From the NCBI RefSeq assembly GCF_002868845.1, contig NZ_PKUB01000052.1, forward strand, positions 53,438 through 97,536: DNA of 44,099 nucleotides, read 5' to 3'. Positions 1 to 44,099 of the stretch are shown piece by piece; within the stretch, counting starts at the first letter, position 1, and every line of letters starts with the position of its first letter. The translations under genes and the position numbers were made by a program. This DNA comes from Desulfuromonas sp. Lineage in GTDB: Bacteria > Desulfobacterota > Desulfuromonadia > Desulfuromonadales > BM501. The notes below the pieces were generated by a model, which was not told the DNA's origin, did no database searches, and was given only the letters and a program-made list of their open reading frames with translations.

Positions 1-139
1 ATCCTGCAGCCGGTCACCCGGGACGGCAGGGTCGGGTTTCCCGCCCGCGCCCTTCTCGACCTTCAGGAGCGGGCCGCCCAAATCCACCCCCATCTCCGCG
101 TCATTCCCCAGACCCATCAATTTATGGGGCTTCTCTAGC
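1..139 (+). CDS. 3' end of a CDS, probably 7-carboxy-7-deazaguanine synthase (QueE)-like
   Basis: An open frame enters from the left edge and stops at TAG 137-139, leaving 45 residues. The tail ends RVIPQTHQFMGLL, preceded by ILQPVTRDG. From memory this arrangement (LQPV near the end, then RVIPQ-x-H and a short hydrophobic tail) resembles the C-terminus of QueE-type radical SAM enzymes of queuosine biosynthesis. The catalytic part lies outside the window, so the name is tentative. The last roughly 38 nt of this CDS (102-139) recur, diverged, at 2315-2352 just before the second porin module. That marks the left limit of the tandem duplication. Confidence 0.5.
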
Positions 140-220
140 CGTTCCCCCCCAAGCCTTCATCCGGTCACGCAACCCAGATCATGTGGCCGGACTATTTAAG
201 GGGAAATAATTTAAAAATCG

Positions 221-249
221 TTGTCAGCCAATGGGGAAAGTTTTATATT
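221..249 (+). promoter_or_regulatory. Putative sigma-70 promoter of porin module 1
   Basis: TTGTCA (221-226) and TATATT (244-249) are separated by exactly 17 bp. The same geometry (TTGTGG, 17 bp, TATATT) is kept at the equivalent place in the second unit although the spacer has diverged, which supports function. Transcription would start near 256 and give a roughly 275-nt leader containing the riboswitch. Confidence 0.65.
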
Positions 250-329
250 CGCCTCATAAGTGGTTGAAAAAAAATGTTTTATTTTTATATGTTCGAAATG
301 TTGGCTCCAATGGAGGTTGATTAACCTTT

Positions 330-485
330 TTCTTGGAAAAGAGCAAAGCCAGAGCAATCTGGTGACGCAAAGCCACGGATCCGGCTAAGCCGGATGGCCG
401 GGTTGCCGAAGAGAACAGCGAAATTCGCCTGGGTTCCAAGTCAGACAAGAATTACGCCCGCCTTCGGTTGAAGGACGGGTTTTTT
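330..485 (+). promoter_or_regulatory. GEMM-I riboswitch, GEMM-Ib (cyclic AMP-GMP) type, with intrinsic terminator, copy 1
   Basis: The aptamer spans about 330-415. P1 is TTCT (330-333) with AGAA (412-415). P2 is CCAGA/TCTGG (349-362) closed by a GCAA GNRA tetraloop. The conserved core TGACGCAAAGCC is at 363-374. P3 is ATCCGGC/GCCGGAT (379-395), followed by GCCGGGTTGCCGAAG. Aligned on GCAAA to the Vibrio Vc2 c-di-GMP aptamer, the base equivalent to G20 is A342. A20 is the known determinant of cGAMP (GEMM-Ib) recognition in Geobacter. The expression platform is the terminator at 457-485. CCGAAG (406-411, ligand-binding strand) can pair with CTTCGG (462-467) in the terminator stem, a plausible antiterminator. 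Ligand class is inferred from one base plus context. Confidence 0.88.
457..485 (+). terminator. Intrinsic terminator in riboswitch 1 expression platform
   Basis: The stem CCCGCCTTC / GAAGGACGGG (one bulged A) has a GGTT loop and is followed by six T. It lies 49 bp before the porin ATG, so it acts as an attenuator. The second copy keeps the structure with a compensatory C-G to T-A change in the stem. Confidence 0.85.
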
Positions 486-533
486 CTTTTTGGGCCGCAT
501 GAAGTGTTCAGAATTTTCCATTACGGAGGACTG

Positions 534-1748
534 ATGAAACGCCTGCTCCTATTTTTCCTCGCCTTTTCTTTCGGCCATCCCCTGACAGTCAGCGCTTTCG
601 AGCCGGGCCACCTCGGGATAAACGGCTTCATTTCCCAGGGTTACTTGGTCAGTTCCGGGAACAACTTTCTCGCCGACTCGACTAGCGGGACCTTCGAAGT
701 CAACGAGATGGGGGTGACCTTTCATTCACGCCTGAACGACAAACTTCGGCTCGGGCTCCAGCTTCTCTCACGCGACCTGGGGAAGGACGGGAACAACGAT
801 GTGCGCCTAGACTGGGCCATTGGGGATTACCGCTACCGGGACTGGTTTGGGGTGCGCATGGGGAAAATCAAATTACCCATAGGCCTTTACAACGAGGTGC
901 GAGACTCGGACTTCCTGCGCCCCATGGCCTTTCTTCCCCAGGGCATTTACGACGAAAACAAACGAAACTTTATGGTTTCTGCTGCCGGGGTCGGTGTCTA
1001 CGGGCACCTCCCCCTTGCGAGGCTGGGTGATGTGGACTATCAAGCCTTTGCCGGGGAAGGGGATTGCGGAGAGGATTCCGGGCAGGTCCTTCGGTTCAAG
1101 AACATGGTCAAACAAACTGCTCAACAGGAAGGACTGGGGGTGCTCACCAAGTTCGAGCCCGACAACCAGTATGTTTACGGGGGGTCAATCATCTACAACC
1201 CTCCCCTTAACGGGCTGAGGCTGGGGGCATCTTTCTTCAAGGGGCTCTCGGATTTCGAAATTGAATTGACCAACTCCCTTTCAGCCGAGCCGTTCAAAAC
1301 GGATGGAAGCGGTGGGCTGGATGACTTTTGGGTATTCTCCCTGGAATACGTCTCGTCGGAGATGACAATCTCCTCAGAATACACGGAGTTCACCTCGGTA
1401 AGGGAACTCTTTGGGACGCCAATGTCGCCCGAGAAATCGCAGGGCTGGTACGGATTGGTCAGCATACGTCCCCTGGAAAAGCTCACTTTTTCTGCACTAT
1501 ACGACCACTTCTACGCCGACAAAAACGATCATGGTGGAAAGAGCTACGAACAGATGGGCCTCCCCTCCTATGTCGCATGGCGAAAAGATTTCGGCATAGG
1601 CCTGCGCTACGACATCAACTTCAACTGGCTGGTCAAAGCCGAATGGCACCATGTGGACGGCGCCGCTCTGGGACTTGATATCTTCAATCCCGGGGGGCTC
1701 GAAAGGGACTGGAACTACTTCGTGGCCAAGGCCTCCTTTAATTTCTAA
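534..1748 (+). CDS. Outer-membrane beta-barrel porin, copy 1 (OmpJ/OprP-like)
   Basis: Predicted 404-residue outer-membrane porin. ATG 534 is chosen because ACGGAGGA sits just before it and because the longer upstream start would run through the riboswitch terminator. The protein opens with a signal peptide (MKRLLLFFLAFSFG..., cleavage likely after VSA). The rest is rich in amphipathic strands with alternating aromatic residues (NGFISQGYLVSS, LRLGLQLLSRDLG, FGIGLRYDINFNWLVKAEW) and ends in Phe (KASFNF), the usual BamA-recognised C-terminus. Alternating polar/hydrophobic strands and length fit 16- to 18-stranded diffusion porins. Geobacter OmpJ-type porins are important for respiration on metals; that this is an orthologue is inference. 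It is followed after 13 bp by a PstS-like gene and is almost certainly co-transcribed with it under the riboswitch. A near-twin lies at 2769-3983. Confidence 0.85.
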   Translation: MKRLLLFFLAFSFGHPLTVSAFEPGHLGINGFISQGYLVSSGNNFLADSTSGTFEVNEMGVTFHSRLNDKLRLGLQLLSRDLGKDGNNDVRLDWAIGDYRYRDWFGVRMGKIKLPIGLYNEVRDSDFLRPMAFLPQGIYDENKRNFMVSAAGVGVYGHLPLARLGDVDYQAFAGEGDCGEDSGQVLRFKNMVKQTAQQEGLGVLTKFEPDNQYVYGGSIIYNPPLNGLRLGASFFKGLSDFEIELTNSLSAEPFKTDGSGGLDDFWVFSLEYVSSEMTISSEYTEFTSVRELFGTPMSPEKSQGWYGLVSIRPLEKLTFSALYDHFYADKNDHGGKSYEQMGLPSYVAWRKDFGIGLRYDINFNWLVKAEWHHVDGAALGLDIFNPGGLERDWNYFVAKASFNF

Positions 1749-1761
1749 AAAGGGGAAACTG

Positions 1762-2184
1762 ATGAAACTAATGATCGTTTCAGTGCTGTTTCTCCTCGGC
1801 ATGGCCCTGGGAGATCCAAGCCAAGCTGCCGACTACGTGGTGATCAACCACCGGGAAAACCCCGTCTCCACCCTCAGCGCCCAGGAAGCCAAGAACATAT
1901 TCCTCGGAAAGAAGAGTACCTGGCCAGAGGGGGAGGCGATTACCGTCTTTCTCCAGGGACAGACAGCCGTCAACGGATCGTTTACCCGGGGGGTTGTCAA
2001 GAAGACCCCCGAGCAATTCTTCACCTACTGGCGCAAGGCTCTTTTTTCAGGGACGGGAATCCCGCCAAAGTGCCTCGCTGAAGACCGGGCCATGAAGAAG
2101 TCGGTCGCCTCAACCCCCGGTGCCATCGGGTACATCTCCCCGGAGGCGCTGGACGACACGGTCAAGGTCGTCGAAATCCGCTAA
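1762..2184 (+). CDS. Short PstS-like periplasmic (PBP-like) protein, copy 1
   Basis: 140 residues from ATG 1762 (GGGGAAACTG just upstream). The signal peptide is MKLMIVSVLFLLGMALG with likely cleavage after SQA. The mature part contains NPVSTLSAQEAKNIFLGK, FTRGVVKKTPEQFFTYWRKALFSG and PGAIGYISPEALD, the pattern of PstS-related phosphate-binding-protein domains (helix before 'IFLGK..W', then 'GAIGY'). It is about half the size of a true PstS and no Pst permease genes lie nearby, so it is unlikely to feed an ABC importer. It may bind an anion or assist the porin encoded immediately upstream. The paralogue at 3996-4418 has the same length. Confidence 0.75.
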   Translation: MKLMIVSVLFLLGMALGDPSQAADYVVINHRENPVSTLSAQEAKNIFLGKKSTWPEGEAITVFLQGQTAVNGSFTRGVVKKTPEQFFTYWRKALFSGTGIPPKCLAEDRAMKKSVASTPGAIGYISPEALDDTVKVVEIR

Positions 2185-2454
2185 CCCCCCCGGCACTTCC
2201 AGCCAATTTCGGAAACCCTGTATTTAAACAACGGCTTGAGGTTTGCCTACTGAATGACGTTTTGGCTATGGTGCCCGCTTAATATAGGTTCTTTGTCTTT
2301 CAGGGGGAGGCAGCTCATTCCCCAGACTCATCGTTTCATCGGCCTTTACTAGCCGCTTCCCCAATACTTTATTCATCCTGGTACGCCTTCCAGACCATGT
2401 GGGCGGCATCGGACTTCGTGGTTGTCTTTTAAGGGAAATATAATCAATAAATCA

Positions 2455-2483
2455 TTGTGGGCAAAAGGGGGACGTTTTATATT
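2455..2483 (+). promoter_or_regulatory. Putative sigma-70 promoter of porin module 2
   Basis: TTGTGG (2455-2460), a 17-bp spacer and TATATT (2478-2483). The position and spacing match the promoter of unit 1. The -35 is weaker here (TTGTGG against TTGTCA), so the two units may differ in basal transcription. Confidence 0.6.
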
Positions 2484-2564
2484 TACACTCGTAAGTTATC
2501 GGAAAATCTAATATTAATTTTTCGTATATTCGGAGTTTCGACTCTACAGGAGGTTGATCGCCCC

Positions 2565-2721
2565 TTCTCCCAGAAAATAGCAAAACCAGAGCGATCTGGT
2601 GACGCAAAGCCACGGATCCGGCCCAGCCGGATGGCCGGGTTGCCGAAGAGAATAGCGAAATTCCCTTGGATCTAAGTTCGATAAGAATTACGCCCGTCTT
2701 CGGTTGAAAGACGGTTTTTTT
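2565..2721 (+). promoter_or_regulatory. GEMM-I riboswitch, GEMM-Ib (cyclic AMP-GMP) type, with intrinsic terminator, copy 2
   Basis: P1 is TTCTC (2565-2569) with GAGAA (2648-2652). P2 is CCAGA/TCTGG with a GCGA tetraloop. The core is TGACGCAAAGCC, and P3 is ATCCGGC/GCCGGAT (2616-2632) with a CCA loop instead of TAA. The sequence before GCAAA is ATA, so the G20-equivalent is A2579, again the cGAMP-type base. Both tetraloops (GCAA, GCGA) remain GNRA, as required for docking on P3. CCGAAG (2643-2648) can pair with CTTCGG (2698-2703) of the terminator, as in copy 1. Differences between the copies fall mostly in loops and linkers, which indicates selection on structure. Confidence 0.88.
2694..2721 (+). 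terminator. Intrinsic terminator in riboswitch 2 expression platform
   Basis: The stem CCGTCTTC / GAAAGACGG (one bulged A) has a GGTT loop and seven T. Compared with copy 1, one C-G pair is replaced by T-A on both sides of the stem (CCTTC/GAAGG against TCTTC/GAAAGA). Confidence 0.85.
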
Positions 2722-2768
2722 GTTTTTGGGCGCATGGAGTGCTCAGATTTTTCTCTCACGGAGGAGCG

Positions 2769-3983
2769 ATGAGACGCCTGACCCTTTTGACCCTTTCACT
2801 CATCCTTGCGCTGCCCCTCAGCGCGTGGGCTTTCGAGCGTGGCCCCCTGGGAATCAACGGTTTCCTCTCTCAGGGCTACATGTACAGTTACGGGAACAAT
2901 TTCCTCGCACAGACCACCGACGGCACCTTCGAGATCAACGAAATGGGGGTGACCCTCCACTCCCGCTTGGGCGGGAAGCTCCGCCTCGGTCTTCAACTCC
3001 TCTCCCGGGACCTTGGTGAGGAGGGCAACAACGACGTGCGCCTCGACTGGGCCGTGGCCGATTACCGCCACCGTGACTGGCTCGGGCTGCGCATCGGGAA
3101 AATCAAGCTTCCGATCGGGCTCTACAACCAGGGGCGGGACTCGGATTTCCTGCGCCCCATGGCCTGGTTGCCCCAGAGTGTCTACGATGAGAACAAGCGC
3201 AACCTGCTCGTCGCCGCTGCGGGGATAGGCCTTTACGGCAACATTTTCTTTTCCGACATGGGGGATGTCGACTACCAGGTCTACGCCGGAGAGGCAGACT
3301 TCCCCGACGATTCGGGGCAGGCCCGCCGGGTGCAGAACCTGGCACAGCGCACCGCAAAACAGAAGGGGCTGGGTCTGGTCACCGATATGGACGCGGACAA
3401 CAAGTATGTCTACGGTGCCTCCCTGATCTACAATACGTCCCTGGACGGGCTCCGAATCGGGGCATCTTATTTCAACGGCAGCACCGACTTCGACATCCAA
3501 CTGACCGAATTCGGCACCGGCAAGGTGACCCAGGAAGAGGCGACTGCACGGAATAAGGATTTCGTCGTCTTCTCCCTTGAATACACCACAGGACTCTTCA
3601 CCCTCGCCTCCGAGTACACGGAGTTCACAGCGGACCGCGAGGTTTTGGGGTCCAGAGTGCCATCCCAAAGGTCCCAGGGCTGGTACGGGCAGGCCAGCGT
3701 AAGACCCCTGGAAAAACTCACTCTCTCCGTCCTTTATGACCACTTCTACGCCAACAAGGCCGACCATGGAGGGAAGGGCTTCGAGGAGATGGGGCTGCCA
3801 TCCTTTGTCGGTTGGCGAAAGGATTTCGGTGTCGCCCTGCGCTACGACATCAACTACAACTGGCTGGTCAAGGCCGAATGGCACCACGTGGACGGCGGCG
3901 CCCTGGGGTTGCAGATCTTCAACCCCGACGGTCTCGAAAAAGACTGGAACTATGCGGTGGCCAAGGCCTCGTTCAATTTCTAG
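2769..3983 (+). CDS. Outer-membrane beta-barrel porin, copy 2 (OmpJ/OprP-like)
   Basis: 404 residues, identical in length to the porin at 534-1748 and alike over the whole length (for example NGFLSQGYMYSYGNNFLAQ, LRLGLQLLSRDLG, DSDFLRPMAWLPQ, RKDFGVALRYDIN, KASFNF). ATG 2769 follows ACGGAGGAGC; an upstream in-frame start would lie almost against the terminator. Signal peptide MRRLTLLTLSLILALPLSAWA, then an amphipathic-strand barrel ending in Phe. Differences concentrate in putative loop segments (for example around TEFGTGKVTQEEATARNKD), as expected if the paralogues differ in extracellular loops or pore selectivity. It is followed after 12 bp by the second PstS-like gene. Confidence 0.85.
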   Translation: MRRLTLLTLSLILALPLSAWAFERGPLGINGFLSQGYMYSYGNNFLAQTTDGTFEINEMGVTLHSRLGGKLRLGLQLLSRDLGEEGNNDVRLDWAVADYRHRDWLGLRIGKIKLPIGLYNQGRDSDFLRPMAWLPQSVYDENKRNLLVAAAGIGLYGNIFFSDMGDVDYQVYAGEADFPDDSGQARRVQNLAQRTAKQKGLGLVTDMDADNKYVYGASLIYNTSLDGLRIGASYFNGSTDFDIQLTEFGTGKVTQEEATARNKDFVVFSLEYTTGLFTLASEYTEFTADREVLGSRVPSQRSQGWYGQASVRPLEKLTLSVLYDHFYANKADHGGKGFEEMGLPSFVGWRKDFGVALRYDINYNWLVKAEWHHVDGGALGLQIFNPDGLEKDWNYAVAKASFNF

Positions 3984-3995
3984 GAGGAGAAACCG

Positions 3996-4418
3996 ATGAG
4001 ACTGATGATTGCTTCAGTGTTGTTTCTCCTGGCAGTGGCCGCGGTCAGCGCCGCCGAGACCGCCGACTATGTGGTGATCACCCACCAGGAGAACCCCGTT
4101 TCGACTATCAGCGCCCAGGACGCCAAGAACATCTTTCTCGGCAAGAGGACCACCTGGCCCGACGGGCAGTCCATTACCGTCTTTGTCCAGGAGCAAACTG
4201 CCGCCAACGAGTCATTTACCCGGGGGGTGGTCAAAAAGACCCCCCAGCAGTTCTTCACATACTGGCGCAAAGCCCTCTTTTCCGGGACGGGAACCCCGCC
4301 GAAGAGCCTCCCGGACGACCAGACCATGAAGAGGTTCGTCGCTTCGAATCCCTTGGCCATCGGGTATATCCTCCCGGAGTCACTGGATGAGACGGTCAAA
4401 AGCTTGGAAATTCGTTAA
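3996..4418 (+). CDS. Short PstS-like periplasmic (PBP-like) protein, copy 2
   Basis: 140 residues from ATG 3996 with AGGAGGAGAAACC directly upstream. Signal peptide MRLMIASVLFLLAVAAVSA, then a domain with ENPVSTISAQDAKNIFLGK, FTRGVVKKTPQQFFTYWRK and LAIGYILPESLDE, closely matching copy 1. The function is unknown beyond a PstS-like fold. It is probably co-transcribed with the porin before it. The next gene begins only 36-45 bp later with no terminator between, so the GGDEF-EAL gene may share this transcript and the riboswitch control. Confidence 0.75.
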   Translation: MRLMIASVLFLLAVAAVSAAETADYVVITHQENPVSTISAQDAKNIFLGKRTTWPDGQSITVFVQEQTAANESFTRGVVKKTPQQFFTYWRKALFSGTGTPPKSLPDDQTMKRFVASNPLAIGYILPESLDETVKSLEIR

Positions 4419-4463
4419 ACGCCCAGACACTTTCACGATTTTTTCGGAAACCCGGTGTTGAAT

Positions 4464-7307
4464 ATGAATTTTTTCAACAGCATCAAAAAGAAAGTCTGGC
4501 TGTGCGTCAACGTGGCTTTTTTCGGCTTCCTGGTGGCTACCCTTTCGATGCTGTACTCCAACACCCAGGTGTCCGAACACCTGGCCATAACAGAGGATTT
4601 TGATTTTCCTCTAGCCCAAAAAAGTACCAGGGTACTCAACCTCTTCAAGGAGCAGAAGGCTCTCTACGAAGAGGGCTATCTCGTCGGGCAGGCGGAGTCG
4701 GTCGCCGAGGCCAACCGTCTTGGGATCGAAATCCTCGCCGTGTTCGACGAAATGCTCTCCCTCAAGGGAGACGCGCGCTACCAGCACATGGAGGAACATC
4801 GGGGCTGCGACAAGTTGATCTATATGTACCGCGAATATTTCGATCTCGCATCCCGACTCTACCCAGTTCTTGCCCGGGGCGAAGACCCGACGACACGTCT
4901 CGAGGAGGTTCGCAAGGTAGGGCTTTTCCAAACAGAACTTCTCGCCAAGCTGACCAAGTCCGCCGAAAAATACAACAAGACGGTGATCGACGACCTCGCC
5001 TTTCTGAAGGTGAGGGCCAGATACTCCAACATCTTCCTCATCAACCTGTTCGCCCTGGTTCTCCTGGTCACCCTCATCCTGGTCAATTACGTGGGCAATC
5101 GGATGCTGATCAGACCCCTGGGCCATATCAAGGAGATGGTGGGGCGCTTCGGCAGGGGCGAAACGATCCATCCGCCCGAGATGAACCTGGAGTCCCGGGA
5201 CGAGATCGCCCAGTTGGGATCCGCGTTTTTACAGATGACGGAAAACCTCCTCAAAACGACGGTTTCCAAGGCCTATGTAGACAACATCCTGGAGAATATG
5301 CGCGACGGCCTCGTGGTGGTCGGCGAGGACCTGAACATCAAAACGGTCAACAAGGCCCTTCTCGACATGCTCGGGTACGAGCAAGGGAAAGCGCTTGGGG
5401 AACAGATCGACGCCATTCTTGTAACGGCCGGGGAGGGGAGGGCGACACCGGCGACCCTTGTGTGCCAGAACGAGGAAAGAAAATTTCGGGCCAGCGATGG
5501 GAGGCAGATTCCGATCCTTTTCTCAGGGACCGAGCTTTTCGACGGGGACGGTCATACTCAGGGATACGTCTGTGTCGGGATCGACATCACCGATCTGAAA
5601 CGGGCCCAGATGAAGATCGAGGAGCAGCACCGGTTCCTGAACAATATTTTCGATTCCATCCAGCATCCCTTCTACGTCGTCAACGTGGCCGACTACACCA
5701 TATCTATGTCCAATTCCGTCTTTCGGCCCGAAGGCGGCCTCGGGGACGTCACCTGCCACCAACTGACCCACGATTCGCCGGTCCCATGCCGCGGCGAGGA
5801 GCATATCTGCCCCCTCAAGGAGGTGGTCCGGACAAAAGAACCGGTGACCACCGAACACCTCCACGGGGACCGGATTTTCGAGGTGCATGGCTATCCCATT
5901 TTCGACGCCGCCGGAGAGGTGGTCCAGATGATCGAGTATTCCCTCGACATCACCGAGCGCAAGGAAGCCGAACGGCGCCTGGCCCAACTCGCCGAGGTCG
6001 ATTTCCTGACCGGTCTGCCCAACCGCAAGGTCCTGCACGACAACCTGAAGCAGGCCCTGGCCCTGGCCCGGCGGCAGGGACAGAGGGTGGGGGTGCTGTT
6101 CCTGGACCTCGACCGGTTCAAGGTCATCAACGATTCCCTGGGTCACACCTTCGGGGACCTCCTCCTCAAGTCGGTCGGCCAGCGCTTGGCCGGGTGCCTG
6201 CGGGAGAGTGACATCATCGCCCGCTTTGGCGGTGACGAGTTCGTCGTCATCCTTCCGGGAATGGTCGAAGAGAAGGATGCCTCTCTGGCCGCAGAAAGGA
6301 TTATAGAGGGGCTGGAGGAGCCAATCGAAGTGGAAGGGCACACCATCTTCTGCTCGACCAGCATCGGCATCGCGGTCTACCCTCATGACGGGTCGGACCC
6401 GGAGGCCCTGCTGAAAAACGCCGACACAGCCATGTACCTTGCCAAGGGGCAGGGAGGCGGCTGTTATCAGTTCTTCTCCCGCGAGATGGATGTCCAGACC
6501 CAGGACCGACTGAACCTAGAAAACCAGATGCGCCGCGCCCTGCAGCAGAAGGATTTCCTCCTTCACTTCCAACCCCAGTTCGATATCCGCAACCACCAGG
6601 TCATCGGCAGCGAGGCCCTGGTTCGCTGGAAGGGTGGCGATGGGGAACTGATCCCTCCGGGCCGGTTCATTCCCCTGGCCGAGGAGACCGGCCTGATCAT
6701 CCCCCTCGGCGAATGGATTCTGCGCAGTGCCTGCGCCCAGAACAAGGCCTGGCAACGGGCCGGCCTGAAACCGACCACCGTGGCCGTCAACATTTCGGGC
6801 CGCCAGCTCCAGCAGGATGATTTCATCGGAATGGTCGAGAGAGTGCTTGAGGAGACCGGCCTCGATGCGAAGTATCTGGAACTGGAACTGACGGAAAGCA
6901 CCATCATTCAGAATGTTCAGAAAAACATTTTGATATTGCGCCGCCTCAAAGAAATGGGCATCAGCCTGGCCATCGACGATTTCGGCACCGGCTACTCATC
7001 CCTGAGCTACCTGAAGGACTTTCCCATCGACCGGCTCAAGATCGACAGGGCCTTTATCCGGCATATCGGGGAGAGGGCGGCCGACGAGGCCTTCGCCAAA
7101 GCTATCATTGCCATGTCCCGCAGCCTTGGCGTGGAGGTCCTCGCCGAGGGGGTGGAGGCCCGCTCCCAACTCGTCTTTCTTCAGCTCAACGAATGCCATC
7201 ATGCCCAGGGTTTTTTCCTCGGCAAGCCTCTCCCCGCCGACGAGTTCACCGCCCTCCTCGAGTCCCCCCGGGACCTCATCCCTTCACTGTCCCTCGTCAA
7301 GCCCTGA
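4464..7307 (+). CDS. Membrane sensor with HAMP, two PAS, GGDEF and EAL domains (c-di-GMP turnover)
   Basis: About 947 residues. ATG 4464 is preferred; GTG 4455 in the same frame is an alternative, and neither has a strong ribosome site. Order: TM1 (about 12-32), helical periplasmic sensor domain, TM2 (about 190-212), HAMP (RPLGHIKEMVGRF), PAS, a second PAS with clustered Cys/His (TCHQ...VPCRG...ICPL), GGDEF and EAL. GGDEF is intact (ARFGGDEFVV) and keeps Asp in GHTFGD, the site changed in Hypr cGAMP synthases, so it should make c-di-GMP. EAL is also intact: EALVRW, AVNISG, ELTES, AIDDFGTG, LKIDRAF, AEGVE and AQGFF. It could therefore synthesise or degrade c-di-GMP depending on the sensed signal. 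It lies directly behind the second riboswitch-porin-PstS unit. Confidence 0.92.
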   Translation: MNFFNSIKKKVWLCVNVAFFGFLVATLSMLYSNTQVSEHLAITEDFDFPLAQKSTRVLNLFKEQKALYEEGYLVGQAESVAEANRLGIEILAVFDEMLSLKGDARYQHMEEHRGCDKLIYMYREYFDLASRLYPVLARGEDPTTRLEEVRKVGLFQTELLAKLTKSAEKYNKTVIDDLAFLKVRARYSNIFLINLFALVLLVTLILVNYVGNRMLIRPLGHIKEMVGRFGRGETIHPPEMNLESRDEIAQLGSAFLQMTENLLKTTVSKAYVDNILENMRDGLVVVGEDLNIKTVNKALLDMLGYEQGKALGEQIDAILVTAGEGRATPATLVCQNEERKFRASDGRQIPILFSGTELFDGDGHTQGYVCVGIDITDLKRAQMKIEEQHRFLNNIFDSIQHPFYVVNVADYTISMSNSVFRPEGGLGDVTCHQLTHDSPVPCRGEEHICPLKEVVRTKEPVTTEHLHGDRIFEVHGYPIFDAAGEVVQMIEYSLDITERKEAERRLAQLAEVDFLTGLPNRKVLHDNLKQALALARRQGQRVGVLFLDLDRFKVINDSLGHTFGDLLLKSVGQRLAGCLRESDIIARFGGDEFVVILPGMVEEKDASLAAERIIEGLEEPIEVEGHTIFCSTSIGIAVYPHDGSDPEALLKNADTAMYLAKGQGGGCYQFFSREMDVQTQDRLNLENQMRRALQQKDFLLHFQPQFDIRNHQVIGSEALVRWKGGDGELIPPGRFIPLAEETGLIIPLGEWILRSACAQNKAWQRAGLKPTTVAVNISGRQLQQDDFIGMVERVLEETGLDAKYLELELTESTIIQNVQKNILILRRLKEMGISLAIDDFGTGYSSLSYLKDFPIDRLKIDRAFIRHIGERAADEAFAKAIIAMSRSLGVEVLAEGVEARSQLVFLQLNECHHAQGFFLGKPLPADEFTALLESPRDLIPSLSLVKP

Positions 7308-7390
7308 ATTTGTTCTAGAAAAACGCTCCCTCCTCGGATATCTTGGGGTCATTCTATATTTCTCATCTCAGAGGAGAACTGCATCGAGCC

Positions 7391-8110
7391 ATGATCATCG
7401 AAGACCTGACCATGCCCGAATTCGCCGAAGGATTGAACCAAACCCGGACCGTCCTCATCCCCTTCGGCTCCACAGAGGAGCACGGTCCCCACCTGCCCCT
7501 GGCCACGGACACCCTGCATGCCGTCGAGGTAGGGCGCAGGTTGGCTCAGCGGCGCCCGATCTTTATCGCCCCGCCGATCCCCTACGGCGTCTGCCGGTAG
7601 ACCTCCCAGCACGCGGGGACGCTCTCCATCACGACGGCGACCCTGAAGGCCCTCGCCCTCGATATCGTCTCCGCGCTCCATCGGCAGGGTCTGCGCAACT
7701 TCGTCCTGCTCACCGGGCATGCCGGGGGGACCCACACCTCGGCCCTCATCGACGCCGGCGAGGAACTTCTGCTGCGGTTCGACGACATCCGGGTCGCGGT
7801 TCTGTCCGAATACATGCTTGCATCGCGGCAGGGGCGTGGAATCATCGAAACCGAAGGGGATTCCCACGCCGGGGAGATCGAAACCTCGCGGATCCTCCAC
7901 TCCCACCCCCATCTGGTGAAGGGGAGGGCGGAGAGGGAGTTTCCCTCCTTTCCGAACGGTATTCTGGTTAGAGACAAGCGCAAGTACTGGCCGGGAGGGG
8001 TCTGGGGGGATCCGACCAAGGCATCGGCAGAGAAGGGGGCTCGCATCGAGGAGGTGGTGTTGGACGCTTTGAACAGGCTGGTGGAGAAGTTGGAAAACTG
8101 GCAGGAGTAA
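7391..8110 (+). pseudogene. Creatininase-family amidohydrolase interrupted by one in-frame TAG
   Basis: From ATG 7391 the frame gives IPFGSTEEHGPHLPLATDT, the first metal-binding region of the creatininase (creatinine amidohydrolase/MftE-like) family. It then reads PPIPYGVCR and TAG (7598-7600), and continues without another stop to TAA 8108-8110. The post-stop part contains TSQHAGT, LLTGHAGGTH and GDSHAGEIETS, the remaining conserved blocks, so the reading frame is otherwise intact over 239 codons. The site normally carries a Ser-like residue between CR and TSQH, so one base change (TCG or TTG type to TAG) explains it. It could be a young pseudogene, a sequencing error or stop readthrough. 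No good restart codon lies soon after the stop. Confidence 0.8.
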
Positions 8111-8176
8111 GGTCGTCCGAAGCCGAACCCGTCGGTTCAGGGGAGGCCGGTCACGAAGCTGGGGGGGGCGGCGTCC

Positions 8177-8677
8177 TCAGGGAGACGATTTTGTCGGGCC
8201 GAACTTTTTCTCGAGGGCCTTTTTGACCACCGGAGGGACGAAGGAATCGACGGGGCCCTTCAGGGAGGCGACCTCCTTGACGATGGACGAACTCAGGTAG
8301 CCGTAGGGGACCGAAGTCATCATGAACAGGGTCTCCACTTTTTCCTGAACGGTGTGGTTCATCTGGGCGATCTGGAACTCGTACTCGAAATCGGAAACCG
8401 CCCGAAGTCCACGCAAGATGACACGGGATTCTCGGGACACCACGTAGTCGACCAGCAGGCCGTCAAAAGTGTCCAATTCCAGGCGGGGTTCGTTCCCAAC
8501 GGCTTCGCGGATCATCTCCAGGCGTTCATCGATGGTGAAAAGGGCGTTTTTTTCCGAATTCCGAGCGACCGCCACGACGATTTTGTCGAAGACCTGGAGG
8601 CCGCGCTGGATGATGTCCAGGTGGCCGTAGGTGACAGGGTCGAAAGACCCTGGATACACTGCAACATGACTCGGCAT
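8177..8677 (-). CDS. coaD: Phosphopantetheine adenylyltransferase
   Basis: Penultimate step of coenzyme A synthesis: ATP plus 4'-phosphopantetheine gives dephospho-CoA. The 166-residue protein starts AVYPGSFDPVTYGHLDII, with the nucleotidyltransferase T/HxGH motif. It also has VILRGLRAVSDFEYEFQ and the C-terminal PYGYLSSSIVKEVA block. ATG at 8677 overlaps the TAA of rsmD by one base (TAATG on the minus strand), so translation is coupled. An upstream extension in this frame runs inside rsmD and is rejected. The rsmD-coaD pair is a common bacterial arrangement. Confidence 0.97.
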   Translation of the reverse strand: MPSHVAVYPGSFDPVTYGHLDIIQRGLQVFDKIVVAVARNSEKNALFTIDERLEMIREAVGNEPRLELDTFDGLLVDYVVSRESRVILRGLRAVSDFEYEFQIAQMNHTVQEKVETLFMMTSVPYGYLSSSIVKEVASLKGPVDSFVPPVVKKALEKKFGPTKSSP

Positions 8678-9252
8678 TACCCTTGCGCTTTCTGCTCGTT
8701 GTGGGTGAGAAGATGAACCGCCGTCGCTCCGTAATTGCGGCTTTCGCATAGAACCAGCCCGCCCGGCAGCGGTGCGACATCCTCGCCACGGGCCTCTTCG
8801 GCGACAATCCAGCCCCCAGGGGCGAGGAGCCCGCGAACGGCGATGGCCTCCAGCACGGTCGGAACCAGCCCCTTCCGGTATGGCGGGTCGAGAAAGATCA
8901 GGTCGAAGGGGCGCTCGGCGGGCAGGCGGGGGAGGGCCGAGAGAACGTCCTGACTCCTGAACTCCGCCCGCTCCAGGAACTCGCAGGCGCGGAGGTTCTC
9001 GGTAATGAGCCGGGCGGCTTCCGCCCCCTGGTCGATCAATACGGCCCGGCCGGCCCCCCTGCTCAGGGCCTCCAGGGCCATGGCGCCGGTCCCCGAAAAG
9101 AGATCCAGGACCGAGTTGCCGGAAAGGGTGCCGGCCCTGCTGAAAAGAATGCTGAAGATCGCCTCGCGCACCCGGTCCGGCGTGGGGCGGATATGGCGGC
9201 CGGAAAATGTCGCCAGCTTTTTGCCCTTCATGGTTCCGCCGATGATGCGCAC
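8677..9252 (-). CDS. rsmD: 16S rRNA (guanine966-N2)-methyltransferase
   Basis: 191 residues. It starts MRIIGGTMKGKKLATFSGRHIRPTPDRVREAIFSIL-type sequence, the family N-terminus. The SAM-binding motif is VLDLFSGTGAMALEALSRGA and the catalytic N/D-PPY motif is IFLDPPYRKG. It methylates G966 of 16S rRNA during 30S assembly. It is first in a two-gene minus-strand unit with coaD. The region between its start and dgt (9253-9422) is a divergent promoter region. Confidence 0.96.
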   Translation of the reverse strand: MRIIGGTMKGKKLATFSGRHIRPTPDRVREAIFSILFSRAGTLSGNSVLDLFSGTGAMALEALSRGAGRAVLIDQGAEAARLITENLRACEFLERAEFRSQDVLSALPRLPAERPFDLIFLDPPYRKGLVPTVLEAIAVRGLLAPGGWIVAEEARGEDVAPLPGGLVLCESRNYGATAVHLLTHNEQKAQG

Positions 9253-9337
9253 GTCAGGCCTCTTCTCCGCAGGCGTTCGGGTCCAAAATTAGCGAGAAAT
9301 TAGCACAGCCCCCCGAAGCCGTCAAGAACCGAGCGGG

Positions 9338-9366
9338 TTGCGGATTTCTTTTGGACACAGTACATT
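9338..9366 (+). promoter_or_regulatory. Putative promoter of dgt
   Basis: TTGCGG (9338-9343), a 17-bp spacer and TACATT (9361-9366), about 50 bp upstream of the dgt start in the divergent rsmD/dgt gap. Reasonable but not consensus. Confidence 0.4.
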
Positions 9367-9422
9367 AAGGTTCATCGGACCATTTCAATGTCAACCTGCG
9401 CGAGTATGTTCTTGGAGGGACT

Positions 9423-10562
9423 ATGCCCATGGAAAGAAAGGCACTGGCCCCTTATGCGGCCCTCAGCAAGGAGAGCCTGGGGCGCCGCTTCGACGAGCCT
9501 TTCAAGGATTCCCGGCCGGCCTTTGAAAGGGACCGGGACCGGATCATCCATTGCGCGGCCTTTCGGCGCCTCGAGTACAAGACCCAGGTCTTTGTCAACC
9601 ACGAGGGGGACTACTACCGGACCCGCCTGACCCATTCCCTGGAGGTGGCCCAGATCGCCCGGGGGATCGCCCGCAGGCTCTCCCTCAACGAGGACCTGAC
9701 CGAGGCCCTCGCCCTCGCCCACGACCTGGGCCACACCCCTTTCGGCCACACCGGGGAGGACGTTCTCAACCGGCTCATGGCCGAGTTCGGCGGTTTTGAA
9801 CATAACCGGCAGTCCCTGAGGGTCGTCGAGGAACTCGAAGAGCGTTACCCGGGGTTCAACGGCCTCAACCTTTCCTGGGAAACCCGGGAAGGGATCATCA
9901 AGCACTCTTCCGAGTTCGACCACCCGGACGCCTCCGATGCGGCCGAATATCGCCCGGAGATCCAGCCCACCCTTGAGGCCCAGCTCATCGACCTCGCCGA
10001 TGAAATCGCCTACAACAACCACGACATCGATGACGGGCTGAAAGCTGGCCATATCCGGCAGGAAGATCTGGTGGGTCTGGACCTCTGGGATGAAACTTCC
10101 CGCCTGGTCAGTGAAAAGTTCCCTCTTCTCGACCAGGAACGTCACATCTACCAGACCATCAGCCATCTCATCGGCGCCCTGATTGAAGACCTGGTCGTCA
10201 CCACGGCCAGCAACATCACCCTCCACGGCATTACCGACCTTGAAAGCGTCCGCCGCCACTCTTCCCGCCTCGTTGCTTTCAGCCCCGAGATGAAAAGGAA
10301 AAACGGCCAGCTGAAGTCGTTCCTTTTCCATCGGCTCTACCATCATTACAAGGTGGAACGCATGCGCGTCAAGGCGGAGCGTTTCATTACCCTCCTGTTC
10401 GAAACCTACATTTCGTCTCCCTTCCTGCTCCCCTTCAACTACCAGAACAAATTCGAAAAGGCTGGCCGCGAGAGGGTCATCTGCGACCATATTGCAGGGA
10501 TGACGGACCGCTACGCTCTCGACGAATACAAAAGACTGTTTGAGCCCTACGAGAGGGTCTGA
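9423..10562 (+). CDS. dgt: Deoxyguanosinetriphosphate triphosphohydrolase-like HD protein
   Basis: 379 residues from ATG 9423 after GGAGGG. HD-domain metal ligands are visible: RLTHSLEVAQIARGIAR (first His), ALAHDLGHTPFGHTGED (HD pair plus second helix) and later LADEIAYNNHDIDDG (Asp). The substrate-loop motif FRRLEYKTQVFVNHEGDYYRTR is typical of dGTPase/SAMHD1-like dNTP triphosphohydrolases, which hydrolyse dNTPs to the nucleoside and triphosphate. The length matches the shorter class (dgt type 2/3) rather than E. coli Dgt. Monocistronic, with a probable terminator at 10592-10623. Confidence 0.93.
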   Translation: MPMERKALAPYAALSKESLGRRFDEPFKDSRPAFERDRDRIIHCAAFRRLEYKTQVFVNHEGDYYRTRLTHSLEVAQIARGIARRLSLNEDLTEALALAHDLGHTPFGHTGEDVLNRLMAEFGGFEHNRQSLRVVEELEERYPGFNGLNLSWETREGIIKHSSEFDHPDASDAAEYRPEIQPTLEAQLIDLADEIAYNNHDIDDGLKAGHIRQEDLVGLDLWDETSRLVSEKFPLLDQERHIYQTISHLIGALIEDLVVTTASNITLHGITDLESVRRHSSRLVAFSPEMKRKNGQLKSFLFHRLYHHYKVERMRVKAERFITLLFETYISSPFLLPFNYQNKFEKAGRERVICDHIAGMTDRYALDEYKRLFEPYERV

Positions 10563-10566
10563 CAGC

Positions 10567-10578
10567 GTGTCCGGACAC
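10567..10578. repeat. 12-bp perfect palindrome
   Basis: GTGTCCGGACAC begins five bases after the dgt stop codon. It could be a protein-binding dyad or chance; no second copy was noticed in the window. Confidence 0.4.
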
Positions 10579-10591
10579 GTTTCATTTCCCA

Positions 10592-10623
10592 AGGGAGGGC
10601 TGCCCCGGCGGTCCTCCTTTTTG
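10592..10623 (+). terminator. Probable terminator after dgt
   Basis: An imperfect stem GGAGGGCTGCC / GGCGGTCCTCC is followed by TTTTTG. It lies 30 bp after the dgt stop. Confidence 0.65.
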
Positions 10624-10757
10624 CCGTTGAGTCGCTAAGAAGAGGGCCCCGCCAGGGCCTGGGGGGCCTCTTCGCGACAGGAGCCGTTTGACTTTCCACC
10701 AGCCGGGGCTAGCTTTTATAAAGAGATCTGTTTGGGGAAAGGGAGAACGGCGACATC

Positions 10758-12767
10758 ATGAAAGACACCTCCTACTGGCCAGCAGTCCCAAACCGTAAAA
10801 ATGCGGCTCTCCGGGTCGTTGCTGGCTACCTGCTGTTTTGGGGGGCATGGTCCCTATTTGCCGCCAACGTTCTGGAATTGGTCGTCCCCGCGTCTTCTCC
10901 GGGTCTGCTCAAAGGTCTTAAGGAAGGGCTTTTTATTTGTTTCTCGGCCGTCCTGGTCTTTGCCCTGGTGCGCGGCAACCTCTCTTCGCAGCGACGGGAA
11001 GACGAGAGGCTGCAGGAGATCATGCGGGGGGTTTCTGCCCAGGTGGGAGACGCTTTTTTCGACCAGCTTTCCCTTCAACTCAGCCGGGCGTTGAACGTAG
11101 AGTATGCCTTTATCGGACAATTCGATGATCAGAACGGCGACGAGTTGAAAACCGTGGCGGTCTCGGTGCGGGGGAAAAAACGAGCCAATTTCATCGACCC
11201 TCTCGAGGGATCCCCCTGCGGCGAAATCAGGGACGGGCACTCCTTCTGCCTGGCTGAGGATGCGCGGCGGCACTTTCCCCACTCCCCGCTCCTGTCTGAG
11301 CGGGGAGTGGAGAGCTTCGTCGGCACCCCCCTGTTCGATTCGGACGATAACCCCATGGGCCTCATCGCAGTGATGGATGGCCGGCCGATCACCGACCGTT
11401 ACCGGGCCGAATCGATGCTGAGGATTTTTGCCGCCCGCGCTTCCGCGGAGCTGGAGCGACAACGCAATGAAAACGCCATCGCCCGGCTGGCATTTTACGA
11501 CTCCGTCACCGGTCTGCCCAAGCAGCAACTGTTCAAAGAGCGGCTCGACGAGGCCATTGCCGCGGCCAGGCTCAAGGGACAGGAATTGGAGGTCCTTTAC
11601 CTGGACTTCGATCGTTTCCGGACCATTGTAAGGACCCTGGGCCATCCCGCAGAAGAGGTTCTTCTCAAGGAGATCTCCGGGCGGCTGTCCGATGCCCTTG
11701 AGGGGGAGGAGTTCCTCGCCCAGGCAGGAAGCGACGAGTTTCTACTGATGGCCACAGACGTTGAATCCCCCGAGAAGGCCGAAGGGCTGGCCTCTCGACT
11801 GCTCGAAGCCCTGCAGGCCCCCTTCAGCTACCAGGGGCACTCCCTGCACCTGTCGGCGAGCATCGGCCTGGCCATGTTTCCCTATGACGGCGAGGACACC
11901 GAGACCATGATAAGGAACGCCGACGCGGCGAGAACTCGAACCAAGCAGATGGGGGGGAATCACTATCAGTTTTACTTCCCGGATATCGGGAACTACTCTC
12001 TCAGTGCCCTAATCCTTGAAAACCGTCTTCATCAGGCTCTTGAAAAGGATGAGTTCGCCCTGCGATACCAGCCGCAGATGAATCTGCGCACTGGCCTCGT
12101 CGAGGGCATGGAAGCACTCGTGTTCTGGAAGCAACCCGAGGCGAAACCGGTCGGCCCCTCCGATTTCATCCCCCTGGCGGAGGAGACCGGTCTGATCGAC
12201 CCTATCGGCGAGTGGGTTCTGCGCGAGGCCTGCGTGCAGAATCGCAGGTGGCAAGAGGCGGGACTGCCACCACAGCGGATGTCGGTCAACGTCTCTGCGC
12301 GGCAGTTTTTTCAGAGCAGCATTGTGGAACTGGTCGCCAGGATACTGGAGGAAACGGGTCTGGAGGGGCGGTGGCTGGGGCTGGAGATCACCGAAAGCGT
12401 GATCATGCAAGATGTCAAGCAGGCCATCGATACCCTGCATCAACTTAAGGCGATGGGAGTTCAGGTTATTATCGACGATTTTGGAACGGGGTACTCATCC
12501 CTGAGCTACCTCAAGCAGTTCCCCATCGACACGTTGAAACTCTACCAGTCCTTTGTTGCCGGGATTCCGGACGATACCGGCGACAAGGCGATCACGGCAG
12601 CGGTGATCGCCATGGCTCATACTCTGAACTTGGAGTTGGTCGCCGAGGGGGTCGAGAAGGCGGAACAGCGTGACTTCCTCAGCGAAAAGGGCTGCGACAA
12701 GATCCAGGGGTTCCTTTTCAGCGTTCCCCTCAAAGCCGAGGAGGTCACGGAGCTTCTTTCCGGATGA
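10758..12767 (+). CDS. Membrane-anchored GAF-GGDEF-EAL protein with degenerate catalytic motifs
   Basis: 669 residues from ATG 10758 (GGGAGAACGGCG upstream). Two N-terminal TM segments (about 20-42 and 52-72) precede a cytoplasmic GAF domain (about 90-235), GGDEF (about 245-405) and EAL (about 420-665). The GGDEF domain is degenerate: GSDEF replaces GGDEF, the guanine-contact Asn is Val (RTIVRTLGH), and the Asp after GH is Glu. The EAL domain keeps [26 protein letters not shown] and IQGF, but the Arg of ExLxR is Phe (EALVFW) and the Asp of LKxD is Tyr (LKLYQ). It may therefore be a weak phosphodiesterase or a c-di-GMP-binding effector rather than a turnover enzyme. TTGACT at about 10689 may mark a promoter, but no convincing -10 follows. 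Confidence 0.88.
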
Positions 12768-12770
12768 AGC

Positions 12771-13064
12771 TCAGGGGAGCTTGATTTTCGGGTCGATTCC
12801 CCGCCGGTAAAGGAGGATTGTTCTGCCTAAAACCTGGGCTACCTGGGCGCCCATTCTTTGGGAGAGGGTCTCGGCAACGTCCTTGCGATCCAGTAGGCAA
12901 CCCTCCTGGATTTTGATTTTGATCAGTTCGTGAATCTCGAGGGCCTCCTCCACGGAGGCGACAAGGCTGTCCGTGAGTCCCTCTTTGCCCAACATGACGC
13001 AAGGTTTCAGATGGTGCCCGAGGCCGCGGAGGAAGCGTGCCTGTTTGCCGCTCAATTTTTCCAT
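12771..13064 (-). CDS. yhbY: YhbY/CRM-domain RNA-binding protein
   Basis: 97 residues starting MEKLSGKQARFLRGLGHHLK. The protein is a single CRM domain with the family pattern LKPCVMLGKEGLTDSLVASVEEALEIHELIKIKI and a GxxG-like loop. YhbY associates with pre-50S ribosomal subunits. ATG 13064 is preferred over upstream extensions because the domain starts exactly there. The 3' end overlaps the end of the upstream plus-strand gene's trailing hairpin (AAGCTC AGGG GAGCTT at 12767-12782), which may act as a weak convergent terminator. Confidence 0.92.
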   Translation of the reverse strand: MEKLSGKQARFLRGLGHHLKPCVMLGKEGLTDSLVASVEEALEIHELIKIKIQEGCLLDRKDVAETLSQRMGAQVAQVLGRTILLYRRGIDPKIKLP

Positions 13065-13164
13065 AGGATGACTCTCAACGAAGTTGGGGTGAGGGTAGGT
13101 TCTCTGTACGCAGAGCCTTCTCCGCAACGAGAAACGCGGCATTATAGACGAGATCCCGTTTCGC

Positions 13165-13204
13165 CCCAAGAAAAAAGGGCCGCTGGTCGCGGCCCCTGCT
13201 TTTT
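13165..13204 (-). terminator. Terminator after the cytochrome pair
   Basis: Perfect 7-bp stem GGGCCGC/GCGGCCC (13177-13195) with a TGGTC loop. On the minus strand it is followed by six T. The plus strand also has a T-run (13200-13204), so it could work in both directions. Confidence 0.8.
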
Positions 13205-13221
13205 CATGGGACAGAAGGGAC

Positions 13222-13659
13222 TTATCGACTCACTTCGACCATGTACGACACGGCGGCTTCCACCTCGGCATCGGAGAGGGACATGTCGCCTCCTCTCGGG
13301 GGCATGACGCCCTGTTCGCCCTGAAAGCCGAGAAGGGCATGCTCGACAAGGGTCTCCATGCCTTGGTCGATGCGCGCCGCCCAGGCCTCGGAGTCCCCTG
13401 CTTTCGGCGCACCGGCGACGCCCAGGCCGTGGCAAATCACGCACAGCTTTTGAAAAACCCTTTCCCCCTCGTCCTGGTTCGTTTCCGGGGTGGACGAGAG
13501 GAGGGTCTCCGCCGAGACAGAAGCCTGGGCTTCGGAGGCATCTCGGGCCGGTCCGCAGGAGGTCAACAAAAGAGCGCTTGCGAAAACCAGTCCCAGGCGG
13601 ATTCCCATTTGCCCGGTTCTGCAAGGGATCGTTTTCCGAAAGGGGGCAGCAGGACTCAT
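13222..13659 (-). CDS. Monoheme c-type cytochrome lipoprotein (cytochrome c5-like), second of a pair
   Basis: About 145 residues with one CXXCH (CVICH) and a distal Met in GVMPPRGGDMSLSD, a class I c-type cytochrome of the c5/c555 kind. The N-terminus contains GLVFASALLLTSC, a lipobox, so it is probably anchored in a membrane facing the periplasm. ATG 13659 begins one base after the TAG of the upstream cytochrome (coupled). ATG 13608 would give a shorter, more typical lipoprotein signal and is possible. It is clearly paralogous to the upstream gene (GVAGAPKAGDSEAWAARIDQGMETLV against GVAGAPKTGDKEAWQPRLAQGMETLV). Confidence 0.88.
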   Translation of the reverse strand: MSPAAPFRKTIPCRTGQMGIRLGLVFASALLLTSCGPARDASEAQASVSAETLLSSTPETNQDEGERVFQKLCVICHGLGVAGAPKAGDSEAWAARIDQGMETLVEHALLGFQGEQGVMPPRGGDMSLSDAEVEAAVSYMVEVSR

Positions 13660-13660
13660 C

Positions 13661-14101
13661 CTAGCGGCTCTTTTCGATCATGAAGTGGACCGCTGCCTTG
13701 ACCTCCTCGTCGGAGAGTGTTGCGATTCCTCCCCGAGCCGGCATATAGCCGGCAGCCCCTTTGTATCCAATGAGGGAATGGGACACCAGGGTTTCCATTC
13801 CCTGGGCGAGCCTTGGCTGCCAGGCCTCCTTGTCTCCGGTCTTCGGCGCCCCGGCCACCCCGGCGCTATGGCAGGCCGCACATGCCTTTTGATAGATTCC
13901 CGCGCCAAGGTCCTTGTCAGCCGCGCCCTTCTCGAGCTCCGGTTGGTCTTCTCCCGAGGGGGCAAGGCTTGCGGCTGGCGGTGCTGTTTCGGTCTTGGCC
14001 TGAACGGGGGCGGATTTTACGGGGGGAGCCTTTTCCCCCTCCTTGCCGCAGCCCATCAAAAGCAAACAGAGGATTGACACAAATACCCAGAAGCGCACCA
14101 T
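13661..14101 (-). CDS. Monoheme c-type cytochrome lipoprotein (cytochrome c5-like), first of a pair
   Basis: 146 residues from ATG 14101 with GGGAGG six bases upstream. Signal VRFWVFVSILCLLLMGC ends in a lipobox Cys. A Pro/Ala/Lys-rich linker (KAPPVKSAPVQAKTETAPP) tethers the heme domain. Heme motif CAACH, then GAPKTGDKEAWQPRLAQGME and axial-Met region GYMPARGGIATLSDEE. Probable periplasmic electron carrier. The tandem pair likely arose by duplication; the upstream member has the longer linker. Transcribed leftward from the 14102-14386 gap. Confidence 0.9.
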   Translation of the reverse strand: MVRFWVFVSILCLLLMGCGKEGEKAPPVKSAPVQAKTETAPPAASLAPSGEDQPELEKGAADKDLGAGIYQKACAACHSAGVAGAPKTGDKEAWQPRLAQGMETLVSHSLIGYKGAAGYMPARGGIATLSDEEVKAAVHFMIEKSR

Positions 14102-14386
14102 GAAACCTCCCTAAATTAGAAGCGGTTTGTCGGTTGGAATGGAATTTTCAACGGATATATAACAGAAAAAATATAACAGAGATTTATACATTTTCTACTC
14201 CTTCAGCTTTCTCCGCGGCTCCTTTTGGGAACCCTGGATTCCCCCCTTTCCGCTCCCGTTACCTTTGCCGGCCGATTATATTGTTTGGTTGCGAGGGCAC
14301 CGGTCTTTGTGGTCTTATTGTATTCTGAAAATGAGCGGGGAAGAGCGCTGAGTCCGGAACCTCGCCTCTCTAGTTCGGAGACAGCC

Positions 14387-15226
14387 ATGAAAGTACGTCT
14401 CACCATTTTGTGCGAGAATACCGTCGGGCGTCCCATTAAGGCCGTGGGGGAACATGGGTTTGCCTGCTTCGTGGAAACCGTGGGGGGCAATTACCTCTTC
14501 GACACCGGACAGGGTGCGGGCATTCTGCGCAACGCCTCGGTCCTGAACAAGGATCTCGCCGGCATCGAGTCCCTGGTCCTCAGTCACGGCCACTACGATC
14601 ACGCCGGGGGCCTGGTCGATGTTCTTGGGGCGACCGGCGAGCTGAAGGTTCATGCCCAACCTGAAATCTTTCAGGAGCGCTTTTGGGTCGGGGAACACGA
14701 AAAGCGATTTATCGGAATCCCCTACAGAAGGCCTCTCCTCGAGGCGCTCGGCGCCCGCTTTCACTTCGAACGGCAGTTCCGGGATATCGCACCGGGGGTT
14801 TTCCTCAGCGGAGAGGTTCCCCGTACGACCTCCTTCGAGAGGGGCGACCCTCACCTGATGGTCACCTCGGATACGGGGGACGGTTTTGAACCCGACCCCT
14901 TCAAAGACGATCTCTCCCTTGTCCTTGACACAGCGAAGGGCCTGGTCGTCGTCGTAGGGTGCGCTCACGCGGGGCTTGTGAACATCATGCGTCACGTTCT
15001 CGACCAGACCGGGAAGGACCGCATTTACGCGGTGGTGGGAGGGACCCACCTGGCCGGGGCGAACGAAGAGCAGTTCGACGCCACCCTGGGGGCGTTGCAG
15101 GATTTCGGAATCGAGAAGATAGGAACCTCTCACTGCACCGGGCAGCTGCGGGGAGCTCAGATCCAATCCCGGTTCGGGAGGCGTTTTTTCTTCGCTTCGG
15201 TGGGGGCCTCTCTGGAAGCAGGATAA
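14387..15226 (+). CDS. Metallo-beta-lactamase-fold hydrolase
   Basis: 279 residues from ATG 14387. The metal motif is LVLSHGHYDHAGGL (HxHxDH) with further ligands in VVVGCAHAGLVNI and GTSHCTG. The arrangement (LCENTVGRP..., FDTGQG, 'GCAHAGLVN', 'GTHL', 'SHCTG') matches the subgroup annotated as 7,8-dihydropterin-6-methyl-aminobenzene-phosphate synthase-like or general MBL hydrolases. The substrate cannot be told from sequence. The longer frame start is rejected because conserved sequence begins at MKVRLTILCEN. The preceding 285-bp gap (14102-14386) is AT-rich next to the cytochromes and shows no other gene. Confidence 0.88.
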   Translation: MKVRLTILCENTVGRPIKAVGEHGFACFVETVGGNYLFDTGQGAGILRNASVLNKDLAGIESLVLSHGHYDHAGGLVDVLGATGELKVHAQPEIFQERFWVGEHEKRFIGIPYRRPLLEALGARFHFERQFRDIAPGVFLSGEVPRTTSFERGDPHLMVTSDTGDGFEPDPFKDDLSLVLDTAKGLVVVVGCAHAGLVNIMRHVLDQTGKDRIYAVVGGTHLAGANEEQFDATLGALQDFGIEKIGTSHCTGQLRGAQIQSRFGRRFFFASVGASLEAG

Positions 15227-15354
15227 CGTTGACGGGTCTCGCGGTTTTCCGATTGGACCAAGGGCTTACCTGTGATATCTTTGGCGGAACTAATTTGCTC
15301 GCCATGGGTTCTCACCCTGCATCCGGATTTTCGGACTTTTTTTCGGAGGGAAGC

Positions 15355-16134
15355 GTGCCACGTGCCAAGATCCTGCTGGTCGACGACCTTGAGTTTTTTC
15401 TCGAGGTGGAAAAGGATTACCTCAAGCAGACACCGGCGACCATATATACCGCCCGAAACGGTGAGGAAGCTCTCCAAATCGCCGCCCGCGAACGACCGGA
15501 CCTCATCTTCATGGATTTGAACATGCCGGTCATGGACGGCATCACCTGCTGCAGACATCTCAAGGCGGATCCCGTCCTGAAAACGATCCCGGTGATCATG
15601 GTCATCGCATGCTCCGAGGAGGGCGATGCCCTCAAGTGCAGGGACGCGGGATGCCAGGAGGTTCTGATCAAGCCCGTCCCTCGAAGGGACTTTCTGGCCT
15701 TCGGGAATCGATACCTCTTCAATATCGATCGCCGGGAAAAAAGACTTTCCCTTGGCACCAGGGTCCGTTGCCAGACGGGGCGGGGGGATTTTGAAGCATT
15801 GAGCGTTGACCTGAGCCAAAGCGGGATCTATCTCAAGTCCCGACAGGCCGTGACGCCTGGCGAAAGCGTTACCATAAGTTTCGACCTGCCCGGGGGAAGC
15901 CCCTCCGTCAAGGGCGTTCAGGGGCGGGTGGCCTGGCTCAACCAGGAATTTCCCCGCCGCAATCCCTCGATGCCTGCGGGGTTCGGGGTCGAGTTTCTGT
16001 TGATTAATCCCGAGTCGGCAAATGCCCTGCGATTGTTCCTGGAAAGCGGAGCCTGGCGACTCCAGACCGCTGTCGAGGAACCTTCTCACGACAAGGAAGA
16101 CTCTTCGGCGCCTTGCGCACGCTCCGGTGGCTGA
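15355..16134 (+). CDS. Response-regulator receiver plus PilZ domain protein
   Basis: 259 residues from GTG 15355, chosen because GGAGGG (15345-15350) sits at ideal spacing; ATG 15304 is the alternative. Residues about 3-118 are a receiver with acidic pair VDD, phospho-acceptor in FMDLNMP and the conserved Lys in LIKPV. Residues about 125-235 are a PilZ domain with the c-di-GMP signature intact: RREKR (RxxxR) and DLSQSGIYL (DxSxxG). It should therefore link a phosphorelay to c-di-GMP. No histidine kinase is adjacent. A ferredoxin gene follows after 21 bp. Confidence 0.9.
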   Translation: MPRAKILLVDDLEFFLEVEKDYLKQTPATIYTARNGEEALQIAARERPDLIFMDLNMPVMDGITCCRHLKADPVLKTIPVIMVIACSEEGDALKCRDAGCQEVLIKPVPRRDFLAFGNRYLFNIDRREKRLSLGTRVRCQTGRGDFEALSVDLSQSGIYLKSRQAVTPGESVTISFDLPGGSPSVKGVQGRVAWLNQEFPRRNPSMPAGFGVEFLLINPESANALRLFLESGAWRLQTAVEEPSHDKEDSSAPCARSGG

Positions 16135-16155
16135 ACTGTCGAAAGGGTCCTGATT

Positions 16156-16335
16156 ATGAAAATCACCGTGGACAAAAGCAGGTGCCGGGCTTCCGGCAAT
16201 TGCCTTAAGGTCTGCCCCCAGGGGGCGATCCGCATCGAGGACGGCATTGCTGTCATTGATGAGGAGAAATGTGACCTCGACGGCATCTGCATCCCGGCAT
16301 GCCCCCACCAGGCCATCGAATTCTCCGAGGCCTGA
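16156..16335 (+). CDS. Small 2[Fe-S] ferredoxin with non-Cys residues at one ligand position in each motif
   Basis: 59 residues from ATG 16156 to TGA 16335. It has two cluster motifs but each lacks the second Cys of CxxCxxCxxxCP. Motif 1 has C10, S13, C16, C20-P. Motif 2 has C39, D42, C45, C49-P. Asp at this place is known to ligate or leave open the fourth iron in the Pyrococcus furiosus ferredoxin and Desulfovibrio africanus ferredoxin III. Ser would be the rarer equivalent. Each cluster could thus be [3Fe-4S] or a Ser/Asp-ligated [4Fe-4S]. The aldolase gene starts three bases after its stop, so the two are probably one operon with the PilZ gene. Confidence 0.88.
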   Translation: MKITVDKSRCRASGNCLKVCPQGAIRIEDGIAVIDEEKCDLDGICIPACPHQAIEFSEA

Positions 16336-16338
16336 CCG

Positions 16339-16986
16339 ATGCGCGAAGCAGAGCGGGAAGGCGTCGTCAAGTTTTCTCTCGATTTCCTGCCCGCCCCACC
16401 GTTACCCCCAGATCTCCTGACGGAGTTGAGCGCCTGGCGAAAGATTTTCCACATGCTTCAACTGATCGGCCAGGATTCCCGGCGCTACGGGGGATTCGGT
16501 TTCGGCAATATCAGTTGCCGCCACAGGACCCGGCAGGACCCCGATGCCTTCATCATCAGCGGAACCCAAACCGGGCAGTTCGAGGAATTGACCCCGGAGC
16601 ATTTTGCGACCGTTCTCCGGTGCTTCCCCAGGGAGAATCGCGTAGTGGCCAAGGGACCCGTCCAGCCCTCGTCCGAGGCCATGACCCATGCCACCGTCTA
16701 CGGTCATGACCCGGCCATCCAGTTCGTGATCCATGCCCATTCGCCTCAGATATGGAAAAACGCAGAAGCCCTCGGTTTTCCTGTTACCCGGCCTGGCATT
16801 CCCTACGGAACCGTCGAGATGACCGTAGAGGTGGCACGCCTCCTCGGAAATCAGTTTGCCGGATCGAGCGGCATATTTTCCATGGGGGGGCACGAAGACG
16901 GCATCGTCGCCTTCGGGCCCAGCGCGGGGCAGGCCGCCCGGTTGCTCATCGACGCCCTGGGCGGCGCCCTCCAGGTGCGGCCCTGA
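16339..16986 (+). CDS. Class II aldolase/adducin family protein
   Basis: 215 residues from ATG 16339. Features are GFGFGNISCRH (the GNxS phosphate-binding loop), FIISGTQTGQ, KPSSE-like VQPSSEAMTHATVY, the metal pair IHAHSP and the third metal His in MGGHEDGIV. These define the fuculose-phosphate aldolase/adducin fold with Zn. The substrate is unknown. The catalytic Glu of FucA is probably represented by PSSEAMTH. It sits directly behind an unusual ferredoxin, which is not a standard partner. Confidence 0.87.
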   Translation: MREAEREGVVKFSLDFLPAPPLPPDLLTELSAWRKIFHMLQLIGQDSRRYGGFGFGNISCRHRTRQDPDAFIISGTQTGQFEELTPEHFATVLRCFPRENRVVAKGPVQPSSEAMTHATVYGHDPAIQFVIHAHSPQIWKNAEALGFPVTRPGIPYGTVEMTVEVARLLGNQFAGSSGIFSMGGHEDGIVAFGPSAGQAARLLIDALGGALQVRP

Positions 16987-17069
16987 ATATCGGTTCGGGC
17001 CCGCTTTTTGGATAACCGCCTCTGCTCAGGGCTGTTCCCGAAAGGGGTATCCGTGGTATTCTGCTCGCT

Positions 17070-18200
17070 ATGAGATCCTATTTTTACCTGGGGATGCTTG
17101 TGGCTGGCGGGATCTGCCTTCTCGGACTTGCCGCATGTACGGACATCGGCTACTACGCCCAGTGCGCCCGGGGCCATCTGGACATCATGGGCCGGTGCCG
17201 CCCCATCGCCGAAATCCTTGACGACCGAGAAGCCTCCCCCGAGCTTAAAAGCCGGCTGTCGCAGGTCCTGGAGATCCGCGATTTCGCCAGCGCAGAACTT
17301 CTCCTCCCCGAAAACGGCAGCTATCGCTCCTATGCCGACCTGGGCCGGCCCTATGTGGTCTGGAACGTGGTCGCGGCCCCCGAGTTCTCTCTCAGCCCCA
17401 TGCAGTGGTGTTTCCCGATAGCCGGCTGCGTTTCCTACCGGGGGTATTTCTCCCACGAGGAAGCCGGAACCGCGGCCCGGCAACTCGAAGCCGAGGGGCT
17501 CGACGTCTACCTGTACGGTGTGACCGCCTATTCGACCCTCAACTGGTTCGACGACCCCGTTCTCAACACCTTTTGCCAAGGACCCGAGACCTCCGTCGCG
17601 GGGTTGATCTTTCACGAACTTGCCCATCAGAAGCTATACGTCAAGGGGGACTCGTCCTTCAATGAGGCGTTCGCCAAGGCGGTGGAACTGGAGGGGGTCC
17701 GCCGTTGGCTCGACAGCCGGGGAGAGTCCGAAGAGATGGAACGGTACCGAGCAAAACTGGACCGGGAAGAGGAATTTGTCTCCCTCGTGATGCAGTCCCG
17801 GGAAACCCTCGACGCCCTCTACCAAGGGGATCTCGATCTCACCGCCAAACGGGCGGCCAAACAAAGAATCATCGCTTCGCTGCGAGATGACTACCGGGAG
17901 ATGAAGGACCGTTGGGGAGGGTACGCCGGCTATGACCGATGGTTCGGCGAACAGCTCAACAATGCCAAACTGGCTTCGATGAGCACCTATCGTCTGCTCG
18001 TGCCCGCTTTTCAGGAGTTGCTGATCAGGGAAGGGGGCATGAACGACTTCTTCCGGGCAGCGGAAAGAATCGGGCGGCAGCCACCCGGTCAAAGGGCGGC
18101 CGAGATGGCACGACTCCTTGACTCCGCCGAGATGCAACACGACACGACTTCAGCCCCGTCACGCCAGGTTCGGGGAGAAGATAAGACGGTTTCACGATAG
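17070..18200 (+). CDS. Predicted lipoprotein aminopeptidase (Aminopep/DUF2265-type zinc protease)
   Basis: 376 residues. The signal ends LLGLAACTDIGYYAQ, a lipobox Cys. The zinc motif is IFHELAHQKLYVKGDSSFNEAFAKAVE (HExxH with a downstream Glu). YYAQCARGHLDIM, FSLSPMQWCFPIAGCVSYRGYF and FNEAFA are characteristic of the PF10023-like putative aminopeptidases of proteobacteria. It is likely anchored in the periplasm. The C-terminal 20 residues (QHDTTSAPSRQV...) look unstructured. Its 3' end overlaps by 9 bp the convergent GGDEF-EAL gene. Confidence 0.88.
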   Translation: MRSYFYLGMLVAGGICLLGLAACTDIGYYAQCARGHLDIMGRCRPIAEILDDREASPELKSRLSQVLEIRDFASAELLLPENGSYRSYADLGRPYVVWNVVAAPEFSLSPMQWCFPIAGCVSYRGYFSHEEAGTAARQLEAEGLDVYLYGVTAYSTLNWFDDPVLNTFCQGPETSVAGLIFHELAHQKLYVKGDSSFNEAFAKAVELEGVRRWLDSRGESEEMERYRAKLDREEEFVSLVMQSRETLDALYQGDLDLTAKRAAKQRIIASLRDDYREMKDRWGGYAGYDRWFGEQLNNAKLASMSTYRLLVPAFQELLIREGGMNDFFRAAERIGRQPPGQRAAEMARLLDSAEMQHDTTSAPSRQVRGEDKTVSR

Positions 18201-21200
18201 GCCGGCCGGACTCGGCAGAACGCCCTTCTCCCTTTTGGGGGCCTGGCGGTCCTTCATGTGGTTCACGCTGAATGATTCTGCGGGAAGGGGGGGGCTGTAG
18301 ATGTAGCCCTGCACTTCGTCACAGCCGATGGAGCGGAGAAAGTCGAGTTGCTCTGTCCTCTCAACGCCCTCGGCGATCACCCGGATGTTCAGAGAGTGGG
18401 CCATCTCCACGATATGTCGGGCGATTTTGGCTTCGCTTTCGTTGTGGGGGAGGTTGCTGACGAAAGAGCGGTCCACTTTCAGCAGGTCGACGGGAAAGTC
18501 CTTCAGGTAGCTCAAGGAAGAATACCCTACCCCGAAATCGTCGATGGCCACCGAGACCCCCATGTCTCTCAGGTCGCAGAGCCTTGCATCGGTCTGCTTG
18601 ACGTCCTTTACGACAAGGCTTTCGGTGATCTCCAGATCAAGCCACCGGGGGTCGAAATCGAGTTCCTTCAGAATATCGTTCAAGATATCAAGAAAATCAT
18701 CATTCTGGAACTGCTGGGCCGACACGTTGATCCCGATCCGGATCGGCCGGCCCCCCGCTTCCTGCCAGGCTTTGGCTTGACTGCACGCGGTTTTCATCAC
18801 CCAGAACCCGATATCCGAGATCAGCCCGATCTCCTCGGCGAGGGGGATGAACACCTCCGGAGGTATCAGGTCCCCCGAGGGGTGCTGCCACCGGACCAGG
18901 GCCTCCATGCCTGCGACGCGGCCCGTGGCAAGATCGACCTGCGGCTGATAGAGGACGCGCAGTTCGCAGTGGGGCAGGGCACTGCGCAGGCCGTTCTCCA
19001 GTTCCATCCGTTCCAGGGCCCCCGCGTTCATCGCCGGGGCGAAAAACTGGTAATTGTTTTTCCCCAGGTCCTTCGCCCGGTAAAGGGCGACATCCGCGTT
19101 CTTGATCAGGGTAAGAACCTCCTCGCCATCCTTGGGATATATGACAATACCGATGCTGCACGAGACATGAAGGTCATGCCCGGCTATCTTGAAGGGCCAC
19201 TGAAGGGAATTCAATATCTTGTGGGCGACAAGTCCCGCATCGGATTCGTGGCGAATGGGCGCGAGAAGGATATTGAACTCGTCCCCGCCAAACCTGCTCA
19301 CCGTGTCGGTTTCCCTCACGCAGTCAAGAAGCCGCTTTGAGACTTCCTTCAGGAGCATATCTCCAGCATCGTGACCGAGGGTGTCGTTGATGGTCTTGAA
19401 GTTGTCCAGGTCAACGAACATCAGGCCGACCACATTGCCGTTGCGGTTGGCGAAGGCCAGCGCCTTCTCGACATGGTCCCGGAACAGTGGGCGGTTGGGC
19501 AGGTCGGTCAGCGGGTCGTGGTAGGCCAGATGCTTGATGGTCTCCTCGGCCTCCTTGCGTTCGGAAATGTCCATCAGCGTCCCCAGGATCGCCCCCCTGC
19601 CGTCGTACATCCCCCATCCGTTGAGAACCTCGACGTTGATCGTGCGACCCTCCTTGCGCACCCCCTGGAATTGATACTGAAGGTTGCGGACCTCGGCAAG
19701 CGAGAGTCTTCGGAGGTTTCCGGAAACAAAAACCTTGTCTTCCCGGGCAACGAGATCTACGGGGGTGATCCCATTCAGCAACTCCTCCTGGGAATAGCCG
19801 AAAATCTCGGCGAATCGCGGATTGACGTAGGAGAAGCTGTCTCCGTGGATAATGAAGACTCCGACCAGGGTGTTTTCGATCAGAAAACGATATTTCGATT
19901 CTGCGGTTTCCAGCTCGGCCATCAGGTTTTCGATCCGTTGGCGGCGGTCCATCTCGTTCTGAAGCTTGCGCCCCGTCCTGAAAACCTCCCAATTGCGCTG
20001 CGCTTTGACCCCGTCAATGGTTTCTTCGGCGTTCTCCCTGGTGCGGTGGGTCTCATCGTACGATTTTTTCAAGTCCACAGCGAGGGACTTAAAGTTTTCC
20101 ACCAGGGTGCCGACTTCGGAGATGGTGCCGGAGGGCCAGGTAATCTCCTGGTTTTCACGGAGTCTCTCGGGCAAGCTTTCACTGACCCGGGCGAGTTCCC
20201 GCAGGGGCTGAACCATGCGTCGACTTGCGACACAGGCAAGGAGGATGGCGAGGCCGGCCGGCACAGCCATGATGGCCATACTGTGAACGTAGAGCCTCTC
20301 GAGGTGTGCCTGATGTATCGCCTGGGGCACCTCCACGGCCAGTTGCCAGGGAACCGAGCGGTCCACCGAAATCCTTCGGGTCAGAAGGTCCTGCCAGGGC
20401 AGCAAGGGAACCAGTTTTTGCTCGACCGGGTTCCAGAGGTAGTGGAGCAGGTTCAGGGTCTGTCTTTTTTGATTGAAAAACGGCTCGACAGGCCTCCTGT
20501 TTGCGTTGCTGCTCGAAACGACCTGGTTTCGGTCATCGAGCAGGGTCAGTGAAAGACCGGCGGGCAGAGACATGTCCTGGAGAAGGGCAGTGACGGGGGA
20601 CATGTCGATGGTTCCCAGAACAAAACCGGCGAAGCCGGACTTCCTCTGGATAGGGGTTCCCAGCTGGACGATTGGGGAAGAAGAGGGGCCCAGTTTCTGG
20701 ATTCCGCTCAGGAGAGGGTGGGGAGAAGATCGGAGGCTCTCTAGAAAGTTGGGCCGAATCGCTTCACCGGCCGTTTTGCTCGAAGACCTGGCCCGCGCCA
20801 GCGGATTCCCTTCGGGATCGAGCACGCAAAGGTCGGCCAACTCTGGACAGTTACGGGCAAAGGTGTCGGTTTTATCCTGAAGCAGCCGAGTCTGTCTCAG
20901 CCCCTCCTTGGAGGCCACGCCTGCCAGTTCGGTTTGGGCCAGGGTCGCCTTGCTCATGAGTGAGGCCAGTTTGGCCTGGACGACATTGCACTCGATCGTC
21001 AGCTTCTGAGCCAGATCCGGTTTGAGAGCATCGGTCATTGCCGTCAGGTTGAGGGCCATGACAAGGACCGTGGGCGTCAGGAAACAGACCAGAATCATAT
21101 TGAAATAGTGTTCCCAGAGGGACAGCCCGGGGAAGACATTGCGGCGGGCATCTATCAACCGAAGCAGGCCGGTGGCGATAAGGGCGTTGGCCGCCCCGTT

Positions 21201-21578
21201 GGCTCCCTGAATCGCCATGAGACGGGATGTCGCTTCCGGGTCCACCTTGAGGATCACACTGAAGAAGAACCAGAACAGGGGAAGCCCGAAGAAGAGCCAG
21301 TAGCCCAGGTCGGCAAGCAGGAGGTTTGCCGCCCCGCGCCTGAGGATCATGCCGACCACCAGGGCCTCGCCGACGAACAGAATGGCGAAGAAGGGGTGAT
21401 GGAGCAGGGCGAGGGTGTGCATTCCGGAGAGAAGGGCTGCCGCCACGCCCCAGCGCACCCCGTACTGCTTTACCACCAAGAGGACCGCAACGCCGCCAAG
21501 GTAAACGGTCCCTTCAGGGAAGAGGCTAAGGGGGATGATGTTGCCGGCCATCGATGCTACCAACAAGATGCCGAGCAT
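18192..21578 (-). CDS. Polytopic sensor with extracytoplasmic domain, HAMP-like linker, PAS, GGDEF and EAL
   Basis: About 1128 residues from ATG 21578 (MLGILLVASMAGN, GGGAG upstream). A longer frame to 21767 is rejected because it would include the likely promoter. Order: an N-terminal block of about 7 TM helices like MASE-type domains (about 1-165), another TM near 185, a large extracytoplasmic region (about 210-430) of Cache-like character, a TM near 440-460, HAMP-like and coiled-coil, PAS (about 580-690), GGDEF and EAL. GGDEF is intact (SRFGGDEFNI) with Asp kept in GHDAGD. EAL is intact (EALVRW, GINVSA, EITES, AIDDFGVG, LLKVDRSF, AEGVE, VQGY). It is likely to turn over c-di-GMP in response to an external signal. 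Confidence 0.92.
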   Translation of the reverse strand: MLGILLVASMAGNIIPLSLFPEGTVYLGGVAVLLVVKQYGVRWGVAAALLSGMHTLALLHHPFFAILFVGEALVVGMILRRGAANLLLADLGYWLFFGLPLFWFFFSVILKVDPEATSRLMAIQGANGAANALIATGLLRLIDARRNVFPGLSLWEHYFNMILVCFLTPTVLVMALNLTAMTDALKPDLAQKLTIECNVVQAKLASLMSKATLAQTELAGVASKEGLRQTRLLQDKTDTFARNCPELADLCVLDPEGNPLARARSSSKTAGEAIRPNFLESLRSSPHPLLSGIQKLGPSSSPIVQLGTPIQRKSGFAGFVLGTIDMSPVTALLQDMSLPAGLSLTLLDDRNQVVSSSNANRRPVEPFFNQKRQTLNLLHYLWNPVEQKLVPLLPWQDLLTRRISVDRSVPWQLAVEVPQAIHQAHLERLYVHSMAIMAVPAGLAILLACVASRRMVQPLRELARVSESLPERLRENQEITWPSGTISEVGTLVENFKSLAVDLKKSYDETHRTRENAEETIDGVKAQRNWEVFRTGRKLQNEMDRRQRIENLMAELETAESKYRFLIENTLVGVFIIHGDSFSYVNPRFAEIFGYSQEELLNGITPVDLVAREDKVFVSGNLRRLSLAEVRNLQYQFQGVRKEGRTINVEVLNGWGMYDGRGAILGTLMDISERKEAEETIKHLAYHDPLTDLPNRPLFRDHVEKALAFANRNGNVVGLMFVDLDNFKTINDTLGHDAGDMLLKEVSKRLLDCVRETDTVSRFGGDEFNILLAPIRHESDAGLVAHKILNSLQWPFKIAGHDLHVSCSIGIVIYPKDGEEVLTLIKNADVALYRAKDLGKNNYQFFAPAMNAGALERMELENGLRSALPHCELRVLYQPQVDLATGRVAGMEALVRWQHPSGDLIPPEVFIPLAEEIGLISDIGFWVMKTACSQAKAWQEAGGRPIRIGINVSAQQFQNDDFLDILNDILKELDFDPRWLDLEITESLVVKDVKQTDARLCDLRDMGVSVAIDDFGVGYSSLSYLKDFPVDLLKVDRSFVSNLPHNESEAKIARHIVEMAHSLNIRVIAEGVERTEQLDFLRSIGCDEVQGYIYSPPLPAESFSVNHMKDRQAPKREKGVLPSPAGLS

Positions 21579-21628
21579 GGGGAAGGCTCCCGGTTCGAGG
21601 TGACAACTTAAAAGATTACAACCAGTTA

Positions 21629-21656
21629 AGCTTACCGGATGCCTGCCTTCTGTCAA
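21629..21656 (-). promoter_or_regulatory. Putative promoter of the polytopic GGDEF-EAL gene
   Basis: On the minus strand TTGACA (21656-21651), a 16-bp spacer and TAAGCT (21634-21629), about 50 bp before ATG 21578. The -35 is perfect and the -10 is weak. Confidence 0.5.
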
Positions 21657-21824
21657 CCTGTTGCCGGGGAGATCGGCGACGAAAAGGAGCCTGAGCGCCG
21701 GGCCCGCATCTCCGGACCAAAGGAACACCGGGGACCCGCCCTTTTGTCCTTTACAAACCGGTATCATTTCTATAGTCTAAATGATTGGGTAAAAGTAACA
21801 ATAACCTCGTTTTTTTAGGTAGTT

Positions 21825-23630
21825 ATGAATAAGAATCGAATTCGCAATTTTTCTATCATCGCTCATATCGACCACGGCAAGTCGACCCTGGCGGACCGGC
21901 TCCTGGAAGAGACGGGAACCCTGAGCGAACGGGAGAAGACCGACCAGTTCCTCGACAAGATGGACATTGAAAAGGAACGAGGCATCACTATCAAGGCCCA
22001 GGCGGTACGCCTGAACTACCGGGCCGACGACGGTCAGGACTATATCCTCAATCTCATCGACACCCCCGGTCATGTCGATTTCTCCTACGAGGTCAGCCGG
22101 TCTCTGACCGCCTGCGAGGGCGCCCTTCTCGTGGTCGATGCGTCCCAGGGTGTCGAGGCCCAGACCCTGGCCAACGTCTACCTGGCCATCGACCAGAACC
22201 TGGAGGTCTTCCCGGTCCTCAACAAAATCGACCTTCCCAGCGCCGAACCGGAACGGGTCAAGGAGGAGATCGAGGAGATCATCGGTCTCGACACCTCCGA
22301 AGCCGTCGTGGCCAGCGCCAAGGAAGGGATCGGCATCCACGACATCCTCGAGGAGATCGTGCACAAGATTCCCGCTCCTGAAGGGGATGCCGATGCGCCC
22401 CTGAAGGCCTTGATCTTCGATTCCTGGTACGACTCCTACCAGGGGGTCATCGTGCTGGTAAGGATCGTCGACGGCACCCTGAAAAAGGGCGACAAGATCC
22501 AGCTCATGGCCACGAAAAAGAGCTACGAGGTCATCAAGGTCGGAGCATTTTCGCCTCACCCGGTGGAGATGGGCTCCCTGTCGGCCGGCGAGGTCGGCTT
22601 TGTCATCGCAGGCATCAAGGTCGTCCACGACGCCAAGGTCGGAGACACTCTCACCCTCCTGCACAAGCCGACCGAAAACGCACTGCCCGGGTTCAAGGTC
22701 GTCAAGCCCATGGTTTTCTCCGGTCTCTACCCCATCGATACGGGGGATTACGAACTGCTTCGAGACGCCCTGGAGAAGCTGCGCCTGAACGATTCCTCCT
22801 TCTCCTTCGAACCGGAGAACTCCCTCGCTCTCGGGTTCGGCTTCCGCTGCGGCTTTCTCGGGCTGCTGCACATGGAGATTATCCAGGAGCGCCTGGAGCG
22901 GGAATTCGGCGTCGAACTGATCACCACCGCCCCGACCGTTGTCTACCACGTCACCACGGTGCGCGGGGAAAAGCTCCGGGTCGAAAGCGCCAACAAGCTT
23001 CCCGATACGCAGTATATCGAGCGCGTCGAAGAGCCCTTTATCCTCGCCTCGGTCCACGTCCCCAACGAATTCGTCGGAGCCGTGCTCGCCCTTTGCGAGG
23101 AGAAGCGCGGCGTTCAGCGGGAGATCAAATACCTGACCGCCAACCGGGTGATGGTCATCTACGAATTGCCCCTCAACGAGATCGTGCTCGATTTCTACGA
23201 CCGCCTCAAGTCGATCACCCGGGGGTACGCCTCCTTCGACTACGAGCACCTCGACTACCGGCTCAGCGAACTTGTGCGCCTCAATGTCCTCATCAACGGC
23301 GAGGTCGTCGATGCTCTCTCGCTTATCGTTCATCGCGACAAGGCTCCTTTCCGCGGAAGGGAACTCGTCTCCAAGATGAAGGAATTCATCCCCCGTCAGC
23401 AGTTCGAAGTGGCTATTCAGGCCGCCATCGGAAACAAGGTCATCGCCCGGGAGACGGTCAAGGCCCTGCGCAAGGATGTCACCGCCAAGTGCTACGGGGG
23501 GGACATCACCCGCAAGCGCAAACTCCTAGAGAAGCAGAAGGAGGGGAAGAAGCGCATGAAACAGGTCGGCAGCGTTGAACTGCCCCAGGAGGCCTTCCTG
23601 GCCATCCTTAAAGTGAAAGAAAAGAAATGA
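21825..23630 (+). CDS. lepA: Elongation factor 4 (LepA), ribosomal back-translocase GTPase
   Basis: 601 residues, the normal length. G motifs: [14 protein letters not shown] (P-loop), [10 protein letters not shown] (switch I), [12 protein letters not shown] (G3) and [14 protein letters not shown] (G4). The LepA-specific C-terminal domain contains [25 protein letters not shown]. It binds ribosomes and promotes initiation or recovery of mistranslocated complexes. ATG 21825 fits the family start ([16 protein letters not shown]). TTTACA-N15-TATAGT upstream at about 21751-21777 may be a weak promoter. It overlaps lepB by 4 bp (ATGA). Confidence 0.98.
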
Positions 23631-24307
23631 TGAGTGAAGACACTGGACTTGCGAAAGAAAACGGGCCAACTGCAGCGAGGGCCCGCAAGAAGCCGTGGTA
23701 CCGGGAATACGCCGAGGCGCTCATTGTCGCCGCGATCCTTGCCCTGCTGATTCGCACCTTCGTAGTCCAGGCCTTCAAGATCCCCTCCGGGTCCATGGAG
23801 GACACTCTCCTGGTCGGGGACCATCTCCTGGTCAACAAGTTCATCTACGGCACCCAGCTGCCCTTTACCGATCTGCGCTTACTTCCTATTCGCCACCCGG
23901 AGCGTGGCGATGTTATCGTGTTCGAGTTCCCCGAAGACCGCGACAAGCCCTTTTACAAGCGGCGGGACTTCATCAAGCGGGTGGTCGGGGTTCCCGGGGA
24001 CGTTGTCGAAGTCCGCGACAAGGTGGTCTTCATCAACGGGAAGTCCCATATCATCCCCCAGGAGGTCCACAAGGAGGCCGACCTGATCGCGACCGAGTTC
24101 GGCCCCCGAGATTTCATGGCCCCGGTCAAAGTTCCGGCGGAGAGCTATTTCGTCATGGGCGACAACCGCGACCGTTCCTACGACAGCCGTTTTTGGAAAT
24201 TCGTCAAGGAGTCCGAGATCAAGGGCCTGGCTTTTATCAAGTACTGGTCCTGGGACCGTGAAAAGTTCCGGCCCCGCTGGGCCAGGCTCGGCCGTCCCAT
24301 CGACTGA
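23627..24307 (+). CDS. lepB: Signal peptidase I
   Basis: 226 residues; start ATG 23627 overlaps the lepA stop, with ATG 23630 also possible. One N-terminal TM ([20 protein letters not shown]) precedes the catalytic Ser motif PSGSMEDTL, the Lys motif [11 protein letters not shown] and box [15 protein letters not shown]. It cleaves signal peptides of exported proteins on the outer face of the inner membrane. The lepA-lepB order is widely conserved and here translation is coupled. Confidence 0.97.
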
Positions 24308-24317
24308 AAAGTTCCGG

Positions 24318-24347
24318 TTGACTTGGCCGCCATCGCCCTGATATAGT
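24318..24347 (+). promoter_or_regulatory. Promoter of the pyr operon
   Basis: TTGACT (24318-24323), an 18-bp spacer and TATAGT (24342-24347), beginning 10 bp after the lepB stop. It fits a transcript start near 24354 that carries the PyrR site and attenuator before pyrR. Confidence 0.7.
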
Positions 24348-24378
24348 CCGAAAAATTTAGTTGAACGTCCCTTTTAAG

Positions 24379-24482
24379 TTAATCCAGAGAGGTTAGCAAA
24401 GGTGGCAAAATGCAAGAAACGGCACCCAGCCGTCATTAGATATCAGAGTACCTTTCCGCCTGGCGCGGAAAGGTACTTTTTT
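24379..24482 (+). promoter_or_regulatory. PyrR-dependent attenuator (PyrR-binding RNA plus terminator)
   Basis: 24381-24402 reads AATCCAGAGAGGTTAG then CAAAGG, matching the PyrR binding-loop consensus (A-R-U-C-C-N-G-N-G-A-G-G-Y-U) of Bacillus pyr leaders. A strong intrinsic terminator (24447-24482) lies between it and pyrR. In the known mechanism UMP-bound PyrR stabilises the anti-antiterminator and causes termination, so high pyrimidine levels would switch off pyrR-pyrB-pyrC and probably carA-carB. Confidence 0.85.
24447..24482 (+). terminator. Attenuator terminator before pyrR
   Basis: Stem AGTACCTTTCCGC paired with GCGGAAAGGTACT, loop CTGGC, followed by a run of six T. Very stable, so readthrough must be regulated. 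Confidence 0.9.
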
Positions 24483-24514
24483 GTGTTCAGGCCAGAGTAA
24501 GGGAGGGTTGGACC

Positions 24515-25057
24515 ATGGCAAAGGAAGGAACTGTCATCCTGGATCAGGCCGGCATCCGCAGGGCCCTGACCCGCGTCGCACACGAGATCCTCGAACGGAA
24601 CAAAGGAACCGGGGACCTGGTCCTGGTCGGCATCCGGAAAGGGGGCGATCATCTGGCCCGCATGCTTTTCGACCGGATCGCCGAGATCGAGGGGGTCGAA
24701 CTGCCCCTCGGGGCGGTCGACATCACCATGTACCGAGACGACCTCGGGTCTCGGGGCAGCCTGCCGGTCGGCAAGACCGACATCCCCTTTCCCCTCGACG
24801 ACAAGCGCATCGTCCTGGTCGACGACGTTCTTTACACGGGGCGAACAATCCGCTCCGCTATGGACGCCCTGATCGACCTGGGCCGGCCTCGCAGCATTCA
24901 ACTCGCGGTCCTGGTCGACCGGGGGCACCGCGAACTACCCATCAGGCCCGACTATACGGGTCGCAACGTCCCCACCTCCCACGAGGAAAAGATCGAGGTG
25001 GAGTTCGACGAACAGGACAGGGCGACAGAGGTTCGCCTCCTGAAACCTCAGGCTTGA
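24515..25057 (+). CDS. pyrR: PyrR bifunctional pyr operon attenuator / uracil phosphoribosyltransferase
   Basis: 180 residues from ATG 24515 (GGGAGGG upstream). The PRPP-binding motif is RIVLVDDVLYTGRTIRSAMDAL, with LVLVGIRKGGDHLARML and AVDITMYRDDLGSRG as in Bacillus PyrR. The C-terminal ELPIRPDYTGRNVPTS is also diagnostic. It binds the leader RNA upstream and may convert uracil plus PRPP to UMP. First gene of the pyr cluster; pyrB follows after 39 bp. Confidence 0.97.
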   Translation: MAKEGTVILDQAGIRRALTRVAHEILERNKGTGDLVLVGIRKGGDHLARMLFDRIAEIEGVELPLGAVDITMYRDDLGSRGSLPVGKTDIPFPLDDKRIVLVDDVLYTGRTIRSAMDALIDLGRPRSIQLAVLVDRGHRELPIRPDYTGRNVPTSHEEKIEVEFDEQDRATEVRLLKPQA

Positions 25058-25096
25058 CCCGGTCTTTTCAGCGATTACCCAGCGAGGGAGGTCCCC

Positions 25097-26032
25097 ATGG
25101 CATTTCAGCATAAGCATATCCTCGGTACCGAGAACCTGTCACGGGAGGATATCGAACACATTCTCGACACCGCCGACAGCTTCAAGGAGATCAACCGTCG
25201 GGACATCAAAAAAGTCCCCACCTTGCGTGGCAAGACGGTCATCAACCTTTTCTACGAAGCCAGCACCCGCACCCGCACCTCCTTCGAGATCGCCGGCAAG
25301 CGGATGAGCGCCGACACCATCAACATCAGCGCCTCGGCCTCCTCGGTCGTCAAGGGCGAGACCCTGGAGGACACGGCCAGGAACATCGAGGCGATGCACC
25401 CCGACATCATCGTCATGCGCCACAGCGCCTCCGGCGCCCCCCACTACCTGGCCGAGCGCCTTTCCGGCTGCTCCATCATCAACGCCGGTGACGGGGCCCA
25501 CGAACATCCGAGCCAGGCGCTGCTCGACCTCATGACCATCCGCGAGCACAAAGGCAGGATCGAGGGGCTCACCGTGGCCATTATCGGAGACATCGCCCAC
25601 AGCCGGGTGGCCCGCTCCGACCTCTACGCTTTGAAGACCATGGGCGCCACGGTTCGGCTCGCCGGCCCGGGCACCATGATCCCGCCGGGGATCGAGCGCC
25701 TCGGCGCCGAGGTCTACACCGACATAAACGAGGCGATCAAGGGCGCCGACGTTGTCATGATGCTGCGCATCCAGATGGAGCGGCAGGGCAACTCTCTGAT
25801 CCCGACCCTGCGAGAATATTCCCAATTCTTCGCCCTCAACCCCGAGAACCTCAAGCTCGCCAAAGACGATGCCATCGTTATGCATCCCGGCCCGATGAAC
25901 CGCGGAGTTGAGATCTCCTCCTATGTCGCCGACGGGAAGCAAAACGTCATTCTCGACCAGGTGGAAAACGGGGTCGCGGTCCGCATGGCCCTCCTTTACC
26001 TCCTCGCAGGCGGGGAACAGCCCGAGGGGTAG
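25097..26032 (+). CDS. pyrB: Aspartate carbamoyltransferase catalytic subunit
   Basis: 311 residues. Carbamoyl phosphate motif [15 protein letters not shown], then [19 protein letters not shown], the [12 protein letters not shown] block, [12 protein letters not shown] and [12 protein letters not shown]. It makes carbamoyl-aspartate. No regulatory chain gene pyrI follows; instead pyrC is adjacent, as in bacteria whose ATCase forms with PyrC or as simple trimers. ATG 25097 has GAGGGAGGTCCCC upstream. Confidence 0.97.
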
Positions 26033-26089
26033 GCGAGGCAGGATACCGGCACACAACACTCGTAATATTCAGATATGAAGGGGTGCTCC

Positions 26090-27364
26090 ATGAACATTCT
26101 GATCAAAGGCGGCAGGGTTCTGGATCCGGCTCACGGCATTGACGAGGCCCTCGACCTGCTCATCGAAGAGGGCAAAATATCCCGGATCGAAAAGGACATC
26201 AGCGCCGAAGGCGCAAAGGTGGTCGACGTCTCGGGCAAGCTCGTGGTCCCCGGCCTCATCGATATTCACGTTCACCTGCGCGACCCGGGCCACGAGTATA
26301 AAGAGGACATCGCCACCGGGACCCGCTCGGCCGCGGCCGGAGGCTTCACCTCGGTTGCCTGCATGCCGAACACCAACCCTTTCAACGACAACAAGGCGAT
26401 AACCACTTACATTCTCAACGAGGCCAGCGAGAAGGGATTCGCCAACGTTTTCCCCGTCGCCAGCATTACCAAGTGCCTCAAGGGCGAAAGCCTCTCCGAA
26501 ATGGGAGACCTCAAGGGGGCTGGCTGCATCGGCTTTTCCGACGACGGCCGTCCGGTGGCCAACGGGGACGTGATGCGCCGGGCCATGGAGTACGCCAAGG
26601 GATTCGACATGCCGATCATCGCCCACTCCGAGGAGCTCTCCATCGTCGGCAGCGGGGTCATGAACGAAGGGTTCGTCGCGACGGAACTCGGCCTCAAGGG
26701 GATTCCCTGGGTCGCCGAGGCCGCCGCCATCGCCCGGGAGGTGATGCTTGCCGAGTTCACCGGGGCTCGCCTTCACCTCTGCCACGTCTCCACCCGTCAA
26801 TCCCTCGACATCATCCGCGCCGCCAAGAAACGGGGGGCGAGGGTGACCTGCGAGGTGACCCCCCACCACTTCACCCTCACCGAGGACGCCGTGCGGGGCT
26901 ACGGGACCAACACCAAGATGAATCCCCCCCTGCGCACCGCCGACGACGTTGAGGCAATGCGGCAGGGCCTGGCCGACGGCACCGTCGATGCCATCGCCAC
27001 CGACCACGCTCCCCACCACATCGACGAGAAGAACGTCGAGTTCAATATCGCCCTGTGCGGCATCGTCGGCCTCGAGTCGTCCCTCCCCCTGACCCTGGGC
27101 CTGGTCGAGGAGGGGGTGCTGACCCTCGGGCAGGCCATCGAGCGCCTGACCATCGGCCCCGCCCGGGCTCTCGGCATTCCCCGGGGAACCCTGAAGGTCG
27201 GTGTCCCTGCGGACGTGACGGTCATCGACCCGGAGCTCAAGTGGACCCTGGAGGCCGACAAGTTTCACTCCAAGTCCCGCAACACCCCCTTCGAGGGATG
27301 GAAGATGAAGGGCGCCGCCACCCACACCATTGTCGGCGGGCGGCTCGTCCACCAAAGATCGTAA
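26090..27364 (+). CDS. pyrC: Dihydroorotase (class I)
   Basis: 424 residues from ATG 26090 after AAGGGG; ATG 26075 is in frame but lies before that site. Metal motif [16 protein letters not shown], later metal His in IAHSEE and LHLCHVST, and catalytic Asp in ATDHAPHH, all as in class I dihydroorotase. It interconverts carbamoyl-aspartate and dihydroorotate. It follows pyrB by 57 bp and precedes carA by 86 bp, which includes a GC-rich hairpin (27386-27410) without a T-run. Confidence 0.97.
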
Positions 27365-27385
27365 CGCAAAAACCTTCGGGTTCCG

Positions 27386-27410
27386 GAGGGGCGGGCGGTG
27401 TCCGCCCCTC
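27386..27410. other. GC-rich hairpin between pyrC and carA
   Basis: GAGGGGCGG and CCGCCCCTC form a perfect 9-bp stem around a 7-nt loop. No T-run follows, so it may stabilise the upstream message 3' end or weakly attenuate rather than terminate. Confidence 0.55.
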
Positions 27411-27450
27411 GCTTTGCCCGCAACAGAAATGAATCAGGAGTCGGATACAC

Positions 27451-28587
27451 ATGAAAGCAATACTGGCCCTGGCCGATGGCCGGGTCTTCCACGGCAAGGG
27501 GTTCGGAACGCCCGGAGAGGTGACCGGAGAGGTGGTCTTCAATACCAGCATGACCGGCTACCAGGAGATCCTCACCGATCCGTCCTACCGGGGGGAGATC
27601 GTCACCATGACCTACCCCCTGATCGGCAACTACGGAATCAATCCCGAGGACGTGGAGTCGGCCCGGCCCCACCTGGCGGGATTCGTCGTCAAGGAAGCCA
27701 GCGAGTGCCCCAGCAACTGGCGCTCCAGCATGAGCCTCGACGCCTACCTAAAGGAGAACGGCATCGTCGGCATCCAGGGGATCGACACCCGGGCCCTGGT
27801 GCGCCATATCCGCGACAAGGGGGCGCAGACCGGGATCATCTCCTCCGTTGACCTCGACCCCCAAAGCCTCGTCGCCAAGGCCCAGGCCGCGCCTCCCATC
27901 GAAGGCCGGGATCTGGTCCGCGCGGTGACCTGCGCGGAGCCGTACCACTGGAGCCAGGGCCCCTGGGACCTTTCCGACGGCTACCGCGAGGCCGCCGAGC
28001 CCGGCAAGTTCAAGGTAGTGGCCTACGATTTCGGCATCAAGCGCAACATCCTGCGCAACCTGGTCGCCTCGGGCTGCGACGTCACCGTTGTCCCCGCCGC
28101 AACCCCTGCCGAGGCGGTCCTGGAGATGAAACCCGACGGCGTCTTCCTGAGCAACGGCCCCGGCGACCCGGAGCCGATCACCTACGCCCAGGAGAACATT
28201 CGCCGGCTCCTCGGAAAGGTCCCTCTCTTCGGCATCTGCCTCGGCCACCAGCTCCTTTCGCTGGCCCTCGGAGGCAAGACCTACAAGCTCAAGTTCGGCC
28301 ACCGCGGCGGCAACCAGCCCGTGCGTCGCGGCGACGGTCACGACGTGGAGATCACCGCCCAGAATCACGGATTCGCCGTCGAGGCCGGGAGCATCGAGGA
28401 AAAAGCACTGCTGACCCATATCAACCTCAACGACGACACCGTCGAAGGGATATGTCACCGCGAGCTGCCCGCCTTCTCCGTCCAGTACCACCCCGAAGCC
28501 TCCCCCGGACCCCACGACGCCCGCTACCTCTTCGGCCGCTTTATCGAGATGATGGAAAAGGCTAAAGCCGTGACGCGTGACGCGTGA
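27451..28587 (+). CDS. carA: Carbamoyl-phosphate synthase small subunit (glutaminase)
   Basis: 378 residues. N-terminal [19 protein letters not shown], then [17 protein letters not shown]. The class I glutamine amidotransferase triad is visible as [15 protein letters not shown] (nucleophile Cys) and [13 protein letters not shown] (His, Glu). It supplies ammonia to CarB. The last codons (TRDA and the stop) lie inside an array of TGACGCG repeats (28570-28595), so the C-terminus was shaped by that repeat. Confidence 0.97.
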
Positions 28588-28657
28588 CGCGTAACGAGTA
28601 ACAGACGGAAGACTTTTTTATATCCACACCGATCACGCGTCACCGATCACGCGTCAC
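28570..28657. repeat. TGACGCG direct repeats with an inverted partner between carA and carB
   Basis: GTGACGCG is repeated three times at 28570-28595, overlapping the carA stop. ATCACGCGTCACC is repeated twice at 28632-28657, reading as the inverse complement. The two blocks can fold GTGACGCGTGA onto TCACGCGTCAC with an AT-rich loop between. It holds several ACGCGT sites. It resembles intergenic REP-like elements and may affect the carA/carB ratio. Confidence 0.75.
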
Positions 28658-28668
28658 TAGGTTTTACC

Positions 28669-31923
<3,255 letters not shown>

Positions 31924-31968
31924 AACACGGGAGGCGCCAAACGCTGTCTCCATGACATTGACGCCACG

Positions 31969-31998
31969 AGCGGGCGGGGAAACACGCCCGCTATTTTT
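31969..31998 (+). terminator. Terminator between carB and greA
   Basis: Stem AGCGGGCG/CGCCCGCT (8 bp) with loop GGGAAACA, followed by ATTTTTAA. It separates the pyr-car unit from greA, although greA starts only 24 bp later and may still be reached by readthrough. Confidence 0.75.
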
Positions 31999-32021
31999 AA
32001 ATTGCAGAGGAAAAAATTTCC

Positions 32022-32498
32022 ATGTCACAGTCCATTCCCATGACCCGTGAAGGCAACGCCCGCCTTCAGGAAGAGCTAAAAAACCTCATTCGCGTCGAGC
32101 GGCCCAAGGTCGTCCAAGACATCGCCGAGGCGAGAGACCACGGCGACCTTTCGGAAAACGCCGAATACGAAGCCGCCAAGAACAAGCAGGCCTTTATCGA
32201 GGGACGCATCAAGGAGCTCAACGACAAGATCGCCCGGGCCCTCGTCATCAATCCCGCCGAGCTCGACACGGACAAGGTGGTTTTCGGAGCCAAAGTGACC
32301 CTGTTCGACACCGATTCGGGGGTCGAGGTGACCTACCAGATCGTCGGCGAGGACGAGGCGGACATCAAGGACGCCAAGATTTCTATCACCTCCCCCGTCG
32401 GCAAGGCCCTCATCGGCCACCGCATAGACGACGAGGTGAACATCCGGGTCCCCTCGGGACTCAAGGTTTACGAGATCATCGACATCAAGTACGAATAG
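32022..32498 (+). CDS. greA: Transcription elongation factor GreA
   Basis: 158 residues. N-terminal coiled coil (LQEELKNLIRVERPKVVQDIAEARDHGDLSENAEYEAAK), with the acidic tip residues DLSENAEY that stimulate transcript cleavage by RNA polymerase. C-terminal FKBP-like domain ends VRVPSGLKVYEIIDIKYE. ATG 32022 has AGAGG upstream. Confidence 0.97.
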   Translation: MSQSIPMTREGNARLQEELKNLIRVERPKVVQDIAEARDHGDLSENAEYEAAKNKQAFIEGRIKELNDKIARALVINPAELDTDKVVFGAKVTLFDTDSGVEVTYQIVGEDEADIKDAKISITSPVGKALIGHRIDDEVNIRVPSGLKVYEIIDIKYE

Positions 32499-32530
32499 AC
32501 ACCGCCGCGCTTTTCCGGCAAGGAGGCCCC

Positions 32531-32734
32531 ATGAGCGAGAAAATCAACAAAGACATGACGTTCCACCAGGTGCTGCAGATGAGCCCCGAAGTGGCCCGGG
32601 TGCTCGGCAAGTACAACCTCGGCTGCGTCGGCTGCATGGGGGCCATGAGAGAGACCCTCGAACAGGGCGCCACAGCCCACGGCCTCGACGTCAACGACAT
32701 CGTCCGCGACCTCAACGCCATTTTCGCCGAATAA
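32531..32734 (+). CDS. DUF1858 domain protein
   Basis: 67 residues from ATG 32531 with AAGGAGGCCCC upstream. It is a single DUF1858 unit: MTFHQVLQMSPEVARVLGKYNLGCVGCMGA then a helix ending DLNAIFAE. The CxxC (CVGC) is conserved in this family, which is often found with redox or cluster proteins (hybrid-cluster-associated). The role is unknown. It is followed by a 10-bp GC-rich hairpin (32739-32767) that lacks a T-run. Confidence 0.9.
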   Translation: MSEKINKDMTFHQVLQMSPEVARVLGKYNLGCVGCMGAMRETLEQGATAHGLDVNDIVRDLNAIFAE

Positions 32735-32738
32735 TTTC

Positions 32739-32767
32739 CGAGGCGGGAGGCCGCGCTTCCCGCCTCG
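32739..32767 (+). terminator. Hairpin after the DUF1858 gene
   Basis: Perfect 10-bp stem CGAGGCGGGA/TCCCGCCTCG with a 9-nt loop, 5 bp after the stop codon. Only a short pyrimidine run (GGCCTCCCTT) follows, so it may be a weak terminator. Confidence 0.5.
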
Positions 32768-32818
32768 GCCTCCCTTCAGAAAACCCGCCTTCCCGGCACC
32801 GGAAAAAAGGCAGGGGAG

Positions 32819-34972
32819 ATGCCCCTCACCCCCACCGACGATCGCCTCCGTCAGCTTCTCGCCACCCCGCTGGACCAAGTCCGCGGGGTCGGTCCCCGCA
32901 TCGCCGAAAAACTCGCCAAGATGGGCCTCGCCTCCGCCGAAGACGCCCTCTACACCCTGCCGCACCGCTACGAGGACCGCCGCGAACTGCGCAAGATCGC
33001 CCAGCTGCGCGACGGCCTGCGCGAGGTCTTCTGCGGCGAGATCCTGGCCTCCGCCGAGACGGTCACCGCCCGGTCACGCCGGCGCATTTTCGAAGTCGTG
33101 GCCGGCGACGGCAGCGGACAGGTCTCTCTCAAGTGGTTCCACTACCGCAAGGAGTGGATGAAGAAGAAGTTCCCCGTCGGGCGCCGGGCGGTCTTCAGCG
33201 GAGAGGTCAAGCGCTTCGGCCCGACCCGGGAAGTCCACCACCCCGATGCCGAGTTCCTCGCCGAGGGGCAGAGGGTCGAACAGGTGCTGGCCGCCGACCC
33301 CCTGAACTTCGGCCGCATCCTTCCCGTCTACCCCCTCACCGAGGGTCTCCATCAGAAGGCCGCGCGCAAGATTTTCATGGAGGTGGTCGAGCGCTTCGCG
33401 CCCCATGCGGCCTCGGCCATACCCGAGCCCATCGCCCGCCGCCGCGGCCTCCTTCCCTTGCAAGAGGCGCTGAGACAAGCGCACTGGCCCGGCAACGACG
33501 CCTCCCTGGTCGCCCTGGAGGCGGGCCGCGACCAGGCCCGGCGCACCCTCGTCTACGACGAATTCTTCTTCCTCGAGCTCGGCCTCGCCCTCAAACGCCG
33601 GGGCGTCGTCCTCGAAGAGGGCATACCCTTCGGCGTCTCCCACCGCTACACCAAGCCCCTGGCCGCACTGCTCCCATACCGCCTGACAGGCGCCCAGCGG
33701 CGGGTGCCCGGCGAGATCAAGAGGGACATGATGGCCCCCCATCCCATGAACCGCCTCGTTCAGGGAGACGTCGGCAGCGGCAAGACGGTCGTCGCCCTGA
33801 TGGCCGCCCTGATCGCCATCGAGAACGACGCCCAGGTCGCCGTCGTGGCCCCTACCGAGATCCTCGCCGAACAGCACTACCTGCAGTTCCACGCCTGGAT
33901 GGAGGACCTCGGGCTGAAGGTCGTCCTGCTCTCCGGGTCGATGGCCGGAAAGGAGAAGGCCGCCGCCCTGGAAATTCTCCGGAGCGGAGAGGGGCACATG
34001 GTCGTCGGAACCCACGCCGTTCTCCAGGAGGGGGTCCGGTTCAAGCGGCTCGGCCTCGGCATCATCGACGAGCAGCACCGCTTCGGGGTGCGCCAGCGCG
34101 GGGTGCTGCGGCGCAAGGGGGAGCACCCCGACGTCCTCGTCATGACCGCGACCCCCATCCCCCGGACCCTCTCCCTGACCCTCTACGGGGACCTCGCCCT
34201 GTCGGTCATCGACGAGATGCCCCCCGGCCGGACCCCGGTGACGACCCGTGTCCTCCCCGAGAGCGAGCGGCGAAAGGCCTACGCCGTCATCGAGCGGGAA
34301 CTGGCCGTCGGACGACAGGCCTACATCGTCTACCCCCTCGTGGAAGAGTCGGAGAAGAGCGACCTGCGCTCCGCCAGCGAAGGAGCCGAACAGCTGCGGG
34401 AGGAGATCTTTCCCGGCCGCCGGGTCGGGCTGCTCCACGGCCGGATGAAGCCGGAGGAGAAGGAGGCGACCATGGCCGCCTTCAAGGCCGGGGAGATCGA
34501 GGTCCTCGTCTCCACGACCGTCATCGAGGTGGGGATCGACGTCCCCAACGCCACGGTGATGATGGTCGAGCACGCCGAGCGCTTCGGGCTGGCCCAGCTC
34601 CACCAGTTGAGGGGACGGGTAGGGCGGGGCGCCGACAAAAGCACCTGCCTCCTCGTGCGCTCGCCGCGCTGCAGCGACGAGGGGTTCCGCCGCCTGCAGG
34701 TCATGGCCGAGAGCAACGACGGCTTCCGCATCGCCGAGGCCGATCTGGAGATCCGGGGACCGGGGGAATTCCTCGGAACCCGCCAGGCCGGCCTGCCCGA
34801 CTTCCGGGTCGCCAACCTGCTGCGCGACGGACGCATCCTCGAAGAGGCCCGGGAGGACGCCTTCGCCCTAGCCAACGAGGTCGACTTTCTCACCGCGGAC
34901 GACTACGCCCCGGTGAGGGAGACGCTCCTTCACCGCTGGGGGAACCGCCTCGAACTCGCCAGCATCGGGTGA
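32819..34972 (+). CDS. recG: ATP-dependent DNA helicase RecG
   Basis: 717 residues from ATG 32819. N-terminal wedge/OB region (LDQVRGVGPRIAEKLAKMG, YTLPHRYEDRR), then helicase motifs: GDVGSGKTVVALMA (Walker A), IIDEQHRFGVRQR (DEQH), MTATPIPRTLSLTLYGDL, and HLRGRVGRG-like HQLRGRVGRGADKS. The C-terminal wedge is typical. It remodels stalled forks and Holliday junctions. The next 170 bp (34973-35142) carry no clear gene. Confidence 0.97.
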   Translation: MPLTPTDDRLRQLLATPLDQVRGVGPRIAEKLAKMGLASAEDALYTLPHRYEDRRELRKIAQLRDGLREVFCGEILASAETVTARSRRRIFEVVAGDGSGQVSLKWFHYRKEWMKKKFPVGRRAVFSGEVKRFGPTREVHHPDAEFLAEGQRVEQVLAADPLNFGRILPVYPLTEGLHQKAARKIFMEVVERFAPHAASAIPEPIARRRGLLPLQEALRQAHWPGNDASLVALEAGRDQARRTLVYDEFFFLELGLALKRRGVVLEEGIPFGVSHRYTKPLAALLPYRLTGAQRRVPGEIKRDMMAPHPMNRLVQGDVGSGKTVVALMAALIAIENDAQVAVVAPTEILAEQHYLQFHAWMEDLGLKVVLLSGSMAGKEKAAALEILRSGEGHMVVGTHAVLQEGVRFKRLGLGIIDEQHRFGVRQRGVLRRKGEHPDVLVMTATPIPRTLSLTLYGDLALSVIDEMPPGRTPVTTRVLPESERRKAYAVIERELAVGRQAYIVYPLVEESEKSDLRSASEGAEQLREEIFPGRRVGLLHGRMKPEEKEATMAAFKAGEIEVLVSTTVIEVGIDVPNATVMMVEHAERFGLAQLHQLRGRVGRGADKSTCLLVRSPRCSDEGFRRLQVMAESNDGFRIAEADLEIRGPGEFLGTRQAGLPDFRVANLLRDGRILEEAREDAFALANEVDFLTADDYAPVRETLLHRWGNRLELASIG

Positions 34973-35142
34973 GGGGAGGGGAGAGTACTTCCGGAGTAAG
35001 ACTTTGTGCTCTTTCTTGGGAATCGCCTTCAAGTGACCGTTTTGTCGTTAAAAAATATCTCCGCAGGCCAAATGTTTCACGGACTTGAAGTTCTTTGAGA
35101 GGTTTGAATGATAAGCTGCCGACAAACAAAGGATATCCGCCC

Positions 35143-36378
35143 GTGACCGTCCGAAAAGAGCGCATTCAAGCCGATTTCAACGCCATCGCCCGTTGCGGAG
35201 CCCTGGAAGGCGGCGGGGTGACCCGTCTGGCTTTTACGGACGCGGATCAGGAGGCCCGTCGCTGCCTGGCAGGAGCCATGGAGGACGCCGGCCTGGAGGT
35301 CCAGGTCGATGCCCTCGGCAATATGCGTGGCCGCAGGGCGGGCAGCGAAGACCTGTCCCCGGTCATGGTCGGCTCCCACCTCGACACCGTCCCCGAGGGC
35401 GGGCATTACGACGGGGTGATCGGCGTCCTCGCCGCCCTGGAGGTCGTGCGCGCCCTCAACGACGCCGGAATCGTCACCCGGCGCCCGGTCGAGGTGGTCA
35501 ATTTCTCCGCCGAAGAGTCGAGCCGTTTCGGCGTCGCGACCCTCGGCAGCAAGGCGATGACAGGGAAACTCGCGGGCGAGGCACTCCAAAATCTGAAGGA
35601 TGCCGACGGCATCAGCCTGCGCTCAGCGCTGGAAAAGGCCGGGTTCGAACCGGAACGGCTCGAGTCCGCACGCCTTGCACCGGGGCAGGCGCACGCCTTT
35701 GTCGAAATGCACATCGAGCAGGGACCTGTGCTGGAGAGCGAGGGGGCTCCCGTCGGGCTCGTCACCGCCATCGCCGCGCCGACCCGCTTCCGGGTCACGA
35801 TCGCCGGTCGCGCCGACCACTCGGGCACGACCCCCATGGGGATGCGCCGTGACGCCCTTGCGGGAGCGGCCGAAATCGTCCTCGGGGTCGAGCGGATCGC
35901 CGCAGGGAAAGCAGAGGGGCGCACCGTCGGGACCGTCGGCGCACTGCGGGTCGAGCCGGGGGTCATGAACGTCGTCCCGGCCCGGGTGGAACTGGGGATC
36001 GACCTGCGGGACATCGACGGGCCGCGCAAGCGGCGCACGGCGGAGCAGGTGCAGGCGATGATGAGAGAGGTCGCGGACCGCCGGGGACTGGAGGTCGATT
36101 GGGAGGTCCTGTGCGACGACGCACCGGTGCCGCTGTCTGAAAGAATCGTCTCCGTGCTGGAGGAGGCGGCCGCCGCAGCCGGGGTTCAGGCCCGGAAGAT
36201 GCCGAGCGGCGCAGGCCATGACGCCATGAACCTGGCCGCCATCACCGAGGCGGGGATGATCTTCGTGCCGAGCGTCGGGGGGATCAGCCACAACGTCGCC
36301 GAGAAGTCCCGGATGGACGACATCGCCGCCGGGACCGAGGTTCTCCTTCGGGCCGTCACGGTTCTCGCAGGGGAGTAG
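35143..36378 (+). CDS. M20-family amidohydrolase (N-carbamoyl-amino acid hydrolase / allantoate amidohydrolase type)
   Basis: About 411 residues from GTG 35143 with AAAGGA (35128-35133) at suitable spacing; a longer TTG start at 35095 lacks such a site. Two-metal motifs: GSHLDTVPEGGHYDGVIGV (metal His and bridging Asp), SAEESSRFG (catalytic Glu pair), HIEQGPVLE (third His) and AGHDAMNLA. Dimerisation domain includes GRADHSGTTPMGMR. It hydrolyses a ureido or amide bond; N-carbamoyl-L-amino acids, beta-ureidopropionate or allantoate are possible. No pyrimidine catabolic partner sits nearby. Confidence 0.92.
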   Translation: MTVRKERIQADFNAIARCGALEGGGVTRLAFTDADQEARRCLAGAMEDAGLEVQVDALGNMRGRRAGSEDLSPVMVGSHLDTVPEGGHYDGVIGVLAALEVVRALNDAGIVTRRPVEVVNFSAEESSRFGVATLGSKAMTGKLAGEALQNLKDADGISLRSALEKAGFEPERLESARLAPGQAHAFVEMHIEQGPVLESEGAPVGLVTAIAAPTRFRVTIAGRADHSGTTPMGMRRDALAGAAEIVLGVERIAAGKAEGRTVGTVGALRVEPGVMNVVPARVELGIDLRDIDGPRKRRTAEQVQAMMREVADRRGLEVDWEVLCDDAPVPLSERIVSVLEEAAAAAGVQARKMPSGAGHDAMNLAAITEAGMIFVPSVGGISHNVAEKSRMDDIAAGTEVLLRAVTVLAGE

Positions 36379-36423
36379 CAGGCGAGAAACTCAACCGACA
36401 ACGTCCTTTCAAAACCCAAAGGC

Positions 36424-36475
36424 GTCCCATGCCCGTTCACTGTCTTCACGCACGGCCGCAAAGATCGCAAAGGAA
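36424..36475 (-). repeat. REP-like repeat, copy 1
   Basis: On the minus strand: CTTTGCGATCTTTGCGGCC, then AGTGAACGGGC. Most diverged of the five. It faces copy 2 in inverted orientation, 155 bp apart. Confidence 0.65.
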
Positions 36476-36630
36476 GGCATACCGTCATCGGAACGCTTAC
36501 AAGGGTGATGATCTGGTTTTCTCCCTTAAAACCAAACATGGATCTGCGCAATACCAAAGTTTACATAATATTTCTTATGCGACGTCGCGTGGGGCATGGC
36601 CTGAACGGGGGGTGAACAGGTTGGGTTTTC

Positions 36631-36680
36631 CCTTTGCGTTCTTTGCGGACTTGAGAGAGCACAGCGAACGGGCGTGAGGC
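36631..36680 (+). repeat. REP-like repeat, copy 2
   Basis: CCTTTGCGTTCTTTGCGGAC, TTGAGAGAGC, then AGCGAACGGGCGTGAGGC. Close to consensus. Confidence 0.8.
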
Positions 36681-36839
36681 AAATTTTCTTCTATGGTTTT
36701 CGAGGTGTACCGCGCAACCTGCCTAATCAGACCCTACCCAAGACCAAGGCTCGACCGAGAAAACCGCTCACAGGGCAAATTTGGAAGCCGCATTTTTATG
36801 CACTTTTCGACCCTATGGACCGGGAAGGAATCTTCGGCA

Positions 36840-37592
36840 TCAGGACTGTGTCGGTTCCCGGATCGGCTTGCGGAGCTTGACCGCTGCCGAACGTTTCCGG
36901 CGAACCTTCAGGTTGAGCATCTCGACGCCGGTCGAAAAGGCCATGGCGAAATAGATGTACCCCTTGGGGATATGAAACGCGAGACCCTCGGCGACGAGGG
37001 TCACTCCGACGAGGATAAGGAAACTCAGGGCGAGCATCTTGATGGTCGGATGGGCGTCGACGAAATCCCCGATCGGCCTGGCGGCGACCATCATGACCAG
37101 AACGGCGATGACAATGGCCAGGACCATGACCGGCAGATGCTGAGCCATCCCGACGGCGGTAATGACCGAGTCGAGCGAGAAAATCAGGTCGAGCACCGTG
37201 ATCTGCGCCAGGACTCCCCAGAATCCCGCAATGACCTCTGTCCCTTCGGAGGCCTCTTCGCCCTCAAGGCTGTTGTGGATTTCGAATGTGCTTTTAATGA
37301 AAAGAAAGAGGCCGCCGCCGATCAGGATCAGATCGCGGCCTGAAATCTCCTGGGTCAGCACGGCGAACAGGGGGCGGTTCAGGGTCATCACCCAGGCCAG
37401 GGAAAGAAGGAGCGCGATGCGGCTGACCATCGCCAGGGCCAGGCCGAAGACCCTCCCCTTCTGCCGCTCCTTCTCGGGCAGGCGCCCGACGAGGATCGAG
37501 ATGAAGATGATGTTGTCGATGCCGAGGACGATTTCGAGGGTGGTGAGGGTGGCCAGGGCGATCCACGCCTGGGGGTCGTAGAGCCAGTCCAT
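36840..37592 (-). CDS. TerC-family integral membrane protein
   Basis: 250 residues from ATG 37592 (CAAGGAGACCCC upstream). It has 7 or 8 hydrophobic helices with TerC signatures: LEIVLGIDNIIFISILV in TM1 and LDLIFSLDSVITAVGM in the middle, both with the conserved Asp. These acidic residues in membrane helices suggest metal-ion export, and the family is linked to manganese handling. The C-terminus is basic (VRRKRSAAVKLRK). Single gene between repeat clusters. Confidence 0.93.
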   Translation of the reverse strand: MDWLYDPQAWIALATLTTLEIVLGIDNIIFISILVGRLPEKERQKGRVFGLALAMVSRIALLLSLAWVMTLNRPLFAVLTQEISGRDLILIGGGLFLFIKSTFEIHNSLEGEEASEGTEVIAGFWGVLAQITVLDLIFSLDSVITAVGMAQHLPVMVLAIVIAVLVMMVAARPIGDFVDAHPTIKMLALSFLILVGVTLVAEGLAFHIPKGYIYFAMAFSTGVEMLNLKVRRKRSAAVKLRKPIREPTQS

Positions 37593-37713
37593 GGGGTCTC
37601 CTTGTTCGATTTGAAATCTCTGGGCGTTGCGCGTCCCAGGGAACAAATCTAACAGGAAAACCGGGGAGGAAAAGAGAATGGCGTCTCAGGAAAACCCTTC
37701 GAAGCATGAAGGC

Positions 37714-37762
37714 GCCTCGCGCCCGTTCGCTGCGCCCGCTCAAGGCCGCAAAGGTCGCAACG
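37714..37762 (-). repeat. REP-like repeat, copy 3
   Basis: On the minus strand: CCGTTGCGACCTTTGCGGCC, TTGAGCGGGCGC, then AGCGAACGGGCGCGAGGC. It lies upstream of terC. Confidence 0.8.
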
Positions 37763-37831
37763 GAAACCAGAATCTGATAGGTGAGCAACTTAAAGGGCGG
37801 GTGGGATTGGGGAGGCTGGGGATTCGGGGCC

Positions 37832-38173
37832 CTAGAGCCGGCTGGCTTCGTTCTTGTGGTAGATGTCGAAGAAGATCACGCTGTTATCGGCGACTTCGTC
37901 GCAATTGCTGCAGCGGCTCTCGATCTTTTTCGCCTGCTTGCGGCACTCCTTGCACCAGTGGTAGATGAGTCGGTAGTCGCGGCGTCCGACGTATTTTTTC
38001 AGCCTGCCGTGGTAGAGGCCGTGCATCCAGCCGTCGGCGTCGTCGGGATTGCTGAGGAGCCTCTTGATGACTTGGCCGATGCGGTGGTGGCCCGGCGGAT
38101 CGTGTTTCTTGATCTTCTCAAGCTTGGCGGCGAACTGGGCCGTTGGGAAATAGGCGAAGGCTTCACTGGGCAA
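37832..38173 (-). CDS. Solitary RelE/ParE-like toxin-fold protein with a Cys4 insertion
   Basis: 113 residues. TTG 38173 is the start, since GAAGGAGAAG sits eight bases upstream on this strand. The pattern FAAKLEKIKKHDPPGHHRIGQ, LLSNPDDADGWMHGLYHGRLKKYVGRRDYRLIYHW and IIFFDIYHKNEA matches the RelE/ParE mRNA-interferase fold. Inserted before the last strand are C74, C77, C88 and C91 (HWCKECR...RCSNCDE), a likely zinc knuckle. No antitoxin-like gene is adjacent, so it may not be a classical toxin. Unusual but clearly a real gene. Confidence 0.8.
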   Translation of the reverse strand: MPSEAFAYFPTAQFAAKLEKIKKHDPPGHHRIGQVIKRLLSNPDDADGWMHGLYHGRLKKYVGRRDYRLIYHWCKECRKQAKKIESRCSNCDEVADNSVIFFDIYHKNEASRL

Positions 38174-38357
38174 GGGCTCTTCTCCTTCTCTTCGGTGGTT
38201 GCGCTTGTCCCGATTGTACCCGACCCTGCCTCGCCAAATCCACCTCTTTTTGTCGCAACGGCATGGGCCTCGCCTGGGAAGTGGTTAATTCACCGCAGTT
38301 TTTTGAGCCATCTCGAGGTTGCCGCGGCGAGCCGAAGAGAGAGCCCTGGCGCCGTTT

Positions 38358-39083
38358 TCAATTGAGCCCGCAGCACTTTTTGTACTTCTTGCCGCTGCCG
38401 CAGGGGCACGGGTCGTTGCGTCCGATCTTCTCGTCACGGACCACCGGTTTTGGGCCGCCGCCCTCGGCCAGCCCCGCCTGACGCTCCTGTTCTAGTTCCT
38501 CCCCGTAAGCCTGCAGGGTCTCGACCGCCACGGGCAGCTGCTTGATAAGGGAAGCCAGTATTTCCCCCTCGCTCTGCTCGGCCATGTCGTCGAAAATCTC
38601 GGGAATCTGGTCCGGCTGGGCGACCCCCAGGACGATCATGAGACTGACCATGATGTCGTCGGCCTCGTCGTCGTCATCCTGATCAGCCGCGTCGAGAACC
38701 TCGTCAGGCACCCAGATATAGGAGCGCAGCGTCAGGGCCTTGTCCAGGCCGAAGGCCCAGTCGCGCAGGCGGTCGAGCATCTCCGGGGTCGGGTGATCCA
38801 GGTCGAAGGGGAACTTCAGCTCCCCCTCCAGGCGCAGCCCGTTGAGCCGGTTGTAGACGGCTCCCAGGTGGCCGAAGGTCTTGTTGGCCTGCTTTGTACT
38901 GGGGAACGACGCCAGGGCTTCGCCGAAGATGTCGGCGAACCACTCCTCCGGGTCGGTCACGTCCGGGGTGATGACGACACCGAACAGGTACCCTTCCAGC
39001 TGGTCAATGTTGAAGGCCTCGGCGGGATTGACGGCGTGGGCCAAAAGCTTCTCAAGATTGTCTCTCTCTACTGTGGTCAGCAT
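38358..39083 (-). CDS. YecA/UPF0149-family protein with C-terminal SEC-C motif
   Basis: 241 residues. The N-terminal helical domain ([18 protein letters not shown]..., EEWFADIFG) is of the UPF0149/YecA type. A very acidic linker ([11 protein letters not shown]) follows. The C-terminus [19 protein letters not shown] is the SEC-C zinc motif shared with SecA, so it may bind SecA/SecB or ribosomes. ATG 39083 lacks a strong ribosome site but fits the domain start. Confidence 0.9.
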
Positions 39084-39441
39084 GCTCTCGTCCTCGGGTC
39101 GGGGTTCCCCGAGAATATACCCGGAGCTGGACGAGAAATACCACCCCTAATCGGACCGTTTTCGTCTCACACGATCCCACCTTCCCCTTCGCGCCCTTAG
39201 CGAAGTTGAGCGAGCGAAGCGAACGGGCGTGAGGCCGGTTGTCCTTTTCACGGTGCGTATGGGTTGACCTTCCCCCGGGCCACGACGTTCAAGACCCTCT
39301 TAACCTATTGAAAGTGGGAGAAAACAACCCGACATCGGGTGCCACGGGGACGGATGTCTGCTGTTGGGCCCGTTTCGAATCGCTATAGTGACGCCAAGGA
39401 GTCGGACAGGATCAACCCCTGAAACAGGAAAGGAGGACGGC
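39084..39441. other. Divergent intergenic region with REP-like copy 4
   Basis: 358 bp between the YecA-like gene and the His/Arg-rich secreted protein. It holds one REP-like repeat. TATAGT at about 39384 may be a -10 for the downstream gene, with no good -35. No gene supported. Confidence 0.55.
39186..39235 (+). repeat. REP-like repeat, copy 4
   Basis: CCCTTCGCGCCCTTAGCGAAG, TTGAGCGAGCGA, AGCGAACGGGCGTGAGGC. The 3' half matches copy 2 closely and contains GAGCGAGCGAAGCGAACG. Confidence 0.8.
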
Positions 39442-39855
39442 ATGATGAATCGAATGATGATCACCCTGATGGCGGGCGCCCTGGTCCTGGGGGCCACGTC
39501 GGTCTTTGCCGGTGGAGGCGACCCTTACCGCAGCTCGGTGTCCTTCCGCATCGGCGACGTGGCCATAACGATCACCGACAGCGATCGCGGCCGCCGTCAT
39601 GGCCATGAGTATGAGCATGGCCACGATCGAAGAATAAACCACCGCCCTGCCCGTCACCTCTGCGATTGCGGTCACGACAACCACCACTGGAAACATGCGA
39701 GGAAACACGCGCGGTGGGAGGCCGGAAAGGCGAAGGACAGGGCAAAACATCGGGCAAAGCACAGGGCCAGGACGCACCGGAGATGGGACAGGGGCTGTGA
39801 CGATCGCTCGATGCATGCGGCCTACGATAGGCCGGGCTGGGGCTGGAGGTATTGA
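39442..39855 (+). CDS. Secreted His- and Arg-rich basic protein, function unknown
   Basis: 137 residues from ATG 39442 with AGGAGG seven bases upstream. Signal peptide MMNRMMITLMAGALVLGATSVFA, cleaved about residue 23. The mature protein begins GGGDPYRSSVSFRIGDVAITI and then is dominated by His, Arg and Lys (GRRHGHEYEHGHD, CDCGHDNHHW, KHRAKHRARTHRRW) with three Cys. No family recognised. It may bind metal or polyanion (DNA, polysaccharide) in the periplasm or outside. Confidence 0.75.
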   Translation: MMNRMMITLMAGALVLGATSVFAGGGDPYRSSVSFRIGDVAITITDSDRGRRHGHEYEHGHDRRINHRPARHLCDCGHDNHHWKHARKHARWEAGKAKDRAKHRAKHRARTHRRWDRGCDDRSMHAAYDRPGWGWRY

Positions 39856-39891
39856 TCTGCGGCCCGAAGGTTCTCTCGTAGAGGGCCAACT

Positions 39892-39941
39892 TCCTTTGCG
39901 CCCTTTGCGACCATGAGGGAGCATAGCGAGCTGGCGTGAGA
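39892..39941 (+). repeat. REP-like repeat, copy 5
   Basis: TCCTTTGCGCCCTTTGCGAC, CATGAGGGAGCAT, AGCGAGCTGGCGTGAGAC. It follows the His/Arg-rich gene by 37 bp. Confidence 0.75.
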
Positions 39942-39976
39942 CATGCCTTGCGATGTGTCGACGGAAGGGAGGCGTT

Positions 39977-40447
39977 TCAGGGATAGAGGCGGAAGACCTG
40001 CTCGGCCACGCAGGCGGGTTTTTCGCTCCCCTCCAGTTCCACGGTCATGAGGCAGACGACCTCGACCCCCTCCCCTGCCTGCCGCGCCTCTGCGATCGAC
40101 ATGCGGGCCCGGACCTTCGAGCCGGCAGGGACCGGGGCGGGGAAGCGCACCTTGTTCAGGCCGTAATTGACCCGCATGCGCATCCCGGGGAAGTGGCGGG
40201 CCATGAACTCGGGGGTGTTGCTGCCGGTCAGGCCGGGAATCAGCGAGAGGGTCAGAAAGCCGTGGGCGACGGTCCCGCCGTAGGGGGATTCACGCCTCGC
40301 CCGCTCCGGGTCGGTGTGGATCCACTGGCGGTCGCCGGTCAGCTCGGCGAAGGCGTCGATCCGTTCCTGGGTGATGGTTTCCCAGTTGCCGATGAGGAGG
40401 TCTTCGCCGAGGCGGCTTTGGAGGGTTTTCAGGAGTTGGGTTGTCAA
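39977..40447 (-). CDS. MaoC-like dehydratase / hot-dog hydratase
   Basis: About 156 residues. The N-terminal extension of the long frame overlaps the previous gene, so TTG 40447 (LTTQLLKTLQSRLG) is the likely start, eight bases after the stop of the DUF6172-like gene. MaoC signature: ITQERIDAFAELTGDRQWIHTDPERA, then SPYGGTVAHGFLTLSLIPGL with catalytic Asp and His. It likely hydrates enoyl-CoA or a similar thioester. C-terminus VCLMTVELEGSEKPACVAEQVFRLYP is typical. Confidence 0.88.
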   Translation of the reverse strand: MTTQLLKTLQSRLGEDLLIGNWETITQERIDAFAELTGDRQWIHTDPERARRESPYGGTVAHGFLTLSLIPGLTGSNTPEFMARHFPGMRMRVNYGLNKVRFPAPVPAGSKVRARMSIAEARQAGEGVEVVCLMTVELEGSEKPACVAEQVFRLYP

Positions 40448-40455
40448 TTCCGAGC

Positions 40456-40803
40456 CTATTCTTCGACCTCTTCGCTCTGGATCATTGAATCTTTCACGTC
40501 CATCTGAAACGCGTCTTTGGGTTTTTTCATTCGATAACCCGGCTTGACGAGGATTTCCAAATAAAAAGATTCGAGTTGTTGTTCTTCGGCCTGGGAAATA
40601 CATTTATTGATGGCGGACAAATGAATAACTTCACTACTTGCTTCATCGGCGCCGAACCGGCAGTCAAAATCCCAATAATCGACATTTGGGGGCAGGGTCT
40701 TTTTACGTTCTCTTCTTATGTATTTTTTAACTTCGTGTTTTATGGCTTCAACAAGCCGAGGGCCTTTGATCCTTGGGTGAGACATTTGAAACGTTTTTTT
40801 CAT
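40456..40803 (-). CDS. DUF6172-like protein
   Basis: 115 residues from ATG 40803 (MKKTFQMSHPRIKGPRLVEA). Highly charged, with the conserved-looking block HEVKKYIRRERKKTLP, VDYWDFDCRFG and LESFYLEILVKPGYR. From memory this is the DUF6172 family found across proteobacteria; the function is unknown. The gene is lower in GC than neighbours, and it forms a unit with the MaoC gene. Confidence 0.75.
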   Translation of the reverse strand: MKKTFQMSHPRIKGPRLVEAIKHEVKKYIRRERKKTLPPNVDYWDFDCRFGADEASSEVIHLSAINKCISQAEEQQLESFYLEILVKPGYRMKKPKDAFQMDVKDSMIQSEEVEE

Positions 40804-40900
40804 GATTATTCCAAATCGTGTGGTTAGCATTATAGGAAACAAACTTCGATTAGTGACATGGTATCATCAAAGTCCGGTTTTCCAAATCGTTTGTTACACA

Positions 40901-40969
40901 GATGAATTCGGCGCAGACGAAAACTTGCCTTCGGCTTCGGACATTCGTCCGCGTCTTTCCGAATTCATC
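40901..40969. repeat. Long imperfect inverted repeat
   Basis: GATGAATTCGG (40901-40911) is the exact inverse complement of CCGAATTCATC (40959-40969). Inner segments GACGAA and TTCGTC also pair, leaving a GC-rich centre. It lies in the 218-bp gap between two minus-strand genes and lacks a T-run, so it is a stable intergenic hairpin or a small mobile remnant. Confidence 0.7.
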
Positions 40970-41021
40970 CACTCCGCTCCGACTGCGTCACAGGGGATGC
41001 AACGTCCACCAAAGCTCCGGA

Positions 41022-41552
41022 CTAAACCTGTCTTTTCCCATTTTCCTGGTCCTGGACCGTAATCTCCTCCGGGCAGTCCTCGGGAGTGAACCAGTCGTTG
41101 TCGATGAACCCGGCGTCGGTGAACTTTTCCAGCGACCGTTTCATGTACTTCCCCTCGGCCGAGGCGGCCAGGGTTCCGTCGGGCAGGAAGAGTTCGCCGC
41201 TCCCCTCGAAGAGCCGCCCGTTGTCGTTGGTGATGCGCCCGACCACCTTCAGCTCCACCTCGTACGGCACCGGCCTCTTGTATTTCACGTTCAACTCGAC
41301 CGTCACGCCGAAGGTCTTGTTGTCGTAGTGGCACATGATCGCGCGGCCGATGGTCTCGTCGAGGATCGCCGCGGTAATGCCGCCGTGGGTGATCTTCGGG
41401 TAGCTCTGGTGAAAATGGCGCGGGGTGAAGACGGCGATCACCTCGTCGTTCTCGGTTTCGTGGAAGCGGGTCTTGAGGCCGAAACCGTTTTCGACGCCGC
41501 AGACCATGCAGTCGCGGGAGATGTTCTGGGTGCCTTTGATTTTGTGGGTCAT
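41022..41552 (-). CDS. PaaI-family hot-dog thioesterase
   Basis: 176 residues from ATG 41552. It opens SRDCMVCGVENGFGLKTRFHE, a Cys-containing N-terminus of many PaaI-like proteins. The hot-dog core KITHGGITAAILDETIGRA carries the HGG and catalytic Asp/Glu, and LNVKYKRPVPYEVELKVVGRI follows. It is probably an acyl-CoA thioesterase of unknown specificity. Confidence 0.9.
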   Translation of the reverse strand: MTHKIKGTQNISRDCMVCGVENGFGLKTRFHETENDEVIAVFTPRHFHQSYPKITHGGITAAILDETIGRAIMCHYDNKTFGVTVELNVKYKRPVPYEVELKVVGRITNDNGRLFEGSGELFLPDGTLAASAEGKYMKRSLEKFTDAGFIDNDWFTPEDCPEEITVQDQENGKRQV

Positions 41553-41624
41553 TCGGAGCTTTCCGTTAAGGGATAGTCGGGGAAAAGGTCATGACCTTAA
41601 AAGGGGCCAGGCCACGAGACATCC

Positions 41625-42137
41625 TCATGGGTCCTCTTCTTTCTTCTGGCGGGATATGGGAATAATCTTGCCGTCTTCAAACGTTATGCTGCACGGCAGC
41701 TTGAACTTGAGCTTCGCATTCGTGAAGCCGACAACTTCCATCCCCTGGACCACCTTGCAGTCGGTCGACTCGACCGCCTCGCGTACGGTTTCGGTCGCCG
41801 AATCGCATCCGAGGACAATCACCGCTTCATACTGTTCGGCCTGTTTCCGAAGCTTTTTGCGCCGGCCTGAAGTCCACATGCAGACGAAGAAATGGTGAGG
41901 GAGATTGCTGTTGAAAACTCTGGTGTGGATCCCCTCTTCTTCCAACCGGGACTGCAGTGCCTCGATGTGCCGGGCAAAGGGCGCGGACTTGAAGAAACTC
42001 TTGAAGAGTTGGATGAAGGGTTTCCCCTCTCTCAGGGCGACCGTCACCGCAGGGCACATGTTGCAGGGGACGATCAGCGCAGAACTCACCCCTGCAAGCT
42101 CGGGAACAACGTCCAGATCCTTAAGGTTGATTGGCAT
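41625..42137 (-). CDS. Hypothetical protein with CNMCP motif
   Basis: 170 residues from ATG 42137 with GGGGAGGCTGAAA upstream. N-terminal SSALIVPCNMCPAVTVALREGKP contains a CxxC. The middle VFNSNLPHHFFVCMWTSGRRKKLRKQAEQYEAVIVLGCDSATETVREAV resembles a Rossmann-like half with another Cys. The C-terminus FTNAKLKFKLPCSITFEDGKI adds a Cys. The general style recalls C-terminal MTHFR-associated or corrinoid-linked proteins, but I cannot assign a family. It could bind a metal or cluster. Confidence 0.7.
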   Translation of the reverse strand: MPINLKDLDVVPELAGVSSALIVPCNMCPAVTVALREGKPFIQLFKSFFKSAPFARHIEALQSRLEEEGIHTRVFNSNLPHHFFVCMWTSGRRKKLRKQAEQYEAVIVLGCDSATETVREAVESTDCKVVQGMEVVGFTNAKLKFKLPCSITFEDGKIIPISRQKKEEDP

Positions 42138-42249
42138 TTTCAGCCTCCCCTCTCTTCAACCGGTTCCCTGGCCCGATAAATAGTCAGGCAGAGGTTCCCT
42201 GTTTGAAGGCCCGACCCCGATAACCGGTGGGATTTGTTTTCCGAATTTT

Positions 42250-42780
42250 CTAGCGCTCCCTCAAGTAAGTGCTTTTCACTAGAATATCGTCGAAAACTTC
42301 AGTCTTGGCGTGCCGGAACTTCAGGGGTTCGGTCAGGCTGCCGAACAGAGGGTGGCCGCCGCCAAGCAGGATGGGAACACGCGTGACGACGATCTCGTCG
42401 ATGATATCCTCGGCGAGAAATCTGCGAATCGTATCGCCGCCGTCGATGTACAGGTTTTCGTAGCCCTGGCCGTTCAGTTCGGACACCATCTCCGACGGTG
42501 TCCCCTCGATGAACCGGACCTTTCCCTCGAGGTGCGCGGGGATTTCCTTCAAGCTGCTGCTTGCGACGAAGACCGGCTTTTCGTAGGGCCACTGCCCGAA
42601 CGAGAGGACCGTCTCAAAGGTGTTTCTGCCCATGACGATCGCGTCGATGCGGCCCATGAGCTCGCTCCAGCCGTAGTCGCTTCCCGACGGGTTCGGAATC
42701 TCATGCAGCCAATCGACGCTGCCGTCGGAGGTGGCGATATAGCCGTCGAGGCTCGTGGCGATATAAACGATATTCTTCAC
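42250..42780 (-). CDS. RibD C-terminal / dihydrofolate reductase-fold protein
   Basis: 176 residues from GTG 42780 (AAGGAAATTCC-like site on this strand). Starts KNIVYIATSLDGYIATSDGSVDWL, then IDAIVMGRNTFETVLSFG (NADPH site), LYIDGGDTIRRFLAED and PILLGGGHPLFG. This is the YyaP/RibD_C group of reductases rather than true DHFR. The substrate is unknown. Confidence 0.92.
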   Translation of the reverse strand: MKNIVYIATSLDGYIATSDGSVDWLHEIPNPSGSDYGWSELMGRIDAIVMGRNTFETVLSFGQWPYEKPVFVASSSLKEIPAHLEGKVRFIEGTPSEMVSELNGQGYENLYIDGGDTIRRFLAEDIIDEIVVTRVPILLGGGHPLFGSLTEPLKFRHAKTEVFDDILVKSTYLRER

Positions 42781-42811
42781 GGAAATTCCTTAACCAGATT
42801 CCATCGGGGTC

Positions 42812-43873
42812 CTAGCGATCCTCTCCCTCGTCGGGGATCAATCCGAGCTTGCGCGCCCTCTTCTCCCAGTTCTCCCGGGCCAGCCGCTGCATGTCCTCGA
42901 CCGTGTCGAGCTCGTCGACGATCTCGATCCCGAGGAGGGTCTCCATCAAATCCTCGATGGTGACGATCCCCTCGAAGCCGCCGTACTCGTCGACGACCAT
43001 GGCGATGTGCTCGTTCTGGCCGACGAGGGAGTCGAAGAGGGCCATGATGGGGGCGTACTCGTAGACGACGGGGATTTTCCGGGCGAGCTCCTTCAGCGCC
43101 CGCTCGTGGTGCCCCTCGATGATCTGGCGCTGCACCTCGTCCCTGCGCACAAAGCCGGTGATCTGGTCGATGCTCTCCCGGTAGACAGGGATGCGGGTGA
43201 AGGGGGAGGCGATCCCCCTCTTCCGATAGTCGGCGACGGTCATCTCCTCGGGCAGGGCGGTCACCACGGTGCGCGGGGTCATGATGCTGTTGACGTAGAT
43301 GCGGTTGAAGCGCATCAGGTTCTTGATGATGCGCGACTCGTCCTCATGGATGACCCCCTCGCGGGCGCCGATGGTGGAGATGGCGCTGAGGTCGGCCCGG
43401 CTGTAGACGCTCTCTTCCTCGGACTTGCGCAGCAGGCGGGTGAGGAGCTGGCTGATCTGGACGAAGGGGTAAAGGATGAGGATCATCCACCGGGTGATGC
43501 GGGCCGAAAGGGGCGCCAACGGCTTCCAGTAGGTGGCGCCGAGGGTCTTCGGGATGATCTCGGAGAAGATGAGGATGGCCAGGGTCAGCAGGGCCGAGAC
43601 GACCGAGAGGTACTCGTTGCCCCACAGTCGCTGGGCCTGGGCCCCGACCCCGGCGGCGCCGATGGTGTGGGCGAAGGTGTTGAGGGTGAGGATCGCCGCC
43701 AGGGGGCGGTCGATATTCTCCTTGAGGCGGTTGAGCAGGTGGGCGGTCTTAGGCGCCTCCTTCTCCTTGCCCGCGATGTAGGCCGGGGAGATGCTCAGCA
43801 GCACCGCCTCGAGGATCGAGCAGAGGAAGGAGAAGAAGATGGCGATGAAGAGGTAGAGGATGAGTGTCGGCAT
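42812..43873 (-). CDS. CorC/HlyC-type (CNNM-like) membrane protein with CBS pair
   Basis: 353 residues from ATG 43873. The DUF21/CNNM transmembrane domain (MPTLILYLFIAIFFSFLCSILEAVLLS..., LTLAILIFSEIIPKTLGATY, about residues 1-145) precedes two CBS domains (about 195-330: MTPRTVVTALPEEMT, IPVYRESIDQITGFVRRDEV, IAMVVDEYGGFEGIVTIEDLMETLLGIEI). Proteins of this family export Mg2+ or Co2+ or act as divalent cation transporters. The last part is short and lacks the CorC_HlyC domain, which fits CNNM-type members. Confidence 0.92.
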   Translation of the reverse strand: MPTLILYLFIAIFFSFLCSILEAVLLSISPAYIAGKEKEAPKTAHLLNRLKENIDRPLAAILTLNTFAHTIGAAGVGAQAQRLWGNEYLSVVSALLTLAILIFSEIIPKTLGATYWKPLAPLSARITRWMILILYPFVQISQLLTRLLRKSEEESVYSRADLSAISTIGAREGVIHEDESRIIKNLMRFNRIYVNSIMTPRTVVTALPEEMTVADYRKRGIASPFTRIPVYRESIDQITGFVRRDEVQRQIIEGHHERALKELARKIPVVYEYAPIMALFDSLVGQNEHIAMVVDEYGGFEGIVTIEDLMETLLGIEIVDELDTVEDMQRLARENWEKRARKLGLIPDEGEDR

Positions 43874-44099
43874 GGTGGTTTCCCTGGATGGCCTTGGTGG
43901 AGGTTATACACTTCTCTTACCACGCTTGGTGCCACCCGGCAACGGGAAATACCTGAGGAGGCGCGCTAGCCCCTGGGGACTGGCCTCTTTGCTCTGTTTG
44001 GTAAGTTGCCGACCCCTCTTAGATCTTGTCTGAAAAATGGAGTTAAGTATGGTGATCCGTAACTTCCTGATAGCAGGTCTATTCCACTTTTGAAGGCCT
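43874..44099. other. Right-end intergenic sequence
   Basis: 226 bp with no gene. GGAGTTAAGTATGGTG at about 44040-44055 resembles, from memory, the end sequence often seen beside REP-associated or Y1-type transposases; nothing here confirms it. Confidence 0.3.

Follow-up and report, generated by a model that had tools for sequence, protein, structure and literature searches.

Two porin-like genes of Desulfuromonas sp. are each preceded by a leader with a GEMM-I riboswitch, which raises the question of which cyclic dinucleotide these RNAs sense and whether the ligand turns the genes on or off. The window, i.e., the whole stretch of DNA analysed (44,099 nucleotides), was previously covered by a preliminary description, in which both leaders were considered probable sensors of cGAMP and not of c-di-GMP. 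The two aptamers were located with Rfam cmscan and scored with a model of the order's G20 aptamers (R3) and a GEMM-Ib model (R2):

333-411, plus strand: GEMM-I aptamer, copy 1 (RF03168 70.2 bits, E 2.3e-13; R3 88.5 bits; R2 32.4 bits)
342, plus strand: A at Vc2 position 20, copy 1 (from alignments)
2570-2648, plus strand: GEMM-I aptamer, copy 2 (RF03168 68.6 bits, E 6.4e-13; R3 86.6 bits; R2 37.2 bits)
2579, plus strand: A at Vc2 position 20, copy 2 (from alignments)

Both RF03168 scores exceed the gathering score of 65.9, placing the RNAs in GEMM-I (c-di-GMP-I clan), and it is practically certain that they are real aptamers of this class. Position 20 was assigned as the base preceding GCAAA, following the Vc2 pocket nucleotides given in PMC7288161. 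The cmscan alignment assigns A342 and A2579 to column 10 of the model at its highest confidence level, and no alternative alignment with G at position 20 was found. A47 and C92 are retained in both copies, P2 is capped by the GNRA loops GCAA and GCGA, and no pair in P2 or P3 is flagged as broken. The A20 base and the intact loops, core and P3 pairing proposed earlier are thus confirmed. Both copies share A20 with GEMM-Ib and lack the G20 of canonical c-di-GMP-I (GEMM-Ia). Among the 12 full aptamers of the same genome, seven carry A20 and five G20; L013, L014 and aligned rows shorter than 72 letters were dropped before counting. L013 looks degenerate, scoring 24.5 bits.

The aptamers are 90% identical between the copies (71/79), compared with 63% for the upstream leaders and 71% for the porin genes. 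A20 is constant while the preceding base differs (G341 versus T2578). These observations bear on the notion that A20 arose by neutral change or degeneration and that the leaders have little ligand-dependent function. Decay does occur in this genome, as L013 indicates. However, an aptamer conserved at 90% between surroundings at 63-71%, the intact core and GNRA loops, and a terminator stem retained in both copies though its bases differ all speak against neutrality. The same holds for the recurrence of A20 on a scaffold with a G21-C46 pair: of 102 aptamers sampled in the order, 16 show this combination, and they are spread over 15 other genomes. A neutral change is accordingly very improbable. 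The 102 aptamers are a non-random set of best RF03168 matches, tandem neighbours and three porin leaders, and canonical GEMM-Ib was under-sampled in this initial set, assembled before a later search with the GEMM-Ib model.

The pair between positions 21 and 46 distinguishes the window aptamers from the Geobacter riboswitches to which they had been likened. Both copies contain G21-C46, while GEMM-Ib contains C21-G46. The G20 model R3, built without sequences from the same genome, scores copies 1 and 2 at 88.5 and 86.6 bits, and the GEMM-Ib model R2 scores them at only 32.4 and 37.2 bits. This covariance-model comparison, which the preliminary description had called for, shows the scaffold to be that of the order's G20 aptamers. 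The structures of R2 and R3 were derived with RNAalifold. A further model, R1, has a structure line that mispairs the P3 columns and served for finding and aligning aptamers only; positions 20, 21, 46 and 47 precede its variable loop. With R2, the aptamer L238, itself a member of the model and located before a gene for a PilM-like protein, scores 96.1 bits, and a high-scoring group from other genomes of the order, not included in R2, reaches at least 81.3 bits. In the genome of the window no canonical GEMM-Ib was found, the best R2 score being 49.5 bits and all nine matches being aptamers already listed.

The cGAMP riboswitches of Geobacter (Gm0970, pilM, pgcA) resemble the window RNAs in A20, A47, C92, the GNRA-capped P2 and the GEMM-I fold. 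In contrast, their lower P2 pair is inverted, as described for Gm0970 (A14, then C15-G40; PMC6274999) and as found in 13 A20/C21-G46 aptamers from three Geobacter-like genomes. The comparison with Geobacter is based on near relatives of G. sulfurreducens and G. metallireducens, the best GacA match being 95% (G157). Most GEMM-Ib members also have a GATA/TATC P1, as judged by eye. Another counterpart is the engineered G20A variant of the Vibrio c-di-GMP riboswitch Vc2 (PDB 4YB1 according to PMC6274999), a reported cGAMP binder with the same G-to-A exchange on a GEMM-I c-di-GMP scaffold; the combination in the window is natural and recurrent in the order.

Two further arguments on class membership did not hold. 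RF03168, named c-di-GMP-I-UAU, is the best Rfam family for both aptamers. The 'UAU' presumably refers to positions 20/47/92. The consensus contains U in the columns of positions 20 and 92, where the window RNAs contain A and C. The family name therefore does not fit them and was rejected as an indication of ligand class. The 3' end GCCGGG-x-TGCCGAA, previously considered similar to that of GEMM-Ib, is indeed present. As an argument for cGAMP it fails because most sampled G20 aptamers carry the same end: among the sampled aptamers from other genomes of the order it occurs in 57 of 82 with G20/G21-C46 and in 13 of 16 with A20, and it is also found in 17 of the 25 G20 aptamers of A10.

The direction of switching depends on the expression platform, for which the following elements were identified:

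221-249, plus strand: sigma-70-like promoter, copy 1, TTGTCA-17-TATATT (agrees with the consensus at 10 of 12 positions; 4 promoters found in the whole scan versus 2.0 expected)
406-411, plus strand: CCGAAG in the aptamer 3' strand, copy 1, starting at C92 (predicted antiterminator pairing with 462-467)
457-479, plus strand: separate intrinsic terminator, copy 1, with CTTCGG at 462-467 and a T run behind the hairpin (pairs 457-460/476-479 and 461-465/470-474)
2455-2483, plus strand: promoter-like sequence, copy 2, TTGTGG-17-TATATT (by eye and by alignment to copy 1; absent from the promoter scan list)
2643-2648, plus strand: CCGAAG, copy 2 (predicted antiterminator strand, from folding)
2694-2714, plus strand: separate intrinsic terminator, copy 2, with CTTCGG at 2698-2703, followed by TTTTTTT (terminator scan and folding)

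The terminator scan of the window found 8 candidates versus 6.1 expected. In folding of copy 2, the antiterminator pairing has a probability of 0.74-1.0 at transcript ends 2702-2710, and forcing CCGAAG to be unpaired raises the terminator pairs from 0.12-0.28 to 0.43-1.0. In copy 1 the antiterminator pairing reaches 0.51 at end 470 and is 0.00 from end 478 onward, and the terminator pairs stay at 1.0 with or without this constraint. The copy 1 terminator thus wins at equilibrium without ligand, and switching in this copy would therefore have to be kinetic.

A comparison across leaders supports an OFF platform. Of 94 riboswitch hairpins with the same scaffold, 57 contain TTCGG in the loop or 5' arm, versus 2 of 50 other terminators. 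These counts come from two differing hairpin finders, and some of the 50 may themselves belong to riboswitches, as the window, L066 and L067 were included in that set. Within the genome, only two of the seven A20 leaders contain TTCGG by script and three when copy 2 is counted by eye, as the scripts had picked for this copy a hairpin close to the start codon. Taken singly, the antiterminator duplexes are mostly no better than shuffled arms (p = 0.19 for L002), and therefore the support for the antiterminator is collective. A script flagged overlap between terminator and aptamer in the A20/G-C leaders L004, L103 and L109, as well as in L088; visual inspection suggests a smaller hairpin, separate from the aptamer, in all four.

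In the Cd1 riboswitch of Clostridioides difficile, a c-di-GMP OFF switch, the antiterminator includes the pair G147-C87, while in the ON switch pilM the terminator takes C75, as described in PMC9262584. The window leaders share with Cd1 the OFF layout, with a separate terminator and a pocket C paired downstream in the antiterminator; this is predicted firmly for copy 2 and transiently for copy 1. Cd1 differs in having G at the equivalent of position 20 (G11) and c-di-GMP as its ligand. Folding of both copies found no ON layout, and in neither does the terminator reuse the aptamer 3' strand, whereas it overlaps the aptamer in all nine folded leaders of the Geobacter-like A20/C21-G46 type. Both riboswitches are therefore predicted, with good confidence, to be OFF switches. 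A probable OFF sign was not considered in the preliminary description, which implied membership in the GEMM-Ib class of Geobacter, with ON switching and selectivity for cGAMP. Such membership would account for A20, A47 and C92 and fit the GacA-like protein encoded in the genome. Given the absence of C21-G46, GEMM-Ib model scores of 32-37 bits versus 96.1 for the model member L238, and a terminator without aptamer overlap, it is improbable, and the proposed kinship with Geobacter GEMM-Ib was not borne out.

A source of cGAMP is likely to be available. The Rec-GGDEF protein L043 combines a GGDEF motif with the serine of Hypr enzymes at the corresponding position, and its best PDB match (59% identical) is 6d9m, the GacA domain of G. 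metallireducens (PMC6456294). L043 is thus a putative, GacA-like cGAMP cyclase, and a second candidate, also a serine GGDEF, is L041. In G. sulfurreducens, deletion of gacA is reported to reduce the transcripts of genes behind GEMM-Ib riboswitches (PMC6456294), that is, cGAMP turns these genes on. GEMM-I scaffolds with G20A are reported to bind cGAMP and have been used as cGAMP sensors (PMC7288161, PMC11352751). Position 20 is described as a selectivity factor and no hard filter in PMC9262584, which also cites binding of c-di-GMP to cGAMP riboswitches via a protonated adenine, and the OmcST riboswitch of G. sulfurreducens is described as responsive to both ligands (PMC6456294). The window aptamers are thus predicted from their sequence to bind cGAMP at least as well as c-di-GMP, which is somewhat favoured, while strict selectivity for cGAMP is doubtful. 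Of the original claim, the cGAMP part is supported by the genuine A20, the encoded GacA-like Hypr protein and the reported binding by G20A variants; the exclusion of c-di-GMP goes beyond what the sequence can support. A further A20/G21-C46 RNA, L228 in G161, precedes the gene for a cytochrome with weak similarity to OmcS (E 1.7e-6) and may be the dual OmcST riboswitch.

The genes downstream of the two leaders are as follows:

534-1748, plus strand: porin-like outer-membrane protein 1, 404 aa (itself unmatched in Pfam and NCBIfam; 2 of 6 homologues pass the Pfam porin cut-off)
1762-2184, plus strand: PstS-like periplasmic protein 1, 140 aa, roughly half as long as a PstS (PF12849 E 3e-5 and TIGR02136 E 2.1e-6, both below cut-off)
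2769-3983, plus strand: porin-like protein 2, 404 aa (shares 65% identity with copy 1)
3996-4418, plus strand: PstS-like protein 2, 140 aa (shares 71% identity with copy 1; PF12849 E 6e-6, narrowly missing the cut-off)
4455-7307, plus strand: HAMP-PAS-GGDEF-EAL sensor protein L026, 950 aa, third gene of the copy 2 operon (domain search)

The PstS-like pair matches phosphate-binding proteins in the PDB with E 5e-5. A porin profile search of the PDB found no relatives (best E 0.49), and AlphaFold2 runs with two sequences each gave poor models (mean pLDDT 28.8 for the porin and 48.6 for the PstS-like protein). The genes behind each leader are probably cotranscribed, as porin-PstS-like for copy 1 and porin-PstS-like-GGDEF/EAL for copy 2. 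The porin/PstS-like pair named earlier as the target is present in both, but the description is incomplete, as the copy 2 operon continues with the GGDEF-EAL gene, which starts 36 nt after its PstS-like gene. The GGDEF domain of L026 has Asp at the Hypr position and is therefore of the canonical type. The operon of porin, PstS-like protein and sensor is conserved, with a sensor output that varies between MCP, GGDEF and, here, GGDEF-EAL.

In other genomes, the three orthologous porin leaders with a GEMM-I aptamer all carry G20, and control of the operon there therefore looks like c-di-GMP control; some porin loci (e.g., L063 and L059) hold little upstream sequence, where a riboswitch could be missed. 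The window RNAs may accordingly be c-di-GMP OFF switches that tolerate A20 and place the operon under c-di-GMP feedback, with cGAMP as a minor ligand at most. In scaffold and platform they do not differ from the G20 aptamers of the order, the filter at position 20 is not a hard one, with c-di-GMP binding by a protonated adenine on record (PMC9262584), and the GGDEF-EAL gene behind copy 2 encodes the canonical Asp. Drift, however, would not favour A20 in both diverged copies and in seven of the 12 aptamers of the genome, and the reported cGAMP binding of G20A GEMM-I also argues against this explanation, which is considered rather unlikely.

The best explanation, with a probability of roughly 0.55, is that both RNAs are transcriptional GEMM-I riboswitches that combine a c-di-GMP-type OFF scaffold (G21-C46, separate terminator) with the cGAMP-type A20. 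Such riboswitches would probably respond to cGAMP and perhaps also to c-di-GMP. In the presence of cGAMP, and probably to some extent of c-di-GMP, C92/C93 and CCGAAG would be held in the pocket and P1. With CCGAAG sequestered, the terminator would fold freely and RNA polymerase would stop upstream of the porin gene. Without ligand, CCGAAG would pair with the CTTCGG of the terminator's 5' arm, and this antiterminator would allow read-through, for copy 1 into porin-PstS-like and for copy 2 into porin-PstS-like-GGDEF/EAL.

More tentatively, GEMM-I may form a two-by-two set in which the ligand (position 20) and the sign (21-46 pair and platform) are independent. The window RNAs would then occupy its least known cell, that of natural cGAMP-responsive OFF switches. 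Where a search finds no canonical GEMM-Ib, as in the present genome, such RNAs would constitute the cGAMP regulon, coupling cGAMP to envelope sensing and c-di-GMP turnover via the porin/PstS-like/GGDEF-EAL operon. The orthologous porin leaders, with G20 in three other genomes and A20 here, offer a direct test case. If a natural A20 aptamer does operate on an OFF platform, annotation from position 20 alone, or from the Rfam name alone, would mislead, cGAMP would be able to silence genes as well, and the choice of ligand and the direction of switching would evolve separately.

Two GEMM-I aptamers were located in the window by Rfam covariance search:

333-411, GEMM-I aptamer of copy 1
2570-2648, GEMM-I aptamer of copy 2

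In each, an A (A342 and A2579) stands directly 5' of GCAAA, and the pocket numbering in PMC7288161 places it at Vc2 position 20 (Vc2 numbering is used for aptamer bases unless stated otherwise). This confirms the preliminary description, which had reported A20 with intact GNRA loops and core in both copies. A47 and C92 are retained, the P2 loops are GCAA and GCGA, and the alignment marks no broken pair. Rfam ranks RF03168 (c-di-GMP-I-UAU) first, but the consensus of that family has U in the position 20 and 92 columns, where the window aptamers have A20 and C92.

Each aptamer belongs to a repeated unit in which a promoter and leader precede a porin-like and a PstS-like gene. Its best conserved part is the aptamer, with 90% DNA identity between the copies, followed by the linker with terminator (83%), the PstS-like gene (79%; protein 71%), the porin gene (71%; protein 65%) and the upstream leader (63%). 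A20 is the same in both copies, while the preceding base is not. A HAMP-PAS-GGDEF-EAL gene begins 36 nt past the copy-2 PstS-like gene. The duplication extends more than 100 nt 5' of the promoters (101-260 and 2315-2495) and includes a well-conserved block, TCATTCCCCAGAC...CTAGCCG, which could be a regulator site. Elsewhere in the window, 24366-24484 matches the PyrR binding site RNA (RF00515, 57.4 bits, gathering threshold 54).

The presence and retention of A20 favour cGAMP as the ligand, as does the precedent of the G20A change (PMC7288161, PMC11352751). The scaffold favours the alternative, that c-di-GMP or both ligands are bound. R3, a covariance model built from G20 aptamers with own sequences excluded, scores copies 1 and 2 at 88.5 and 86.6 bits, versus 32.4 and 37.2 bits with R2, the model of the Geobacter cGAMP riboswitches (GEMM-Ib). 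Because R3 scores far above R2, the window aptamers are, as judged from sequence, A20 variants of a G20-type scaffold (G21-C46). In three Geobacter-like genomes, C21-G46 accompanies A20 in 13 of 14 aptamers, all but L228, and in the crystallised cGAMP riboswitch A14 (its own numbering) directly precedes the pair C15-G40 (PMC6274999). Three papers also speak for c-di-GMP or dual binding: position 20 is viewed as no hard filter (PMC9262584), the OmcST riboswitch responds to both ligands (PMC6456294), and G. metallireducens genes for which activation by cGAMP is predicted are up under high c-di-GMP (PMC12285248). Sequence cannot decide between these ligands.

The sample of the order, without the own genome, comprised 102 aptamers from 65 genomes: 82 G20/G-C, 16 A20/G-C, two G20/C-G, one C20/G-C and one unreadable. 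Since most were best-scoring RF03168 matches, the C-G types are under-sampled. R2 detects a high-scoring group (at least 81.3 bits) in other genomes of the order. Among the 150 of 2530 first-look candidates scored in the own genome, the R2 maximum was 49.5 bits, and the nine matches were aptamers already listed, with no canonical GEMM-Ib among them. Several loci (L324, L326, L327, L229, L011 and others) combine G20 with C21-G46, some with an ON-type terminator; in a two-by-two scheme of ligand (position 20) and sign (21-46 pair plus platform), this combination is expected to represent c-di-GMP ON switches. L332 (1501-1575) has A20 and a TTCGG terminator, and its lower P2 is unusual in having A21 opposite C46. 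The order often has GEMM-I aptamers in close tandem (L088, L085, L091, L102, L306, L308, L314 and others), repeated at intervals of about 135-295 nt.

An RF03168 search of the own genome gave 14 matches (E up to 10), of which 12 full aptamers were read; the degenerate L013, at 24.5 bits, was left out, as was L014, at 13.5 bits. Seven carry A20 (L001-L005, L008, L009) and five G20 (L006, L007, L010, L011, L012). Named by eye, the genes behind the A20 leaders are a TonB-receptor-like gene, both porins, sensor-like genes (L004, L008), a PAS-GGDEF-EAL-like gene (L005; its GGDEF, L018, was found by search) and a large secreted protein (L009). At L007 (contig C26), the G20 aptamer (1501-1580) is followed after about 70 nt by the A20 aptamer L013 (about 1649-1724), which has a degraded P3 and scores 39.1 bits with R3 (RF03168, 24.5 bits). 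This tandem precedes a secreted repeat protein of 407-453 aa (by eye) and may be the remnant of a leader that responded to two signals.

The expression platform also differs from that of GEMM-Ib, the window layout resembling Cd1, the c-di-GMP OFF switch of Clostridioides difficile, and not the ON switch pilM (PMC9262584). Among the Geobacter-like A20/C-G aptamers, none of 13 has a separate TTCGG hairpin, a T run follows the complement of the aptamer P3 strand in 10 of 13, and the terminator overlaps the aptamer in all nine leaders folded. Across 42 R2 matches, the ON layout occurs in 21 of 31 A20 aptamers with C21 (19/27 where G46 was read) and in 4 of 7 with G20 and C21-G46. On the G21-C46 scaffold (own genome and order, at least 100 nt of downstream sequence), TTCGG lies within the terminator arm of 14/23 A20 and 43/82 G20 leaders. 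It is found in 57 of 94 such leaders with a hairpin versus 2 of 50 terminators elsewhere, and is by far the commonest anagram of its 5-mer (57 versus 18 for the next, an overlapping shift). TTCGG complements the aptamer's CCGAA, whose first base is C92. Compared with shuffled arms, the antiterminator pairing is seldom significant in single leaders. In partition functions of growing transcripts, the antiterminator precedes the complete terminator in both copies and persists in copy 2 only. No description of A20 GEMM-I OFF switches was found in the accessible, largely non-subscription literature searched, which is no proof of novelty.

A candidate cGAMP source favours cGAMP. Among 40 GGDEF matches in the own genome, the residue aligned to Ser348 of the cGAMP cyclase GacA was read in all except L049. 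L041 and L043 combine Ser with a GGDEF motif, L052 has Ser with GGDDY, L044 has Asn, and the rest, including the window's GGDEF-EAL protein, have Asp. L043 is a Rec-GGDEF protein, adjoins a gene resembling hisS (translation, by eye) and has as its top PDB match 6d9m, the G. metallireducens GacA domain (PMC6456294). GacA-like matches, counted without regard to the serine, occur in 259 of 277 genomes of the class, so their presence alone is non-discriminating. GGDEF matches also lie in two further window genes, 10758-12767 and 18192-21767 (contig C52, 64927-65397 and 72490-72963). The initial proposal that the leaders probably sense cGAMP and not c-di-GMP is partly borne out: A20, its retention and the GacA-like protein speak for it, the G20-type scaffold and the predicted OFF layout against it.

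Orthologous porin leaders again favour c-di-GMP or both ligands. An R1 (aptamer-finding model) search of 28 porin loci placed GEMM-I 5' of the porin in both window copies and at L066, L067 and L081 of three other genomes, the latter three all with G20. At six porin loci in other families of the class, the single hit was weak (8.4 bits, E 0.82) and was not counted. With the own genome included, porin profile matches occur in 25 of the 136 genomes searched in the order (E 1e-10) and in 39 of the 277 searched in the class (E 1e-20); two of six tested homologues pass a Pfam porin cut-off (L067, Porin_O_P; L077, Porin_4). PDB matches of the PstS-like pair are phosphate-binding proteins (E 5e-5). 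At 25 porin loci in other genomes of the order, a script, which may miss genes overlapping a longer frame, found a PstS-like protein of 138-152 aa at 20; one locus (L070) stops after 128 nt. A protein with the N-terminus of the window sensor is present at 21 by eye, and counting L077, which is more distant, makes 22. The predicted OFF sign and this sensor operon are the main additions to the first, sequence-only reading. The window sensor has a GGDEF-EAL output, and the seven loci followed on have MCP (four), GGDEF (two) or no Pfam match (L337). We infer that the porin, PstS-like protein and sensor form an envelope sensing module with an exchangeable output.
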